NCBI RefSeq assembly: GCF_008000755.1
Contig: NZ_CP041690.1
Location: 372,001-436,000, forward strand
DNA from: Youhaiella tibetensis
Lineage (GTDB): Bacteria > Pseudomonadota > Alphaproteobacteria > Rhizobiales > Devosiaceae
DNA: 64,000 nt
Reading direction: 5' to 3'
This document shows, piece after piece, positions 1-64,000 of this stretch. A program made the position numbers and the translations under genes. A model generated the notes under the pieces. The model did no database searches, was not told the DNA's origin, and saw only the letters and a program-made list of their open reading frames with translations. Each line of letters opens with the position of its first letter. Within the stretch, counting starts at the first letter, position 1.

Positions 1-23
1 TGCTTGCTGCACTCGTCTCCCCA

Positions 24-66
24 GGCCAGTCAGGATCCTCAACGTCCTGGCTGGCCTTCCTTTTTT
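24..66 (+). terminator. Rho-independent terminator of an upstream gene outside the window
   Basis: A 12-bp stem (24-35 pairing with 45-56, one G-T mismatch) with a 9-nt loop is followed directly by a T-rich run (57-66). The T run lies on the plus strand, so it ends a plus-strand transcript whose gene begins before the window. Confidence 0.8.
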
Positions 67-177
67 GGGCACCACCAGAATCCTCTCCAGAGCCCTTCTC
101 CCCGGCGAAGGCCGGGGCCAAGAAATCCTGCAACCCGCGTAGAACCCCGGGAGCTGATCCTGTGAGCAAGAGAGGCC

Positions 178-597
178 TTATGCCGCCCGTGCCAGGCACT
201 GCTTGCAGGTGCCGCGCAGCTCTATGGTCGTGCGGCTGGGCTTGAAGCCGTTCTCGCCGGCCCAGCCGGCCAGGCGTTCGCGCACCACGTCGTCGGCGAA
301 TTCGTCGACGCGCCCGCAGCTTTCGCAGATGGCGAAGGCGATGACGCCCGTGCGGTGGCAATGGGCATCGGCGCAGGCCACGAAGGCATTGAGGCTTTCC
401 AGGCGATGCGCCAGTCCGCGCTCCACCAGCTTGTCGAGCGCCCGGTAGACCTGGAGCGGAGCCCGCAGGCCGTCCTCGCGCAGCCGGTCGAGGATGTCAT
501 AGGCCGAAAGCGGGGCGTCCGCGCCCGTGAGCGTGCCCAGTACCAGCCCCTGGTTACGCGTCAGCGCCTCGGCCGGTTCCTCGTGAGAATGTGTCAT
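178..597 (-). CDS. zur: Fur-family zinc uptake regulator Zur
   Basis: This is a 139-residue Fur-family repressor, in the normal size range. It has an N-terminal winged helix and a C-terminal metal and dimerisation half with two CxxC pairs (CESC and CKQC) and a His/Cys-rich stretch (CADAHCH) typical of zinc-sensing members. I chose the ATG at 597 because it has GGAG six bases upstream; a longer frame reaches 645 but would run through an intercistronic hairpin. It lies downstream of the azt zinc importer genes on the same strand, and Zur-box-like sites sit in the azt promoter, so it probably represses these genes when zinc is plentiful. Zur rather than Fur or Mur is inferred from this context and the cysteine pattern. 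Confidence 0.9.
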   Translation of the reverse strand: MTHSHEEPAEALTRNQGLVLGTLTGADAPLSAYDILDRLREDGLRAPLQVYRALDKLVERGLAHRLESLNAFVACADAHCHRTGVIAFAICESCGRVDEFADDVVRERLAGWAGENGFKPSRTTIELRGTCKQCLARAA

Positions 598-631
598 CGT
601 CTTCTCCATTCCCCTAAATCTAGGAGAGTCT

Positions 632-653
632 TGCCCCGCCTCCAAGCGGGGCA
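632..653 (-). other. Intercistronic hairpin between aztC and zur
   Basis: A perfect 8-bp inverted repeat (632-639 with 646-653, 6-nt loop) lies between the aztC stop and the zur start. No T run follows it on the minus strand, so it may be an mRNA-processing or partial attenuation hairpin that lowers zur expression relative to aztC, rather than a full terminator. Confidence 0.45.
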
Positions 654-670
654 GGCCGGTTTTGGGCTGG

Positions 671-1552
671 TCATTCGCCTTTCATGGCCGGCACCAGCAG
701 CGCCACGTTGTGCCTGAACATGTCCAGATAGGTGCCCGCGCCCTCGTCCTTGGTGCTGAGCGCATCGGCATAGAGCTCGCCGCCCAGCTTCACGCCGGTC
801 TCGCGCGCGATCTGCTCGACCAGCCGGCCGTCGCTCATGTTTTCGACGAAGAGCGCGCTCACGCCCTCGCCGCGGATCTGCTCGATGAGCTTGGCCACGT
901 CCGCCGCCGAGGCTTCGCTTTCGGTCGATACGCCCTCGGGCGCCTCGAAGGTCACCCCGTAGGCCGCCCCGAAATAACCGAAGGCGTCATGGGTGGTGAT
1001 GACCTTGCGCTTGGCCTCGGGCACGCTGGCGATCTGCGCCTTGACCTCGGCGTCGAGCGCCGAGATTTCGTCCGAATAGGCCTTGGCGTTGGCCTCGTAG
1101 GTCTGGCAGCCCTCGGCGTCCACCGAGCAGAGCGCCTTGGCGATATTGGCCACGTAGATGAGCCCGTTGCTCAGGCTCTGCCAGGCATGGGGATCGGTAA
1201 TGGTCTCGCCGTCCTCGTCCATGGTGCGGCTCGAAACGCGCTCGCTCGCCACCACCAGCTGGCCCTTGTAGCCGGTGGCTTCCACCAGCCGGTCCATCCA
1301 GCCCTCAAAGCCCAGGCCCGAAACGAAGAAGACCTGCGCCTTGCCCACATTGGCTGCATCGGTCGGCGTCGGCTCATAGACATGGGTGTCGGCATTGGGC
1401 CCCACGATCGTGGTCAGTGCCACCCGGTCCCCGCCCACGCGCGCCACCATGTCGCCCAGGATCGAGAAGCTGGCTACCGCATTGACGGGCGCGGCGAGCG
1501 CCGGCGCGGTGATGAGCGCAAAGGCGGAAACGAGAAGGGCGCGGGCGAACAT
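671..1552 (-). CDS. aztC: Zinc ABC transporter periplasmic binding protein (AztC/ZnuA type)
   Basis: This 293-residue cluster A-I (ZnuA/AztC) solute-binding protein captures Zn2+ in the periplasm for the AztAB permease. A signal peptide covers about residues 1-21 and ends near ALAAP. The likely zinc ligands are His57 (DTHVYEP), His122 (DPHAW), His188 (TTHDAFGYFG) and Asp263. The loop before the second His is short and not His-rich, which fits AztC better than E. coli ZnuA, as does the aztD homologue nearby. The ATG at 1552 has AGGAG seven bases upstream; an in-frame TTG at 1570 would overlap the aztB stop and lacks such a site. It is the fourth gene of the minus-strand operon. Confidence 0.9.
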   Translation of the reverse strand: MFARALLVSAFALITAPALAAPVNAVASFSILGDMVARVGGDRVALTTIVGPNADTHVYEPTPTDAANVGKAQVFFVSGLGFEGWMDRLVEATGYKGQLVVASERVSSRTMDEDGETITDPHAWQSLSNGLIYVANIAKALCSVDAEGCQTYEANAKAYSDEISALDAEVKAQIASVPEAKRKVITTHDAFGYFGAAYGVTFEAPEGVSTESEASAADVAKLIEQIRGEGVSALFVENMSDGRLVEQIARETGVKLGGELYADALSTKDEGAGTYLDMFRHNVALLVPAMKGE

Positions 1553-1562
1553 GGGCAGTCTC

Positions 1563-2435
1563 CTAGGCAATGCGGTGTCGGGGGGAGGTGAGGCGCGTGC
1601 GGATCACCCCGCGCGCACCGAAGATCAGCGAGAAGGCATAGAACCCGCCTGCGACCAGGATGATCGCCGGCCCCGAAGGCACGCTGAAATAGTATGAGAG
1701 CAGAAGACCCAGATAGCTCGAGGCCATGCCGACCAGTACTGCCAGTACGCAGAGCGCCTCGAGGCGCCGCACCCAGAAGCGGGCGGCCGCCGCCGGCAGC
1801 ATCATCAGGCCCACGGCCAGCAGCGTACCCAGCGCCTGGAAGCCCCCGACGAGGTTCAGTACCACCAGCCCGAGGAAGGTGAAGTGCACTATCGGTCCCG
1901 CCTTGCCGATGGCGCGCAGGAAGGTGGGGTCGAGGCATTCGGCGAAAAGCGGCCGCCAGATCACCGCCAGCGCGGTAAGGCTGATCGTGGCGATGGCCCC
2001 GATCATGATCAGCGCATCGTTGTTGAGCGCCAGCACCGTGCCGAACAGCACATGCATCAGGTCCACGCTCGAGCCGCGCAGGCTCACCAGCATCACTCCG
2101 AGCGCCAGCGAAATCAGGTAGAACGCGGCCAGGCTCGTGTCCTCGCGCTGCACGGTCAGCCGGCTCACCAGCCCCGCCAGCAGCGCCACCACCAGTCCGG
2201 CGGCGAACCCGCCCAGTGTCATCGGCAGGATCTGCAGGCCCGCCACCAGAAACCCCGCGGCCGCACCCGGCAGGATCGCATGGGCCATGGCGTCGCCCGC
2301 CAGGCTCATGCGGCGCAGCATCAGGAACACGCCGACCGGCCCGGCCGAGAGCGCCAGGATCATGGCGCCGGCAAGCGCCCGGGTCAGGAAGCCGTAATTG
2401 ACGAACGGCCCGATCAGTACATCAATCAGGTTCAA
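1563..2435 (-). CDS. aztB: Zinc ABC transporter permease (AztB/ZnuB type)
   Basis: A 290-residue integral membrane permease of the ABC-3 (ZnuB/TroC) family with about eight or nine hydrophobic segments. It begins NLIDVLIGPFVNYGFLTRAL and contains the family's conserved SLAGDAMAHAILPG stretch. The start is a TTG at 2435 that overlaps the aztA stop as TTGA and is preceded by GGAGG; the open frame runs further upstream, but only through aztA coding sequence. It forms the zinc channel across the inner membrane with aztA and receives zinc from AztC. Confidence 0.9.
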   Translation of the reverse strand: MNLIDVLIGPFVNYGFLTRALAGAMILALSAGPVGVFLMLRRMSLAGDAMAHAILPGAAAGFLVAGLQILPMTLGGFAAGLVVALLAGLVSRLTVQREDTSLAAFYLISLALGVMLVSLRGSSVDLMHVLFGTVLALNNDALIMIGAIATISLTALAVIWRPLFAECLDPTFLRAIGKAGPIVHFTFLGLVVLNLVGGFQALGTLLAVGLMMLPAAAARFWVRRLEALCVLAVLVGMASSYLGLLLSYYFSVPSGPAIILVAGGFYAFSLIFGARGVIRTRLTSPRHRIA

Positions 2436-3181
2436 TGTCCGCCTCCATGGCCGTGGCCATTTTCGTGCCAGGGCGCGTGCTCGTCCCAGGCTTCGGTCAT
2501 GCGCCGCGCCTTGAGCAGGTTTTCGGCCTTGAGGGCCTTGTCGGTATCGGCCCAACACACCGGCTCGCGGGCCATCAGCAGCGTTCTTGGAAACACCGCC
2601 TTGACCATTTCGGCATCGTGCAGCACCGCGATTACCGTGCGGTCCTCGGCGTGCCAGCGCCGCACCAGTTCGATGAGGTCGATCACCGTCTTTTCGTCGA
2701 TCGCCGTGAACGGCTCGTCGAGGAGGATCGTGTCCGCGTCCTGCAGCATCACCCGCGCGAAGAGCGCGCGCTGCAGCTGCCCGCCAGAGAGCGTATCGAG
2801 AGGGCGGTTCTCGAAGCCGGTGAGCCCCACCGTCGCCAGCGCCTCTTCCACCTCGCGATAATCGGCGCCGGTAATGGCGGCAAAGAGCCCGCGCCGCCGC
2901 CAGTGGCCCAGCGCCACCAGGTCCGCCACCGTGGCCGGAAACGTGCGGTCGATATCGGCGCTCTGCGGCAGGTAGGCGATGGTCGCGCCCGGCGCCCGCT
3001 CGATCGAGCCGGTCAGCGGCTGGAGCATGCCCACGATGCCCTTGAGGAGGGTGGATTTGCCCGATCCGTTCGGCCCCACGATCGCGGTGAGCGAGCCATC
3101 CTCGAATGTGCCGTCCAGGTGATGAACCGCCGGATGCCCCTCGTAGCCCAGGGTCACGTCCTTGAGCCTGATGGCGCTCAT
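2432..3181 (-). CDS. aztA: Zinc ABC transporter ATP-binding protein (AztA/ZnuC type)
   Basis: A 249-residue ABC ATPase with Walker A GPNGSGKST (36-44), Q-loop LPQS (71-74), signature LSGGQ (131-135), Walker B TILLDEP (151-157) and the switch His in VLHD. It powers zinc uptake through AztB. The C-terminus is a His-rich tail (HENGHGHGGGH) that could bind zinc. Its ATG overlaps the stop of the preceding small gene as ATGA, and its own stop overlaps the aztB start, so the operon is translationally coupled. Confidence 0.93.
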   Translation of the reverse strand: MSAIRLKDVTLGYEGHPAVHHLDGTFEDGSLTAIVGPNGSGKSTLLKGIVGMLQPLTGSIERAPGATIAYLPQSADIDRTFPATVADLVALGHWRRRGLFAAITGADYREVEEALATVGLTGFENRPLDTLSGGQLQRALFARVMLQDADTILLDEPFTAIDEKTVIDLIELVRRWHAEDRTVIAVLHDAEMVKAVFPRTLLMAREPVCWADTDKALKAENLLKARRMTEAWDEHAPWHENGHGHGGGH

Positions 3182-3363
3182 GGCTGCACCAGCGCGATCA
3201 CCGCCAGCCAGATGCCGGCTATCAGCACCGCCACGATGCCCAGCCGCACCGCCAGACCCTGCTGGGCAAGACTGAAGGCGCGCTGCTGCGGCCGGGGCAG
3301 GCGCTGCGCCGGCTCGTGACCGTGGTTGTGATGGAGGTGTCCGGGATGCGGGTCATCGGCCAT
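3178..3363 (-). CDS. Small His-rich single-pass membrane protein, first gene of the azt operon
   Basis: A 61-residue protein I do not recognise as a named family. Residues 1-20 are His-rich (HPGHLHHNHGHE), a basic linker follows, and about residues 38-59 form one hydrophobic segment (LGIVAVLIAGIWLAVIALV). The ATG at 3363 was chosen because the peptide before it (the frame extends to 3435) would read through the Zur-box region. It is the first gene after the Zur-box-like sites and is coupled to aztA by an ATGA overlap. Inference: a membrane-tethered zinc-binding accessory of the importer. Confidence 0.75.
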   Translation of the reverse strand: MADDPHPGHLHHNHGHEPAQRLPRPQQRAFSLAQQGLAVRLGIVAVLIAGIWLAVIALVQP

Positions 3364-3393
3364 GTGGGCGGCTTTCTCTGAATTGGCCTGTGT

Positions 3394-3411
3394 GTAACGT
3401 AATAACATTTT
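3394..3411. promoter_or_regulatory. Putative Zur box 1
   Basis: GTAACGTAATAACATTTT matches the alphaproteobacterial Zur box (as I recall it from Agrobacterium, GTAATGTAATAACATATC) at about 14 of 18 positions. It lies 31 bp upstream of the small His-rich gene that starts the azt operon. Confidence 0.7.
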
Positions 3412-3440
3412 TGGTGTCAACGCTTGCCAGCGCAAATTCC

Positions 3441-3463
3441 GAAACGTTATATAGTTACATCAT
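3441..3463. promoter_or_regulatory. Putative Zur box 2
   Basis: The site begins GAAACGTTATA and ends TTACATCA. It resembles the classic Zur palindrome GAAATGTTATA-N-TATAACATTTC, mainly in the left half. It lies in the middle of the divergent promoter. Confidence 0.6.
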
Positions 3464-3522
3464 TCGCCATGCCAAGCCCCATTGCCTGAACCCTCGGGCC
3501 GGGGCCGCATATCGTGTCACTT

Positions 3523-3543
3523 CGTAACGATATAACGTAAAGG
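3523..3543. promoter_or_regulatory. Putative Zur box 3, next to the aztD start
   Basis: CGTAACGATATAACGTAAA shares the GTAAC and ATAAC half-sites with the other two. It ends within the aztD ribosome-binding region (AAAGGA, ATG at 3551), so a bound Zur would block aztD transcription. Confidence 0.6.
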
Positions 3544-3550
3544 ATTTCCG

Positions 3551-4759
3551 ATGAAGCGTGCCATCTCCCCGCTCGCCCTGCTGCTGGCGCTGGGTCTTGC
3601 AACGCCCGCGATCGCCGAGGAAGAGGTCGCCTGGCGGCTCTTCGTGGCCGACCATGCCGAGCCCACCGTCACCGCCATCGATCTGGAGAGCGGCGACGCC
3701 CTGGGCAGTTTTGCCCTTTCCGGGCCCGCAACCCTCTACGCCACGCCCGCCAAGCGCGCCGTCTATGCCGTCCAGGGCAATGACAACCAGGTGGCGGTAA
3801 TCGCCACCGGCGTATCCGTCGATGATCACGGGGACCACGGAGATCTCACGCTCACCGATCCCTCGCTCGGCTCGGCCGTCCTCACTGGCGAGCGCCCCGT
3901 TCACTTCGTCGAGCACGATGGCAATTTCGCTGTCTTCTACGATGGCGAGGGTGTGGCCCGGACCTATTCGGAAACCGCGGTTCTCGCCGGCGACGCCACG
4001 TTTGCCGAAACCGCCACGCCCGCGCCCCATCACGGCGTCGCCATCCCCTTCGGCGCCCATACCATCATCACCGAGCCCAATGCCGAAGACCCCAAGGCCC
4101 TTCCGACTGGCGTATGGGTACGCGACGGCGCCGGCGCTACCGTTGGGGACTTCCATGCCTGCCCGGACCTGCATGGCGAAGCCTCCTCGGGCAACCTTCT
4201 CGCCATCGCCTGCGGCTCCGGCCTGCTGATCGCCAGGGAGGGCGGCGAAGGTCCCGAGATTTCCTTCCTGCCCTATGCGCCTGACCTGCCCGAAGGCAAG
4301 GCGACCGCGCTCCTCGGCGGCGTCGGCTTCCAGTACTTCCTGGGCAATTATGGCGCTTCGCGCGTCGCCGTCATCGACCCGAGTGCCCAGGACGCCTTCC
4401 GTCTCGTCGATCTGCCGACCCGGCGCGTGCACTTCGCCGTCGATCCTGTGCGGCCCAAATTCGCCTATGTCTTCACCGAGGACGGCAACCTGCTCCAGCT
4501 CGACATCCTCTCGGCCGCCGTCACCGGCACGCTGCGGCTGACCGAGCCCTATTCGATGGATGGCGAATGGAGCCTGCCGCGCCCCCGTGTGGCGGTCGCC
4601 GGTGACGAGATCGCCGTCACCGATCCTCTCAAGGGCCTCATCCACATCGTGGATGCGCACAGCTTCGCCAAGACCCGCGAGATCGCGCTTGCCGGCAAGC
4701 CCTTCAACATCGTGGCGGTCGGCGGCGCCGGAGAGACCCACGGCCATCACCACCACTAA
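3551..4759 (+). CDS. aztD: Periplasmic zinc metallochaperone AztD
   Basis: A 402-residue exported protein with a signal peptide (about 1-22, ending IAEE) followed by repeats of a YncE-like beta-propeller. In Paracoccus, AztD hands zinc to AztC. Possible metal-binding patches visible here are HGDHGD in the first third, APHHGV near residue 160, and a His tail (THGHHHH). An AAAGGA ribosome-binding site precedes the ATG at 3551. It is transcribed divergently from aztABC out of the shared region with Zur-box-like sites, instead of following aztC as in Paracoccus. Confidence 0.85.
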   Translation: MKRAISPLALLLALGLATPAIAEEEVAWRLFVADHAEPTVTAIDLESGDALGSFALSGPATLYATPAKRAVYAVQGNDNQVAVIATGVSVDDHGDHGDLTLTDPSLGSAVLTGERPVHFVEHDGNFAVFYDGEGVARTYSETAVLAGDATFAETATPAPHHGVAIPFGAHTIITEPNAEDPKALPTGVWVRDGAGATVGDFHACPDLHGEASSGNLLAIACGSGLLIAREGGEGPEISFLPYAPDLPEGKATALLGGVGFQYFLGNYGASRVAVIDPSAQDAFRLVDLPTRRVHFAVDPVRPKFAYVFTEDGNLLQLDILSAAVTGTLRLTEPYSMDGEWSLPRPRVAVAGDEIAVTDPLKGLIHIVDAHSFAKTREIALAGKPFNIVAVGGAGETHGHHHH

Positions 4760-4796
4760 CCCCTTCATCCCCTCTCCCTCCGCCGGGGGAGGGGAG
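4760..4796. repeat. Short GC-rich palindromic repeat between aztD and the GTPase gene
   Basis: A CCCTCTCCC...GGGGAGGGG hairpin begins right after the aztD stop. It has the same style as the elements at 9852-9974, in cobN and at 19373-19417, and is probably a short member of the same dispersed family. Confidence 0.55.
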
Positions 4797-4819
4797 CGCT
4801 TTCCAGCCAGGATCATTCC

Positions 4820-6010
4820 ATGAAACGACTTCCCGTCACCGTGCTCTCCGGCTTTCTGGGCGCCGGCAAGACCACCTTGCTCAATCACATCCTCAACAAT
4901 CGCGAGGGCCGGCGCGTCGCCGTCATCGTCAACGACATGAGCGAGGTCAATATCGACGCTTCGCTGGTCCGCGAGGGGGGCGCCGATCTTTCGCGGACCG
5001 ATGAAAAGCTGGTCGAAATGAGCAATGGCTGCATCTGCTGCACCTTGCGCGGCGATCTCCTCGCCGAGGTGCGCAAGCTCGCCGAGGCGGAACGCTTCGA
5101 CTATCTCCTCATCGAATCCACCGGCATCTCCGAGCCGCTCCCCGTCGCCACCACCTTCGATTTCCGCGACGAGAACGGGGAGAGCCTGGCCGACATCACC
5201 CGGCTCGACACCATGGTGACGGTGGTCGATTGCGCCAACCTCCTCAAGGATTACGGCTCTTCCGATTTCCTCAAGGATCGGGGCGAGACCCTGGGCCCCG
5301 AGGACGAGCGCGCCCTCGTCGACCTCCTCGTCGAGCAGATCGAGTTTGCCGACGTCATCGTCCTCAACAAGGTCTCCTCTGCCAACCTGCTCCAGCGCCA
5401 GGCCGCCATTTCCATCATCAAGGCGCTCAATCCCTCGGCCGAACTCATCGAGACCGATTTCGCCCAGCTTCCCCTCGACCGGGTCCTCGATACCGGCCTC
5501 TTCAGTCTCGAGATGGCCGAGCGCAATCCGCTCTGGTTCAAGGAGCTCAACGGCTTTGCCGACCACGTCCCCGAGACCCTTGAATACGGCATCCGCTCCT
5601 TCGTCTACCGCGCCCGCCGGCCCTTCAATCCGGCCCTGCTCGATCGTTTCATCGCCCGCGCCTGGCCGGGCGTCGTGCGCGCCAAGGGCTTCTTCTGGCT
5701 CGCCACCCGCCCGCATTTCGTCGGTGAGCTGAGCCAGGCCGGAGCGCTCGTGCGGACCGGTCGGCGGGGCCTGTGGTGGTCCGCCGTTCCGCCCCAGCGC
5801 TGGCCGGACGATCCGGATTGGACCGCCTCCATGCGCGCCTATCTCGACCCCGTCTGGGGCGACCGGCGCCAGGAACTGGTCTTCATCGGCCTTGAGGACA
5901 TGGACGAGGCCGCCATCCGGCGCGAACTCGATGCCGCGCTCGTCCCGGCGCGCGCCTTCACGCCCGACAACTGGACGAGCCTGCCCGATCCGTTCCCGGC
6001 CTGGAGCTAG
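4820..6010 (+). CDS. COG0523-family GTPase, putative zinc metallochaperone (ZigA-like)
   Basis: A 396-residue G3E GTPase with Walker [10 protein letters not shown] (11-19), the metal-binding NGCICC motif (Cys71, 73, 74), a [10 protein letters not shown] switch and NKVS as the guanine-specificity motif. The C-terminal CobW_C domain contains the GFFWLATRP pattern seen in zinc-linked members (ZigA/YciC/Zng1 type). It follows aztD by 60 bp, downstream of the Zur-box-like sites, so it probably delivers zinc to client enzymes when zinc is scarce. It differs from the cobalt-linked paralogue at 8814-9851. Its stop overlaps the convergent gene by 4 bp. Confidence 0.85.
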
Positions 6011-6363
6011 CGCAGCGGTCCCTTGAAGATGAAGAAGGCGCCCGCAAAGATCAGCGCGAAACCCACCACGTGGTTCCAGGTGAACCTTTCGCCCAGCACC
6101 AGAACGGCGAAGCCGGCGAAGACGCTGAGCGAGATCACCTCCTGGATGGTCTTGAGCTCGGCCGCGCTATAGGTGCCGTACCCGATGCGGTTGGCGGGCA
6201 CCGCCAGCCAGTATTCGACCAGCGCGATGCACCAGCTCGCCATCACCGCGATCCACATCGGCGCGGTGGGGAACTTGAGATGCCCGTACCAGGCAATGGT
6301 CATGAAAACGTTCGATCCGATCAGCAGGACGATCGGCAGCACGGCGGAAGCGGAAAACTGCAT
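6007..6363 (-). CDS. DMT-family small membrane protein (DUF486)
   Basis: A 118-residue protein with four hydrophobic segments and the family features [14 protein letters not shown] at the N-terminus, [13 protein letters not shown] in the middle and [11 protein letters not shown] near the end. DUF486 proteins are half-size relatives of drug/metabolite transporters with no defined substrate. The ATG at 6363 removes a Pro/Cys-rich extension that reaches 6393. It converges on the GTPase gene, and the two stops overlap at a CTAG. Confidence 0.75.
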
Positions 6364-6501
6364 GGAGCACCGGGGGGCGGGGGAGACGCACACTCTCGCG
6401 CCCGCCGCCTTCCGTCAATGGGGCGTCCGCTCGTTCATCTTGCAGTCATCGGGCGTCCCATACACATTTCGGGGAAAGCACCGAATACCGCGAGGCAATC
6501 C

Positions 6502-7161
6502 ATGATCCTGCGTCTTCTCGCCGCCCTGTTGGCCCTGGCCGGCGCGGTCCTTCCCGCCGCCGCCGCCGAGCTCGCCTGCTCGGGGGCGTTCGGCCCCGAT
6601 TCGTCCGAGGCGCGCCTCATCGAGACCTTCGGCAAGGAAAACGTCGTCTTCGGCGAAGTCCCCGGGGCCGAGGGCGAGACCATGCTCGCCACCACCGTCT
6701 TCCCCAATGACGAGGCGAGGCGCTTCCAGGTCGGTTGGTGGGATGAGGAGAACCGCGATTCGATCGCCTATTTCACCGTCCCGCCAAATGACAGCGCTCC
6801 CGGCGGCGTCCATATCGGCCAGACCGTGGCCGAGGTCCAGGCGCTCAACGGCGAGCCCTTTACCCTGCTCGGCTTCTATTGGGACTACGGCGGCTCGGCC
6901 AGTTTCACTTCCGGCAAGCTTGCCTCGCTTCCGGGCGGCTGCTCGCTGGGGGTCGCGTTCGAGCCGCGCAAGGACCTGCCCACCGGCGTCGACGACACCC
7001 CGATCCTGGGCGACAGGGAAGTATCGTCCACCGAGCCGCTCCTGGTGGATCTCGATGCGCGCATCTACGACGTCTACCTCAGCTATCCCGACCCCAGCGC
7101 CCCGGCCGATACCGATACCGGGGAAGGGGAGGGCGCCGGCGAAGCCGCCGCCCCGCAATAG
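6502..7161 (+). CDS. Secreted protein of unknown function
   Basis: A 219-residue protein I do not recognise. Residues 1-22 are a signal peptide (LLAALLALAGAVLPAAAAE). The mature part is acidic, has two cysteines (ACSGAF and GGCSLG) that could pair, and a repeated YWDYGGSASF-type aromatic stretch. The C-terminus is a low-complexity acidic/Gly/Ala tail. The ATG at 6502 begins the signal peptide; the frame is open upstream to 6070, but as antisense of the DUF486 gene. The neighbours suggest no pathway. Confidence 0.7.
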   Translation: MILRLLAALLALAGAVLPAAAAELACSGAFGPDSSEARLIETFGKENVVFGEVPGAEGETMLATTVFPNDEARRFQVGWWDEENRDSIAYFTVPPNDSAPGGVHIGQTVAEVQALNGEPFTLLGFYWDYGGSASFTSGKLASLPGGCSLGVAFEPRKDLPTGVDDTPILGDREVSSTEPLLVDLDARIYDVYLSYPDPSAPADTDTGEGEGAGEAAAPQ

Positions 7162-7164
7162 CGG

Positions 7165-7518
7165 CTAGATATCGATATCGGGCTCGTCCGGCTGCTTGTC
7201 CGCCGGGGGAGCCTCCCCGGGCTCGACCGGCTCGATCCGCACCACCTCGATCTTGACCCGCGCCAGCAGCCCCGCCAGGGCCCCCAGCAGCGCCAGCCAC
7301 GGCGCGGCCAGCACCATGATGCCGCCCAGGCCGACCCCGGCATTGAGCGGGATCTCGGCATAGATGTCGCCGCGCTCGGACTTGACGCGCAGGCGCCGCA
7401 CATTGCCTTCCTTGAGCAACTGGGTGATGCGCTCGACGAGCTGGCTGCCGGCCACCTCGATTTCCTCGGTGAAGGTCTTCCAGTGATCCTTGGGCTGGTC
7501 GTCCATGTCTGTCTCCAT
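7165..7518 (-). CDS. DUF4342 domain-containing protein
   Basis: A 117-residue protein matching the DUF4342 pattern: WKTFTEEIEVAGSQLVERI (residues 13-31), LLKEGNVRRLRVKSERGD, then a hydrophobic hairpin from about 58 to 86 and VKIEVVRI. Homologues are small membrane proteins of unknown function, and some carry an N-terminal UBA-like segment, which this one lacks. The C-terminus is acidic and proline-rich. It converges on the secreted-protein gene with 3 bp between stops. Confidence 0.8.
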   Translation of the reverse strand: METDMDDQPKDHWKTFTEEIEVAGSQLVERITQLLKEGNVRRLRVKSERGDIYAEIPLNAGVGLGGIMVLAAPWLALLGALAGLLARVKIEVVRIEPVEPGEAPPADKQPDEPDIDI

Positions 7519-7610
7519 CAGAGAAGCCTCTCTTCCCCATACATAGGAAACCCTGCGCCGATTTCACGCGCATTGACCTTGCGCAACCATATGTGGCAAT
7601 CCTAACCCCA

Positions 7611-7815
7611 CGTTGGTTCCCCCAAGCGCAGGCGCGGGGGATGAAAAGGGAACACGGTGCGGATTACCCATCAGGGGCCTAGACCGTGGCTGCCCCCGCA
7701 ACTGTAAGCGGCCAGCTTTGCCATTTGCCACTGGGCTTCGCCCGGGAAGGCGGCACAGCGACAAAGAGGCTGCGAGCCAGGAGACCTGCCAGCGCAACCG
7801 GGCGGAAACGCCCAA
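7611..7815 (+). ncRNA. Cobalamin riboswitch (AdoCbl aptamer)
   Basis: The conserved core is clear: GGGAACACGGTGCGG near 7649-7663, GGCTGCCCCCGCAACTGTAAGCGG near 7688-7711 (two adjoining segments), CCACTGG...CCCGGGAAGG, and the B12 box AGCCAGGAGACCTGCC at 7775-7790. A GGGCG-GAAA-CGCCC hairpin at 7800-7813 follows and may be the expression-platform or kissing-loop helix. It controls the cbtB-cbtA-cobW-cobN-cobO operon, and B12 binding is expected to lower its expression. Confidence 0.95.
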
Positions 7816-7850
7816 CTCGTTAATCCGCGCGCACGGAGGGTGTCCGCAAA

Positions 7851-8030
7851 ATGACCACTGCTACGCAGACCCAGACCATCAATCTCACCTTGTCTCAGCG
7901 GCTTGTCGCTGGCGGCCTCGCCCTCGTCCTGGGCTTCGTGCTGCTGGGCGGCATCGGCTTTGCCAGTGACATGCGCGTCCACAACGGCGCCCACGACACC
8001 CGCCACGCCCTCGGCTTCCCCTGCCACTAA
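7851..8030 (+). CDS. cbtB: Cobalt transporter subunit CbtB
   Basis: A 59-residue protein with one membrane helix (about residues 19-40, LVAGGLALVLGFVLLGGIGF) and the CbtB C-terminal metal motif HNGAHDTRHALGFPCH, ending in the conserved P-C-H. CbtB with CbtA is predicted to import cobalt in B12-regulated operons. The ATG at 7851 has GGAGG 11 bases upstream. It is the first gene behind the riboswitch and is easily missed because of its size. Confidence 0.92.
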   Translation: MTTATQTQTINLTLSQRLVAGGLALVLGFVLLGGIGFASDMRVHNGAHDTRHALGFPCH

Positions 8031-8046
8031 GCGCTTCGAGACAAAA

Positions 8047-8817
8047 ATGAATCTGTTCCGGCGAATATTCTTCGCTGCGGTCCTGTCCGGACTCGCGGCC
8101 GGTCTTGCCATGTCGGCGGTCCAGCAGTGGCGCGTCGCCCCGCTGATCCTCGAGGCCGAGACCTATGAAGGCCAGGAGGCTCCCGCGGCGCCGGCCACCC
8201 ACACCCATGAAGATGGCACCGCGGCGCACAGCCACGATGCCCAGGAGGCCGCTCCTGCCGGCCACGTCCACGACGAAGACGCCTGGGCGCCCCAGGATGG
8301 CGCCGAGCGCATCTTCTATACGGTGCTTGCCGACGTCCTCGCCGCCATCGGTTTCGCGCTGGTCCTAGCCGCCGTCTCGGTGCTGGTGGGCCTGCCCATC
8401 ACCGCCGCCAACGGCATCGTCTGGGGCCTGGGCGGCTTCATCGTCTTCCAGCTCGCGCCCGCCTTCGGCCTGCCGCCCGAACTCCCGGGCATGCCGGCCG
8501 CTGATCTGGGCGCCCGCCAGCTCTGGTGGTGGGGCACGGCCATCGCCACCGGCGCCGGTCTGCTGGGTATCGCCAAGTTCCGCAACTGGCAGGCCATTGG
8601 CGCCGGCGCCGTGCTGATCCTTCTGCCCCACCTCATCGGTGCCCCGCAGCCGCCCCATGAACCGAGCGCCGTTCCGGCGCACCTCGCCACCGCCTTCGCC
8701 GCCAGCGCGCTCTCGGCCGGTGCAGTCTTCTGGTTCATCCTCGGCCCGCTCCTGGGCTATCTCAATACCCGCTTCGCCAAGGCCGAAGCCTCTCAAACCA
8801 GAATGGTGCACGCATGA
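8047..8817 (+). CDS. cbtA: Cobalt transporter subunit CbtA
   Basis: A 256-residue CbtA-family membrane protein that begins with the typical MNLFRRIFFAAVLSGLAAGL helix and has five or six hydrophobic segments. Between helices 1 and 2 lies a His-rich loop (residues about 50-80, with HTHEDG, AHSHD and GHVHDED) likely to bind cobalt outside the membrane. The ATG at 8047 is the start; the open frame extends to 7903 only by overlapping cbtB. Its stop overlaps the cobW start as ATGA. Confidence 0.9.
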   Translation: MNLFRRIFFAAVLSGLAAGLAMSAVQQWRVAPLILEAETYEGQEAPAAPATHTHEDGTAAHSHDAQEAAPAGHVHDEDAWAPQDGAERIFYTVLADVLAAIGFALVLAAVSVLVGLPITAANGIVWGLGGFIVFQLAPAFGLPPELPGMPAADLGARQLWWWGTAIATGAGLLGIAKFRNWQAIGAGAVLILLPHLIGAPQPPHEPSAVPAHLATAFAASALSAGAVFWFILGPLLGYLNTRFAKAEASQTRMVHA

Positions 8818-9851
8818 GCGAAAAGATCCCCGTAACCGTCATCACCGGCTTCCTCGGCTCGGGCAAGACCACGCTCGTCCGGCACCTGCTCGGCCACGCC
8901 AGGGGCAAGCGCATCGCGCTCATCATCAACGAGTTCGGCGATATCGGCGTCGACAAGGAAGTGCTGGCCGGGTGCGGCGACGAAACCTGCCGCGAAGAGG
9001 ACATGATCGAGCTGGCCAACGGCTGCATCTGCTGCACCGTGGCCGACGATTTCATCCCCACCATGAAGACCCTGCTCGAACGCGACGAGCGCCCCGATCA
9101 CATCGTCATCGAAACCTCCGGCCTGGCGCTTCCCCAGCCGCTGATCCGCGCCTTCAACTGGCCCGAGATCAAGACCGAAGTCACCATCGACGGCGTGGTC
9201 ACCGTCGTTGACGCCGCCGCCCTCGCCGAAGGCCGTTTCGCCTCCGACGAAGAGGCGGTCGATGCCCAGCGCAAGGCCGATTCCATGCTCGACCACGAGA
9301 CGCCCTTGGGGGAACTCTTCAAGGACCAGCTCGTCTCGGCCGACCTCATCATCGTCAACAAGACCGACCTCGTCGACGAGTCCGGCCTGGCCCCGGTCGA
9401 AGCCGAACTGCGCGCCGCCATGCGTCCGGGAACCGGCATCGTGCGCGCCGCCAACGGCCATGTCGATACCGTCGCTCTCCTGGGCCTGGGCATGGCCAGC
9501 GAGGACGATCTCGACGGCCGCGAATCCGCCCACGAACTGGAGCATGGCGGGGAAGGCCACGAGCACGACGATTTCGACAGCTTCTCGATCCGTCTCCCCG
9601 CCGGCAGCCGCGAGGCCCTGCTCAAGACCATCGAGGAAACCATCCGCGCCCACGACGTGCTGCGCCTCAAGGGCTTTGCCGCCATCGAAGGCGCCCCCGC
9701 GCGCCTGGCCATCCAGGCCGTCGGCCCGCGCGTAAACGCCTATTTCGACCGCCCCTGGAAGGACGGCGAAAAGCGCGAAACGGCGCTGGTGGTGATCGGC
9801 GAAAGCCCGCTCGACCGCGATGCGATCACGGCCAGCCTTCAGGCGGCGTAA
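8814..9851 (+). CDS. cobW: Cobalamin biosynthesis GTPase CobW
   Basis: A 345-residue G3E GTPase with Walker A GFLGSGKTT (12-20), the metal-site motif GCICC (Cys71, 73, 74), an ETSGLALPQP switch and NKTD as the guanine motif. A His-rich linker (HELEHGGEGHEHDD) joins the GTPase to the C-terminal CobW_C domain. CobW is thought to deliver cobalt to the CobNST chelatase. Position between cbtA and cobN behind a B12 riboswitch separates it from the zinc-linked paralogue at 4820-6010. Confidence 0.93.
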   Translation: MSEKIPVTVITGFLGSGKTTLVRHLLGHARGKRIALIINEFGDIGVDKEVLAGCGDETCREEDMIELANGCICCTVADDFIPTMKTLLERDERPDHIVIETSGLALPQPLIRAFNWPEIKTEVTIDGVVTVVDAAALAEGRFASDEEAVDAQRKADSMLDHETPLGELFKDQLVSADLIIVNKTDLVDESGLAPVEAELRAAMRPGTGIVRAANGHVDTVALLGLGMASEDDLDGRESAHELEHGGEGHEHDDFDSFSIRLPAGSREALLKTIEETIRAHDVLRLKGFAAIEGAPARLAIQAVGPRVNAYFDRPWKDGEKRETALVVIGESPLDRDAITASLQAA

Positions 9852-9974
9852 CCCCTCATCCGGCCCTTCGGGCCACCTTCTCCCCGGAGGGGCGAAGGGA
9901 CGACGGCACGATTCGTGCCACGCGGGCACCTCTCCCCCTCGGGGAGAGGTCGCCGCAAAGCGGCGGGTGAGGGG
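9852..9974. repeat. Palindromic extragenic repeat element between cobW and cobN
   Basis: A 123-bp element fills most of the cobW-cobN gap. Its ends are inverted (CCCCTCATCCG at the left, CGGGTGAGGGG at the right) and it holds internal hairpins (GGCCCTTCGGGCC at 9862-9874, GGCACGATTCGTGCC near 9905-9919, CTCTCCCCCTCGGGGAGAG near 9930-9948). It starts one base after the cobW stop. It is read through in the operon and could form a strong mRNA structure; cobN starts 32 bp after it. Confidence 0.75.
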
Positions 9975-10006
9975 TCGCCCCAACCACCGCCCCCAAAGGA
10001 CAAGAA

Positions 10007-13000
10007 ATGCACCTTCTCGCCGCCCAGGCCGGCGCCATACAGCAGGAAGGCGAGGCGATCGATCTCAATCAGTCGCCCGGCGAGATCGTCTTCGGCACCT
10101 CCGCCGACAGCGAACTGGCCATGCTCGCCGCCGCCACCGACCGCGCCGGCTACAAGGGCCTGCGCCTCGCCAATCTCCTGAAGCTCTCGCACAACCTCTC
10201 GGTCGACCTCTGGCTCGACCAGACCGTGCGCCACGCCCGGCTCATCGTCCTCCGCCTCATCGGCGGCCCCGCCTATTGGCAATATGGCGTCGACGAAATC
10301 TACGCGCTCTCCATGCGTGAAAACATCCCCCTGGTGCTGCTCTCGCACGACGCGGTGCCCGACCCGGTCCTGCGCTCCCGCTCCACCATCGCCCCGGAAG
10401 ACTGGGACCGCCTGCTGACGCTGTTCGTTGCGGGCGGCCCGGAGAATGCCGATACGCTGCTGGCAGCATTCCAGCTTCTGGCCACCCCGGCCCTCCCCAC
10501 AAGGGGTAGGGAGCCAGTGTTGCACGACCTGCGGGCCCAACCCTTTTCCCGGTTCGGTTATTGGCATCCCGCCACCGGCATGACCGACGCCGACACCTTA
10601 CGCGCCCCAACGTCTCCCTCCCCCCTGTGGGGAGGGAACAAGGGTGGGGGTGAGCCGCAAGCTCGGAGTTCGTCGCCTACCCCCCTCCCATCCTCCCCCG
10701 CAAGGGGGGAGGTGCCGACCGTGATTGTAGAACCCGCATCGCACCAGCAACTGGATCGAAACACCTCCCCCCTTGCGGGGGAGGACGGGAGGGGGGTGAG
10801 CCAAACCCACCGCCCCCATGTCCCCATCCTCTTCTACCGGGCCGCCCTCGAAGGCGCCGGCACCGGAACGCTCACCGCCCTCATCGCAGCGCTGGAGGCC
10901 CAAGACCTCTATCCTGTCCCGCTGGTCGTCTCGACCCTCAAGGAGCCCTCCTGCGTCCGGTTCATCAAGGCGGCGCTCGCCGAGTTCCCGCCCGCCGCCA
11001 TCCTCAACCTCACCGGCTTCGCCCTCGGCCTCGACAACCTCGATCCTGCCCAGAACCCGTTTGCCGATACCGACGCCCCGGTGATCCAGCTCGTCCAGTC
11101 CGGCCGCTCGCGCGAACAGTGGACCGCCGACTACCAGGGCCTTTCCGCCAAGGACCTCGCCATGCTGGTGGTCCTCCCCGAACTCGACGGCCGCATCGGC
11201 GGCCTCATCGTCGGCCACAAGGAATCCTCGGTCTGGCACGACGCCACCCAATGCGCGCTCTCCTCTTACTCCCCCGACCCTGAAGGCATCGCGCGCGCCG
11301 CCACGCTGGCCGCCAACTACGCCCGCCTGCGCGTCACCCCGAACCCGGAAAAGCGCATCGCCCTGGTCCTCGCCAACTACCCCATCCGCGACGGCCGCCT
11401 CGCCAACGGCGTCGGCTACGATGCGCCGGAATCGACGATCGAAATCCTCAAGGCAATGGAAGCTGCTGGCTACGATCTAGCCCCAACGTCTCCCTCCCCC
11501 TTGTGGGGAGGGAACAAGGGTGGGGGTGAGCCCCAACCACCGAACCCGCTGCCCATCCCCGATTCCGCCGCCCTCATCGCCGCCCTGCAATCCGGTCCCA
11601 CCAACGCCGCCCCCTCCCGCGGCGACGGCATTCCATTTCCCCTTTCCCGCTACCGCGCCCTCTTCTCCGCCCTCCCCGAAAAGATCCAGGTCGAGGTCAC
11701 CGCCCGCTGGGGCGATCCCTCCGCCGATCCCTTCGTGCGCGGCGAAAACTTCCATCTCCCCGCACTCACGCTCGGCAATGTCGCGATCCTGCTCCAGCCC
11801 TCGCGCGGCTATGGCGGCGACGAAACCCTCAACTTCCACGATCCCGATCTCGTCCCGCCGCACGCCTATCTCGCCGCCTATCTCTGGCTGCGCCACGAGT
11901 TTTCCGCCCACGCGCTCATCCACAACGGCAAGCACGGCAATCTCGAATGGCTGCCCGGCAAGGGCGCCGCGCTCGATGCCGCCTCCTATCCCGATGCCCT
12001 TTGGGGCCAGATCCCGCACCTCTACCCCTTCATCGTCAACGATCCGGGCGAGGGCACGCAGGCCAAGCGCCGCACCGGCGCCACCATCATCGATCACCTG
12101 ACCCCGCCGCTCACCCGCGCCGAGACCTACGGGCCGCTGAAGGACCTCGAAGCGCTGCTCGATGAATATTACGCCGCCCTCGGCCTCGACCGCCGCCGGC
12201 TCGACGATCTGCGCAAGCGCATTCTCGATTTCACCCGCGACGCCCGCCTCGACCGCGACCTCGGCCTCCCGGAGGACGAGAACGAAGCCCTCAAGTCCAT
12301 CGACAACTTCCTCTGCGATTTGAAGGAAGCCCAGATCCGCGATGGCCTCCACGTCTTCGGCCGCTCGCCGCAGGGCGGAATGGCGCGTGACCTCATCGTC
12401 GCCCTGGCCCGTGTCCCCAGGGGGGATAACTCCCCCGCCGATGCCTCGCTCATCCGCGCCCTCGCCGACGATCTGAAACTGGGCTTCGATCCCCTGACCG
12501 CGCGCCTCGGCGAGCCCTGGTCGGGTCCGCTCATCTTCGTGGAGGAACCATTCATCGTCCCGGCAAAATTGCGGCGCGTGGGCGATGTGGTGGAGGCCCT
12601 CGAGGCCATAGCCGCCCAGCTGGTGGAGGGCATTCCCGCCCCCGCCGAATGGACCGCCACAAAAGCCGTCCTCGACACTATCGATACCATCATCCGCCCC
12701 CGTCTCGCCGCCTCCGGCCCCAACGAAATCAAGGCCTTGCTCGCAGGTCTCGACGGCAAGCACGTCCCCCCCGGCCCCTCCGGCGCCCCCTCGCGGGGAC
12801 GCCTCGACACCCTCCCGACGGGCCGCAACTTCTACTCGGTGGATAACCGCGCCGTCCCCACGCCGACCGCCTGGGAACTGGGCCGCAAATCGGCGGAAAA
12901 TCTCATCCGCCGCCACTTCCAGGACCAGGGGATATATCTGCGCTCGATCGCCCTCTCGGTCTGGGGCACCGCCAACATGCGCACCGGCGGCGATGACATC

Positions 13001-13996
13001 GCCCAGGCCATGGCCCTCATCGGCGCCAAGCCGCAATGGGACCCGTCATCCCTGCGCATTTCCGGCTACGAGATCATCCCGCTGGCAAAACTCGGTCGCC
13101 CGCGCGTCGACGTAACCCTCAGAATTTCCGGGCTTTTCCGCGATGCCTTCCCCCAGCAGATCGCGCTCTTCGACCGCGCCATCCGCGCCATCGGCGCGCT
13201 CGACGAGCCCGAGGAGGACAACCCGATCGCCGCCCGCATGCGCACCGACGCCCTCGGCCTCATGGCCGAAGGCGCCTCCGAGGCGGAAGCGGCCCTGCGC
13301 GCCGGCCACCGGATTTTCGGTTCCAAACCCGGCACTTACGGCGCCGGCCTTAACGCCATGATCGATTCCGGCCAGTGGCAGACCAAGGCCGACCTCGCCA
13401 AAACCTTCATCGATTGGGGCCAATACGCCTTCGGCTCGCAGGCCGCGGGCCTGCCCGAACGCGCCCGCTTCGCCGCCCGCCTCTCGGACATCGACGCCGT
13501 CGTCCACAATCAGGACAATCGCGAGCACGATCTCCTTGATTCGGACGACTATTACCAGTTCGAAGGCGGCCTTGCGGCTGCCTCCGAAACGCTGACGGGC
13601 CGCCAGCCCGCCGCCTACCACCTCGATCACTCCCGCCCCGAAAACCCGGTCGCCCGCACGCTCGAGGAAGAAATCTCGCGCGTCATGCGCTCACGCGTCG
13701 TCAATCCCAAGTGGATCGGCGGCATGCAGCGCCACGGCTACAAGGGCGCCTTCGAGATCATCGCCACGGTCGATTTCATGTTCGCCTTCGCCGCCACCAC
13801 CGGCGCGGTCAAGACGCACCATTTCGACCTCGCCTTCGAAGCCTATGTCGAGAACGACGCCGTGCGCGAATTCCTCCAGTCCGCCAATGCCTTCGGCTAT
13901 GACGAACTGCTCGACAAATTTCGCGAAGCCGTCACGCGCGGTCTCTGGACCCCACGCTCCAACTCCGCCTACGCTTTCCTGGAAACGGGGGCGTGA
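10007..13996 (+). CDS. cobN: Aerobic cobaltochelatase subunit CobN with in-frame repeat insertions
   Basis: The 1329-residue large subunit of the CobNST cobaltochelatase, which inserts Co2+ into hydrogenobyrinic acid a,c-diamide using ATP. Family landmarks include PVILFYRA-type PILFYRA near 275, LIHNGKHGNLEWLPGK near 640, PTGRNFYSVD near 943, and MQRHGYKGAFEI near 1244. It is longer than I expect for CobN (about 1250-1280). The extra length sits at about residues 200-268 and 492-509, which are translated GC-rich palindromic repeats. The frame stays open through both and no stop or frameshift is seen, so the protein is probably full length. Its stop overlaps the next start as TGATG. cobS and cobT are not in the window. 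Confidence 0.93.
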   Translation: MHLLAAQAGAIQQEGEAIDLNQSPGEIVFGTSADSELAMLAAATDRAGYKGLRLANLLKLSHNLSVDLWLDQTVRHARLIVLRLIGGPAYWQYGVDEIYALSMRENIPLVLLSHDAVPDPVLRSRSTIAPEDWDRLLTLFVAGGPENADTLLAAFQLLATPALPTRGREPVLHDLRAQPFSRFGYWHPATGMTDADTLRAPTSPSPLWGGNKGGGEPQARSSSPTPLPSSPARGEVPTVIVEPASHQQLDRNTSPLAGEDGRGVSQTHRPHVPILFYRAALEGAGTGTLTALIAALEAQDLYPVPLVVSTLKEPSCVRFIKAALAEFPPAAILNLTGFALGLDNLDPAQNPFADTDAPVIQLVQSGRSREQWTADYQGLSAKDLAMLVVLPELDGRIGGLIVGHKESSVWHDATQCALSSYSPDPEGIARAATLAANYARLRVTPNPEKRIALVLANYPIRDGRLANGVGYDAPESTIEILKAMEAAGYDLAPTSPSPLWGGNKGGGEPQPPNPLPIPDSAALIAALQSGPTNAAPSRGDGIPFPLSRYRALFSALPEKIQVEVTARWGDPSADPFVRGENFHLPALTLGNVAILLQPSRGYGGDETLNFHDPDLVPPHAYLAAYLWLRHEFSAHALIHNGKHGNLEWLPGKGAALDAASYPDALWGQIPHLYPFIVNDPGEGTQAKRRTGATIIDHLTPPLTRAETYGPLKDLEALLDEYYAALGLDRRRLDDLRKRILDFTRDARLDRDLGLPEDENEALKSIDNFLCDLKEAQIRDGLHVFGRSPQGGMARDLIVALARVPRGDNSPADASLIRALADDLKLGFDPLTARLGEPWSGPLIFVEEPFIVPAKLRRVGDVVEALEAIAAQLVEGIPAPAEWTATKAVLDTIDTIIRPRLAASGPNEIKALLAGLDGKHVPPGPSGAPSRGRLDTLPTGRNFYSVDNRAVPTPTAWELGRKSAENLIRRHFQDQGIYLRSIALSVWGTANMRTGGDDIAQAMALIGAKPQWDPSSLRISGYEIIPLAKLGRPRVDVTLRISGLFRDAFPQQIALFDRAIRAIGALDEPEEDNPIAARMRTDALGLMAEGASEAEAALRAGHRIFGSKPGTYGAGLNAMIDSGQWQTKADLAKTFIDWGQYAFGSQAAGLPERARFAARLSDIDAVVHNQDNREHDLLDSDDYYQFEGGLAAASETLTGRQPAAYHLDHSRPENPVARTLEEEISRVMRSRVVNPKWIGGMQRHGYKGAFEIIATVDFMFAFAATTGAVKTHHFDLAFEAYVENDAVREFLQSANAFGYDELLDKFREAVTRGLWTPRSNSAYAFLETGA
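10491..10513 (-). repeat. Reverse-oriented core fragment of the cobN repeat
   Basis: The reverse complement of these 23 bases matches the CTCCCTCCCC-TTGTGGGGAGGG core of the 53-bp repeats with one mismatch. It encodes ALPTRGREP within CobN and looks like a decayed third copy in the opposite direction. Confidence 0.6.
10604..10656 (+). repeat. 53-bp palindromic repeat copy A inside cobN
   Basis: It starts exactly at codon 200 of cobN and is identical to 11480-11532 at 52 of 53 positions. It holds a CTCCCTCCCC...GGGGAGGG hairpin and encodes APTSPSPLWGGNKGGGEP. Confidence 0.92.
10680..10796. repeat. Inverted-repeat element inside cobN
   Basis: Two 35-bp arms (10680-10714 and 10762-10796) are inverted copies of each other with one mismatch, separated by 47 bp. 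The arms are themselves hairpin-forming (CCTCCCCCGCAAGGGGGGAGG type). The whole element is read in frame in CobN, giving peptides such as PLPSSPARGEV and SPLAGEDGRGV. It resembles a complete two-armed palindromic repeat unit. Confidence 0.9.
11480..11532 (+). repeat. 53-bp palindromic repeat copy C inside cobN
   Basis: It starts exactly at codon 492 of cobN, in the same phase and direction as copy A, and differs from it at one base. It encodes the same peptide (APTSPSPLWGGNKGGGEP). It sits between AAGYDL and the region leading to the conserved ALIAALQSGPTNA. Confidence 0.92.
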
Positions 13997-14562
13997 TGCA
14001 AAACAAGATCATCTATCTCATTGGCCATTATGGCGTCGGCAAACTCACCATCGCGCGCGAAATCTGCGCGCGTACCGATGCGCGGCTCTTCGACAATCAC
14101 CTGATCAACAACGTGGTCTTCTCGCTGATCCGCGCCGACGGCAAGACGCCGCTACCCGAGCGTACCTGGGAGCTCATCCAGGTCATCCGCGATCAGGCCG
14201 TGGCCGCCATCACCGAACTGGCGCCAACCGAAACCAGCTACGTCCTCACCAATTTCCTCGCCGATGACGAGATCGACCGCGCGGTCTACGTGCAGATGGA
14301 AGACATGGCCCGCCGCCGCAGCAGCGCCTTCGTGCCGGTGGCCCTGAGCGCCACTGACGAAGCCCACGCCCAGCGCATCGCCTCGCCCGACCGCGAGGAG
14401 CGCCTCAAGCACACCGATGTCGCTTCCGCCGAGCGCGTACGCCGTGAAGTGCCCATGCTGCGCTTCGCCCATCCCAACCGGCTCGACCTCGAAACCACGA
14501 GCCTATCGCCCCGAGAGGCCGCCCAGGCCATCATCAGACACGCGGAGCAAGCCCAGCCATGA
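13996..14562 (+). CDS. P-loop NTPase/kinase-like protein of unknown function in the cob operon
   Basis: A 188-residue protein with an N-terminal P-loop GHYGVGKLT (10-18), followed by an AREI helix and a DNHLINN segment resembling the substrate region of small P-loop kinases. The rest predicts an alpha/beta kinase fold with an Arg-rich lid (RIASPDREERLKHTD). I do not recognise a named family; the fold suggests a shikimate- or gluconate-kinase-like phosphotransferase. It is tightly coupled, overlapping cobN (TGATG) and cobO (ATGA). A part in B12 synthesis is possible, but no known step calls for it. Confidence 0.75.
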   Translation: MQNKIIYLIGHYGVGKLTIAREICARTDARLFDNHLINNVVFSLIRADGKTPLPERTWELIQVIRDQAVAAITELAPTETSYVLTNFLADDEIDRAVYVQMEDMARRRSSAFVPVALSATDEAHAQRIASPDREERLKHTDVASAERVRREVPMLRFAHPNRLDLETTSLSPREAAQAIIRHAEQAQP

Positions 14563-15200
14563 CCGAACGCGCCCCCAAAAAGACCGACCTCATGAGCGAG
14601 GCCGAGCGTGACGCCTATCACGCCGAAAAGATGCGCAAGAAGAAGGAGGCCCGCAACAAGATCCTCGCCACCAAGACCGAGGAAAAGGGCCTGCTCATCG
14701 TCCATACCGGCAAGGGCAAGGGCAAGTCTACGGCCGCCTTCGGCATGGTGTTCCGCGCCATCGGCCACGGCTTCAAGGTCGGCGTGGTCCAGTTCGTCAA
14801 GGGCGCCTGGGAGACCGGCGAGCGCGACGTGCTGCTCAAATTCCCCGACCAGGTGACCATCAACGCCATGGGCGAAGGCTTCACCTGGGACACCCAGGAT
14901 CGCCAGCGCGACCTCGCCGCCGCCCGCGCCGCCTGGGACCAGGCCAAGCGCCTCATCGCCGACGAGAGCTACAAGCTCATCCTCCTCGACGAACTCAACA
15001 TAGTGCTGCGCTACGATTACCTGCCGCTCGAAGAGATCGTCGAGACGCTCAGGAACAAGCCGCGCGATACCCACGTCATCGTCACCGGCCGCAATGCCAA
15101 GGACGAGCTCATCGAGATCGCCGACCTCGTGACCGAGATGACCGAGATCAAGCATCCCTTCCGCGCCGGCGTAAAGGCCCAGGCCGGCATCGAGTTCTAG
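14559..15200 (+). CDS. cobO: Cob(I)yrinic acid a,c-diamide adenosyltransferase CobO
   Basis: A 213-residue ATP:corrinoid adenosyltransferase of the CobA/CobO/BtuR family, which puts the 5'-deoxyadenosyl group on cobalt. It shows the P-loop GKGKGKST (51-58), VVQFVKGAW, the EGFTWDTQD loop, LLDELNIVLRYDYL and VIVTGRNA, all family hallmarks, and is of normal length. It is the last gene of the riboswitch-controlled operon. Confidence 0.95.
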   Translation: MTERAPKKTDLMSEAERDAYHAEKMRKKKEARNKILATKTEEKGLLIVHTGKGKGKSTAAFGMVFRAIGHGFKVGVVQFVKGAWETGERDVLLKFPDQVTINAMGEGFTWDTQDRQRDLAAARAAWDQAKRLIADESYKLILLDELNIVLRYDYLPLEEIVETLRNKPRDTHVIVTGRNAKDELIEIADLVTEMTEIKHPFRAGVKAQAGIEF

Positions 15201-15231
15201 GCGCTTCGGGTCGAGAAAAAACGCGCTAGGG

Positions 15232-15258
15232 TGTCGAACGGCCGCCAGCGCGTTCGAC
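15232..15258 (+). promoter_or_regulatory. Putative ECF42-dependent promoter
   Basis: TGTCGA (15232-15237) and CGAC (15255-15258) are separated by 17 bp. This fits the ECF42 promoter as I recall it (TGTCGA at -35, CG[AT]C at -10). The boxes also form a 9-bp inverted repeat (TGTCGAACG with CGTTCGACA). The site is 32 bp upstream of the YCII gene, which precedes the ECF42 gene, so it is probably autoregulatory. Confidence 0.7.
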
Positions 15259-15290
15259 AAGTGGCGTCACGTTCTCAAGGGGACCCGAAG

Positions 15291-15653
15291 ATGAAATACC
15301 TCTGCCTCGTCTATGTCGACGACAACGCCTTCGAGCCGCTCGACGCGGCCGGCCAGTACAAGCTCGATACCGATTCCCTGGCCTATGACCGCGAGCTCGA
15401 GCGTCGCGGCCACTTCATCGCCGCCCAGGCCCTGGAGGCGCCGGCCGCCTCCCGCACCGTCAGGGTGCGCAATGGCCAGGTCTCGGTCACCGATGGCCCC
15501 TTCGCCGAAACCAAGGAGCACCTGGCCGGCTTCATCCTCCTCGAGGCCGGCGACCTCGATGAGGCCGTGCGGCTCGCCGCCGGCATTCCCATGGCCCGCC
15601 TCGGCTCCATCGAAGTGCGCCCCATCATGATCATCAATCCCGTGCCGACATGA
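15291..15653 (+). CDS. YCII/DGPF-domain protein
   Basis: A 120-residue YCII-related protein beginning MKYLCLVYVDD and containing the VTDGPFAETKEHLAGF segment that gives the DGPF name. The family has a ferredoxin-like fold and unknown chemistry, and its genes are typical neighbours and targets of ECF42 sigma factors. Its stop overlaps the sigma gene as ATGA, so the two are co-translated. Confidence 0.88.
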   Translation: MKYLCLVYVDDNAFEPLDAAGQYKLDTDSLAYDRELERRGHFIAAQALEAPAASRTVRVRNGQVSVTDGPFAETKEHLAGFILLEAGDLDEAVRLAAGIPMARLGSIEVRPIMIINPVPT

Positions 15654-16882
15654 ACGAGGCCAACCGGGCGATCGAGGCCGTCTATCGCGCCCAGTCCGGG
15701 CGCGTGCTGGCTTCGCTCATCCGTTTGCTGGGCGGCATGGAAGCGGCCGAGGAGGCCTTGCTCGATGCCTTCGCCGCCGCCGCCCGGCAATGGCCTCACG
15801 AGGGCGTGCCGCGCAATCCGGTGTCCTGGCTCATCTCGGCCGGGCGCTTCAAGGCCATCGACCGCATGCGCCGCAATGCCCGTTTCGATGCCGCCCAGGC
15901 CGAACTGCTCCGTCAGGTCGAGGAGGCGCTGGAGGTCGAACCGACCCCGCAGGACATCGCCGACGACCATCTGCGCCTGATCTTCACCTGCTGCCATCCG
16001 GCCCTGCCGCCCGATGCGCAACTGGCGCTGACGCTGCGCGAAGTCTGCGGCCTGTCGACCGAGGATGTCGCCCGCGCCTTCCTGGTGCCCACGCCCACCA
16101 TCGCCCAGCGCATCGTGCGCGCCAAGAACCGCATCCGCGACGAGCAGCTTCCCTATCAGGTGCCCACTCCCCCGGAGCTGCCCGCGCGCCTCGCCATCGT
16201 GCTGCACGTCATCTACCTGCTGTTCAACGAAGGCTATTCCCCCGCCTCGGGTGAAGCGGGCACGCGCCCCGACGTTTCCGGCGAGGCCCTGCGCCTGGGC
16301 CAGGTGCTTTTCGATCTTCTTCCCGAGCCCGAGGTCGGCGGCCTGCTCGCCCTCATGATGGTGCACGAGGCGCGCCGCCCCGGCCGGCTGTCGCCCGAGG
16401 GCGACATCGTGCTCCTCGCCGATCAGGACCGCACCCTCTGGGATCACGAAACGATCGCCCGCGCCGGCCGCATCGTTGCCGGCGCCCTGCGCACGCCCCG
16501 GCCGGGGCCCTATGCCATCCAGGCCGCCATTGCCGCTCTTCATGCCGAGCCGCCCACCGCCGATGATACCGACTGGGTCGAGATCGCCGGCCTCTATGAC
16601 CTCTTGATGCGCGTCGCGCCTTCTCCGGTCGTCGCCCTCAATCGCGCCGTCGCCATCGCCATGCGCGACGGGCCCGAGGCCGGCCTGCGCCTCGTCGAGG
16701 ATCTCATCGAAACGGGAGAACTGTCCGGCTACCACCTGGCCCACGCCGCCCGCGCCGACCTTTGCCGTCGCCTCGGCCGGCCTGGGGAAGCCCGGGACGC
16801 CTATCGGCGCGCCCTTGATCTCGCCCGCCAGGAGCCCGAGCGTCGTTTCCTTGCCCGGCGTCTCGCCGAACTGGATGCCTGA
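15650..16882 (+). CDS. ECF42-group RNA polymerase sigma factor
   Basis: A 410-residue sigma factor. Region 2 lies at about residues 8-75 (NPVSWLISAGRFKAIDRMRR) and region 4 at about 105-160 (LTLREVCGLSTEDVARAFLV...IAQRIVRAKNRIR). A long C-terminal extension of about 240 residues follows (HVIYLLFNEGYSPASGEA, VALNRAVAIAMRDGPEAG, and a TPR-like end). This architecture with an adjacent DGPF gene defines ECF42, which lacks an anti-sigma partner and is thought to be controlled through the extension. The signal it responds to is unknown. Confidence 0.9.
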   Translation: MNEANRAIEAVYRAQSGRVLASLIRLLGGMEAAEEALLDAFAAAARQWPHEGVPRNPVSWLISAGRFKAIDRMRRNARFDAAQAELLRQVEEALEVEPTPQDIADDHLRLIFTCCHPALPPDAQLALTLREVCGLSTEDVARAFLVPTPTIAQRIVRAKNRIRDEQLPYQVPTPPELPARLAIVLHVIYLLFNEGYSPASGEAGTRPDVSGEALRLGQVLFDLLPEPEVGGLLALMMVHEARRPGRLSPEGDIVLLADQDRTLWDHETIARAGRIVAGALRTPRPGPYAIQAAIAALHAEPPTADDTDWVEIAGLYDLLMRVAPSPVVALNRAVAIAMRDGPEAGLRLVEDLIETGELSGYHLAHAARADLCRRLGRPGEARDAYRRALDLARQEPERRFLARRLAELDA

Positions 16883-16883
16883 C

Positions 16884-17354
16884 CTAGCAGGTGCCCGCCT
16901 TGAGCGTCTGCACCAGCTTGGTGATCACCGCATCCATCTTGGCGATGTCCTGCTTGGAATATTCGAGCCGGAACATGGCGTACTGGTCCCCGCACCGCGC
17001 GATGCCGCGCGCATAAAGCACCAGCCCGTTGCGCGCGCCCGAATAGCTGATCCACTGCGGGGTTGCGGCCTGGTAGGTCAGGCCCCAGCCCTGGTCCGCA
17101 TCGGACTTCTGCCGGCCTTCCATCTCCGAGAGGAAATCGCCCGCCAGCAACTGGCCGCCCCAAACGGTGAGCGTTTTTGATCCGTCCTGCGAGCGAAACA
17201 CCTGCCCGTCGCCATTGTCCGATTCGCCCAGTCCCCTGAAGTCGGGAGGGATCCCGATCACATAGCCATAACGGCCATTGGCGTAAGTGCCCCACTCGGC
17301 GGCATGCGCCGGAGCGAGGAACAACAGGGCAATAACGGCAAATACAAATCGCAT
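16884..17354 (-). CDS. Secreted protein of unknown function
   Basis: A 156-residue protein with a clear signal peptide (residues 1-19, FVFAVIALLFLAPAHA). The mature domain starts EWGTYANGRYGYVIGIPPDF and contains two cysteines (ARCGDQ and the C-terminal GTC) that may pair. The pattern of a short periplasmic domain opening with a Tyr/Gly-rich 'YANxRYGY' stretch recurs in rhizobial hypothetical proteins. No catalytic motif is visible. The ATG at 17354 begins the signal peptide; the frame continues to 17390. Confidence 0.7.
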   Translation of the reverse strand: MRFVFAVIALLFLAPAHAAEWGTYANGRYGYVIGIPPDFRGLGESDNGDGQVFRSQDGSKTLTVWGGQLLAGDFLSEMEGRQKSDADQGWGLTYQAATPQWISYSGARNGLVLYARGIARCGDQYAMFRLEYSKQDIAKMDAVITKLVQTLKAGTC

Positions 17355-17425
17355 GGCGGCACTATTCCGCCAGGAAGCGGCGTCGCGCAAGAGCCGTCGC
17401 GGCGCCGCCCGGGATTATGACGCTC

Positions 17426-17599
17426 TCATGTCCCCCTGAGCAGGCAACCCACGGTCAAAACCACGAAGCCGAGCAGCAGAATCCAGAAGGAATAGCCGGC
17501 AATGGCGATGCCGAGCACGCCGAACCAGCCGATCAGGGCTACGATGGCCAGCACGACTGCGATCCAGAAAACGACTTGGGTAGGTGCACTAAGACTCAT
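17426..17599 (-). CDS. Small two-helix membrane protein
   Basis: A 57-residue hydrophobic protein: a short polar N-terminus (SLSAPTQ) and two membrane segments (VVFWIAVVLAIVALIGWF and AGYSFWILLLGFVVLTVGCLL). A GGAGG sits six bases before the ATG at 17599, supporting a real gene; an in-frame GTG or ATG upstream (17617) lacks such a site. Its function is unknown. Confidence 0.65.
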   Translation of the reverse strand: MSLSAPTQVVFWIAVVLAIVALIGWFGVLGIAIAGYSFWILLLGFVVLTVGCLLRGT

Positions 17600-17836
17600 C
17601 TTGGCCTCCTCCACCAAAAGCGAATCACAACTTGAGCTTTTGCCTCATCGCCGCAATCTGCAAGAAATTTACTTGGTATTTACACAAAACTCGCCATGCA
17701 TTGCTGCAATGCTGAAGGCTCAAGGCTTTGGCGATTGCGCGGCGCGGCTTTCTCCGCAATCCTACTGATGCGGGTGGGGCTCGGCGCTGAGTAGTGGCGG
17801 CCGGGCCGCTTGCTTTTTCAGCTTACGGGGGAACCG

Positions 17837-18607
17837 GTGTCGATCCGGACCGAATTTTACAACCAGAAGACCATTGGCATTCTCGGGGGCATGAGCAATC
17901 ACGCCACCGGCGAATATTACCGTCTGCTCAACGATCAGCTCGCCGAGGCCAATAACGGCAATACCGGCGAGATCGCCATCGTCTCGGTCAACTACGGCAA
18001 TATCGAGCATTTCGTGTTCAACGATCTATGGTCCGAGGCGGAGGCGTATCTCGCCGAAAAGCTCGACCGGCTCGAGGCGGCGCGCCCCGATGTGGTGCTG
18101 TGCGCTTCCAATTCCATGCACCTGGCTTTTGAACCGGTGATTTCCAAGCGCCAGACCCCCTATATCCACATTGTCGATCCCACCGGCCACGCCATTCGCG
18201 AGGCCGGCATCTCGCGCATCGGGTTCCTCGGCACGCGCTTCACTATGAACTCCACCAAGATGCACCGGCGTTATCTCGAACGCTGGGGCGTGGAGATCAT
18301 CGTCCCCGACGAGCAGGACCGCGACCTCATCGATCACATCACGCTCCAGGAGCTGTGCCACGGCATCGTGAGCCCCGAGAGCAAGAGCGAGGCGCTAGAC
18401 GTGGTTGCCGATCTCGAGGAGCGCGGTGCCCAGGGCATCATCCTGGGGTGCACCGAGCTCTGCCTGCTGCTCAGGCCCGAGGACGTGCCGCACCTGCCTG
18501 CCTTCGATACCACCGCGCTCCACATCGCCGCGGCGGTCGATTTCGTGCGTGGCGATGACAGCCTCGTCTCCATCGGCAGCCGCCTGCGCTTGGCGGTCGG
18601 CGGCTGA
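17837..18607 (+). CDS. Aspartate/glutamate racemase family protein
   Basis: A 256-residue PLP-independent racemase with IGILGGMS near the N-terminus, the first catalytic Cys in VLCASNSMH and the second in ILGCTELCLLL, matching the two-Cys mechanism of aspartate racemases. It interconverts L- and D-forms of an acidic amino acid; the substrate cannot be fixed from sequence. I chose the GTG at 17837 after a GGGG-rich site; a TTG at 17810 is possible. The following gene is a MerR regulator. Confidence 0.85.
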   Translation: MSIRTEFYNQKTIGILGGMSNHATGEYYRLLNDQLAEANNGNTGEIAIVSVNYGNIEHFVFNDLWSEAEAYLAEKLDRLEAARPDVVLCASNSMHLAFEPVISKRQTPYIHIVDPTGHAIREAGISRIGFLGTRFTMNSTKMHRRYLERWGVEIIVPDEQDRDLIDHITLQELCHGIVSPESKSEALDVVADLEERGAQGIILGCTELCLLLRPEDVPHLPAFDTTALHIAAAVDFVRGDDSLVSIGSRLRLAVGG

Positions 18608-18618
18608 AGGCCTATATA

Positions 18619-18639
18619 AACCTCCAGAGATTGGAGGTT
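18619..18639. promoter_or_regulatory. MerR-type operator
   Basis: A perfect 8-bp inverted repeat, AACCTCCA-GAGAT-TGGAGGTT, ends 5 bp before the MerR start. The spacing and centre are typical of MerR-family operators, and a TATATA lies just upstream. It is probably the autoregulatory site of the adjacent regulator. Confidence 0.75.
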
Positions 18640-18644
18640 TGCGC

Positions 18645-19064
18645 ATGCGCGACTATGCCATCGGCGAACTGTCATCGCTCTCGGGCGTCAAGGTTCCCAC
18701 CATTCGCTATTACGAGGAAATCGGCCTGCTCGCCGCGCCGGCGCGCACCGAGGGCAACCAGCGGCGCTATGATGGGGAGGCGCTCAACCGCCTGCGCTTC
18801 ATCGCCCACGCCCGCGCCATGGGCTTCCCCATGGATTCCCTCAAGGCCATGCTGCGCATCGCCCGTCATCCCGAAGACCCGTGCGACGACATCGACGACC
18901 TCGTCCGCGGGCGTCTGGCCGAAGTCGAGGAACGCATCGCCAGGCTCACCAACCTGCGCGCCGAGCTCAAGGGCATGCTCACCAGCCACGCCCACGGCAA
19001 GGTCGCCGAGTGCCGCGTGATGGAAGTCCTCTCCGACCACGACAACTGCAAGCACGAACACTAG
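18645..19064 (+). CDS. MerR-family metal-responsive regulator
   Basis: A 139-residue regulator with an N-terminal MerR winged helix (IGELSSLSGVKVPTIRYYEEIGLL), a QRRYD wing, and a long dimerisation helix. Cys residues at DPCDD, AECRV and DNCKHEH form a ZntR-like metal-site pattern, so zinc or cadmium sensing is likely. No metal exporter gene is adjacent, so its target lies elsewhere, or it controls only itself through the palindrome at 18619-18639. Confidence 0.85.
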   Translation: MRDYAIGELSSLSGVKVPTIRYYEEIGLLAAPARTEGNQRRYDGEALNRLRFIAHARAMGFPMDSLKAMLRIARHPEDPCDDIDDLVRGRLAEVEERIARLTNLRAELKGMLTSHAHGKVAECRVMEVLSDHDNCKHEH

Positions 19065-19461
19065 CGTTCTCGCGAGAGGGCATCGGTCTCCCCCGACCAC
19101 GCCATCGAATGCCCCTCTTCGCACCTCCAACGACCGCAGCAGCGCACCGTCCCGCCGCCACCGCCTGATCACGCGCCCCACCCCCGATCTTCCCCGGCCG
19201 CAGAGCCCGGGCCCACGGATACCGCCACTCAAGTGGAGGGGCGTAGTCGCCCTTAAATCCCGCGCGAGGAAGTCACGTGTCTGGGGGTGTTCAGTGGGGT
19301 GCCACCACGGTCCGGGCCGAAAAGCCACATCCCGACCACGTGGGTCATGGCCCCTCTCGCGCCCCAGCGAAAACCCTCGCCCCCTCGGGGAGAGGGTGCC
19401 CGGAGGGCGGTGAGGGGGCAGCCGACAACACCGGCCCCACGCCCCCGCCACCAGCCCGAGC
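19065..19461. other. 397-bp gene-free stretch with hairpins
   Basis: No coding frame here is convincing. It holds short hairpins (CCACT-CA-AGTGG at 19225-19236 and GGGCG-TAGT-CGCCC at 19239-19252), a CACGTG at about 19337-19342, and a palindromic repeat at 19373-19417. The block around 19210-19320 reads like a structured, non-random intergenic sequence. Confidence 0.5.
19373..19417. repeat. Intergenic palindromic repeat
   Basis: ACCCTCGCCCCCTCGGGGAG and the following AGGGTGCCCGGAGGGCGGTGAGGGGG form nested hairpins. The composition and GGTGAGGGG end match the element at 9852-9974. Confidence 0.6.
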
Positions 19462-19962
19462 CTAGCCCTCGAACCCCGGCCGGAACCGCGCCATATGGTT
19501 GGTGTGCCTATAGGTGCCGCCCGAAAAGATATCGAACCGGGTCTGGCCCTCGAAGATGAAGCCGTGCTTCTCGTAGAGCCCGATGGCCCTGTCATTCCCG
19601 GCCGCCACGCTCAGTTCGATCCGCACCAGGTTGAGCCAGTTATCGGCCTGGTGCAGCATTTCGGCCATCAGCGCCTTGCCGACCCCGCGTCCCTGGAAAT
19701 CGGGATGCACCGCGATGCCGAAGCTCGCCACATGCTTGCGGCGCGGGGCGCGGTTGGTGATCAGCCCCAGGTGTCCGGCGGCGACCCCGTCCACGACCCC
19801 GACCAGTTCCAGCCCGTCGGGATCGCGGCTCTTGTAGAAATCCCGCCAGAACGCCTCCGTGCGGAACGGCACCTGGCCGGTATTGGCGATCACCGCCTCA
19901 TGCGCATAGATGGCGGCGATATCGGCGACATCGCGCTCCTCGGCGCGCCGGACGGTGACCAT
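19462..19962 (-). CDS. GNAT-family N-acetyltransferase (YhhY/AaaT-like)
   Basis: A 166-residue GNAT enzyme. The acetyl-CoA loop is QGRGVGKAL (about 92-100), and the order RRAEERDVADI, NTGQVPF, GHLGLITNRAPRRKHVASFGI, ADNWLNLVRIELSV, IGLYEKHGFIFEG follows E. coli YhhY (AaaT), an amino-acid N-acetyltransferase. The substrate here is unproven, but detoxifying an amino acid or peptide would suit the adjoining peptidase and peptide transporter. Confidence 0.85.
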   Translation of the reverse strand: MVTVRRAEERDVADIAAIYAHEAVIANTGQVPFRTEAFWRDFYKSRDPDGLELVGVVDGVAAGHLGLITNRAPRRKHVASFGIAVHPDFQGRGVGKALMAEMLHQADNWLNLVRIELSVAAGNDRAIGLYEKHGFIFEGQTRFDIFSGGTYRHTNHMARFRPGFEG

Positions 19963-19969
19963 TTTCGGG

Positions 19970-21064
19970 CTATGCCTTGATGTGAACCGGCGTGCGCGGC
20001 AATTCGGAAAGCACCTCGGCCTGGTTGCCGCGCACGATCACGATCTCCTCCAGCCGCACCCCGAACTTGCCGTTGAGATAGATCCCCGGCTCGATCGAGA
20101 AGACATTGCCTTCGTCCAGGATCGTTTCGGACGTCCCGGTGATGAAGGGCGGCTCATGCACGTCGATGCCCAGGCCATGGCCCGTGCGGTGCAGGAAGAA
20201 CTCGCCATAGCCCGCTTCCGTGATGACGTCGCGGGCGGCCTTGTCCACTTCCTTGGCGGCCACGCCCGGCTTGGCGGCGGCCAGCGCCGCCTGCACGGCG
20301 CGCTCGAGCACGCCCACGACCTTGTCGAACTCGGCCGGGGTTTCACCCACCACGGCCACGCGCGTCATGTCGGAGGGATAGCCGTCCTTGCGTCCGCCGA
20401 TGTCGATCAGCACAGCCTCGTTGGCCTTGAGCATGCGGTTGCCGGTGTGGTGGTGCGGGAAGGCGCCGTTCTCGCCGAAGCACACCGAGACGAATTCCGG
20501 CTTGGCGCCATTGGCGAGGTAATAGTTGCGGATGGCCTGGCCGACTTCGAGCTCGGTGACGCCCGGCTTGAGCGCGGCGAAGCCCGCCTTCATGGCGCCA
20601 TCGTTGAGCACCGCGTTCATCTTGAGCGCGGCATATTCGGCTTCGTCCTTGCGGGCGCGCAGGTACCCGACCGTGTCGGTGAGGAACTTGCGCCTGGCGC
20701 CGGGCAGGGCGTCGATCACCAGCAGCGCGAAATCGGCGCGCATGGTCTCGTCGAGCGCGATGGAAAGTCCGTCCCGGTTGGCGCCGAGGTCGGCCAGCAG
20801 CGTGGAGAGCGCGCCATTGGGGCCGTCCGCGTCGGTCCAGGTGTAGAAGGGCAATTGGGTATGTGGGCGCTGGCTGTCGGCATTGAGCGCCGGCATCAGG
20901 AACCCTGCATTGTCCTTGCTGACGATCAGCAGGACCGGACGCTCGTCGCCATGCGGCGACATACCGGTCAGCCAGACCAGGTGGGAGGAGGGGCCCACGA
21001 CGACCAGGTCCGTCCCGGTAGCTGCCATCTGTTCGCGCAATCGCGCCAGGCGTTCTTCATACAT
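19970..21064 (-). CDS. M24-family Xaa-Pro peptidase
   Basis: A 364-residue metallopeptidase with an N-terminal creatinase-like domain (1-130) and a C-terminal pita-bread domain. All five metal ligands are visible: two Asp in LIDIGGRKDGYPSDMTR, His in HRTGHGLGIDVHE, Glu in SIEPGIYL, and Glu in VRLEEIVIV. It would remove N-terminal residues before proline from peptides in the cytoplasm. It follows the binding-protein gene of a peptide importer on the same strand, with an intervening hairpin, so import and cleavage probably work together. Confidence 0.88.
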   Translation of the reverse strand: MYEERLARLREQMAATGTDLVVVGPSSHLVWLTGMSPHGDERPVLLIVSKDNAGFLMPALNADSQRPHTQLPFYTWTDADGPNGALSTLLADLGANRDGLSIALDETMRADFALLVIDALPGARRKFLTDTVGYLRARKDEAEYAALKMNAVLNDGAMKAGFAALKPGVTELEVGQAIRNYYLANGAKPEFVSVCFGENGAFPHHHTGNRMLKANEAVLIDIGGRKDGYPSDMTRVAVVGETPAEFDKVVGVLERAVQAALAAAKPGVAAKEVDKAARDVITEAGYGEFFLHRTGHGLGIDVHEPPFITGTSETILDEGNVFSIEPGIYLNGKFGVRLEEIVIVRGNQAEVLSELPRTPVHIKA

Positions 21065-21093
21065 GTCGAAATTCCGTTCAAATTTTATCGATT

Positions 21094-21115
21094 GAGCCGC
21101 CCCGTGGGGCGGCTC
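21094..21115 (-). terminator. Hairpin between the binding-protein gene and the peptidase gene
   Basis: A perfect 10-bp inverted repeat (GAGCCGCCCC with GGGGCGGCTC) lies between two minus-strand genes. The stretch after it on that strand (AATCGATAAAATTT) is a weak T tract, so it is likely a partial terminator or an RNA-stabilising stem that keeps the binding protein more abundant than the peptidase. Confidence 0.6.
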
Positions 21116-21136
21116 TTTGCTTTATATTTCAAGAAC

Positions 21137-22729
21137 TTAGTTCTTCTTGACCAGGCGGTAGAAGACGAAGTCGCTGGTCGCTCCGTTCACATAGCCCTCG
21201 ATGTTCTTGTCCATGGCAACCTGGGTGGCGGCCTGGAACATGATGACGATGGGGGAGTCGGCCTGAACCTTCTTCTGCAGGTCGATATACATCTCGTTGC
21301 GCTTGGCCGGATCGGCTTCGGCGCGTGCAGCCTTGGTTTCTTCGTTCATCTCGGCCGGAACGGCCCAGCCGTTACGCCAGGTGGTGGTCGACTGGTAGTT
21401 GTCGTCCGAATTGTCTTCGTTGAAGGCGAAGGCCTTGGCGTTCGAATCCGGGTCCATGAAGTCCGGGCCCCAGTAGAGCAGCATGCCTTCGTGGGTTCGG
21501 GCGCGGTACTTGGTGATCACCTGCGAGCCGGTGCCCGGGATGATCTCGAAGTTGATGCCGGCCTCGGCGAACGAAGCCTGCAGCGACTGCGCCATGTCGG
21601 TGAACGGGGTCGAGTTGATGACGTCGAGCGTGACGGTCATCGGAGTCTTGACGCCGCCATCGGCCAGGATCTGCTTGGCCTTTTCGACATCGTAGCTATA
21701 GGGCGTGTCATCGAGCGAGCCGGGGAAGCCCTTCGGCCAGAAGGCCTGGTGGATTTCCATCTGGCCCTTCAGGAACGAGTCCGTCATGCCCTTGTAGTCG
21801 ACGAGGTAGCGAGCCGCTTCCCAGATCGCCGGGTTGGTCAGCGCTTCGTCCTTCTGGTTGAAGGAGAGGAAGTGCACGGCGGCCTGCGGGTAGGTTTCGA
21901 CCTTGACATTATCCTTGCCCGAAAGGCTCGAGATCTGGTCCGGGGTCAGGTTCTTGGCCATGTCGACGTCGCCCGATTCCAGCAGCAGCTGCTGGGTAGC
22001 GGCTTCGGCAACGTGACGGATGATCACCGACTTCATGGCCGGGGCGCCGCCGAAATAGTTCGGGTTGGCGTCCAGGTTGATCAGCTCGCCCGGGCGGAAG
22101 GCCTTGAGGATGAACGGGCCCGAACCGGCCGAGGCGCCCTTGAGGAACGCATTGCCGTAGTCGCCGTCCTTTTCGTTGGCCTGCACGGTCACCGCATCCA
22201 CCACCGAAGCGGGGCGGGCGGCGAGCACGTTGAGCACGAACGCGGACGAGAAGTCGCCGTCATACTTGACCACGACCTTGTTGCCGTCGGCGGTGACCAT
22301 GGAGTCGATGTTCTCCGGGGTCCAGCCGAGCTGGGTCAGGATGAAGGCCGGAGCCTTGTTGAGCATCACGACGCGCTTGAACGAATAGACCACGTCCTCG
22401 GCGCGCAGCGGGTTGCCCGACGAGAACGTCACGCCGTCACGCAGGGTGAAGGTGATGGTCTTGTTCGCGTCGTCGGCGGTCCACTCGGTGGCCAGGCCCG
22501 GCGCCAGGGTCTTGACGTCGGGAGCATCGTACTGGACCAGGCGGTCATAGGTCTGGGTGACGTATTCGCCCGACGAGAATTCATAGGCTTCCGCCGGATC
22601 GATCGAGACGATGTCGTCGATGTTCTGGGCCACCACCAGCACGTCGGCGGGAGTCGCCGCGTAGGTCGCGACCGATGCCATCGGCATGGTCAGGACGGCC
22701 GCGAGCAGCGCGGCCTTGAAGAGTTTCAT
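21137..22729 (-). CDS. ABC transporter substrate-binding protein, family 5 (peptide type)
   Basis: A 530-residue extracytoplasmic binding protein with a signal peptide (about 1-24), ALAPGLATEWTADDANKTITFTLRDGVTFSSGNPL and the GSGPFILKAFRPGELINLDANPNYFGG run typical of DppA/OppA proteins. Its permeases and ATPases lie on the opposite strand (23534-27100). An AAGGAG ribosome-binding site lies inside the upstream regulator gene, whose stop overlaps this ATG. The substrate class (oligopeptide or similar) is inferred from the family and the peptidase next to it. Confidence 0.9.
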   Translation of the reverse strand: MKLFKAALLAAVLTMPMASVATYAATPADVLVVAQNIDDIVSIDPAEAYEFSSGEYVTQTYDRLVQYDAPDVKTLAPGLATEWTADDANKTITFTLRDGVTFSSGNPLRAEDVVYSFKRVVMLNKAPAFILTQLGWTPENIDSMVTADGNKVVVKYDGDFSSAFVLNVLAARPASVVDAVTVQANEKDGDYGNAFLKGASAGSGPFILKAFRPGELINLDANPNYFGGAPAMKSVIIRHVAEAATQQLLLESGDVDMAKNLTPDQISSLSGKDNVKVETYPQAAVHFLSFNQKDEALTNPAIWEAARYLVDYKGMTDSFLKGQMEIHQAFWPKGFPGSLDDTPYSYDVEKAKQILADGGVKTPMTVTLDVINSTPFTDMAQSLQASFAEAGINFEIIPGTGSQVITKYRARTHEGMLLYWGPDFMDPDSNAKAFAFNEDNSDDNYQSTTTWRNGWAVPAEMNEETKAARAEADPAKRNEMYIDLQKKVQADSPIVIMFQAATQVAMDKNIEGYVNGATSDFVFYRLVKKN

Positions 22730-23388
22730 TCGGTGTTCTCCTTCTGAAGCGTAGTCTTTTTCGTTTTTCCCGTGGCCCTAGAACTGCGCAGGGCCGGGCG
22801 CTCCGCGCGCGACCGGAACATCGGCAGGGTGCCGGTCCATAGGAGGCGCGCAATCTCGTTGCTGTCGTTGGTCCACGAATGCGGGCGGTTGCCGCGGAAG
22901 TGCATGCTGTCGCCCGCCCCGAGCGTGACGTCCTGCTCGTCGATCCGCAGGGAGATTTCGCCGGCGAGCACGAAGAGAATTTCCTCGCCCTCGTGGCTCA
23001 CCGTCTCCGAGTTATACCCGGGCGGCACATTCAGTATAAAAGAGGAGAGGACGTTGCCGGTGAAGTCGGCCGCGATGCGCTCGTAGATGATGGACGAGCC
23101 GTCGACCGAAAACCGGTTGCGTTCCGCATCGCGCGTCAGGCCGTCTTCGGCGCTGGGCGTGGCGATGAAATAGTCTACGCCCAGATCGAGGCTGCGCGCG
23201 ATCTGGGCCAGGGTACCGAGCGAGGGAGTCGCATGGTCACGCTCCACCTGGCTGAGGTAGCCTACCGAGATGCCGGCGGCGTCGCACAGCTCCTGGAGCG
23301 TCATGCGCAATTGCTGGCGCCGGGCGCGGATGAGCGACCCGACCTTGGGCTGCGCCGTTGCAGCGGATTTACCGGCCGCGGGTGACAC
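22726..23388 (-). CDS. XRE-family regulator with C-terminal cupin
   Basis: A 220-residue protein with an N-terminal XRE helix-turn-helix (LRMTLQELCDAAGISVGYLSQVERDHATPSLGTL) and a C-terminal cupin (SHEGEEILFVLAGEISLRIDEQDVTLGAGDSMHFRGNRPHSW) that may sense a small ligand. The GTG at 23388 has GGGAG upstream; the frame is open to 23697 but only through AT-rich promoter DNA and antisense of the next gene. It is co-transcribed with the binding protein and lies divergent to the permease operon, a natural place for a local repressor or activator. Confidence 0.88.
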   Translation of the reverse strand: MSPAAGKSAATAQPKVGSLIRARRQQLRMTLQELCDAAGISVGYLSQVERDHATPSLGTLAQIARSLDLGVDYFIATPSAEDGLTRDAERNRFSVDGSSIIYERIAADFTGNVLSSFILNVPPGYNSETVSHEGEEILFVLAGEISLRIDEQDVTLGAGDSMHFRGNRPHSWTNDSNEIARLLWTGTLPMFRSRAERPALRSSRATGKTKKTTLQKENTE

Positions 23389-23415
23389 CCGTATTTCACT
23401 CCCACTAAAATTTTT

Positions 23416-23443
23416 TTGATCTAAGCAAAATTGTTTGTATAGT
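23416..23443 (+). promoter_or_regulatory. Putative sigma70 promoter of the peptide-type ABC operon
   Basis: TTGATC (23416-23421) and TATAGT (23438-23443) are 16 bp apart in an unusually AT-rich patch between the divergent regulator and permease genes. The same patch would also hold the regulator's own promoter and operator. Confidence 0.5.
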
Positions 23444-23533
23444 CCAAGCGGAATTTTTGAAAACGAGGGCGCAAAGCCCCGATCCTCTCGCCTATAGTGG
23501 GAGGAGGCGTCCGACACAGGAACTGAGTAGCGC

Positions 23534-24625
23534 GTGGCCTTCGAACCCGACTCCGCAGCTGAGGTCGTCATCGAAGAGGAAACCAAGGGCCGGGGCGGGC
23601 GACCGCACGGTTTCTGGAAGTTTCTTCTTGCCGTTGGCGGCTTCGTTCTCACCATCGCCCTGACCTTTCTGGGGCTGCTCGCCATCACCTTCTTCATCGG
23701 CCGCGTGATCCCGATCGATCCGGTGCTCGCCGTCGTCGGCGACCGCGCGCCCCGCGCCGTCTATGAAGCGGCGCGTGTTCAGATGGGGCTCGACCAGCCG
23801 CTTCCCATCCAGTTCATCCGCTATATCGGCTCGGTCCTGAGCGGGGACCTGGGCATGTCCGTCTCGACCGGCAAGCCCGTGGCGCAGGACCTGGCGCGCG
23901 TCTTCCCGGCTACCCTGGAGATGGCGACCCTGGGCATCATCATCGGCGTCGTGCTCGGCGTGCCGATGGGCGTCTTCGCGGCCGCCCGCCAGGGCAAGCT
24001 CGCCGACCAGATCATCCGCGTCGTCGGGCTCCTGGGCTATTCGGTTCCCGCCTTCTGGCTCGGCCTCGTCGGCCTTGCCGTCTTCTATGCCCGCCTCAAA
24101 TGGGTGGGCGGCCCGGGCCGCATCGATATCTTCTATGACGGCCTCGTCCAGCCGGTGACCGGGCTCCTGCTCATCGACAGCCTCATCGCCGGTGATTTCG
24201 AGATCTTCATGAATGCCGTCTGGCATCTCATCCTGCCGGCGTCGGTCCTGGGCTTCTTCAGCCTCGCCTACATCGCCCGCATGACGCGCTCGTTCATGCT
24301 CGACCAGCTTGCCCAGGAATATGTGACGACCGCGCGCGTCAAGGGCGTGCCCGAGCGAATGGTCATCTGGCGCCACGCCTTCAGGCCCATTCTCGTGCCC
24401 CTGATCACGGTCGTGGCCCTTTCCTACGCCGGCCTACTCGAAGGCTCGGTGATGATCGAGACGGTGTTCTCCTGGCCGGGGATCGGCAACTACCTCACCA
24501 CCGCGCTCCTCAATGCCGATATGAATGCGGTGCTCGGCGCCACCCTGGTGATCGGCGCCGTCTTCATCGCGATCAACAAGATTTCGGACGTGCTCTACCG
24601 CGTCCTCGACCCGAGGGCTCGCTGA
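23534..24625 (+). CDS. ABC transporter permease (DppB type)
   Basis: A 363-residue permease with six hydrophobic segments and the family loop QMGLDQPLPIQFIRYIGSVLSGDLG, then AEYVTTARVKG-type 'QEYVTTARVKGVPERMVIWRHAFRP', the EAA contact for the ATPase. It starts at GTG 23534. It is longer than DppB because of a hydrophilic N-terminus of about 35 residues. It forms the channel with the next gene. Confidence 0.9.
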   Translation: MAFEPDSAAEVVIEEETKGRGGRPHGFWKFLLAVGGFVLTIALTFLGLLAITFFIGRVIPIDPVLAVVGDRAPRAVYEAARVQMGLDQPLPIQFIRYIGSVLSGDLGMSVSTGKPVAQDLARVFPATLEMATLGIIIGVVLGVPMGVFAAARQGKLADQIIRVVGLLGYSVPAFWLGLVGLAVFYARLKWVGGPGRIDIFYDGLVQPVTGLLLIDSLIAGDFEIFMNAVWHLILPASVLGFFSLAYIARMTRSFMLDQLAQEYVTTARVKGVPERMVIWRHAFRPILVPLITVVALSYAGLLEGSVMIETVFSWPGIGNYLTTALLNADMNAVLGATLVIGAVFIAINKISDVLYRVLDPRAR

Positions 24626-25530
24626 TGGCTTCCACTCGTGATTGGCTCCTGGACGATTCCCCGTCCTCGCGCTTCCAGGCGCGCATGGGGCGCGGTTACC
24701 GCGTCTTTCGCTCGTTGCTGGGCAACCCCCTTGCCGTGCTCGGCGCGATCATCGTCATCGGCCTCATCGTCATGGCGGTCTTCGCCCCGCTTTTCGCCAC
24801 GCACTCCCCGACCGCCCAGAACCTTTCGATGCGCCTCATGCCGCCCTCGGGCGAGAACTGGATGGGCACGGACGAACTGGGTCGCGATATCTGGAGCCGC
24901 GTCGTCTTCGGCTCGCAGATCACCCTCGTGATCGTGCTGCTGGTGGCGGTGCTTGCCGCCCCGGTCGGCCTCGTCGTCGGCGCCGTCTCCGGCTATTTCG
25001 GCGGCTGGGTCGACAGGATCCTGATGGGCATCACCGACATTTTCCTCTCGATGCCCAAGCTCATCCTGGCCCTGGCCTTCGTCGCCGCCCTCGGCCCGGG
25101 CATCCAGAACGCCATCATCGCCATCGCCATCGCGACCTGGCCTAGCTACGCCCGCATTGCGCGGGCCGAGACGCTGACCATCCGCAATTCCGAGTTCATC
25201 TCCGCCGTCGAGCTTCAGGGCGCCTCGCGCCTCCGCGTCATCGTCGCCCACATCCTGCCGCTCTGCACCTCCTCGATGATCGTGCGCGTCACCCTCGACA
25301 TGGCCGGCATTATCCTGACGGCCGCCGGTCTCGGCTTCATCGGCCTGGGGGCTCAGCCCCCGCTCCCCGAATGGGGGGCCATGATCTCGCGCGGGCGCTC
25401 GTTCATCCTCGATCAGTGGTGGGTCGCCACCATGCCGGGCTTTGCCATCGTCATCGTCAGCCTGGGCTTCTGCTTCCTCGGCGACGGTCTGCGCGACGTG
25501 CTCGACCCCAAGCACGGAGAACGCCAGTGA
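24625..25530 (+). CDS. ABC transporter permease (DppC type)
   Basis: A 301-residue permease with an N-terminal cytoplasmic arm, GTDELGRDIWSRVVFGSQITL, and an EAA-type loop (NSEFISAVELQGASRLRVIVAHILP). Overlap with the previous stop is TGATG. It pairs with the DppB-type protein in a peptide-type importer. Confidence 0.9.
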   Translation: MASTRDWLLDDSPSSRFQARMGRGYRVFRSLLGNPLAVLGAIIVIGLIVMAVFAPLFATHSPTAQNLSMRLMPPSGENWMGTDELGRDIWSRVVFGSQITLVIVLLVAVLAAPVGLVVGAVSGYFGGWVDRILMGITDIFLSMPKLILALAFVAALGPGIQNAIIAIAIATWPSYARIARAETLTIRNSEFISAVELQGASRLRVIVAHILPLCTSSMIVRVTLDMAGIILTAAGLGFIGLGAQPPLPEWGAMISRGRSFILDQWWVATMPGFAIVIVSLGFCFLGDGLRDVLDPKHGERQ

Positions 25531-26357
25531 CCAATCTGCTCGAAGTTCGCAACCTGCGCGTCACCTTCCCCACGGCTCGCGGGCCGGTCGATGTGGTCAA
25601 GGGCATCTCCTTTTCGCTCGGTCGCGAGCGCCTCGGCATCGTGGGCGAAAGCGGCTCGGGCAAGTCCATGACCGGCCGTTCGATCCTCCGGCTCATCCGC
25701 GCGCCGGGCCGCGTCACCGCCGAGCGCCTCGATTTCGACGGGGTCGACCTGCTGCGCCAGTCCGAAAAGCAGCTGCGCGCCATTCGCGGCGCCCGCATTT
25801 CGATGATCATGCAGGACCCGAAATTCTCGCTGAACCCGGTCATGACCATCGGCGCCCAGATCGCCGAGGCCCTGCTGACCCACCAGCGTCTCGGGCGCGG
25901 CGACATCCGCCAGCGCGTCCATGCCATGCTCGAATCGGTGCGCATCGCCGATCCCGAGCGCGTCGCCAAGCTCTATCCCCATGAGGTCTCCGGCGGCATG
26001 GGCCAGCGTGTCATGATCGCCATGATGCTGATCCCCGAGCCGGACCTGCTGATCGCCGACGAGCCGACCTCCGCGCTCGATGTCTCCGTCCAGGCCCAGG
26101 TGCTCGACATCATCGACGATCTGGTCAAGCGCAAAGGCATGGGGCTGATCTTCATCAGCCACGACCTCAACCTCGTCTCGAGCTATTGCGACCGGATCCT
26201 GGTCATGTATGCGGGCTCGGTGGTCGAGGAATGCGTGGCGGGCGAGCTGCAGAACGCCAGGCACCCCTATACGCAAGGGCTCCTCGCCGCCATTCCGCGC
26301 CTCAACGAGACGCGCGACGAACTTCCCGTCCTCGATCGTTCCGGATGGGCAGCATGA
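25527..26357 (+). CDS. ABC transporter ATP-binding protein (DppD type)
   Basis: A 276-residue ATPase with Walker A GESGSGKS near 42, QDPKFSLNP after the Q-loop, a signature that reads VSGGMGQRV, Walker B LLIADEPTSALD and switch HD. It starts at a GTG that overlaps the preceding stop as GTGA. The C-terminus contains the oligopeptide-specific HPYTQGLLAAIP motif. It forms the ATPase heterodimer with the next gene. Confidence 0.92.
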   Translation: MTNLLEVRNLRVTFPTARGPVDVVKGISFSLGRERLGIVGESGSGKSMTGRSILRLIRAPGRVTAERLDFDGVDLLRQSEKQLRAIRGARISMIMQDPKFSLNPVMTIGAQIAEALLTHQRLGRGDIRQRVHAMLESVRIADPERVAKLYPHEVSGGMGQRVMIAMMLIPEPDLLIADEPTSALDVSVQAQVLDIIDDLVKRKGMGLIFISHDLNLVSSYCDRILVMYAGSVVEECVAGELQNARHPYTQGLLAAIPRLNETRDELPVLDRSGWAA

Positions 26358-27100
26358 GCGCCATCGTCATCGACAATCTCGACGTTTCCTATGGCGAGAC
26401 CAAAGTCACGCGCGGCATCGGTTTCACCGTCGCCGAGGGCGAGAGCTTCGCGCTCGTGGGCGAGAGCGGTTCGGGCAAGACCACCGTGCTCAAGGCCATT
26501 GCCGGGCTCGCCCGGACCTGGACGGGCTCCATCTCGGTCTTCGGCCAGCCTCGTGGCCATGGCATCGACCGTGGCTTTGCCCGCCAGTGCCAGATGGTCT
26601 TCCAGGACCCCTATGGCTCCCTTCATCCGCGCAAGACCGTCGATGCGGTGCTGAGCGAACCGCTCGCCATCCATGGCGTCGGCGGCGACCACGGCAAGCG
26701 CGTCGAGGACATGCTCGATGCCGTCGGCCTCGATCGCAAGTTCCGCTTCCGCTTCCCCCATCAGCTCTCCGGCGGCCAGCGCCAGCGTGTCGCCATCGCT
26801 CGCGCCCTCATGCTCGAACCCAAGCTGCTGCTGCTCGATGAGCCGACCTCGGCGCTCGACGTTTCGGTGCAGGCCGAGATCCTGAACCTGCTCAAGCGCT
26901 TGCGCCGCGAGCAGGGACTCACATACCTGATGGTGACGCACAACCTGCCCGTCGTCTCGTTCCTGTGCGACCGCCTGGCCGTCATGCGCCACGGCAAGGT
27001 CGTCGAGATCGCCGATGTCGGGCAGTTGAAGCGCGGCGAACTCGTCAATCCCTATTCCCGGGAACTGATCGAGCTCAGCGCCACTCCTTCCCAGACCTGA
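26354..27100 (+). CDS. ABC transporter ATP-binding protein (DppF type)
   Basis: A 248-residue ATPase with Walker A GESGSGKTT, QMVFQDPYGSLHP, LSGGQRQRV, Walker B LLLLDEPTSALD and switch TH. The start ATG at 26354 overlaps the previous stop as ATGA; an ATG 9 bases earlier is possible. It is shorter than typical DppF because it ends soon after NPYSRELIELS. Confidence 0.92.
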   Translation: MSAIVIDNLDVSYGETKVTRGIGFTVAEGESFALVGESGSGKTTVLKAIAGLARTWTGSISVFGQPRGHGIDRGFARQCQMVFQDPYGSLHPRKTVDAVLSEPLAIHGVGGDHGKRVEDMLDAVGLDRKFRFRFPHQLSGGQRQRVAIARALMLEPKLLLLDEPTSALDVSVQAEILNLLKRLRREQGLTYLMVTHNLPVVSFLCDRLAVMRHGKVVEIADVGQLKRGELVNPYSRELIELSATPSQT

Positions 27101-27118
27101 CGACCCTCGAGGACTTAA

Positions 27119-27637
27119 ATGACCGATCCCGCAATCGCCAAGGCATTGGCGGATTTCGACGCCGCCATCGCGACCGCCCAGGATGCCGAGGCGCCCTGGC
27201 GCGCGCTCGAAGCCCTGGCCCAGGTCGTGGTCGGCGCCAAGCTCTTCACCGTCATGAAGGTCGATTGGGCCAACGACCGGTCCGGCCGCGTCTATAGCAG
27301 CGACCCCGAGGCCTATCCCGTCTCCGGCACCAAGCCCATCAACCGCACCCACTGGTTCGATACCATCCACACCCAGCGCAAGCCGTTCGTTGCCAACACC
27401 ATTGCCGGCATCGCCGAAGTGTTTCCCGATCACGAAACCATCTGGTCGCTCGGCTGCGGTTCGGTGCTGAACTATCCGGTCTCGATCGGCGGCGACATGA
27501 TCGGCACCGTCAACATGCTCCACGAGGAGCATTTCTATACGCCCGAGCGCGTGGCAGCCGCCGAACTGCTCTCGCTCCCCGCCAAGACCGCCTTCCTTGC
27601 GGCCGAGCATCTGGAGCGCACCAGGAAGGCCGCTTGA
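27119..27637 (+). CDS. GAF-domain protein at the end of the peptide-type ABC operon
   Basis: A 172-residue protein made almost entirely of a single GAF domain: ALEALAQVVVGAKLFTVMKVD, the RTHWFDTIHTQRKPFVANTIAGIAEVFPDHETI segment, and NYPVSIGGDMIGTVNMLHEE. No output domain is attached. It is 18 bp after the last ATPase gene, so it is probably co-transcribed. Inference: it binds the imported ligand or a derivative, or has a catalytic role like GAF-fold sulfoxide reductases, though the fRMsr cysteine pattern is not seen. Confidence 0.8.
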   Translation: MTDPAIAKALADFDAAIATAQDAEAPWRALEALAQVVVGAKLFTVMKVDWANDRSGRVYSSDPEAYPVSGTKPINRTHWFDTIHTQRKPFVANTIAGIAEVFPDHETIWSLGCGSVLNYPVSIGGDMIGTVNMLHEEHFYTPERVAAAELLSLPAKTAFLAAEHLERTRKAA

Positions 27638-27674
27638 TTTTTATTCAAGTGTTGCCGCCATAAACTAGCCGCAT

Positions 27675-29726
27675 ATGGGACCACCTGCTAACCTTGCTTG
27701 GGTGGTTCCGTGTTCTCTACGCGCGACCGTTAACGGGATATTGGTTCGTTTGGGCCAAAATCTCCTTTTGGCCGAGTGGGTTGAGTGTTTACCCCCGGCA
27801 GCTACAGGGAGCAGGGCTCTGCAGCTTAGTCGCGTCATATTGTGCGTATCGGCACTGGCAGTCATGGCGGCTTCGATTCCGCCCGCTTCCGGATTCGAGT
27901 TTTTCGGCATCAAGCTCTTCGAGGACCAGAGCGAAAAGGACGCCGATGCGGTCATCGCCGATCCCGTCTCCTATTCGGTCACCTTCGATACGACCGGCGC
28001 GGACGGTGACATGGCCAATGTCATCCGCAACGCCTCCGACCTCGCCGCCAGCCAGAACGAGCCGGCCTCGGGCGTGGCAGGTCTCGTCGCCAACGCGCGC
28101 GGCGACTACCGGCGCATCCTCGCCGCCCTCTACGACCAGGGCTATTACGGCGGCACCGTCAGCATCAAGCTCAATGGCGTGGAGGCGGCCAACGTGGTGC
28201 CGGACGCCAAGATGGCCCGGCCCGTGGCCGTTTACATCGCCGTCAATCCCGGCCCGCTCTTCCATTTCCGCGATCTGGTGATCGTCAATCGCGCGCCGCC
28301 TTCGAACTATCCCAACGATCGCACGCCGACCCCGGAAAGCCTCGGCTTCGTCATGGGCGGCGTGGCACGCGGCAGCATCGTCGTGCGGGCCGAGCAGGCC
28401 CAGCTCGAAGCCTGGCGCCGTCTGAGCTATGCCAAGGCCGCTGCGGGCGAACGCAAGGTCGTCGCCGACCACCGCACCAATTCGCTCGACGTCGTCATCA
28501 CCATCGATCCGGGCCGCCAGGCCGCGTTCGGCGACATCACCGTCACCGGCACCGAGCGCATGGATCCCGAATTCGTGCGCCAGCAGACCGGCCTTTCGGT
28601 GGGCGAACCGGTTACGCCCGACGCCGTCAGCCGCGCTCAGCGGCGCCTGTCACGGCTCGAAGTCTTCCGCTCCATCCGCCTGGAGGCGGCCGAGAGCATC
28701 GGCAACGACGGCCTGCTTCCCTACAACATCATCGTCCAGGAACAGGCCCTGCATCGCTTCGGCGCCGGCGCTACCTTCTCGACGGTCGATGGCGCCGGTC
28801 TTGAAGGTTTCTGGCTCAAGCGCAATCTCTTCGGCCATGCCGAGCGCATCCGGCTCGATGCCAAGATCGCGGGCATCGCCTTCCCGATCAACACGGCCGA
28901 GTTCGACTATGCCTTCGGCGGTACCTTCACCAAGCCCGGGTTCCTCACCCCCGATACCGACCTGGTCGCCTCCGTCTCGGCTGAGCGCACCTTCTACGAC
29001 ACCTATACCGAAACCTCGCTGACCGCCCGCACCGGCCTGACGCACTACCTGAGCGACGAAATCACGCTCGAGGGCGGTGTCATCTACAAGCGCGCCCGCT
29101 TCGACGACGATTTCGGCACCCGCGACTTCTCGACCCTTTCGGCGTATGCCGGAGGTACTTTCGATAATCGCGACGACAAGACCGACGCTCACCGCGGCTG
29201 GTACCTCAACGGCCAGGTCGAGCCCTTCTACGACCTCAACTACGGCATCCTGGCCACCAAGGCCTTTGCCGAAGCCCGTACCTATTTCGGCTTTGCCGAA
29301 GACGACAAGTTCGTCCTCGCCGGACGCCTCAAGGCCGGGCTCGTGGTGGGCCCCTCGCTCGACCAGATTCCTCCCGACAAGCTCTTCTTTGCGGGCGGCG
29401 GCGGATCGGTCCGCGGCTATGGCTACAAGAGCATCGGCGTCGACAATGCCAACGGCACGACCACTGGCGGCCGCTACCTGCTCGAAGGCTCGCTCGAGGC
29501 CCGCTATCGCGCGACCAACGATATCGGCGTCGTCGCTTTCGTCGATGGTGGCTACGTGGCCGCCGACACCTTCCCCGATATCTCCCAGCTCCGGCTCGGC
29601 GCCGGTGTGGGGTTGCGCTACTATACGGGCCTTGGGCCCCTGCGGCTCGATCTTGCGGTTCCGCTCAACAAGCGCCCCGACGATCCGAATTACGCACTCT
29701 ATCTCGGCATAGGACAGGCCTTTTGA
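27675..29726 (+). CDS. tamA: Outer membrane assembly factor TamA (BamA family)
   Basis: An outer membrane protein of up to 683 residues. POTRA-like domains cover about residues 80-340 (IDPGRQAAFGDITVTGTERMDPEFVRQQTGLSVG is the clearest), and a 16-strand beta-barrel ends in LGIGQAF with the conserved GGGGSVRGYGYKS motif. It works with TamB to insert outer membrane proteins or move lipids. The start is uncertain. ATG 27675 gives an odd 50-residue leader before the signal peptide (SRVILCVSALAVMAAS), so CTG 27819 (after GGGAG) or TTG 27840 may be real. Its stop overlaps the tamB start. Confidence 0.88.
   Translation: MGPPANLAWVVPCSLRATVNGILVRLGQNLLLAEWVECLPPAATGSRALQLSRVILCVSALAVMAASIPPASGFEFFGIKLFEDQSEKDADAVIADPVSYSVTFDTTGADGDMANVIRNASDLAASQNEPASGVAGLVANARGDYRRILAALYDQGYYGGTVSIKLNGVEAANVVPDAKMARPVAVYIAVNPGPLFHFRDLVIVNRAPPSNYPNDRTPTPESLGFVMGGVARGSIVVRAEQAQLEAWRRLSYAKAAAGERKVVADHRTNSLDVVITIDPGRQAAFGDITVTGTERMDPEFVRQQTGLSVGEPVTPDAVSRAQRRLSRLEVFRSIRLEAAESIGNDGLLPYNIIVQEQALHRFGAGATFSTVDGAGLEGFWLKRNLFGHAERIRLDAKIAGIAFPINTAEFDYAFGGTFTKPGFLTPDTDLVASVSAERTFYDTYTETSLTARTGLTHYLSDEITLEGGVIYKRARFDDDFGTRDFSTLSAYAGGTFDNRDDKTDAHRGWYLNGQVEPFYDLNYGILATKAFAEARTYFGFAEDDKFVLAGRLKAGLVVGPSLDQIPPDKLFFAGGGGSVRGYGYKSIGVDNANGTTTGGRYLLEGSLEARYRATNDIGVVAFVDGGYVAADTFPDISQLRLGAGVGLRYYTGLGPLRLDLAVPLNKRPDDPNYALYLGIGQAF
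27753..27773. other. Small perfect inverted repeat upstream of tamA
   Basis: GGCCAAAA-TCTCC-TTTTGGCC is a perfect 8-bp hairpin. It lies between the nominal first ATG and the likely signal peptide of TamA, in lower-GC DNA that looks like a leader. It could be an operator or a 5' UTR stem. Confidence 0.45.
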
Positions 29727-32700
29727 GACGGCTGCTTGCATTTTTGCTGTTCGGCCTGGCGCTCATCGTCGCCGCGCCGATCTTCGCCCAGGATCAGGCC
29801 CAGCCTGACCCGGAAGCGGAAAAGAACGGCTTCCTGCGTTTCGTGGAAGATCGCCTTTCCACGCCCGATCGCATCATCCGCATTTCCAATATCGATGGCG
29901 TGCTCTCTTCGGACGCCTCCATCGGCCAGATCACCATTGCCGATCCCGAGGGCGTCTGGCTCGAGATCAACAACGCCAAGATCAACTGGAACCAGGCCGC
30001 GCTCCTGCTCGGGCGCCTGGAGATCAATTCGCTCTCGGCCGACAGCATCAACTTCCTGCGCAACTCGGCGCCCCCGACCCAGGCCAATCTGCCGGCACCG
30101 GAGGCGGGCGGCCTCTCCATTCCGCAATTCCCGGTCGCCATCAACATCGGCAAGATCTCGGTTCCCAAGATCACCTTCGGCCAGCAGGTCTTCGGCCTGG
30201 GCTCGCAGATCTCGCTCGAGGGCGCCCTGCGCCTCGATGGTGGCTCGCTCGACACCACGCTCGATATCGTCCGCCTCGATGGTCCGGGCGGCACGCTCAA
30301 CGCTAAGGTCGTCTACCAGGCCGGTACGCAAAACCTCGATCTCGACATCACGCTCGCAGAACCCGAGGACGGCATCATCGCCAACCTCCTCAATATCGAT
30401 GGCCGTCCCGATGTGAAGCTCACCATCGCCGGCTCCGGCCCGGTCAAGGACCTGCGCACCGACCTCACCTTCGATGCCGGCGGCCAGCGCGTGCTCTCGG
30501 GCACGGCGACCATCAACCAGGCTCCCGAAGGCTTCGATGTCGGCCTGGACATGCATGGCCCCATCGCGACCCTGTTTGCCGATCCCTTCAAGCCCTTCTT
30601 CGGCGCCGAGTCGGTGCTGAGCGGCAGGGCCCTCATCCGGTCCGACGGCGGCCTCGATCTGACGGGCATCAAGCTCTCGGGCGGCCAGCTGGCGCTCAAT
30701 GCCGACGCCAGCACCACCCCGGACGGCTTCCTGCGGCAACTGGCGTTGACCGCGCAGATCGCCAGCGCCGATGGCAGCAAGGTGCTCCTGCCCGTACCCG
30801 GCGCCCAGACCCAGGTCGGCAGCGCCGACCTCAAGATCGATTTCGGCGCCGCCGGAAGCGAGGACTGGTCAGCGGTGCTCAATGTCGCGGGTTTCCAGGG
30901 CAAGAGCTTCGCCACCGACCAGTTGACCTTCAAGGCCTCGGGCGTCGCGGCCAATCTCGATCAGCCCGATGCGCGCCGCGTTACCTTCAACGGCGACGGC
31001 ACGGCCTCCGGCATTACTGCCGCCAGCCCCGACGTTCAGGCGGCGCTGGGGGATACCATCGGCTTCGGCATTGCCGGTCTCTGGAATGCCGGCCAGCCGG
31101 TGCGGCTGGCTCAGCTACGCATCGAAGGCAAGTCCCTCGACCTGGCGCTCTCCGGAACCATCGACGATTGGGTCTATAATGGCGACGTGGCCATTCGTGC
31201 CGCCAACATCGCCCCGTTCTCGGACATGGCCGGTCGCGACCTCACTGGCGCCCTCGACCTCACCGCCAGCGGCACCATCAGCCCGCTGATCGGCGGCTTC
31301 AACCTCAACCTCGACGGCACCGGCACCAACCTCACCATCGGCGATGAAACCGCCGACCGGCTGCTGGCCGGAGAGGTTCGTCTTACCGGCCGCGTCGCGC
31401 GCACCGAACAGGGGCTCGAGACGCAGGATTTCCGCTTGGGCAACCAGCAGGTCGAACTGACCGCCAATGGCAATTTTGCCACCGGCGCGGCCGATTTCCG
31501 TTTCGACCTCGGACTTGCCGATCTGGCGCTGCTTTCGCCCGACGCCAGCGGCGCCCTCAAGGTCACCGGCACCGCCAAGGGCCAGGACAACAACATCGCC
31601 CTCAACCTCGATGCCAATGTCGCCCAGGGCACGCTCTCCGGCCGCAGTCTCCAGAACGGCACGGTCGGCTTTGCCGGTACCCTGCAGGAAGGCAAGCTCG
31701 CAGGCGCCGTCACCGGCAACGCCTTCCTCGATGGCTATCGCATCGACCTTGCTGCCGACCTTTCTGCAGATGGCGAGACACGCAAGGTCGGCAATCTCGA
31801 TTTCAGTGCCGGCGGCACGCGGCTGACGGGCAACCTCTCCCAGGACAAGGCCGGTCTTCTCACCGGCCAGCTCCAACTCGCTTCTTCCAACATCTCCACT
31901 GCCGCTGCGCTCTTCCTTGCCGAAGCGACCGGCGCGGCCAACGCTTCGATCACGCTCAGCGCCGCGGACGGCAAGCAGGCGGCAGCCATCAGCGGCACCG
32001 TCAATGGGTTGACGACCCAGGGCATCAGGATCGGCGCGGCCGACATCGAGGCCAAGGTCGCCGATCTCTTCGGCATCCCGCAGGTTCAGGGGACCCTGAG
32101 CGGCAGCAAGATCGTCGCCGGCGGCGTGGAAGTCGCCACACTCCAGGCCAATGCCGATCTAGAGGGCAACGCCACAAACTTCTCGGGCCAGGCCGCCCTC
32201 GTCAACGGCACCAGGCTCGATGTTGCCGGTTCCCTCGCGCCGCTCGACGCCGGCTACCGCCTGGCCCTCGATCGCGTGAACCTGACCCAGGGCCAGCTTT
32301 CCGCCAATCTGGCCCAGCCCGCCGCGTTGATCGTCAATGGCGACACCGTCACCATGGACGCCATCCAGTTCAATGTCGGCAGTGGCCGGATCACCGCGAC
32401 CGGCACGGCCGGGAACGAGTTGGCGATTGACCTCAACATCAACGCCCTGCCGCTCTCTGTCGCCAACGCCGTGGCGCCCGACCTGGCGCTCTCGGGCACG
32501 CTGAACGGCACTGCCCGGATCGGCGGCACCCGCTCGGCGCCCCAGGCCACGTTCACGATCGCCGGGCAGGGGATCGACGCGGCCGCGCTCCGGCCCGTGG
32601 GCATTTCTCCGGTCTCCTTCACCACCAGCGGCAGCTTTGCCAACAACACCGTGCGCCTGGCGAGCCTTTCCGCCAACGGGGCCGGCGGCCTGAGCATTTC

Positions 32701-34042
32701 CGGCAGCGGCACCGTCCCGCTGGAGGGCAAGGGATTGGCGCTGGACCTTACCGGCTCGGCGCCCCTCAGCCTCGCCAACCGTTTCGTGGTCGACCGCGGC
32801 GGCCAGGCGAGCGGCACGCTTTCGCTCAATGCGCGCGTGACCGGCAGCATCGCCTCACCCCAGTTCTCCGGCCAGATCTCGACGCGCGGTGCGCAATATA
32901 TCGATCCGCTGACCAATCTGCGGCTCAACAACATCACCGGCACTGCGACCCTCACCGGCGAACGCGCCACCATCAACAGCCTGACCGCTGACCTCGCCAC
33001 CGGTGGCTCGCTGGCGGTCTCCGGTTCGGTCGGCCTCATCGCGCCCGCTTTCACCGCAGACCTGGCGTTGCAGCTCAACAACGCGCGCTATGCCGATGGC
33101 GATCTCGTCGTCGCCACCATGACGGGTGGCCTGACCCTCAAGGGTCCGCTGTTCCAGGGGCCGCTCCTCTCCGGCAACGTGCTGGTCCGCCAGGCGGATA
33201 TCTCTATCCCCGAACGCATCGGGGGGAGCGGCGACGTCATCGACGTGATCCACAAGGCGCCTCCACCGGCGGTCCAGAAAACTCTGGCGCGCGCCAAGGC
33301 CGACGTTCGGCCGGGCGGCGCGCCGACGCCGCGCGAGCGGCCCTCCGTCATGCAGCTCGACGTGACCATCAACGCGCCCAACCAGGTCTTCATCCGGGGT
33401 CGCGGCCTTGATGCCGAGCTTGGCGGCTCGGTGCGCCTCACCGGTCCGGTGACCAACGTGCAGCCCGTCGGGTCCTTCAATCTGATCCGTGGGCGCCTAT
33501 CCATCCTGGGGCAGCGCGTCACTTTCGAGAGCGGCTCGGTGACCCTGGCGGGCAATCTCGATCCGGAGCTCAACCTCGTTGCCAGCACGCAGGGCGATGG
33601 CATCACGGTTTATGTCACCGTCTCCGGGACCGCCTCCAATATCGATGTGAGCTTCACCTCCGATCCCGCCTTGCCGCAGGACGAAGTTCTGGCTCGCCTC
33701 ATCTTCAATCGCTCGATGGGCGAATTGTCGCCGCTCCAGCTTGCGCGGCTCGCCGGCGCGGCGGCCGAACTCGCCGGTGGCGGCGGTGGTGGCCTGGTCG
33801 ACAGCCTGCGCAACGCCGCTGGCCTCGCCGATCTCGACATCGTCACCGATGCGCAGGGCAACGTCGCCGTCCAGGCCGGTCGCTACATCCAGGACAATAT
33901 CTACCTGGGCGTTCAGGCCGGTGCGAACGGACAGAGCAAGGTCACCGTCAACCTCGACATCACCAGCGACCTCAAGGCCAAGGCGGCCGTGAGCGCCGAT
34001 GGCAATTCGAGTGTCGGCGTCTTCTACGAGAAGGACTACTAG
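29723..34042 (+). CDS. tamB: Inner membrane translocation/assembly protein TamB (AsmA-like)
   Basis: A 1439-residue TamB. One N-terminal anchor (LLAFLLFGLALIVAAPIFA) is followed by long beta-helical repeats that form a hydrophobic groove, and the C-terminal DUF490 domain holds the family marks (VRLTGPVTNVQPVGSFNLIRGRLSILGQ, DPALPQDEVLARLIFNRSMGELSPLQLARLA). It spans the periplasm and pairs with TamA. It begins at TTG 29723, overlapping the tamA stop as TTGA. Length is normal for the family. Confidence 0.93.
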   Translation: MRRLLAFLLFGLALIVAAPIFAQDQAQPDPEAEKNGFLRFVEDRLSTPDRIIRISNIDGVLSSDASIGQITIADPEGVWLEINNAKINWNQAALLLGRLEINSLSADSINFLRNSAPPTQANLPAPEAGGLSIPQFPVAINIGKISVPKITFGQQVFGLGSQISLEGALRLDGGSLDTTLDIVRLDGPGGTLNAKVVYQAGTQNLDLDITLAEPEDGIIANLLNIDGRPDVKLTIAGSGPVKDLRTDLTFDAGGQRVLSGTATINQAPEGFDVGLDMHGPIATLFADPFKPFFGAESVLSGRALIRSDGGLDLTGIKLSGGQLALNADASTTPDGFLRQLALTAQIASADGSKVLLPVPGAQTQVGSADLKIDFGAAGSEDWSAVLNVAGFQGKSFATDQLTFKASGVAANLDQPDARRVTFNGDGTASGITAASPDVQAALGDTIGFGIAGLWNAGQPVRLAQLRIEGKSLDLALSGTIDDWVYNGDVAIRAANIAPFSDMAGRDLTGALDLTASGTISPLIGGFNLNLDGTGTNLTIGDETADRLLAGEVRLTGRVARTEQGLETQDFRLGNQQVELTANGNFATGAADFRFDLGLADLALLSPDASGALKVTGTAKGQDNNIALNLDANVAQGTLSGRSLQNGTVGFAGTLQEGKLAGAVTGNAFLDGYRIDLAADLSADGETRKVGNLDFSAGGTRLTGNLSQDKAGLLTGQLQLASSNISTAAALFLAEATGAANASITLSAADGKQAAAISGTVNGLTTQGIRIGAADIEAKVADLFGIPQVQGTLSGSKIVAGGVEVATLQANADLEGNATNFSGQAALVNGTRLDVAGSLAPLDAGYRLALDRVNLTQGQLSANLAQPAALIVNGDTVTMDAIQFNVGSGRITATGTAGNELAIDLNINALPLSVANAVAPDLALSGTLNGTARIGGTRSAPQATFTIAGQGIDAAALRPVGISPVSFTTSGSFANNTVRLASLSANGAGGLSISGSGTVPLEGKGLALDLTGSAPLSLANRFVVDRGGQASGTLSLNARVTGSIASPQFSGQISTRGAQYIDPLTNLRLNNITGTATLTGERATINSLTADLATGGSLAVSGSVGLIAPAFTADLALQLNNARYADGDLVVATMTGGLTLKGPLFQGPLLSGNVLVRQADISIPERIGGSGDVIDVIHKAPPPAVQKTLARAKADVRPGGAPTPRERPSVMQLDVTINAPNQVFIRGRGLDAELGGSVRLTGPVTNVQPVGSFNLIRGRLSILGQRVTFESGSVTLAGNLDPELNLVASTQGDGITVYVTVSGTASNIDVSFTSDPALPQDEVLARLIFNRSMGELSPLQLARLAGAAAELAGGGGGGLVDSLRNAAGLADLDIVTDAQGNVAVQAGRYIQDNIYLGVQAGANGQSKVTVNLDITSDLKAKAAVSADGNSSVGVFYEKDY

Positions 34043-34051
34043 CTTCCGCGA

Positions 34052-34612
34052 TCAGGCGGGAGCGCGTTCGAAGACGTCTGCCTCGGCCAGCGACATGCCC
34101 AGTCCATCCTTGGCCGAAAGCACCGGGTTGCCTCGCAATGGCCAGCGGATACCGATGGCAGGATCGTCCCAGATGATGCAGCGCTCGCTGGCGGGCGCGT
34201 AGTAATCGGTCGTCTTGTAGAGCACCTCGGCGCCATCGGTCAGCGCCAGGAAGCCATGGGCGAACCCCTCTGGCACCCAGAGCTGCGCGTGGTTCTCCGC
34301 GGAGAGGATTTCGGCGACCCAGTGGCCGAAGGTCGGGGATGTCCGCCGGATATCGACGGCCACATCGAAAATCTCGCCGCGCACGACGCGCACCAGCTTG
34401 CCTTGCGCCGCTGGCGGCAACTGATAGTGGAGGCCGCGCAGCACGCCGCTGGCCGAGACCGAGTGGTTATCCTGCACGAATTCGCGCTCGAGCCCCGTCA
34501 GGTCCTCGAAGACGCGCTTGTTGAAGCTCTCGAAGAACACCCCGCGATCGTCGCCCAGCACTCTGGGCTCCAGCACGATGACATCTGGTATTGCCAGCCG
34601 TCGGGCCTTCAT
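34052..34612 (-). CDS. rfbC: dTDP-4-dehydrorhamnose 3,5-epimerase
   Basis: A 186-residue RmlC cupin enzyme, the third step of dTDP-L-rhamnose synthesis. It shows [31 protein letters not shown] (catalytic His), [11 protein letters not shown], and [14 protein letters not shown]. The ATG at 34612 overlaps the rfbA stop as ATGA; the frame is open upstream only through rfbA. It closes a convergent gap of 9 bp from tamB. Confidence 0.93.
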
Positions 34613-35499
34613 ACGGTCATCAGCTCCCGCTCGCCTGCCAGGCGCCTTAGATACTGCCCGTATCCACTCTTGCACAGCGGGTCGGCGAGGCGCAGCAACT
34701 GCTCGTCGTCGATCCAGTGATTGCGCCAGGCGATTTCCTCGGGACACGCGATCTTGAGACCCTGGCGCTTTTCGATGGTGGCGATGAACTGGCCGGCCTC
34801 GAGCAGGGATTCGTGGGTGCCCGTATCGAGCCAGGCATAGCCGCGTCCCATCAGTTCGACGCTCACATGGCGCGCCTTGAGGTAGAGCTTGTTGAGGTCG
34901 GTGATCTCGAGCTCGCCCCGCGCCGAGGGACGCAGGGACTTGGCGTAGTCCACCACCTGGTTGTCGTAGAAATAGAGGCCGGTCACCGCGAAGTTGGACT
35001 TGGGCTTGGCCGGCTTCTCTTCAATGCTGATGACTCTGCCCGAGGCGTCGAACTGGGCCACGCCATAGCGCTGCGGGTCCTGCACCTGGTAGGCGAAGAG
35101 CGTGGCGCCACGATCGTGCTGGTCGGCCCGGTCGAGCAGTTCGGTCAGCTTGTGCCCGAAAAAGATGTTGTCTCCCAGCACCAAGGCACTCGGATCGTTC
35201 GCCAGGAACTTTTCCCCGATGAGGAAAGCCTGCGCCAACCCATCCGGGGTGGGCTGGATGGCATAGTTGAGGTTGAGGCCCCACTGGCTGCCATCGCCCA
35301 GCAGGCGCTCGAAGAGCGGCATGTCCGCCGGGGTCGAGATCACCAGGATATCGCGAATGCCGCCGAGCATGAGCGTGGTCAGCGGATAGTAGATCATCGG
35401 CTTGTCGTAAACGGGCAGGAGCTGCTTGGAGATCGCCAGCGTCGCCGGATGCAGCCTGGTGCCGCTCCCTCCTGCCAGAATGATGCCTCTGCGCTTCAT
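34609..35499 (-). CDS. rfbA: Glucose-1-phosphate thymidylyltransferase
   Basis: A 296-residue RmlA nucleotidyltransferase: [73 protein letters not shown] and [11 protein letters not shown] are all classic. It makes dTDP-glucose, the first step. The ATG at 35499 starts the family's [11 protein letters not shown]. Confidence 0.95.
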
Positions 35500-35512
35500 G
35501 TCCGTGGCTCCA

Positions 35513-36565
35513 CTATGCGTATTGCCGTGCGACCCATTCGCGGTATTCCCCACTCGTGACGCTCGTCGTCCAGGCGGGATTGGCCAGGTACCATTCGACG
35601 GTACGGCGGATACCCCCTTCGAAGGAGGTGCGCGGCGACCATTGGAGGGTGCGGGCCAGCTTGCTGGCATCGATGGCGTAGCGGCGGTCGTGCCCGGGCC
35701 GGTCGCGCACGAAGGCGATCTGCTCCGCATAGGATTTGCCTGATGCCAGCGGGCGCAGTTCGTCCAGAATTACACAGATCGTGTGGACTACCGTCAGGTT
35801 GTTTCGCTCGCTGTTGCCGCCGATATTGTAGGTTTCGCCCGGCTGCCCATCCGACAGCACGCGATTGAGCGCGTCGCAGTGATCGCTCACATAGAGCCAG
35901 TCACGGACCTGCTGGCCGTCGCCATAGAGGGGGAGCGGCTTGCCGCCCAGGGCATTGAGGATCACCAGCGGAATGAGCTTTTCCGGAAACTGGAAAGGTC
36001 CGTAATTGTTTGAGCAATGCGTGATCAGTACCGGGAGCCCGTAGGTTTCCCCATAGGCACGCACGATGTGGTCCGACCCGGCCTTGCTGGCCGCATAAGG
36101 GCTGTTGGGTTCGAACGCATCGGTCTCTCGAAAGCCCGGCTCGTCCGGCTGGAGCGAGCCATACACCTCGTCGGTCGACACCTGCAGGAAGCGGAAGTCC
36201 TTTGGAGCTTCCCCGCTCGTCCAGTACTCGCGAGCCGCCTCGAGCAGCTTGAGCGTTCCGATGACGTTGGTCTGGAAGAAGGCTTCCGGCCCCGCTATCG
36301 AGCGGTCGACATGGCTTTCGGCTGCGAAGTTGATGATGGCGCGAACATTGTGCGCGCCCAGCAACCGCCGGATCTTGTTGGTTTCCTCGATCCCGATGCG
36401 AAAGAAGAAATACTGCTTGCGCGCCGAGACCGTAGCCAGGTTCTGCAGGTTGCCCGCATAGGTGAGCTTGTCGATGTTGAGGACTGGCTCGGGCCCTTGC
36501 TCGAACCAGTCCAGAATGAAGTTCGATCCGATGAACCCTGCGCCGCCCGTCACCAGGATCGTCAT
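35513..36565 (-). CDS. rfbB: dTDP-glucose 4,6-dehydratase
   Basis: A 350-residue short-chain dehydrogenase of the RmlB family: Rossmann [27 protein letters not shown], the catalytic [10 protein letters not shown], and [16 protein letters not shown]. It makes dTDP-4-keto-6-deoxy-glucose. The cluster order on the minus strand is rfbB-rfbA-rfbC; no rfbD follows. Homologous length is normal. Confidence 0.95.
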
Positions 36566-36568
36566 TTT

Positions 36569-37294
36569 CTATGCCTGCCCCGCATATCCAGAAGTCGAAT
36601 CCCGGTAATACGCTGCCGCCTGCGTTCTGTTGTGCGTGCGTAGCTTGGAGATTACGTTGTGGACGTGGATCTTGACAGTATATTCGCTCAGGTTGAGCGA
36701 GCTGGCGATGGTCTTGTTCTGAAGACCTCGCGAAACCAGTTCCAGCACTTCCATCTCACGCGCCGTCAGGTGCGAAAGTGCCGCCGGAACACCCGGCTTG
36801 GCCGCGACGACCGGGGCCTCCGGCTCGCTTTGCTCGCTCTGCACGCGGTGGTTGTCGAGCAGGTCGCGCGGGAAATACTCGCCGCCCCGCAACATCAGTC
36901 CAACGACCGAGAGCCAGAGATCGCCCTTCGACCCGATCGGCAGAACACCGCGCACGAAGCGCGAGGAGACGATGCCGGAGGGCAATTCCTGCTTGCCGCT
37001 GTCGAGCACCGACAGGAGCGCGAGGGGATGGCGGTCGCCGATCTCCCGGGCCAGCCGCGCCGCATCATCGAGAACGCTCGGATGCACGATGATCAGGGCG
37101 ACGATGTCGCGGTAGCTTTCGAACAGCGCCGAAACGGCTTCGACCTTGGTGACGGTCGTCCACGGAAAGGCGCTTTCGATAGCGTCGACGTGGCGGTCGC
37201 TGATCGAATCCGCCGGGTCGACGAAGACAATGGCTCTGTGAGACGGCGCACTGGAACGGCCGTGTCCGACAAAGGTAGCGGTGGTGTGGAACAT
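36569..37294 (-). CDS. LuxR-type HTH response regulator-like protein
   Basis: A 241-residue protein with a C-terminal LuxR helix-turn-helix (LTAREMEVLELVSRGLQNKTIASSLNLSEYTVKIHVHNVISKL). The N-terminal 120 residues resemble a receiver (AIVFVDPADSISDRHVDAIESAF, IVALIIVHPSVLDDAARL), but the usual phosphoacceptor context is weak, so it may be an atypical or degenerate receiver. The ATG at 37294 has AAGGAGGT 12 bases upstream; a TTG at 37327 is an alternative. It reads away from the WecG-STAS gene and probably controls this polysaccharide locus. Confidence 0.85.
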   Translation of the reverse strand: MFHTTATFVGHGRSSAPSHRAIVFVDPADSISDRHVDAIESAFPWTTVTKVEAVSALFESYRDIVALIIVHPSVLDDAARLAREIGDRHPLALLSVLDSGKQELPSGIVSSRFVRGVLPIGSKGDLWLSVVGLMLRGGEYFPRDLLDNHRVQSEQSEPEAPVVAAKPGVPAALSHLTAREMEVLELVSRGLQNKTIASSLNLSEYTVKIHVHNVISKLRTHNRTQAAAYYRDSTSGYAGQA

Positions 37295-37429
37295 TTGGGC
37301 CCCCGACCTCCTTGTTTCGATGCTCAAAGCCTAGGAGGCCGCCACGCAACCGGAAACTTGCCAATAGTGATGAAGGGCCCGCCAACTGCGCGTCAGAAAT
37401 GAGTATGCGCGTCTAACCCCCTACCCCCA

Positions 37430-38599
37430 TTGATCTATGTCGGGGTGAATCCGCCATCGCTATCGTTTGCCCATGTTCACACCAAATGGGCGACCTTCGT
37501 GTTCCACGCAGCTCACGCGAGCCTCGAAATAACCGGCATCCCGATCGACCTGGTCGATATGGCCGCTGTCGTGCGGGAGATCGACGCTGCCGCCCGGACG
37601 CGCGAGCCGCTGCTGATCTCCACCGTCAACTCCAACTTCATCGCCCTGAGCGCGCGCGATCGCGGCTTCCGCAATTCGCTGATCGAAAGCGACCTGTGTA
37701 CCGTCGATGGTGTCGGCGTGCTGTTGCTCTGCAAACTCGTTTGTGGCCGGCCCATCGCGCGCGTGTCGGGAGCAGACATCCTCGAGGTCTTGCGTGCCCG
37801 CGCCGACAACGGGCTTGGCCGTCCCCTGCGGGTCTTCTTCCTGGGCGGCGCCAGCGGCGTGGCGGACCTTGCGCGCCGCAAGCTCAACGCGTCGCGCTCG
37901 CCGGCCATCTGCTGCGTCGGCGCGCTCGATCCGGGCTTCGGGAGCATGGAAGAACTGAGCCGCCAGGAAGTGATCGACGCCATCAACGACGCCCAGCCCG
38001 ATTTCCTCATCGTTGCCCTGGGAGCGGCGCGTGGGCAGGCCTGGCTCATGCGTAATGGTAGCCGTTTGCGCGTCCCCATCCGCAGCCATTTCGGTGCTGC
38101 GGTGAATTTCGTGGCCGGCACCATCGAACGCGCGCCGGGGCGATGGCAGGCGCTGGGGATGGAGTGGGTCTGGCGCATCACGCGCGAACCCAAACTCGCC
38201 AAGCGCTACTGGGACGATGCTCTCGCCCTCGGTCGCCTGCTGTCGTTCGATGTCGTCCCGCAGGCCCTTTCCAGCCGGCTTTCCCAGCTAGTCCAATTCG
38301 TCTACCCCGACCACGCCCGTGTCGATGTCGAACTCAAATCCGATACCGCCGTCGTGCGTCTTGCCGGGCGGCTCACCGACCGGTCCAACGACCAGGTCTT
38401 CGCGGCCTTCGCCACCGTCGCTGCGGCCGGCAAGCCTGTGTTCCTCGACGTCTCCGAAGTCGCCTCCGCCTCCAGCCAGATCACCGGCGCCATCCTCCGG
38501 CTGCGTCACGAACTCGGCCGTCGCGGCCACCCCTTGCGCGTGCGCGGCGCCCGCCGGCGCCTGCAGCGCAGCCTTCAGGACCAGGGAGCAGGCGGATGA
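37430..38599 (+). CDS. WecG/TagA/CpsF glycosyltransferase fused to a STAS domain
   Basis: Up to 389 residues. Residues about 33-270 form a WecG/TagA/CpsF (GT26) transferase: GIPIDLVDMAAVV, NSNFIALSARD, CTVDGVGVLLL, FFLGGASGV, PDFLIVALGAARGQAWL, and the C-terminal GMEWVWRITREPKLAKRYW. Residues about 290-380 form a STAS-like domain (VVRLAGRLTDRSNDQ, KPVFLDVSEVASASSQITGAILRLRHELGRRGHPL). The enzyme part would transfer an N-acetyl sugar to a lipid-linked acceptor. The start is unsure: TTG 37430 is the longest, while GTG 37445 or GTG 37499 fit the domain better. Confidence 0.85.
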   Translation: MIYVGVNPPSLSFAHVHTKWATFVFHAAHASLEITGIPIDLVDMAAVVREIDAAARTREPLLISTVNSNFIALSARDRGFRNSLIESDLCTVDGVGVLLLCKLVCGRPIARVSGADILEVLRARADNGLGRPLRVFFLGGASGVADLARRKLNASRSPAICCVGALDPGFGSMEELSRQEVIDAINDAQPDFLIVALGAARGQAWLMRNGSRLRVPIRSHFGAAVNFVAGTIERAPGRWQALGMEWVWRITREPKLAKRYWDDALALGRLLSFDVVPQALSSRLSQLVQFVYPDHARVDVELKSDTAVVRLAGRLTDRSNDQVFAAFATVAAAGKPVFLDVSEVASASSQITGAILRLRHELGRRGHPLRVRGARRRLQRSLQDQGAGG

Positions 38600-39504
38600 C
38601 GTCCGTTCCGCGCGTCAGCGTCGTCATCCCGCATCTCAACGACAACGCGGAACTCGAACGCTGCCTGGCGCGGCTTGATGCCCAATCGCCCAATGCGCCT
38701 CCTTTCGAGGTCATCGTCGCCGACAACGGCTCGCGCGAGATGCCGCGCGCGCAATGCCCCCGCGCGGTGACGACCACGGTCGTGGTCGAAACCCGCCCCG
38801 GCCCAGGCCCGGCGCGCAACCGCGCCGCCGCAATCGCGCGTGGTGACATCATCGCCTTCATCGACGCCGATTGTCGTGCCGATCCTGAATGGCTGGCCAA
38901 TCTCGCCGCCGCCTTCGAGCGTGATCGCGACCTTGACGTCATCGCCGGGCGGATCCTGGTGGATTCGGCAATCCCGGGGCGCCCGACGGGTGTCGAAGCC
39001 TATGAAAGCGTCTTCTCCTACCGGGTAAAGCTCTTCGTCGAACGCGACCACTACGCGGCGACTGGCAACATGGCCGTACGCCGCCGCGTCTTCGAGGCCG
39101 TTGGCCCGTTCGACGGCGTCAGCCGGGCCGAGGATCGCGCCTGGGGCCAGCGGGCAGCCGCGCTCGGCCACACCATCGGCTACGAACCATCCGCCCGCGT
39201 CTCCACGTCCGGATGCACCGACTTCGCCGAACTGGCGCAGCGTATGGACCGCCTCGTCGCCCACAATCACGCCGAGCGGCGATCCAATGCCCGCTGGGTC
39301 CTCCAGAGCGTTGCCATGGCGGGTTCGCCCCTGCGCGACCTTTTCGTCCTGGCGCTTTCGCCCGAGCTTTCCGGACTTCGCTCGAGGCTGCTGGCCTCGG
39401 GCGTCCTCATCCGCATCCGGACCTATCGCGCCGCGCGCATGTTGCAGTTGATGGGGCGGAACTGGTCGCCTCAACACCTGGCGAGCTGGAACAAGTTGTC
39501 CTGA
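38596..39504 (+). CDS. Glycosyltransferase family 2 protein
   Basis: A 302-residue GT-A enzyme: SVVIPHLNDNAELERCLARL, PPFEVIVADNGS, PGPGPARNRAAAIARGDIIAFIDADC (metal-binding DAD) and a C-terminal GPFDGVSRAEDRAWGQRAAALGH. It starts at an ATG overlapping the WecG-STAS stop. A chain-extending transferase of the surface glycan is likely; donor and acceptor are unknown. Confidence 0.87.
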   Translation: MTSVPRVSVVIPHLNDNAELERCLARLDAQSPNAPPFEVIVADNGSREMPRAQCPRAVTTTVVVETRPGPGPARNRAAAIARGDIIAFIDADCRADPEWLANLAAAFERDRDLDVIAGRILVDSAIPGRPTGVEAYESVFSYRVKLFVERDHYAATGNMAVRRRVFEAVGPFDGVSRAEDRAWGQRAAALGHTIGYEPSARVSTSGCTDFAELAQRMDRLVAHNHAERRSNARWVLQSVAMAGSPLRDLFVLALSPELSGLRSRLLASGVLIRIRTYRAARMLQLMGRNWSPQHLASWNKLS

Positions 39505-39516
39505 ACGAGTAATGCC

Positions 39517-40392
39517 ATGCCAGACAGCCTCTCGATCATCATCGTTACCTACAATAGCGCCGACGCACTCGGTGGCTTGCTAGACTCCTTGCCGTCCGGA
39601 CTCGATGGCATCGAACGGTCGCGCATTCTGGTGATTGACAACCAGTCCCACGACGACACATGCGCTCTGGCGCGATCCCATCCGATCGGTGCTGAGGTCA
39701 TAGAGATGGGGCGCAATGCCGGCTATGCCGCCGGCATCAATGCTGGCTACCGGCTCATCGATCCCGACGATCATGTCCTGGTGCTCAACGCCGACCTGCG
39801 CCTGGGGCACGGCGCGGCGTCCATGCTGGTCGAGAGGCTTCGGGGGCCCAACGTCGGGATAGTCGGTCCGCGCCTCATCGAGCCGGATGGCCACCTGGCC
39901 CATTCGGTTCGCCGCGAGCCATCGCTCGTCACCGTCTGGTCCGAGGCCATCATGGGCGGGCATCTGGCCGCCCGCCTCGGGTTGAGCGAGATCGTTGCCC
40001 ATCCTGCCATCTATCGCTGCGGCGGCAGCGTTGCCTGGGTGACCGGGGCGGCCGTGTTGATCGGCGCACAGGCGCGGCGCGTGCTTGGCGATTGGGACGA
40101 AAGCTATTTCCTCTACAGCGAGGAAACCGACTACATGCGCCGGGCTCGCGAGAGCGGCCTCAAGGTCGTATACGAACCGCGCGCCAGTGCCGTTCATGTG
40201 GGGGGCGAGGCGGGCACCAGTCCCTACCTCCACGCCATGCTGACGGCCAACCGCATCCGCTACTTCGGCAATTATCACGGCAAGCTCAGCACGGCCCTGT
40301 TTCGGGCCGGGGTCGCAACGGGGGAAGCCTTGCGGCTGCCGCGCGGCGGCATCTATCCTGCAGGTCTCAAGGCGGCGATCACGCCCGCCTAG
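39517..40392 (+). CDS. Glycosyltransferase family 2 protein (WbbL-like)
   Basis: A 291-residue GT2 enzyme: SIIIVTYNSADALGGLLDSL, ILVIDNQSHDD, NAGYAAGINAGYR, VLVLNADLRL (the LNAD metal site of rhamnosyltransferase-like members), then WDESYFLYSEETDYMRRARESGLKVVY. Similarity to WbbL and the nearby rfb genes suggest a rhamnosyl or related deoxysugar transferase, but this is inference. Its stop overlaps the convergent gene at a CTAG. Confidence 0.87.
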   Translation: MPDSLSIIIVTYNSADALGGLLDSLPSGLDGIERSRILVIDNQSHDDTCALARSHPIGAEVIEMGRNAGYAAGINAGYRLIDPDDHVLVLNADLRLGHGAASMLVERLRGPNVGIVGPRLIEPDGHLAHSVRREPSLVTVWSEAIMGGHLAARLGLSEIVAHPAIYRCGGSVAWVTGAAVLIGAQARRVLGDWDESYFLYSEETDYMRRARESGLKVVYEPRASAVHVGGEAGTSPYLHAMLTANRIRYFGNYHGKLSTALFRAGVATGEALRLPRGGIYPAGLKAAITPA

Positions 40393-41279
40393 TGCCGCGT
40401 GTGATGGCCGTGACGCAACCGCGTCCACGCCGCCTTGACGCGATCGGCTCCGTCGGCTCCTCCCACCGCGTAGACCAGACGCTTGGTGCCCGCGCGCGCG
40501 GCCTCTCGGATCGCGCGCTGGGGTGCGTGGAGCAGATATTCGCCCATGTAGTCAGTGCTTGAGGGCTCGGCCAGATCGTCGAGCAGCCTGCCGAACCGCT
40601 CGGCGTGGCGGCGCGGCGAGATCAGCCGCCCGCGCGCGCGATTGCTGACATTGGTATCGTGGACGACCTGGAGCCAGGCGGGCGGGCCATCGATGCGTCG
40701 CTCGTCCATTACCTGGTTGAGTTTGTCATGGTGTGCGGCCCAGCAGGTCAGCGCGCCCTCCCAGGGTTCGATGACGTTGCAGAAGGCGTTGCGCCGGTCG
40801 ACGCGGAAATAGGCCGCCTGATGGGTTCGGATGATGCCGTTGGCGAAGTAGACCGCCATGGGCTGGTCGGAGGGCTCGACCGCTTGCAGGCGCTCGACAT
40901 AGTCGGCCGCCAGTCCGTCGTCGTTGTCGAGATTGGTGGTGATCAGGAACGCTGGCGTCTCGAAGCCGGGCCGGGCCGCGATATCCTCCAGCCGGTCGGC
41001 GAGCGAGACTTGCGCGCGAAAGATCGGTCGAAACTCGCCGGCGGCCGCATGTTCGGCGATCCACGCCAGAAGCCACGGAGGGCTGGCCGGGTCGAAATAG
41101 ATGATCCAGTCGAATGCCCTGGAAGTCTGCGCAGCTACCGAAGGAAGGCAATATCGCTCGAACAGGGCCACGCGTCCCTTGAGCCACCCCTCCCGCTCGC
41201 GGACATAGCTCTCATTGCCCGCCGAGGGGAGGTTGAAGCGCGTGAGGATGACGTGTTGCACGGAGCCCATGGCTTTCAT
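40389..41279 (-). CDS. Putative rhamnosyltransferase-family protein
   Basis: A 296-residue protein resembling the 'putative rhamnosyl transferase' family (Pfam PF11316). It has VQHVILTRFNLPS near the start, RVALFERYCLPSVAAQTSRAFDWIIYFD, and ITTNLDNDDGLAADYVERLQ, where DNDD likely holds the metal. The ATG at 41279 overlaps the upstream stop as ATGA; ATG 41270 is an alternative with a better spaced GGAG. It is coupled to the O-antigen ligase-like gene. Confidence 0.8.
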   Translation of the reverse strand: MKAMGSVQHVILTRFNLPSAGNESYVREREGWLKGRVALFERYCLPSVAAQTSRAFDWIIYFDPASPPWLLAWIAEHAAAGEFRPIFRAQVSLADRLEDIAARPGFETPAFLITTNLDNDDGLAADYVERLQAVEPSDQPMAVYFANGIIRTHQAAYFRVDRRNAFCNVIEPWEGALTCWAAHHDKLNQVMDERRIDGPPAWLQVVHDTNVSNRARGRLISPRRHAERFGRLLDDLAEPSSTDYMGEYLLHAPQRAIREAARAGTKRLVYAVGGADGADRVKAAWTRLRHGHHTRH

Positions 41280-42649
41280 GCTCCACCGGCTGTCGCCGCC
41301 CGTCGAGGGATGCGAACGGTCTCCCGGGACGCATCGCTCATCCAGGATCCGGCTCCCAACATGAACATGAAATAGACGCCGATCGCGCCCCAGAAATGCA
41401 CCGTCAGACCACCGATGAAGAACCCGACCATCGAAACGACATAGGCGGTCCTGGCGAGTTGGATGTCGGGGTCGAAAGTTCGCGCGCGCACAGCATCTAC
41501 GATCGAGGCCAGATAGGCGAGGATGAGAAGCGCGGCGCCGGGCAGTCCGTAGCGCACCGCCTGCACCATCCAGTAGATATCGATCGTCGAATACATCCAG
41601 TTGGGCCGCGCCCAGTCGGCAAAGCCGATGCCGAACCAGGGATGCGTGGCGACTGAGGCGGACGTATAGGTCCAGATGGCCATCCGGTACCACGACGACT
41701 GCTGGCTGAAAGTGAAATAGGTAATGTAGATCTCGACCACGCTGCGCTTGGAGGCCAGCGCCAGCACCACGTAGATCGCCGCCAGCCCGAGCAGGACGAT
41801 CGTCCAGCGATAGGGATTCCTGCGGGCGATACGGTCCCAGGCCACCAGGACGATCTGCGCCGCTGCCACCGCGATCGGCCCCGACGACAGCGACAGGAAG
41901 GTTGCCAGGAGCGATGCGGCCGGACCTGCCACGCGCATCATCATGCTCTTCCCCTGTGGCAGGAGCAGCAGGAAGGGCAGCAGGCTTGCGGCGAAAACGC
42001 CCAGGTGGATGGAGTGCTCGAACACCGATTGCGCCCGCCAGATGCCCGCGCGCATCTCGAGCGTTTCGAGAGGGAAGGTCGGCAGAACCATCGCAAAGAC
42101 GTTCCCGACGATGTTCTTGCCTGTGATCGACTCGTAGACCGCAAAGGCGGCGAGCGCGCAGAGCGCATAGAACAGGAACTTGAGGACGGCTCTCAGGTCG
42201 GCCAGGGACCGGATGTAGACACGCGCCAGCATGTAGGGCGGCAGAGTTTCGGCAAAAAGCAGTCCCGCCGACCGCATGGCTTCGTCTGCGCCATGGGCGA
42301 AAAAGAGGCAGAGCGCGGCCCACCCCACATAGCCGATCAGCAGTCCGTCAGTTGCCTTGAAGCTGGTCGCCGCAAGCTTGATCCATTTGATCAGCAACGG
42401 CACGGCCAGGACGAGCAGCACGAGACGCGAGACGGTGAATGTCGTGCCGCCCAGCGTCACCAGCCAGGGGATGAAGAGCGAAACGAGGAAGAGCTTCGTC
42501 GGCCAGGCGAGCCTGGCGGCATGTTCTCCGGTTTCCTCAACCGCTGCAGCACTTTGCCGGGGTACGGCCGACCGCCGCCCGCTGCCCTCTCGCGGAGGGC
42601 GCGTCAGTTGCCGGGTATTATATCCGGGCTGTTCGCGGGCTTGCAGCAT
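41276..42649 (-). CDS. O-antigen ligase/polymerase-like membrane protein
   Basis: A protein of about 457 residues with roughly ten to twelve hydrophobic segments and the O-antigen ligase/Wzy-type topology: a long periplasmic loop before the GIGFADWARPNWMYSTIDIYWMVQAVRYGLPG region, which matches the Wzy_C pattern of 'G(x)G' followed by H/N-rich residues. It would ligate or polymerise lipid-linked glycan. The start is uncertain (ATG 42649 or GTG 42691). The N-terminal 50 residues are hydrophilic. Confidence 0.8.
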   Translation of the reverse strand: MLQAREQPGYNTRQLTRPPREGSGRRSAVPRQSAAAVEETGEHAARLAWPTKLFLVSLFIPWLVTLGGTTFTVSRLVLLVLAVPLLIKWIKLAATSFKATDGLLIGYVGWAALCLFFAHGADEAMRSAGLLFAETLPPYMLARVYIRSLADLRAVLKFLFYALCALAAFAVYESITGKNIVGNVFAMVLPTFPLETLEMRAGIWRAQSVFEHSIHLGVFAASLLPFLLLLPQGKSMMMRVAGPAASLLATFLSLSSGPIAVAAAQIVLVAWDRIARRNPYRWTIVLLGLAAIYVVLALASKRSVVEIYITYFTFSQQSSWYRMAIWTYTSASVATHPWFGIGFADWARPNWMYSTIDIYWMVQAVRYGLPGAALLILAYLASIVDAVRARTFDPDIQLARTAYVVSMVGFFIGGLTVHFWGAIGVYFMFMLGAGSWMSDASRETVRIPRRAATAGGA

Positions 42650-42854
42650 GGAGGTCGTTCCAAGGGTACAGGACGAAGTCAATCCATGCACCCCTCCCAG
42701 TCAACTAGCTCGAAATGACTGCGGGCTCCCGCGAGAGGCCGTCAATGACGCCCTGTCCGGCGCGGTCAAGCTCCTAACCCCATTTAGCTATTCGATGCCT
42801 CCCACCCCCCGCCTAGTGTCCCGTCATGGCGCAAAGGGCCAGGTGAGGCAGACA

Positions 42855-43355
42855 ATGATCAAGGGCGTGACGCTGGGCGAAGGGGCGGTGATCTACCATC
42901 CCGATCTCGTCAATCTCTACGACTGCACGATCGGTGCGGGCAGCCGCATCGGCACGTTCGTCGAGATTCAGCGGGGCGTCACTGTCGGCGAACGCTGCAA
43001 GATTTCCAGCCACAGCTTCCTTTGCGAGGGCGTGACGCTCGAAGATGCGGTGTTCGTGGGCCACGGCGTCATGTTCACCAACGACAAGTTTCCGCGCGCC
43101 GTCAATGCGGCAGGCGAGTTGCAGGGAACCGACGACTGGTCGGTATCCCCGGTCCTCGTCAAGTCCGGCGCATCCATCGGCAGCAACGCGACAATCCTGG
43201 GCGGGGTCACCATCGGTCGCTATGCCCTCGTCGCCGCCGGTGCCACCGTCACCCGAGACGTGCCGGACGGCGCCATCGTCGCCGGCGTTCCTGCGCGCAT
43301 CGTTGGGCAGGCGCCCGACGTCGCATCCCACATTTATAGCGAGCTTGCATCATGA
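42855..43355 (+). CDS. Hexapeptide-repeat acyltransferase (WbpD-like)
   Basis: A 166-residue left-handed beta-helix transferase with tandem hexapeptide repeats (IGAGSRIGTFVEIQRGVTVGERCKI, ILGGVTIGRYALVAAGATVTRDVPDGAIVAGVPARI) and GHGVMFTNDKFPRA, a pattern of WbpD-type sugar N-acetyltransferases acting on 3-amino-sugars. AGGTGAGG precedes the ATG. It overlaps the oxidoreductase gene by 4 bp, as WbpD and WbpB partners often do. Confidence 0.83.
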   Translation: MIKGVTLGEGAVIYHPDLVNLYDCTIGAGSRIGTFVEIQRGVTVGERCKISSHSFLCEGVTLEDAVFVGHGVMFTNDKFPRAVNAAGELQGTDDWSVSPVLVKSGASIGSNATILGGVTIGRYALVAAGATVTRDVPDGAIVAGVPARIVGQAPDVASHIYSELAS

Positions 43356-44389
43356 TCGGAGTAGCGGTCGTCGGATACGGCTATTGGGGCCCCAACCTGG
43401 TTCGAAACCTCTGGGAAGTGCCGGGGGCAGACCTGCGCTGGGTCTGCGACCTGCAGACCGAACGGCTTGCGGGCGTCCGCAGCCGTTATCCATCCGTCAA
43501 CATCACCGAGGATTTCGATGAGATCCTCAAGGATCCCAAGGTCGACGCCGTCGCCATCTCGACGCCGGTCGCCTCCCATTACCCGCTGGCCATGAAGGCT
43601 CTGCAGGCGGGCAAGCATGTGCTGGTCGAAAAGCCCATGGCCGCCTCCGCCGACAAGGCTTCCCGGCTGGTCGATGAGGCGGCGCGGCGCAATCTCGTGC
43701 TGGCCGTGGACCATACCTTCATCCACACCGGCGCGATCAAGAAGATGCGCGAGCTCATCGATGATGTCGTGGGCGATCTCTATTACTATGACTCGGTGCG
43801 CATCAACCTGGGCCTTTTCCAGAGCGATGTGTCGGTGCTCTGGGACCTGGCGGTCCATGACCTTTCGATCATGGATTTCGTGCTGCGCGAACGGCCTGTG
43901 GCCGTCTCTGCGACCGGCACCAGCCACCTTCCCGGCAAGCCCGAGGACATCGCCTACCTGACCCTCCACTACCAGAGCAATCTCATCGCGCATGTGCACG
44001 TCAACTGGCTGGCGCCGGTCAAGGTCCGGCGCACCCTGGTCGGCGGCAGCCGCAAGATGATCGTCTATGACGATCTTGAGCCGAGCGAGAAGATCAAGGT
44101 TTACGACAAGGGCGTGGTCATCGACTCGCGCTCGCCCTCGCGCCGCAACAAGGAAGACCAGCTGCGCGTCGGCTATCGAACCGGCGACATGTGGGCGCCC
44201 CAGCTCGACCTGGGCGAGGCCCTGGCCTGCGAGCTGCGCGAGTTCGTCTCCTGTGTCGAGCACGGCAAGACGCCCACGGCCGACGCCATGGCGGGCCTGC
44301 GTGTCGTCTCGATCCTCGAAGCCGCTTCCAAGTCATTGGCCCGTGGCGGCGCCATGGTGAACCTGGAGGGCGTCAAATGCCTGGCGTGA
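43352..44389 (+). CDS. Gfo/Idh/MocA-family sugar oxidoreductase (WbpB-like)
   Basis: A 345-residue NAD-dependent oxidoreductase: VAVVGYGYWGPNLVRNL Rossmann motif, VDAVAISTPVASHYPLAMKALQAGKHVLVEKPMA, and DLAVHDLSIMDFVL. In the WbpA-B-E-D pathway such an enzyme oxidises C3 of a UDP-sugar before amination. It sits between the acetyltransferase and aminotransferase genes. Confidence 0.87.
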   Translation: MIGVAVVGYGYWGPNLVRNLWEVPGADLRWVCDLQTERLAGVRSRYPSVNITEDFDEILKDPKVDAVAISTPVASHYPLAMKALQAGKHVLVEKPMAASADKASRLVDEAARRNLVLAVDHTFIHTGAIKKMRELIDDVVGDLYYYDSVRINLGLFQSDVSVLWDLAVHDLSIMDFVLRERPVAVSATGTSHLPGKPEDIAYLTLHYQSNLIAHVHVNWLAPVKVRRTLVGGSRKMIVYDDLEPSEKIKVYDKGVVIDSRSPSRRNKEDQLRVGYRTGDMWAPQLDLGEALACELREFVSCVEHGKTPTADAMAGLRVVSILEAASKSLARGGAMVNLEGVKCLA

Positions 44390-45492
44390 TCCCACTTCTC
44401 GATCTGCGCGCCCAATATGCGGCGCTCAAGCCCGAGCTGGATGCGGCTGTCCTCGATGTGCTGGCCTCGGGGGCCTACATTCTGGGCGAGCCGGTCGAGC
44501 GCTTCGAAAAGGCGTTTGCCGCCTATTGCGGCGTCGAGCATGCCATCGCCGTAAACAGCGGCACCAGTGCCCTGCATCTGGCGTTCCTGGCGGCCAATAT
44601 CGGACCGGGCGATGAGGTGATCACGACGCCCTTTACCTTCGTGGCCACCGTGTCCGCCATCATCTATGCCGGGGCGACGCCCGTCTTCGTGGATGTCGAA
44701 CCGGATAGCTTCGCCATCGATCCCGCAAAGGTCGAGGCTGCCATCACCCCGCGCACCAAGGCCATTGTCCCCGTCCACCTCTACGGCCAGATGGCCGACA
44801 TGGACGCGCTTCAGTCCATTGCGGTCAACCACGGGCTGGTCATCATCGAGGATGCCTGTCAGGCCCACGGCGCGGCCTATCACGGGCATCGTGCCGGCAG
44901 CATGGGGCTGTCGGCGGCCTTCTCCTTCTATCCCGGCAAGAACCTGGGCGCGTGTGGGGAAGGCGGCATCGTCGTCACCAACAGCGAAGAGCAAATGCGC
45001 ACCATGCGCTCGCTGCGCGACTGGGGGCAGGCCGAGCGCTACAACCATGTCCTCAAGGGCTTCAACTACCGGATGGACGCCATCCAGGGCGCGGTTCTTG
45101 ACGTCAAGCTGCGCTATCTCGAAGACTGGACCGAGGCCCGGCGCGCTGTGGCGGCTCAGTATCGCCAGCTTCTGAGCGAAGTCGAAAGCCTCCGGCTCCC
45201 CGCCGAACTGCCGGGTCGACGCCACGTCTACCACGTGTTCGCCGTACGGACCCGCGACCGCGAAGGTCTGCGCCGGCACCTGGCGAGCGAAGGCGTCCAC
45301 ACCGGGCTGCACTATCCCATCCCCGTCCATTTGCAGAAGGCGCATGCCGATCTCGGCTACGGCGAGGGCGACTTTCCCGTGACCGAGACGCTTGCACGCG
45401 AAGTGCTGTCGCTCCCCATCTTCCCGGAGATGACCTCGCGTCAGATTCAGACCGTGGCCGACGCCATAAAGCAGGATGCCTATGTCCTCTAG
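44377..45492 (+). CDS. DegT/DnrJ/EryC1 sugar aminotransferase (WbpE-like)
   Basis: A 371-residue PLP enzyme with PLLDLRAQYAALKPELD, NSGTSALHLAFLAANIGPGDEV, and the Schiff-base Lys188 in SFYPGKNLGACGEGG. It converts a keto-sugar to an amino-sugar using glutamate. GGAGG precedes the ATG, which lies 13 bases inside the previous gene. Confidence 0.9.
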   Translation: MPGVIPLLDLRAQYAALKPELDAAVLDVLASGAYILGEPVERFEKAFAAYCGVEHAIAVNSGTSALHLAFLAANIGPGDEVITTPFTFVATVSAIIYAGATPVFVDVEPDSFAIDPAKVEAAITPRTKAIVPVHLYGQMADMDALQSIAVNHGLVIIEDACQAHGAAYHGHRAGSMGLSAAFSFYPGKNLGACGEGGIVVTNSEEQMRTMRSLRDWGQAERYNHVLKGFNYRMDAIQGAVLDVKLRYLEDWTEARRAVAAQYRQLLSEVESLRLPAELPGRRHVYHVFAVRTRDREGLRRHLASEGVHTGLHYPIPVHLQKAHADLGYGEGDFPVTETLAREVLSLPIFPEMTSRQIQTVADAIKQDAYVL

Positions 45493-46183
45493 CGTGACCA
45501 CGCTCCAGGATCGCCTGGTTCCCGCCGTCCACGCCCAGAAGGCGCCGGTCGATGTCGACTACCTCGAAGGTCTCGTGCTCGACCTCAGGGAAAAATACGA
45601 CACCAAGGCGCTGGTCGAACTCTATGGCCGCTTCTCGGCCGGCGAGGGCATGGTCGACCAGCTCATGCGCAAGGCCATCGTCAATGCCGCCGCGCGGCGC
45701 TGCGGACCGGGCGTGCGGGTGGAAGCCAATGTCGGCTTCAAGCACCTGGAGACCATGGATATCGGGGCGGGTGTGTTCTTCGGGCACGGCGCCTTCATCC
45801 AGGGCCGGTTCGATGGCCATTGCCGCATCGGCGACCACGTCTGGATCGGCCCGCAAGTCTTCATCGACGCCCGCGACATCGTCATCGAGGACCATGTCGG
45901 CTGGGGCCCCGGATCGCGCGTGCTCGGCTCCGAGCATACCGGGATGCCGCTCGACCGACCCATCATCGCCACCGACCTGCTCATCAAGCCGGTTCGCGTG
46001 GAAGCCTGGGCCGATATCGGCACCGGCTCGGTCATTCTTCCCGGCGTCACCATCGGCCGCGGCGCCATCGTTGGGGCAGGGGCGGTCGTAACCGCCGATG
46101 TCGAACCATTCTCGATCGTCGCCGGCGTACCGGCGCGGAAACTTCGGATGCGCGATGACAAGGAGGCGCACCATGAGGGGTAA
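45482..46183 (+). CDS. Hexapeptide-repeat acyltransferase
   Basis: A 233-residue acyltransferase. The first about 80 residues form a helical region (YLEGLVLDLREKYDTKALVELYGRF), followed by left-handed beta-helix repeats (IGDHVWIGPQVFIDARDIVIEDHVGWGPGSRV, DIGTGSVILPGVTIGRGAIVGAGAVVTADV, and IVAGVPARKLR). It likely acetylates a glycan residue or precursor; it is longer than the WbpD-like paralogue. Confidence 0.83.
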   Translation: MSSSVTTLQDRLVPAVHAQKAPVDVDYLEGLVLDLREKYDTKALVELYGRFSAGEGMVDQLMRKAIVNAAARRCGPGVRVEANVGFKHLETMDIGAGVFFGHGAFIQGRFDGHCRIGDHVWIGPQVFIDARDIVIEDHVGWGPGSRVLGSEHTGMPLDRPIIATDLLIKPVRVEAWADIGTGSVILPGVTIGRGAIVGAGAVVTADVEPFSIVAGVPARKLRMRDDKEAHHEG

Positions 46184-47147
46184 GCGGATACTGATCACTG
46201 GCGGGGCCGGTCTCATCGGCTCCCATATCGCTGAAATCCTCGCCGGCGAAAGCCCGCGCGAGATTGTGGTCCTCGACAATTTTGATCGTGGCCGTCGCGA
46301 AAACCTCGCCCCGGCCAGCGCCATCTATCCGATCACCATGGTGCAGGGCGACATCCGCGACACCGCCGTGGTGCAGCGGGTAATGGAGGATATCGATATC
46401 GTCTTTCATCAGGCCGCCATTCGGATCACGCAATGTGCCCAGGAGCCGCGCCTCGCCCATGACGTCCTCTCGACGGGAACGTTCAACGTACTCGAAGCCG
46501 CTGTGGCCGCCGGCGTCTCCAAAGTGGTTGCAGCGTCCTCCGCCTCCGTGCTCGGCGCCGCCGACCTGTTCCCGACCGACGAGGATCACCACCCCTACAA
46601 CAACCGCACCATCTATGGAGCGGCCAAGGTCTACAACGAAGGCCTCCTGCGCAGCTTTGCCGAGATGTACGGCCTCAAATACGTGGCGCTGCGCTATTTC
46701 AACGTCTACGGCCCGCGCATGGACGCCTATGGCGTCTATACCGAAGTGTTGATCCGCTGGATGGAGCGCATCGCCGCCGGCCAGCCTCCGCTGATCTTGG
46801 GCGATGGGCTACAGACCATGGACTTCATCAATGCCCGCGACGTGGCGCGCGCCAATGTGCTGGCGGCCAAGTCAGACGTGACCGACGCGGTGTTCAACGT
46901 CGGCAGCGGCACCGAAACCAGCCTGCGTGAACTCGCCGATACCCTGCTCGAAGTCATGGGATCGAGCCTCACGCCGGAGTACGGTCCCGCCCGCAAGGTG
47001 AACCCCGTGCCCCGGCGCCTGGCCGATGTCAGCCGTGCTCGCAACCGCATCGGCTTTGAGGCATCCATCTCGCTCAAGGACGGGTTGCGCGAACTGGTCG
47101 AATGGTGGAGCGACGAGGTGTTCGCTTCCCGGCGTGAGGCGGTCTGA
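46173..47147 (+). CDS. NAD-dependent nucleotide-sugar epimerase/dehydratase
   Basis: A 324-residue extended SDR: ILITGGAGLIGSHIAEIL, HQAAIRITQCAQEP, SASVLGAADLFP, catalytic IYGAAKVYNEG (Tyr and Lys) and ALRYFNVYGPRMDAYGVYTEVLI. It begins ATG 46173 after AGGAGG. Product specificity cannot be told; UDP-GlcNAc 4-epimerase-like members share this core. Confidence 0.87.
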   Translation: MRGKRILITGGAGLIGSHIAEILAGESPREIVVLDNFDRGRRENLAPASAIYPITMVQGDIRDTAVVQRVMEDIDIVFHQAAIRITQCAQEPRLAHDVLSTGTFNVLEAAVAAGVSKVVAASSASVLGAADLFPTDEDHHPYNNRTIYGAAKVYNEGLLRSFAEMYGLKYVALRYFNVYGPRMDAYGVYTEVLIRWMERIAAGQPPLILGDGLQTMDFINARDVARANVLAAKSDVTDAVFNVGSGTETSLRELADTLLEVMGSSLTPEYGPARKVNPVPRRLADVSRARNRIGFEASISLKDGLRELVEWWSDEVFASRREAV

Positions 47148-47149
47148 CC

Positions 47150-48319
47150 ATGCGCAAGATCCCGGTGGCCCTGCCCAACCTGGGCGAGGAAGAGGCCGAA
47201 GCGACCCGTCGCGTCATTCTGTCCGGCTGGGTGACGCAGGGCCCTGAAGTCGCCGCGTTCGAAAGCGAGTTCGCCGCCTATGTCGGCGCGAGCCATGCCT
47301 GTGCGGTCTCCAACTGCACCACGGCGCTGCACCTGGCCCTGCTGGCTTTGGGCGTGGGAGAGGGTGACGAAGTCATCACCGTCAGCCACAGCTTCATCGC
47401 TACGGCCAACGCCATCACCTATTGCCGGGCCAAGCCGGTCTTCGTCGATATCGAGGCCACCGGCTTCAATATCGACCCCGCTCTCGTCGAGGCGGCGATC
47501 ACGCCGCGTACCAGGGCCATTCTCTGCGTCCACCAACTCGGGATGCCATGCGACCTCGCGGCGATCGTCGCCATCGGGCGCAGGCATGCCGTCCCCGTAA
47601 TCGAGGACGCCGCCTGTGCCATCGGCAGCGAGATCGAGTGGGAAGGCGCCTGGCAGAAGGTCGGCCGCCCGCATGGCGATATCGCCTGCTTTTCCTTCCA
47701 TCCCCGCAAGGTCATTACCACGGGCGATGGTGGCATGCTCACTACCAACAACCCGCAATATGATCAGAAATTCCGCCTGTGGCGGCAGCACGGCATGTCG
47801 GTTCCCGACGCGGTGCGCCATGCATCGAGCCAGGTCGTCTTCGAGGCCTATAACGAAGTGGGCTTCAACTACCGGATGACCGACCTGCAGGCAGCCGTCG
47901 GTCGCGTGCAGCTCGGCCGGCTCCCCGGGATCGTGGAGGCACGCCGCCGGCTCGCCGGACTCTACGGCGACCTGATCGGCGGGATAGAGGGCGTTGCGGC
48001 GCCCATCGAAGCCAATTGGGCTCGCTCGAACTGGCAGAGCTATTGCGTAACCCTGGCGCCCGACCTCGACCAGCGCTCGGTGATGCAATCCATGCTCGAT
48101 GCCGGCATCGCCACGCGCCGCGGCATCATGAATGCGCACCTGGAGACGCCCTACGCGAATGCCGGCGCCAATCTCCCGCGTTCCGAGGCTGCGCAGGCGC
48201 ATTCGATCATCCTGCCGCTCTATGATCGCATGCCGGAAGCTGACGTCCAGGCTGTCGTCAATGCGTTGGAGGTGGCGGTCGAGGCCGCCCGTCCCATCCT
48301 ACATCGTGCTGCTGTCTGA
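47150..48319 (+). CDS. DegT/DnrJ/EryC1 aminotransferase (LegC/PseC-like)
   Basis: A 389-residue PLP enzyme with VALPNLGEEEAEATRRVILSGWVTQGPEV, NCTTALHLALLALGVGEGDEV, and Lys187 in SFHPRKVITTGDGGML. The 'SGWVTQGP' opening and 'HPRK' motif suit LegC-type UDP-4-amino-sugar aminotransferases acting on 4-keto sugars. It is 2 bp after the epimerase gene, a likely enzyme pair. It overlaps the convergent export gene by 21 bp. Confidence 0.88.
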   Translation: MRKIPVALPNLGEEEAEATRRVILSGWVTQGPEVAAFESEFAAYVGASHACAVSNCTTALHLALLALGVGEGDEVITVSHSFIATANAITYCRAKPVFVDIEATGFNIDPALVEAAITPRTRAILCVHQLGMPCDLAAIVAIGRRHAVPVIEDAACAIGSEIEWEGAWQKVGRPHGDIACFSFHPRKVITTGDGGMLTTNNPQYDQKFRLWRQHGMSVPDAVRHASSQVVFEAYNEVGFNYRMTDLQAAVGRVQLGRLPGIVEARRRLAGLYGDLIGGIEGVAAPIEANWARSNWQSYCVTLAPDLDQRSVMQSMLDAGIATRRGIMNAHLETPYANAGANLPRSEAAQAHSIILPLYDRMPEADVQAVVNALEVAVEAARPILHRAAV

Positions 48320-49582
48320 GGGCGCTTGCGCCGACTGCTGGGGCTTTTCCGCCGACAGCACCTTGACCACGTCGCCCGGCACCAGCTGCGAAGTTTCGTC
48401 GGCGACGAACTGTTCGGTGCCGCCGCCCGCCTTCTGGCGGATGATCACGAAATCGAGGGCCGGATCGGACGTGGCCGGCGCGGCGTCCGGCGGCAGGCCG
48501 ATCAACAGCAGTCGCGAGGTCGTCTGGGTGTTGCGCAACTGCTCAAGCTTGGCCTGCTCCGCCTGAAGCTGGGCTGACGCATCGGTCTTCTGCTGATCCT
48601 GCACCGCCGCCAGGTTGCGCTGCGCCTCGCTCAGGGACTGCTTGGCGCGCATCGTGGCGGTGATGTTGTCCAGCCGGTCGGCCCGCAGGCTCGTCAGGGC
48701 CGTTTCGAGGTCGGTGCGGCGGGTGACCGTGGCGATACCCTGGTCGACCAGCGTCTTGACACCATCCAGTTCCTTTTCCTTGGAGGTGATCGCCGTCTCC
48801 AGGTTGCCGGCTTTTTGCTGGAGCACGTCGATTTCGGCCAGCAACAGCGTCTTGAGTTCTTCGAACGAAGCTTCCTGGCGCTTGGTCGCCTCGATCCGCG
48901 AACGGAACACAAGTTCCTCCTGCGCCATGATTTCGGCGACTTGGCTGTTCTTGGCGGCCGCGCTCAGTTCGGGCGGATAGGTGATGCTGTTCGCCCCGCT
49001 CAGCTCTGCCTGGAAACGGGCAATGTGCGCCAGGCTGCGCAGCATGTCGCCTTCACCGGCCTGCAAGGCGCCGAGCAGCTTGGTCCGCTCGCCGTTCTGG
49101 TCCGCTGTCGGCTGGAGCGGGCCTCCGCCCAGCGCCAGCGCCTGCAGCACGGTCATGTCCGGGCGGAACGGGTATTCTCCCGACTTTGTGACGTCCCCGA
49201 TAACGTAGATCGGAGGGTACTCGGCGATGTCGAGCGTTACCTCGGGCAGGTCGACCAGCCCGATCCGGGACTTGATGCGCTCGGCGATGATCGCGGCGAT
49301 CTTGTCGACGTCGCCATCCTGGACCGGCAGCTTCCCCACCAGCGGCACCGTAATGCTGCGATCCGGGCCGACGGTGATTTCGCCGCTGACCGCATCCAGC
49401 TTTTGGTACTGGCCGACCACCGGATTCCATTGCACGACCGACAATTGCAGCTTGGTCAGAGGGGCCAGTCCGCCCGGCTCGGCCGCCAGGACCGGCATGG
49501 CCATTGTTCCGGCCAGGAGGGTCACCAAGAGGCCTTTGCGCCAATTGCCTCCAACCTGATTGAGCCTTCCGAACGCGACCAT
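48299..49582 (-). CDS. Polysaccharide export protein (Wza-like) with coiled-coil domain
   Basis: A 427-residue exported protein. After a signal sequence (about 1-34, ending PVLAAEP) come a poly-export domain (SITVPLVGKLPVQDGDVDKIAAIIAERI, ITVGPD) and a SLBB-like turn (YVIGDVTKSGEYPFRPDMTVLQALALGGG). Residues about 170-370 are a long coiled coil (EIDVLQQKAGNLETAITSKEKELD, RAKQSLSEAQRNLAAVQDQQ). A second SLBB-like part may end the protein (QLVPGDVVKVL). It lacks an obvious lipobox. It sits in the outer membrane export path for the glycan. Confidence 0.85.
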   Translation of the reverse strand: MVAFGRLNQVGGNWRKGLLVTLLAGTMAMPVLAAEPGGLAPLTKLQLSVVQWNPVVGQYQKLDAVSGEITVGPDRSITVPLVGKLPVQDGDVDKIAAIIAERIKSRIGLVDLPEVTLDIAEYPPIYVIGDVTKSGEYPFRPDMTVLQALALGGGPLQPTADQNGERTKLLGALQAGEGDMLRSLAHIARFQAELSGANSITYPPELSAAAKNSQVAEIMAQEELVFRSRIEATKRQEASFEELKTLLLAEIDVLQQKAGNLETAITSKEKELDGVKTLVDQGIATVTRRTDLETALTSLRADRLDNITATMRAKQSLSEAQRNLAAVQDQQKTDASAQLQAEQAKLEQLRNTQTTSRLLLIGLPPDAAPATSDPALDFVIIRQKAGGGTEQFVADETSQLVPGDVVKVLSAEKPQQSAQAPSDSSTM

Positions 49583-49686
49583 GACGACACCTGATAATAC
49601 CACCTTAGGCCTAGACCCGACCATGAAACCGTCAGGCGCTCCATAGCTCCAACGGTCGATAGCCCGTTGACCGGCCGTGACGCAGC

Positions 49687-51249
49687 ATGCAGTCCAATCA
49701 ATGTTTGGGTGACACTTTGAGCGGCACGGACATTCTCTTTTACCTGGCGGTTTTCTGGAGGCGTCTTCCCTATTTCGTTGGCGCTGCCCTGTTGGTCGCG
49801 GCCGCCGGCATCGCGACGGTGATGCTGCTCCCGCCCGTCTATCGCGCGAGCTCGAAGATCCTCGTGGAGACGCCGCAGATTTCGGCTGATCTGGCACGCT
49901 CGACCGTCGCCTCGGACTCGCCTTCCCAGATCCAGGTCATCACAGAGAGCATCCTGACCACCGCGAGCCTGGTCAATCTGGCCGACCAGTTTCACGTCTA
50001 TGAGGGCCGCACCAACATGACGGACTTCGACGTCGCCCAGGACATGGCAAAGCGCATCGGGGTGGGACAGTTGCCGATGGACCTGCGTGGCGCGGCGACC
50101 TTCGACGTCTCGTTCGACGCCGAAACGCCCGAGCTCTCTGCGGATGTCACCAACGAGATCGCCAGCCGAATCCTGAGCGAAAACATCCGCCAGCGCACGG
50201 CGCGCGCGGGCGACACGCTCGACTTCTTCAAGCAGGAAGTGGATCGGCTCAGCGCCAGCCTCACCGATCTCGAAGGCAAGATCCTCGCCTTTAAGAACAA
50301 GAACGCCGACGCCTTGCCCGACAGCCTCGATTTCCGGCGTAACCAGCAGTCGTCCCAGCAGGAGCGCCTGCAACTGCTGGTGCGCGAGGAAGCGACGCTG
50401 CGCAGCCGCAAGACCAACCTGACGGAGGCCTTCAATTCCGGCGCCGCCCTGCCGGTGAGCTCAGGCCCTCAGACGCCCCAGGAACGGCTGCTCGATCAAC
50501 TTGAACAGACGCTGGCCGCCCAGACCGGCATCTATGCCGATGACAGCCCGAACATGCTGGCTATCAAGGCCAGGATCGCCACCGTAAAGGCAGAAGTGCT
50601 GGCGGCGTCCAAGGCGGCCAACGCTGCCGATGTGAAGCGCCCGGCCACCGACCTGGACGTGGAACTGGCGGGGATCGATGACCGCCTGGCCTTCATCACC
50701 CAGGAAAAGGCCTCGATCACGGCCGACCTTGCCGATCTCTCCAAATCCATAGCGGCAACGCCGGCCAACGAGGCCGTGCTCAACGCACTCGAGCGCGACT
50801 ACAACGACGTCAAGGCCCAGCACAGCGCCGCCGTCAGCCGCCTGGCCGATGCCTCGACCGGCGAGCAGATCGAACTGCGTTCCAAGGGCGAGCGCCTCAC
50901 CATCCTCGAGCCTGCCGTGCCGCCCCAGCGTCCCTATAGTCCGAACCGGACCCGGCTGGGGCTGCTCTCGATCGCGGCTGCGATCGCTGTCGGAGCGGGC
51001 GTGGTGGCACTGCTCGAATACCTGAACAAGACGATCCGCCGACCCGTGCAACTGACGCGGGCGCTCGATATCGAACCTCTGGCCACGATCCCGATCATCA
51101 GGACCAAGCGCGAGCGCCAGCGCCAGCGTCTCCTCCTGACCGGCATGGCGGTGGCAGGCTCGATCGTGGTCATCGCTCTGGCTCTTGTGGCCGTGCACTA
51201 CGCCACTGGTTCTTTCAACGGAATGGGGATGGGTGTTGCCAAGATCTAA
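49687..51249 (+). CDS. Chain-length determinant/Wzz-type polysaccharide co-polymerase
   Basis: A 520-residue inner membrane protein. A first membrane helix (about 25-50) is followed by a Wzz domain (PVYRASSKILVETPQISADLARS), a long periplasmic coiled coil (about 180-430), a PPQRPYSPNR motif before the second helix (about 425-450), and an unusual third hydrophobic segment (GMAVAGSIVVIALALVAVHYAT). It has no cytoplasmic kinase domain; a separate ATPase gene follows. It controls glycan chain length. Confidence 0.88.
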   Translation: MQSNQCLGDTLSGTDILFYLAVFWRRLPYFVGAALLVAAAGIATVMLLPPVYRASSKILVETPQISADLARSTVASDSPSQIQVITESILTTASLVNLADQFHVYEGRTNMTDFDVAQDMAKRIGVGQLPMDLRGAATFDVSFDAETPELSADVTNEIASRILSENIRQRTARAGDTLDFFKQEVDRLSASLTDLEGKILAFKNKNADALPDSLDFRRNQQSSQQERLQLLVREEATLRSRKTNLTEAFNSGAALPVSSGPQTPQERLLDQLEQTLAAQTGIYADDSPNMLAIKARIATVKAEVLAASKAANAADVKRPATDLDVELAGIDDRLAFITQEKASITADLADLSKSIAATPANEAVLNALERDYNDVKAQHSAAVSRLADASTGEQIELRSKGERLTILEPAVPPQRPYSPNRTRLGLLSIAAAIAVGAGVVALLEYLNKTIRRPVQLTRALDIEPLATIPIIRTKRERQRQRLLLTGMAVAGSIVVIALALVAVHYATGSFNGMGMGVAKI

Positions 51250-51322
51250 TGGATCGTCGCCGCCTGGGGGCTCGGACGCGGTGCGCGATGTAAGCGGCCG
51301 GTCCGGCATGCAAGGATTGAAG

Positions 51323-52066
51323 ATGTTTGCCGTCAACACGCCGGCGCCTACCGCCGATGAAATCTGGAAGTCGCTGCCTGAGTTGAGGCTCGACCAAGCC
51401 AAGCTGGAAGACAACCGCCTGATCGCGGCAGTGCAGCCGGATGCGGCCCATATTCCCATCGACATGCTGCGCACGCGCGTGGCCTCTATGATGAGCGAGA
51501 AAGGCTGGACCCGCGTCGCGGTCACCTCGCCCACTGCCGGTTGCGGCAAGACCACGATCGCCATCAACCTGGCGTTCTCGATGGCGCGCCGTCGCCAGGG
51601 CAAGGTGGTGCTGATCGACCTCGATTTCCGCCGCCCGCGCGTCGGCGCGCTGCTCGAGCTCAATCCCAAGCGGCAGCTCGAGGAATATTTCGAGGGCAAG
51701 GTCCGCCTCTCCGAGTGCTTCTCCCGCATCGGCCAGAACCTGGCCGTGGCGGTCAACACCTCCCAGGTCAGCCGAGCAGCCGAACTGCTGCATTCGGACG
51801 GCGTCAAGCTGGCGCTTTCCGAGATCGAGCGCGACCTCAAGCCGGACATGATCATCTGCGATCTGCCCCCGATGCTCGTCAACGACGACTTCCTGGCCTT
51901 TCAGCCCAATGCGCATTGCTCGCTGCTCATTGCCGGCGCAGAGTATTCGACGGTCGGGGAAATCGACGTGTGCGAGCGCGATCTGGCCCAGCACGAGACT
52001 CTCTTGGGGGTTGTTCTCAACAAGTGCCGCTACAGCCCGGCGCGCTACGGATACGGCTACTATTAG
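51323..52066 (+). CDS. Tyrosine-protein-kinase-like ATPase (BY-kinase/CpsD type)
   Basis: A 247-residue P-loop ATPase with Walker A SPTAGCGKTT near 69-78, Walker A' VVLIDLDFRRPR near 96-107, and a Walker B DMIICDLPP segment, the set for BY-kinases. The C-terminus is Tyr-rich ([13 protein letters not shown], five Tyr), as in autophosphorylating CpsD/Wzc ATPases. Together with the Wzz gene just upstream it forms a two-protein kinase. ATG 51323 was chosen for the AAGGA before it; ATG 51308 is possible. Confidence 0.87.
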   Translation: MFAVNTPAPTADEIWKSLPELRLDQAKLEDNRLIAAVQPDAAHIPIDMLRTRVASMMSEKGWTRVAVTSPTAGCGKTTIAINLAFSMARRRQGKVVLIDLDFRRPRVGALLELNPKRQLEEYFEGKVRLSECFSRIGQNLAVAVNTSQVSRAAELLHSDGVKLALSEIERDLKPDMIICDLPPMLVNDDFLAFQPNAHCSLLIAGAEYSTVGEIDVCERDLAQHETLLGVVLNKCRYSPARYGYGYY

Positions 52067-52737
52067 TAGCCGGTCCCCTTTAGCACGATGCCGACGGTGC
52101 GCATCATGATCGCTAGATCAAGGCTGAGCGACATTTCCTGGGCATAGCGCAGGTCGTAGTCGGCGCGCTCGGAAAACGAAGAGGCGTTGCGCGCGCTGGT
52201 CTGCCAGAGCCCGGTAATCCCCGGCCGCAGTGCAAAGCACGCGCTGCCCGGATAGATCTGGCGCTGGCTGGGAAACATCGGGCGCGGGCCGACCAGGCTC
52301 ATGTCGCCCTTGAACACATTCCAAAGCTGTGGAAGCTCGTCTATCGAATACTTTCGCAGGAAGCGGCCGACCCGGGTGATCCGCGGGTCGTGCTTGAGCT
52401 TCTGGTCGCGGTCCCATTCGGCCTTGGCCTCCGGGTTGTCTGCGAGGTAGCGGGCCAGGTGTTCGTCGGCGTCCATGACCATCGAGCGCAGCTTCCAGAT
52501 CTCGAAGACCTTGCCGTCCTTGCCGAGGCGCTTCTGGTGATAGAAGGCCGGTCCGCCGTCCAGCTTGACCAGGGCGGCCGAGACCGCCACCAGCGGCAGC
52601 GCCACGACGCCCCCCGCGAGAGTGCCCGCGATGTCGATAAGTCGCTTGACCGGCGGATAGAACCCGCGACGCAGCGCCGCGCGGTCGCCGCTTTCATAGA
52701 CCGGGACCTTGGATATCGAGGTCTTGTCCACCGACAT
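52063..52737 (-). CDS. Bacterial sugar transferase initiating polysaccharide synthesis
   Basis: A 224-residue WbaP/ExoY-type phosphoglycosyltransferase. One hydrophobic segment ([22 protein letters not shown]) is followed by [54 protein letters not shown], and [15 protein letters not shown]. It loads the first sugar-phosphate on undecaprenyl phosphate. Its stop overlaps the ATPase stop at TTAG. Confidence 0.93.
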
Positions 52738-52840
52738 AGCGTGTGCCTTGCAAATGTTGACACCCTAGGAGGGAGCAAGCGGCAGACGCTTTCATTACCC
52801 AATTCGATCTAGCGGGCAGTAGTCTATCAATTTCAATGGC

Positions 52841-55237
52841 TTAGTTTTGCGATGCCGGTGCGCAAAGGTTGGCCATGAGTCTGAACGCACCGGGCACGAG
52901 ACGATCCATCTGGTGCTGGAGCCCCAGGGCGGTGTGCGTATGGCGTCCGGTGCCGACCCTGGCCGAAAGGAGAGCGCCTTTGAGAGCAGTCTCGCCCTTG
53001 TCGTTCAGAGCCACGAGCGGTTCGTAGGCGTCGTCCCACTCGGAGGCGAAATAGAGCCCGCGTTCCTTGTCCCACCCGGCCCAATCGCCCGGTCCGATCC
53101 GGTTCGGGCCGTTGAGGAGTGGATGGCCTGGATCGAGGATCGTGACGGGGGCCTCAGGGTCGGTCACGCGCCAGCGCAGCGATGGCGATCCGATGACGAG
53201 GCGGCGCGGCGGCGTCCGTGTGGGGTCCCATCCATCCGAAGGGCGATGGTAGAGCGTCACCAGATGCCCGCCCCCCTGTACCCAGTCGTGCAGGCGTTCG
53301 GTCGCCGCCGCAAGGTCCGGGCGCAGTCCGAACGCAAAGATGCCGACGACGATGGTCGAATAGGCCGAGAGGTCGCCCTGAAGGGCCTCCCTGTCGAGCC
53401 AAGTGACGTTAAGGCCCATCCGCTCGAGCCAGATCCCGACATTGTCCGCTCCGCCGCCGACATAGCCGACACGGGTGCGATCGGGCAGGGCCAGGTCGAG
53501 TGCCAGCACGTCGAGCCGCTGCGGCGCATACCAAGCGGTGCGCCCGATGTGGGGATAGGCAATGTCGCGCCGCGAATATCCCGGCACGTTGCCGGCGAGC
53601 ACGCCCAGGGCGTAGCGACCCGGCGCGACATCGGTGGGCGCCGAGAGCTCGATATGCCCCGGCGTTGTGGCTTGACCATGGAAACCGGCATGCGTCTCGA
53701 GCCTGGGTTCTCCGACACTGGAGGAGATGTCCACCGGCCAGGCGCGGCGCTCGTCGCGCAGGTTGAGAAGGATGGCGTCCGGTTCGATCGCCACGATCGC
53801 AGCCGGCGCGATCTGGAATGGCTCATCGAGATCGAGCGTGGCACGCACGATGCGTCCGGCGATCTCGGCCTCCACCATGACGAAGACTTCCCCGTTCCCG
53901 CCCAGCGCGGAGAAGGAAGGCGCATACTGCGTCGACAGTTCGGCATTTGCCGACACCTCGAGCGGCATCTGGAAGGTACCCGTCGCCTCGGCGCCTTCAC
54001 CTGCGGCAATCGAGGCGGAACCACTGGCGAAGGCAGTCAGCGCCTCTACTTGGCGCCCACTCTCGAGGTTGATTGAAAGCGTGGAGCGTCCGCCGGGCGC
54101 CACGATATGTGGTTCGGCCCAGGCGCTTCCCGTCACCCCGGCGGCAGTCAGTATCGCCGCATCGATCTCGCGCAGCTTGCGTTCGAGCCGATGACCGATC
54201 CGGTTCTCCGCATCGGCGTCGAGATGTTGCCGCGCTGCGTTGATCGAGTCGCGGGCCTGACCCAGGGCGGCAATGATCCTCTGCGCATCCGGAAAGGCCG
54301 CGATGGCGGTGTCGATAGCCATCTGGCCGGCGCGCAGCGCGTCAGCGGGTGCGTACGCCAATCCCGTGTCAAGGGCGGCGAGGCTGTCCGGAAGGTTGTC
54401 CTTGATGCTGGCCTGATCGGGCGCTGCGCCACGCAGGAGGTGCAGCGGCCATTGGGTCTTGGGCTCGCGCCAGAATCCCATGCCCTGCGAGGCGTGCCGG
54501 GCGCGCGACCATTCGCCGATGTTATCATAGGCCGCTCCGGTCGCTTCGTCGCGTCCAGCGGCCTCCACAATCAGGGTTGCGGGTGGCGGAGGCACCTCGT
54601 CATCATAGGTCCCACCCCCGCCCGACCAGGCAGGCAGGTAATATTTGGCAACCGTCCAGGGAGAAAGGCCTTCCTCGAAGTGTTCGGGAAACGCCTCGGG
54701 GTCGGCAGCCAGCTCCAGCGCCGCCTCCGCCGCTTCCGTCATCGCCCGGTGATGCCCATGCTGACCTGGAACGTCGAGGAACGTTGGGATGACGATGTCA
54801 GGTCGCTCGGTTCGGTAGGCGCGCACCAGACGCTCGAGGGTGCGCTCGCGTCCCCAGCGTCCCAGCGTATCTTCCCCGCTCTTGGAAAAACCGAAGTCGT
54901 GCACCGGATCGTCCGGTCCATGGCCGAGCCAGGCGATGTCGGCATCGAGCACGCGTGCGGCTTCCTCCATCTCCCGCGTTCGCATAATGCCCAGCGCGGC
55001 AGTGCGTTCGGGCCCCAGGCTGTTCTGTCCGCCTTCGCCCCGCGTCGAGCACGCCACAACGACGCGCATGCCCAGTCCATAGCGGAAATAGGCCAGCATG
55101 CCGCTCTGTTCGTCGTCCGGATGCGCCCCGGTGTTCATCACCGTCAGCACCGAGCGGAGGCGCGAAAGGGCGCGGTGAAGGGTCACCAGCGCAGGTTGCG
55201 CCTGTTGGCGTGCGAGGCGCTCACGATCGGACAACAT
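52841..55237 (-). CDS. PIG-L family deacetylase with C-terminal amidotransferase-like domain
   Basis: A 798-residue protein. The PIG-L deacetylase domain is near residues 25-250, with the zinc motif TGAHPDDE and a GQHGHHRAMTEA segment carrying more ligands. A middle beta-rich region is followed by a C-terminal glutamine-amidotransferase-like fold (RVGYVGGGADNVGIWLERMGLNVTWLD, LHDWVQGGGHLVTLYH) without a recognisable catalytic Cys. It probably de-N-acetylates an amino-sugar. GGAGG lies six bases before the ATG at 55237, which is 17 bases inside the ROK gene. Confidence 0.85.
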   Translation of the reverse strand: MLSDRERLARQQAQPALVTLHRALSRLRSVLTVMNTGAHPDDEQSGMLAYFRYGLGMRVVVACSTRGEGGQNSLGPERTAALGIMRTREMEEAARVLDADIAWLGHGPDDPVHDFGFSKSGEDTLGRWGRERTLERLVRAYRTERPDIVIPTFLDVPGQHGHHRAMTEAAEAALELAADPEAFPEHFEEGLSPWTVAKYYLPAWSGGGGTYDDEVPPPPATLIVEAAGRDEATGAAYDNIGEWSRARHASQGMGFWREPKTQWPLHLLRGAAPDQASIKDNLPDSLAALDTGLAYAPADALRAGQMAIDTAIAAFPDAQRIIAALGQARDSINAARQHLDADAENRIGHRLERKLREIDAAILTAAGVTGSAWAEPHIVAPGGRSTLSINLESGRQVEALTAFASGSASIAAGEGAEATGTFQMPLEVSANAELSTQYAPSFSALGGNGEVFVMVEAEIAGRIVRATLDLDEPFQIAPAAIVAIEPDAILLNLRDERRAWPVDISSSVGEPRLETHAGFHGQATTPGHIELSAPTDVAPGRYALGVLAGNVPGYSRRDIAYPHIGRTAWYAPQRLDVLALDLALPDRTRVGYVGGGADNVGIWLERMGLNVTWLDREALQGDLSAYSTIVVGIFAFGLRPDLAAATERLHDWVQGGGHLVTLYHRPSDGWDPTRTPPRRLVIGSPSLRWRVTDPEAPVTILDPGHPLLNGPNRIGPGDWAGWDKERGLYFASEWDDAYEPLVALNDKGETALKGALLSARVGTGRHTHTALGLQHQMDRLVPGAFRLMANLCAPASQN

Positions 55238-56486
55238 GGAATGCCTCCTCGGGCGTTGGGACCGGACCCGCAGCCAGGTCGAGCTTGGGCGTAAAGGTTT
55301 CGAGAAGTGGCAGCGCGGCGGCGCCAAGGGCGGCAGTCAAATTCCCTGTTTGGCCGCGAATGACGCGCGGCAGCGCCCGGATGCGGCGGCTCGAAACCGA
55401 GCGGGGCAGGGGCGCCAGCCGCGCGATGATGGCATCTATGGTCGCGTCCGATAGCGATCCGCCGAAAACTATGGTTTCTGGATCGAAGATGTTTTCGAGC
55501 ATGGCGACCATCGGGGCCAGATGTGCGGCGGCCTCCTCGATCCATTCGGCAAACGCCGATTGTCCCTCGACGCCCAGACTGTCGATGTCGATGTCGATGC
55601 CGGCCGTCGCGTCGATACCGACCTCGGCCAGCTTTTCGCGCAGAGCCTGGACCGATGAGTAGCGCTCCAGGCATCCGTTCTGGCCACAGGGGCATGGGCG
55701 GCCCCGGGGCGCCACAACCACATGGCCGATTTCACCGGCATTGCCGAAGGCGCCCCGCAGTGGCTGGCCGTCATGGATGATCCCCAGGCCCAAGCCGGCG
55801 CCGAAATAGATCATCAGGAAATTGGAAAGGTGCCGGCCCGCCCCGAAGAGCCGCTCGCCGACCGCGGCGGCGGTGGCGTCGTTCTCGATGATGACGACTT
55901 CGCTGGTTGAGCGCGTGATGAGCTTGGTAGCATCGACCTCTCCCCAGCCGGGAAGGGTCGTCGGACCGACCGAGGTCATGCCCTCGATCTCGAAGGGCCC
56001 TGGCATCACTACCCCCACCCCAAGGAGCTTGCCGGCCCAATCAGGGATAGTCTTGCGCATCAGCGAAAGTTCTCTCGGCAGGATAGCGGCCACCTGCTGG
56101 GGGCGGCTGTCATCGAGGGGGCTGACCCGCGAGGCTCTAACCTGCCCGGCAAGGTCGAGGATCACAGTGGTGATGTGGTCGGCCGCGACTTCGACGCCGG
56201 CGGTCATAGGACCATTCGGGTTGACGGCGAACTGGATCGGGGGCTGACCGCGTCCCGAGCGCAGACGCCCGACTTCGATCAGCATCTGCTCGCTCGCCAG
56301 CTCGTCCACGATGTTGGCGACCGCCTGCGGGGTGAGCTGCGCGAGGCGCGCGATGCGGGTCCGGCCGAGTGGTCCATGGGCGCGCACCACATCGAGCACC
56401 ACACGCCGGTTGTGGGCGCGGCTGCGCTCCGGATTGTTGCCTATCGCCACCTGTTGCGGCGACGGGCTCCCCGCCTTGGTCCTCAT
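55221..56486 (-). CDS. ROK-family sugar-responsive repressor
   Basis: A 421-residue NagC/Mlc-type regulator: an N-terminal winged helix (RRVVLDVVRAHGPLGRTRIARLAQLTPQAVANIVDEL), the ROK kinase-like fold (VGVVMPGPFEIEG, ENDATAAAVGERLFG), and the zinc motif CPCGQNGCLE near residue 270. It lies divergent to the ABC importer starting at 56680, its likely target, and is coupled to the PIG-L gene. Its sugar ligand is unknown. Confidence 0.9.
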   Translation of the reverse strand: MRTKAGSPSPQQVAIGNNPERSRAHNRRVVLDVVRAHGPLGRTRIARLAQLTPQAVANIVDELASEQMLIEVGRLRSGRGQPPIQFAVNPNGPMTAGVEVAADHITTVILDLAGQVRASRVSPLDDSRPQQVAAILPRELSLMRKTIPDWAGKLLGVGVVMPGPFEIEGMTSVGPTTLPGWGEVDATKLITRSTSEVVIIENDATAAAVGERLFGAGRHLSNFLMIYFGAGLGLGIIHDGQPLRGAFGNAGEIGHVVVAPRGRPCPCGQNGCLERYSSVQALREKLAEVGIDATAGIDIDIDSLGVEGQSAFAEWIEEAAAHLAPMVAMLENIFDPETIVFGGSLSDATIDAIIARLAPLPRSVSSRRIRALPRVIRGQTGNLTAALGAAALPLLETFTPKLDLAAGPVPTPEEAFHVVRS

Positions 56487-56679
56487 CGGTCATCCCTTTC
56501 AGGGTTGCAACGATGATCGGGCGGAGGGAATAACTCAAGTAGATTATTTTATTGACAGTTTCGTGTCGGCGAGTGAGCGTAGAGGTTCGGAAGGGGGGAA
56601 GCCGGGTCTTGCCCCTCCGACAAAAATGTTCGTGCGCTGAGGGAGTTGGCGCCGGACTGGGGTAACAAGGAGGTTTATC
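56487..56679. promoter_or_regulatory. Divergent promoter region, ROK gene and ABC importer
   Basis: An AT-rich patch at about 56529-56560 (TAGATTATTTTATTGACAG) contrasts with its GC-rich surroundings and carries TTGACA (56552-56557), a -35-like sequence reading toward the ABC operon; the -10 is unclear. It is the probable ROK operator site. A perfect AAGGAGG precedes the ATG of the binding protein. Confidence 0.5.
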
Positions 56680-57924
56680 ATGCGCATTCGTACCATGCTG
56701 GCCGGTCTCGCTGCCGGGCTCAGCCTGATGGCCGTCACCGCCGCCCAGGCGGTGGAAATCCAGTACTGGCAGTACGTCTTCGAGACTCGCGTCAACGCGA
56801 TGGATCAGCTGATCAAGAATTTCGAGGCCGCCAACCCCGACATCACCGTCAAGCAGGTGACCTTCCCCTACGCCGACTACCAGACCAAGGTCATCGCCTC
56901 GCAGGCGGCCGGCCAGGGTCCGGATGTCCTGCAGTTCTTCTACGGCTGGCTCGACCAGTTCCAGAAAGGTGGCGTCCTGCAGCCACTTGATCCGGCGGTT
57001 TTCCCGAGCGACAAGATCGAGTCTGATTTCTTCCCGATCGTCACCGCCGTCAAGCGCGGCGACAGCTATTATGGCCTTCCGACGGCAGTGCGTTCGCTGG
57101 CGCTCTTCTACAACAAGAAGCTGCTCGACGAAGCCGGCGTTAAGCCTCCCCAGACCCTCGACGAACTGGTCGATGTCGCCACCAAGACCACCAAGACCGA
57201 CGGCGGTGGCAACATCACCTCGGAAGGCATCACCCTCGATTTCGCCGGCCAGGACCACCAGTGGTGGCGCGAAGTGCTCGTCCGCCAGTTCGGCGGCGTG
57301 CCCTATGACGCCGATGGCAACGTCGCCTATAACGACGAAGCGGGCCTGAAGGCTCTCGAATTCTACACCGGCCTGCAGACCGACAAGAAAGTCGGCCTTG
57401 CCGGCTTTATGGATGAGGGCCAGGCCGCCTTCAAGGCTGGCCTCGCCGCCATGACCATCGATGGCACCTTCCGCCTGGGCGCCTTCAAGCCGATCACCGA
57501 TTTCGAGTGGGGCGTGGTCGAACTGCCGGCCAATGCCGACGGCCTGCGCTCGAACTATGCCAGCTACTTTGCCAACGGCATCGGCGCCGGCGCTACCGGC
57601 GAGAAGAAGGCCGCGGCCGAGAAGTTCCTGGCCTACATCACGTCCGATGAAGCCATGAAGGTCTGGCTCGACGTCGTCGGTGAACTACCTGCCCGTCGCG
57701 CCGCCGCGCTGACTGACGCGAACCTGGCCGACCCGATCTACGCGCCGTTCCTCAAGGGTCTCGATTACGCCAAGACCACTCAGTTCCTCGATGAGGCCGG
57801 CCAGCGCCAGACCGCCATCGACATGGTCAACCGCGTCTTCCTCGAAGGCCAGTCGCCCAAGGATTCGCTTGCCCAGGCCGCTTCGGCGGAGCAGGCGATC
57901 ATCGACGCTGCCAAGGCGAAGTAA
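56680..57924 (+). CDS. ABC sugar transporter substrate-binding protein (family 1)
   Basis: A 414-residue extracytoplasmic binding protein with a signal peptide (about 1-24, TAAQAVEI) and the family 1 pattern: QYWQYVFETRVNAMDQLIKNFEAANPDITVKQV, GPDVLQFFYGWLDQF, LPTAVRSLALFYNKKLLDEAGVKPP, and FANGIGAGATGEKKAAAEKFLAYITSDEAM. It collects a sugar or glycoside for the two permeases that follow. Confidence 0.92.
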   Translation: MRIRTMLAGLAAGLSLMAVTAAQAVEIQYWQYVFETRVNAMDQLIKNFEAANPDITVKQVTFPYADYQTKVIASQAAGQGPDVLQFFYGWLDQFQKGGVLQPLDPAVFPSDKIESDFFPIVTAVKRGDSYYGLPTAVRSLALFYNKKLLDEAGVKPPQTLDELVDVATKTTKTDGGGNITSEGITLDFAGQDHQWWREVLVRQFGGVPYDADGNVAYNDEAGLKALEFYTGLQTDKKVGLAGFMDEGQAAFKAGLAAMTIDGTFRLGAFKPITDFEWGVVELPANADGLRSNYASYFANGIGAGATGEKKAAAEKFLAYITSDEAMKVWLDVVGELPARRAAALTDANLADPIYAPFLKGLDYAKTTQFLDEAGQRQTAIDMVNRVFLEGQSPKDSLAQAASAEQAIIDAAKAK

Positions 57925-57930
57925 CTCCCG

Positions 57931-58869
57931 GTGGCCGCGAGCGCACAATCCACTTCTGCCGGCGCGACCCGAAAGGGCCGCTCCGGTTTCCGCCTGACGC
58001 TGCACGGGCGCAAAGTCCTCTGGGCCTGGACCTTCCTGGCCCTGCCGATCGTGTTCTATTGCTGGATCCGGTTCTACCCGACCCTGTCGGCGTTCTGGAT
58101 GTCCTTCACCGATTGGGACCTGCTCCGCCCAGCCAATTTCGTGGGCCTGGCCAACTATCAGAAGCTTTTCGCCGATCCGAACTTCTGGAAGGTCTTCCGC
58201 AATACCTTTACCTATCTCATCATCGGCACGCCCGTCAGCCTCGTACTGTCCTTCGTGATCGCCTTCTATCTCGATCGCGTGCGGTTCATGCACGGCTTCA
58301 TCCGGGCGCTGTATTTCCTGCCGTTCCTCACAACTGCTGCGGCGATGGCCTGGGTCTGGCGCTGGTTCTACCAGCCCATCCCGATCGGCGTCTTCAACGA
58401 CGTTCTGGCCTCCCTCGGCCTGCCGGCGCAGCCGTTCCTGCGTTCGACCACCCAGGCCCTTCCGTCCATCCTCGTGACTGGCATTTGGGCGGGTCTGGGT
58501 TTCCAGATCATCATCTTCATGGCCGGACTGCGAGCGATCCCCTCGACCTACTACGAGGCCGCGCGCGTCGATGGCCTGGGTGAGTGGGCTATCCTCACCC
58601 GCATTACCCTGCCGCTCCTCAAGCCGACGACGGTGTTCCTCGTCGTGTTCTCCTCGATCGGGTTCCTGCGGATCTTCGATCAGGTCTACAACATGACCAC
58701 CAACGATCCGGGCGGTCCGCTCAACTCGACCAAGCCGCTGGTACTCATGATTTACCAGACCGCCTTTTCCTCGTTCCAAATGGGTTACGCCGCCGCCCAG
58801 ACCGTGGTCCTCTTCACGATCCTCTTGGCTGTCTCCCTCCTGCAATTGTGGATCATGAGGAAGCGCTGA
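57931..58869 (+). CDS. ABC sugar transporter permease 1 (MalF type)
   Basis: A 312-residue permease starting GTG 57931, with six hydrophobic segments and the EAA loop STYYEAARVDGLGEWAILTRITLPLLKPT. It follows the binding protein by six bases. It pairs with the next gene, whose start overlaps its stop. Confidence 0.9.
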   Translation: MAASAQSTSAGATRKGRSGFRLTLHGRKVLWAWTFLALPIVFYCWIRFYPTLSAFWMSFTDWDLLRPANFVGLANYQKLFADPNFWKVFRNTFTYLIIGTPVSLVLSFVIAFYLDRVRFMHGFIRALYFLPFLTTAAAMAWVWRWFYQPIPIGVFNDVLASLGLPAQPFLRSTTQALPSILVTGIWAGLGFQIIIFMAGLRAIPSTYYEAARVDGLGEWAILTRITLPLLKPTTVFLVVFSSIGFLRIFDQVYNMTTNDPGGPLNSTKPLVLMIYQTAFSSFQMGYAAAQTVVLFTILLAVSLLQLWIMRKR

Positions 58870-59720
58870 TGAGCACTCAGGCAACCGAACTCAGGCTCAA
58901 CGCCTCCCGCATCCGGCCCGGCCTTATCATCACTTGGACGCTGCTGTTCATCGGCGGCCTTATCATGGTAACGCCGCTGCTCTACATGTTCTCTACTTCG
59001 CTCAAGTCGGCGGGGCAGGTCTATGACCTGCGCCTGATTCCGGCGGCGCCCACCTTCGATAATTACATAAAGGTGCTCTCGGACGGTCGCTTCGCGCGCT
59101 GGTTCTTCAACTCTGCGCTCGTCGCCGTCACCGTCACGCTCTCCAATGTCTTCTTCGATAGCCTAGTCGGCTATACGCTCGCCAAATTCCAGTTTCGCGG
59201 CCGACAGCTGGTCTTCATCGCCATCCTCTCGACGCTGATGATCCCCACCGAAATGCTGGTCATTCCCTGGTATCTCATGTCCAGCCAGCTCGGCTGGCTC
59301 GACAGCTACTGGGGCATCATGTTCCCGGGCATGATGACTGCCTTCGGCACTTTCCTCATGAAGCAGTTCTTCGAAGGTGTGCCCGACGATTTCCTCGAAG
59401 CCGCCCGCGTGGACGGCCTCAACGAGTTCACCATCTGGTGGAAGGTGGCGATGCCGCTGGTGACCCCCGCCATCTCGGCCCTGGCCATCTTCACCTTCCT
59501 CGGCAACTGGACGGCCTTCTTCTGGCCGCTCATCGTCACCACCAGCCGCGAGCTCTACACCCTGCCCGTCGGTCTATCGAGCTTTGCCGTCGAGCAGTCG
59601 ATCCAGTGGGAAATGATCATGACCGGCGCGGCGCTTGCCACTATCCCGACATTGCTCGTCTTCCTGTTCTTCCAGCGCTACATCGTGCGCGGAGTCATGC
59701 TTGCCGGACTGAAAGGCTGA
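58869..59720 (+). CDS. ABC sugar transporter permease 2 (MalG type)
   Basis: A 283-residue permease with six hydrophobic segments and the EAA loop DDFLEAARVDGLNEFTIWWKVAMPLVTPA. The ATG at 58869 shares its A with the TGA of the previous gene (TGATG). It forms the heterodimeric channel with permease 1. Confidence 0.92.
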   Translation: MSTQATELRLNASRIRPGLIITWTLLFIGGLIMVTPLLYMFSTSLKSAGQVYDLRLIPAAPTFDNYIKVLSDGRFARWFFNSALVAVTVTLSNVFFDSLVGYTLAKFQFRGRQLVFIAILSTLMIPTEMLVIPWYLMSSQLGWLDSYWGIMFPGMMTAFGTFLMKQFFEGVPDDFLEAARVDGLNEFTIWWKVAMPLVTPAISALAIFTFLGNWTAFFWPLIVTTSRELYTLPVGLSSFAVEQSIQWEMIMTGAALATIPTLLVFLFFQRYIVRGVMLAGLKG

Positions 59721-59724
59721 TCGC

Positions 59725-61251
59725 ATGACCGACCACGATCCCCGGCGCTCCGACACCAGCACGTTCCCCGATCCCGTCTACAAGGAAACCGTGCTGCGTC
59801 CGCTCTTTGACGGCGCCAAGACCCACCATGTCGATGGCTTCCGCGCCATCGACCGCGCGCACCTCGTGATGCTGGCCGAGACGAGCATCCTGACCGCAGA
59901 CCAGGCTCAGGCAATTGCCCGGACTCTCCTGGCCATTGATGCCGAAGTCGATCCAGCCACCCTCACCTACACTGGGGAAGTGGAAGACTACTTCTTCCTC
60001 ATCGAGCGGGAGCTCAAGACCCGCCTCGGCCCCGACCTTGGCGGCAGGCTCCACACTGCGCGGTCGCGCAACGACATCGACCACACGCTTTTCAAGCTTG
60101 GCCTCAAGAGCAGGCTCGATCCCCTGTTGGCACGCCTGCGGAAGCTCCTCGCCGCGCTCATAGACGCTGCCGAACGCGAACGCGCGACGCTTATCGTTGC
60201 CTATACGCATGGGCAGCCGGCCCAGCCGACGACCTTCGGTCATTACCTCTCGGCCATGATCGAGGTGTTGATCCGCGATATCGAGCGCCTGATCGCTGCC
60301 CGCGCGACGGTGGACCTCTCGCCCATGGGGGCGGCCGCTATCACCACGAGCGGCTTTCCCATCGAACGCGCCCGCGTCGCTCACCTGCTAGGCTTTTCCG
60401 CGCCGCTGCAGAACTCCTATTCGTGCATAGCGGCGGTCGACTACATCACCGGGACCTATGGCGCGCTCGAACTGCTTTTCCTCCATCTCGGTCGGCCCAT
60501 TCAGGATTTCCAGTTCTGGACCAGCTTCGAAGTCGGCCAGATCTACGTGCCCAACGCCCTGGTGCAGATCTCCTCGATCATGCCCCAGAAGCGCAATCCG
60601 GTGCCCATTGAGCATATGAGGCATCTTGCCAGCCAGACCATGGGGCGCGCCCGGGCCGTGCTCGACATCATGCACAATACGCCCTTCACCGACATGAACG
60701 ACAGCGAAGGGGAGACGCAGGCATTCGGTTATGAAGCTTTCGAGACCGCCGGTCGTGTGCTCGATCTCCTGACGGCCTTTGTCGAAGCGATCCGGATCGA
60801 TGGCGAGCGGGTCGCCGAGAACATCCGCCGTTCCTGCATCACCGTGACCGAACTGGCCGATACGCTCGTCCGCGCCGAAGGCCTGTCGTTCCGGCAGGCC
60901 CATGAGATTGCCGCGTCGGTAGCGCGCGCCGTGGTCGCCGTGGGCGGCGATCTGGGCGTCAAGGGCTACCCGGCCTTCGTCAGCACGTTCGAAGAAGCGA
61001 CTGGGCGCAAATGCGAGATGAGTGCAGAGCGTTTCGCCGAGGTCGTCTCCCCGCAATACTTCGTTGCGGTGCGGACGCGTTTCGGCGGCCCCGCGCCCGA
61101 GCCTCTGGAGGCGGCCTTCGCCGGCTACCGCGCGCAACTAGCGGCGTTCGACGTCGGCGCGAAGGCCTTGGCTACACGCCAGTCCGCCGCGGCCCATGAA
61201 TTGGAAACCAGGTTCCTGGCCCTTGTTGGAGAGCCAAATGGCAAAAATTGA
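59725..61251 (+). CDS. Argininosuccinate-lyase-like enzyme in a sugar ABC operon
   Basis: A 508-residue member of the aspartase/fumarase superfamily closest to ArgH. Catalytic motifs are present: HTARSRND (about 110-117), THGQPAQPTT (His162), and the signature SSIMPQKRNPVPIEH (catalytic Ser283 or 284). ArgH's usual RSRNDQ is RSRNDI here, and an N-terminal extension of about 20 residues precedes the fold. It is between permease and ATPase genes of an importer, so a catabolic C-N lyase acting on the imported compound is more likely than arginine synthesis. Substrate unknown. Confidence 0.8.
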   Translation: MTDHDPRRSDTSTFPDPVYKETVLRPLFDGAKTHHVDGFRAIDRAHLVMLAETSILTADQAQAIARTLLAIDAEVDPATLTYTGEVEDYFFLIERELKTRLGPDLGGRLHTARSRNDIDHTLFKLGLKSRLDPLLARLRKLLAALIDAAERERATLIVAYTHGQPAQPTTFGHYLSAMIEVLIRDIERLIAARATVDLSPMGAAAITTSGFPIERARVAHLLGFSAPLQNSYSCIAAVDYITGTYGALELLFLHLGRPIQDFQFWTSFEVGQIYVPNALVQISSIMPQKRNPVPIEHMRHLASQTMGRARAVLDIMHNTPFTDMNDSEGETQAFGYEAFETAGRVLDLLTAFVEAIRIDGERVAENIRRSCITVTELADTLVRAEGLSFRQAHEIAASVARAVVAVGGDLGVKGYPAFVSTFEEATGRKCEMSAERFAEVVSPQYFVAVRTRFGGPAPEPLEAAFAGYRAQLAAFDVGAKALATRQSAAAHELETRFLALVGEPNGKN

Positions 61252-62305
61252 AATCGAAAGCCTGGTCAAGCGCTATGGCAAGGTCCCGGCGGTAAAGGGT
61301 ATCGACCTGTCGATCGGCGATGGCGAGTTCGTCGTCCTTGTCGGGCCGTCCGGCTGCGGCAAGTCCACCACTCTGCGTATGGTCGCCGGGCTCGAGGACA
61401 TCAGCGAGGGCGCCATCACCATCGATGGAAAGGTGGTCAACGATGAGGCGCCCAAGCAGCGCAACATCGCCATGGTATTCCAGAACTATGCCATCTACCC
61501 GCACCTCACGGTCGCCCAGAACATCGGCTTCGGGCTCTACACCGCCCGCATGTCCAAGGATGAGAAGAACAAGCGCATCCTCGATGCGGCCAAGACACTC
61601 GGTCTGGAGGCCCTGCTCGAGCGGCGCCCATCTGAACTGTCCGGCGGCCAGCGCCAGCGTGTCGCGATCGGCCGTGCCATGGTCCGTGATCCAGTGGCTT
61701 TTCTCTTTGACGAGCCGCTGTCCAACCTCGACGCCCAGTTGCGCGCCCAGATGCGCATCGAGATCAAGCGGCTGCACCAGCGTCTTGGAACGACCATCGT
61801 CTATGTGACCCACGACCAGATCGAGGCGATGACCCTGGCCGACCGCATCGTCATGATGCGGGACGGCAACATCCTCCAGGTGGGTACGCCCAGTGAGCTC
61901 TACGAAAGCCCCGTGGACGTCTTCACGGCCCGCTTCATCGGCAGCCCGGGCATGAACCTGCTGCAGGCCAACCGCAACAATGGCGGCCTCACGCTCGCCT
62001 CGGGGGGCGCGCTGAACGTGAGGGCGCCCGGCTCGGGATCCGATGACATCCTCGTCGGCGTCCGTCCCCACGACCTTATCGTTGGCGCGGAGAGCGGTGC
62101 CTTGAGGCTTTCCGGACAGATCGCCGCCATCGAACCGCTTGGGCCCGAAACGCTAGTGCACGTGATGGTCGGGGACGCGGAAGTCACCGCGACCGCGCCG
62201 GGCAAGCTGACGGCGCGGGTCGGCGATACCGTCGAGGTATCGGCCGGAGAGGGCAACCTCTATCTCTTCGATCGCCTCACCGAACTGGCGTTGGGACGAG
62301 CCTGA
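61238..62305 (+). CDS. ABC sugar transporter ATP-binding protein (UgpC/MsmK type)
   Basis: A 355-residue ATPase with Walker A GPSGCGKSTT (36-45), LSGGQRQRV, Walker B FLFDEPLSNLDAQLR, the switch THD, and a C-terminal TOBE-like domain (VGVRPHDLIVG). The ATG at 61238, after GGAG, is 14 bases inside the lyase gene, tying both to one operon. Confidence 0.93.
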   Translation: MAKIEIESLVKRYGKVPAVKGIDLSIGDGEFVVLVGPSGCGKSTTLRMVAGLEDISEGAITIDGKVVNDEAPKQRNIAMVFQNYAIYPHLTVAQNIGFGLYTARMSKDEKNKRILDAAKTLGLEALLERRPSELSGGQRQRVAIGRAMVRDPVAFLFDEPLSNLDAQLRAQMRIEIKRLHQRLGTTIVYVTHDQIEAMTLADRIVMMRDGNILQVGTPSELYESPVDVFTARFIGSPGMNLLQANRNNGGLTLASGGALNVRAPGSGSDDILVGVRPHDLIVGAESGALRLSGQIAAIEPLGPETLVHVMVGDAEVTATAPGKLTARVGDTVEVSAGEGNLYLFDRLTELALGRA

Positions 62306-62311
62306 TCGCCC

Positions 62312-63232
62312 TCAATCGACCCAGGCCATGCTCGGTTCGACCGTGGCGCAATAGGCCTTGGCGCTGGCGCGCGACTGCTCGACGACGCTACGGATGAGGT
62401 CGTTGTGGGTCGAGGACTGGTACGTCGCGATGATCGGCATCGGTGGGAAGCGCTTGGAAACGTTCAGCGCGTGGAGCAGGCCCATCTTGATCTCGCGGTG
62501 GATGGTCACCGTGGGAATGGTGCCTACACCAAAGCCGTCGATCAGCAGGTTGATGATCGAGTAGAGCGAGTTCGAGCTCGTAAGCTTGGACGCGAGCACG
62601 CGCTCGTCCTGGAAATAAGGTGCCACCATACGATAGGGCGGCGTGCCCTTGGGGAAGGTGATGATGGGAAGCTGGGAAAGCTCCTCCACGCTGTAGACCT
62701 TGTCCGGATTGATGAGGCGCGGCGAGCCGGCCCAACTCATCTGGAAGACGCAGGAGACGAAGCTGCGAAAACCCTCGCCGATCGCCGGATCGAGCGCGAA
62801 GATCATGTCATAGGCGCCGTCATGCATGCCCTGGACGAGGTTCTTCGTGCTCTCGACGGTGAGCTCGATCTTGAGATGCGGGAAGGCCGCATGGGTGGCT
62901 TCCACGAAATGGGTGAGCCAGGTCGAGGAGATCGTGTCGATGGCGCCGACGCGGATGACTTCGAGGATGGGCATCGGGTCGTCGGCGAGTTCGTGCTTGA
63001 GGCTCTCGATCTGCCGGAGCACGACCTCGAAGGTCTTGAGCACCTTCTCGCCTTCTGGCGTCAAGCCGAACCCGGTATTGCCCCGCAAAATGAGCTTGCA
63101 TCCGAACTCCTGTTCGAGGGACGCGAGGCGTGCGGAGATGGCTGGTTGGGTCGTGTTGAGCTCGAGCGCCGTCCGGCCGAAGTGGCGGTGCCGGGCCAGC
63201 GCGACCAGTGTCATCATGTCGAGGATCCGCAT
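62312..63232 (-). CDS. LysR-family transcriptional regulator
   Basis: A 306-residue regulator with an N-terminal winged helix (MMTLVALARHRHFGRTALELNTTQPAISARLASLEQEFG) and a type 2 periplasmic-binding-like effector domain. The ATG at 63232 starts MRILDM; the frame reaches 63283. It is 6 bp from the convergent ATPase stop and reads the same way as the aldehyde dehydrogenase gene upstream, which it may control. Confidence 0.9.
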   Translation of the reverse strand: MRILDMMTLVALARHRHFGRTALELNTTQPAISARLASLEQEFGCKLILRGNTGFGLTPEGEKVLKTFEVVLRQIESLKHELADDPMPILEVIRVGAIDTISSTWLTHFVEATHAAFPHLKIELTVESTKNLVQGMHDGAYDMIFALDPAIGEGFRSFVSCVFQMSWAGSPRLINPDKVYSVEELSQLPIITFPKGTPPYRMVAPYFQDERVLASKLTSSNSLYSIINLLIDGFGVGTIPTVTIHREIKMGLLHALNVSKRFPPMPIIATYQSSTHNDLIRSVVEQSRASAKAYCATVEPSMAWVD

Positions 63233-63290
63233 GGCGGAACCTCTATCAGAAATTCTGGCGCGCTGCTGCACCTGTCGGCTCAAGCTCCCG

Positions 63291-64000
63291 TTATGAGGCG
63301 ATCATGATGTGTCGGGCCTGCGTGTAGTCGATCAGCGACTGCATGGAGAGGTCAGACCCGTACCCCGAATTCTTCATGCCACCATGGGGCATCTCGGTGG
63401 CAAAGACCCCGTGCGTGTTGACCCAGGTCACGCCATATTCGAGGGCTTCGGCCACCGACATGGCCTGACTCGCATTACGCGACCATACCGACGAGGCGAG
63501 CCCGTATTCGGAGTCGTTCGCCCAGTCGATTGCCGTTTCGAGCGTTTCAAACGGGGTGATGCTCACAACCGGGCCGAACACTTCTTTCTGGACGATCTCG
63601 GCCTCGATGGGCGCGGCGACCAGTGTCGGCGCGTAGTAGAACCCGTCCTGGTCCGGCGTCTTGCCGCCGGTCACCACATCGGCGCCTGCCGCGCGGGCGC
63701 GGTCGATGAAACCGGCAATGCGCTCGCGCTGGCGGGCCGTGATCACCGGACCGAACTCGACGTCATCGCGTGTCGGCAGACCGAAGGGGATCGTCTCGAT
63801 CATCTTGGCCAGCCGGTCGGTGACCTCTTGGGCGATGGTTCTGTCCACGAAGATGCGGCAGGCCGCGGTGCAGTCCTGGCCGGCGTTGTAGAAACTGGCT
63901 TCCCGCAGCGTCTCGACCAGCACGTCGATATCGGCATCGCCGCACACGATCACTGGCGCCTTGCCACCCAGCTCCAGATGCGTGCGTTTGATGCTCTCAC
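63291..64000 (-). CDS. Aldehyde dehydrogenase, 5' end beyond the window
   Basis: The last about 235 residues of an NAD(P)-dependent aldehyde dehydrogenase. The frame is open to the window edge and contains the ELGGKAP motif and the catalytic Cys in [11 protein letters not shown], plus [13 protein letters not shown] and the C-terminal [16 protein letters not shown]. The [11 protein letters not shown] and [11 protein letters not shown] patterns are like gamma-aminobutyraldehyde dehydrogenase (PatD), so oxidation of a polyamine-derived aldehyde is likely. The N-terminal NAD-binding part is not seen. Confidence 0.9.

Follow-up and report, generated by a model that had tools for sequence, protein, structure and literature searches.

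The palindromic repeats that stand in frame in cobN of Youhaiella tibetensis are probably ends, solo or paired, of a small mobile element built around a DUF559 nuclease, which have lost the nuclease and settled in permissive loops of the protein. Palindromes flank most of the DUF559 genes sampled from the phylum, and in several relatives a complete DUF559 domain is found inside one of the CobN loops that carry repeats here. The pairing of nuclease and palindrome is seen at most loci examined, and this association suggests that the nuclease mobilises the repeats.

The window, meaning the whole 64-kb stretch of DNA analysed, contains five strict palindromes, four of them inside cobN. With only these five present, a comparison of the window with the sister species (G001) gave no useful clean empty sites elsewhere. 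The features concerned are as follows.

10007..13996, + strand: cobN, the carrier gene, encoding the large cobaltochelatase subunit (open reading frame of 1329 aa)
10604..10656, + strand: copy A, a solo A-type end (TCTCCCTCCCC..GGGGAGGGAACAAGGGTGGGGGTGAG) in loop 1b, codons 200-217
11480..11532, + strand: copy C, a solo A-type end in loop 2, codons 492-509
10679..10797, no strand: two-armed element of 119 bp in loop 1b, its arms complementary at 35/36 positions
10491..10513, - strand: reversed core fragment matching copy C at 22/23 positions, in loop 1a (variable CobN residues 163-171)
9929..9974, no strand: palindrome CCTCTCCCC..GGGGAGAGG with tail GGGTGAGGGG, in the gap upstream of cobN

The carrier gene is identified as cobN by the NCBIfam model TIGR02257 (1434.6 bits against a cut-off of 822) and also by Pfam and solved relatives; its top two named relatives are Devosia proteins with 68% and 67% identity. 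Copies A and C are each 53 nt long, identical at 52/53 positions, on the same strand and in codon phase 0, so that one peptide, APTSPSPLWGGNKGGGEP, is specified twice, as a preliminary description of this DNA had proposed. The reversed core and the frame open for about 1330 codons reported there were likewise recovered. Its two-armed element is present, with the bounds and arm match listed above in place of 10680-10796 and 34/35. The tail ACAAGGG assigns copy A to the A type. The repeats are apparently peptide-coding, to judge from the open and selected frame, and look tolerated. Several of these features point towards DUF559: loop 2, the site of copy C, is where 13 other genomes carry a DUF559 domain, a relative of the two-armed element from the same repeat family adjoins a DUF559 gene (L335) in the sister genome, and the palindrome upstream of cobN is of the type that flanks the Y. 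tibetensis genome's own DUF559 gene.

The genome search that the preliminary description proposed found the repeat to be dispersed. With three or fewer mismatches allowed, its 23-nt core is matched 117 times in the genome (56 forward and 61 reverse) and the reversed pattern not at all, which excludes chance. We read 111 distinct copies across 59 genome stretches. A-type left tetramers are GGTC in 31/51 cases and CGTC in 11/51, with the stem TCCCTCCCC. Where pairs could be classified, 26/27 join an A end with a B end, nearly all in two fixed geometries; 15 of the 111 copies and 9 of 36 pairs stayed outside the A/B classification. The A+B pairs look like the mobile element minus its gene, and the two-armed element of cobN is another repeat of this kind.

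More than half of the copies (57/111) lie in a frame that stays open for 60 codons in each direction. A Pfam scan of such frames, covering the A/B family, no more than two frames per copy, frames of at least 180 codons in all and hence copies away from gene ends, found no domain around the repeat in any of 38 long open frames other than cobN. Four of the 38 have a Pfam domain, the repeat is N-terminal to the domain in all four, and it is probably upstream of the true start in each. Among the frames scanned, cobN is the only clear in-frame case within this genome. The Rickettsia-like reading in the preliminary description is thus partly supported: a dispersed palindrome does stand in frame in cobN and is absent from many relatives, but the decoration of many proteins is not observed, and the link to a DUF559 nuclease had been missed.

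This link is evident at free-standing DUF559 genes. In the family, a group of 136 genomes related to Devosia, DUF559 has a palindrome no more than 100 bp away at 29 of the 30 best-scoring loci and at 17/20 further loci (46/50 together), and palindromes are present on both sides within 160 bp at 22/30 and 13/20 (35/50). A sample of 30 loci from the phylum, chosen like the first 30 family loci as the best-scoring with one per genome, gave 26/30 within 100 bp. The 20 further loci comprise three from the sister genome and the next 17 listed, one more DUF559 locus of that genome being left out. Palindrome density around DUF559 is 9.6 per kb nearby and 0.2-0.5 per kb beyond 200 bp. Among control genes, a palindrome within 100 bp was found at 0/30 HNH, 1/28 ParE and 3/25 GIY-YIG loci, two ParE and five GIY-YIG loci having been dropped as too short. 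HNH is a weak control because the domain takes up little of its gene, so that the 100-bp flanks are coding sequence, and ParE and GIY-YIG were added for this reason.

The reversed motif is also raised near DUF559 (6/30 and 3/20 family loci, 11/30 phylum loci), and a hairpin of any kind accompanies 28/30 phylum loci, as against 4/30 for HNH and 9/28 for ParE. Inward-pointing tails on both sides characterise 29/48 family loci and 4/29 phylum loci, counts that leave out two of the 50 and one of the 30. When a family locus has a downstream tail, the tail begins exactly 8 bp past the Pfam match in 24/33 cases. At one locus (L383, genome G104) the DUF559 frame appears by eye to be open into an alanyl-tRNA synthetase-like gene, probably upstream of the synthetase start.

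The cobN repeat itself occurs at such loci. Among 19 loci scored, which are those nearest the in-CobN nuclease (two of 21 were dropped as too short), the 40-nt A-type cobN repeat matches at 30/40 nt or better on at least one side of DUF559 in 13, and at 34/40 or better on both sides in seven, with a best match of 39/40; in 60 HNH flanks it reaches at most 22/40. Five loci (L368, L375, L376, L380 and L381) carry it at 34-39/40 on both sides in inverted orientation with the A end 5′ of the nuclease, and L374 has an A-like end on that side; these are the six best-matching loci. Two others, L365 and L366, have other tails on both sides. The single DUF559 gene of Y. tibetensis has flanks of the CCTCTCCCC type and an A/B-type best match of 24/40, which implies that the nuclease matching copies A and C is absent from this genome.

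Across 101 genomes the number of DUF559 genes correlates with the number of palindromes (rho 0.72, and 0.41-0.62 within the three largest genera), a relation partly built in through the counting of palindromes beside DUF559 itself. The median is 107.5 palindromes in genomes with DUF559 and 9 in those without. Roughly half of the Devosiaceae-group genomes surveyed have counts above 100. Three small genera of 5-7 genomes show no correlation, and two genomes, G054 and G089, are exceptions in being rich in palindromes (197 and 320) and free of DUF559.

An alternative that we consider rather unlikely is that the palindromes resemble REPs or Rickettsia palindromic elements and are moved by another enzyme, DUF559 merely homing into them and hitchhiking. 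In its favour are G054 and G089, and the A/B family of Y. tibetensis, for which this genome has no matching nuclease. Our search for a mobiliser covered Y1 transposases alone; a profile search for Y1_Tnp (PF01797) had no match in this genome, and a Y1 transposase was rejected as the mobiliser here. However, hitchhiking does not readily account for the fixed 8-bp spacing behind the nuclease, the placement of an A or A-like end 5′ of it at the best-matching loci, or the gene-less A+B pairs, which look like deletion derivatives of one unit.

The reading of the repeats as DUF559 element ends is also favoured by CobN proteins that contain the nuclease. A profile search placed DUF559 inside cobN in 13/136 family genomes, in every case in loop 2, and Pfam confirmed the domain in all ten proteins scanned (E 7.6e-26 to 5.9e-35); four of the 13 records (G076, G097, G106 and G107) are partial or broken. 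Loop 2 in these relatives reaches 419 aa and encloses a complete DUF559 domain that has palindrome-derived peptides on either side. In the longest case (L233, genome G071; a protein of 1698 aa) about five tandem palindrome-derived units precede the domain.

Residues E27, D56, E67, D69 and H73 are common to all 27 DUF559 sequences aligned, 11 from within CobN and 16 free. The predicted structure of the DUF559 domain within CobN (mean pLDDT 88.7) has fold matches to a putative Neisseria endonuclease (3hrl), to I-Bth0305I (3r3p, E 7e-5) and to Vsr (E 0.018). Inteins begin with Cys or Ser and end with His-Asn-Cys/Ser/Thr, and loop 2 sequences inspected by eye do not have these termini. Clear direct repeats flank the nuclease in a few species only, and were rejected as a general mark of insertion in CobN.

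The nuclease is patchily distributed and does not follow the CobN tree. Bearers are scattered on the CobN tree, with seven bearers requiring seven changes and 13 bearers 12. The nuclease tree rejects the CobN grouping (p-AU 0.0014, four sequences) and also rejects six bearers of one CobN clade as a group (p-AU 3.7e-6), in tests whose groups were chosen after the CobN and first nuclease trees had been seen. With few free copies included, the in-CobN sequences form one clade; with more, the free L365 and L366 fall inside them (93/84). A single entry into CobN with the free L335 as sister fails on the position of L365 and L366, and one in-CobN clade is neither supported nor rejected in the fuller tree (p-AU 0.196). 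The earlier DUF559 tree left out L279 (unreadable) and L275 (too short), and the free-standing L367 of G106 was replaced by the longer L385. Two genomes, G097 with DUF559 and G083 without it, have closely similar CobN cores and swapped loop content. Homing to a fixed site would produce such patchiness, as would frequent exchange combined with loss, and repeated loss could also account for it. CobN loops provide natural before-and-after pairs for the settling of a mobile domain in an enzyme, among them closely similar genes that differ in whether they hold the nuclease.

Strict palindromes in CobN are confined to the loops. When 63 family CobN proteins are aligned, the comparison with relatives that the preliminary description had called for, the inserts fall in stretches of variable length; variation is concentrated at residues 163-171, 201-267, 493-514 and 849-852 in the numbering of the window gene. 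The loops (21.5 kb) contain 96 instances of the strict motif CTCCCC..GGGGAG, and the core (226 kb) contains none. Allowing one mismatch per arm gives 175 in the loops against 43 for the reversed control and 80 against 60 in the core, and because of this background in the core we relied on the strict count. By the relaxed motif, 47/63 genes have a palindrome in at least one loop and 16/63 have none.

Comparison with the sister species, whose CobN is 90% identical, indicates how these loops evolve. Both copies, A and C, are kept there, as is the two-armed element, and a further 48 bp bearing a palindrome follows directly after copy C, in frame. This difference is the one case examined for target-site duplication; element ends and cut site are not readable in it. 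Between the two species the core has dN 0.049 and dS 0.424 (1195 codons) and the loops dN 0.204 and dS 0.219 (134 codons). The core is under purifying selection and the loops evolve neutrally. Loop dS (0.22) is half of core dS (0.42) in this pair of genes (L111 and L112). The inserts are predicted to be disordered: in the structure that AlphaFold predicts for residues 1-652 (mean pLDDT 75.9), whose best solved match is CobN 7c6o, pLDDT falls below 50 at inserts 203-266 and 496-512, as well as at the two termini and in two further short segments.

Since the sister species retains both copies as well as the two-armed element, and relaxed loop palindromes are prevalent among CobN genes, one might suppose that the palindromes have a selected function in cobN, such as forming mRNA hairpins or DNA-binding linkers. 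We regard this as very unlikely, given that loop dN approximates dS, that the type, orientation, frame and length of the inserts differ by species, and that 16 of the 63 genes lack them. Loop peptides vary among species in frame, strand and repeat family, so no single peptide is conserved.

It is scarcely credible that the loops are hypervariable low-complexity linkers grown by slippage, with palindromes alike through GC-rich codon use; their protein sequence is unconstrained and some species have short plain loops, but near-identical copies elsewhere in the genome, the absence of the strict motif from the core and a whole DUF559 domain in one loop all argue against it. Equally implausible is a decaying cobN pseudogene, which large inserts in a conserved enzyme and the broken frame of one relative (G107) might suggest, in view of a frame open in both sister species, a core dN/dS of about 0.12 and a profile score far above its cut-off.

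Other sequences share these sites. Peptides HGELVEPR/HGEPVEPRG and VRQAHDEELR, which we take to be repeat-derived, appear in the same CobN loops of relatives (L031, L038, L234 and L240), so that these loops may accommodate several repeat families unrelated to one another. Named genomes of Agrobacterium, Rhizobium and Ciceribacter (L072, L089, L055 and L065) likewise differ in CobN length, up to 1399 aa, and loop tolerance may extend past the Devosia-related family.

A full element would consist of an A end, a DUF559 nuclease gene and a B end in inverted orientation. In the mechanism that we favour, the DUF559 protein, with its Vsr/EDxHD fold, would cut or nick the palindrome or DNA close to it, after which repair by the host would copy the element in, as in homing. 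Internal deletion would produce nuclease-less ends that could be copied in trans, and in surface loops of CobN those insertions that leave the frame intact would survive as neutral, translated linkers. More tentatively, and with somewhat less assurance than we attach to the origin of the cobN repeats, DUF559 and its flanking palindromes may constitute an unrecognised class of mobile element in Pseudomonadota, in which a nuclease rather than a transposase spreads GGGGAG-type palindromes in a homing-like manner, leaves dispersed nuclease-less ends and enters genes in frame as a translated domain. DUF559 is then a candidate that may spread a common but unexplained class of bacterial repeats, and its fixed spacing to the repeat makes the origin of the palindromes directly testable.

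GIY-YIG nucleases and CGTC-type repeats may form a second pairing. CGTC-type REPs (GTCAT[CT]..ATCCA) lie within 200 bp of 10/25 GIY-YIG genes of the family (L450-L479), at 200-600 bp from 3/25, and near 0/49 DUF559 and 0/28 ParE loci.

Searches judged on titles and abstract openings, with subscription journals mostly outside their reach, found no published account of the pairing of DUF559 with palindromes and no mobiliser on record for these repeats. Known systems resemble it in part. Rickettsia palindromic elements are likewise tolerated in-frame palindromic repeats inside protein genes, as described by Di Nocera 2013 (PMC3733652), where Rickettsia conorii provides intragenic repeats, with which cobN contrasts as an exceptional case in its genome. 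Here too a dispersed palindromic family has in-frame copies, but they are not spread over many unrelated genes: one gene is affected in this genome, the same few loops of one enzyme are hit in many species, a nuclease gene is linked, and the host is a free-living Hyphomicrobiales relative of Devosia.

REP and REPIN sequences with their RAYT genes (REPtrons) share dispersed palindromes, inverted dimers and a dedicated repeat-flanked gene (PMC3733652). The present system has two kinds of end, A and B, and a Vsr/EDxHD-fold nuclease instead of a Y1 tyrosine transposase; with PF01797 absent from the genome, membership of the GTAG REP/REPIN-RAYT group was rejected. CGTC REPs, portrayed in that review as transposase-free with a CGTC tag, a stem beginning AT and a CCA tail (PMC3733652), do not fit the A-type tetramers and stem given above. 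As expected of MITEs, whose ends are the same as those of a gene-carrying relative, the repeats match sequences beside DUF559 genes in other genomes, at up to 39/40 nt.

The EDxHD homing endonuclease I-Bth0305I (PMC3943268) is alike in catalytic-domain fold and in its patchy occurrence at a single fixed position within a conserved gene, and the in-CobN nucleases have in addition a tree unlike that of their host. They differ from I-Bth0305I in that no intron or intein surrounds them; they are flanked by palindromes, left in the host protein and accompanied by dispersed solo ends. Caulobacter VsrA is also a Vsr-like DUF559 protein, described as a putative endonuclease of mismatch repair with a link to cytosine methylation (PMC12907096); a word search of that paper did not find 'palindrom'. 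A family so far read as serving mismatch repair may be, in part, the machinery of a mobile element.
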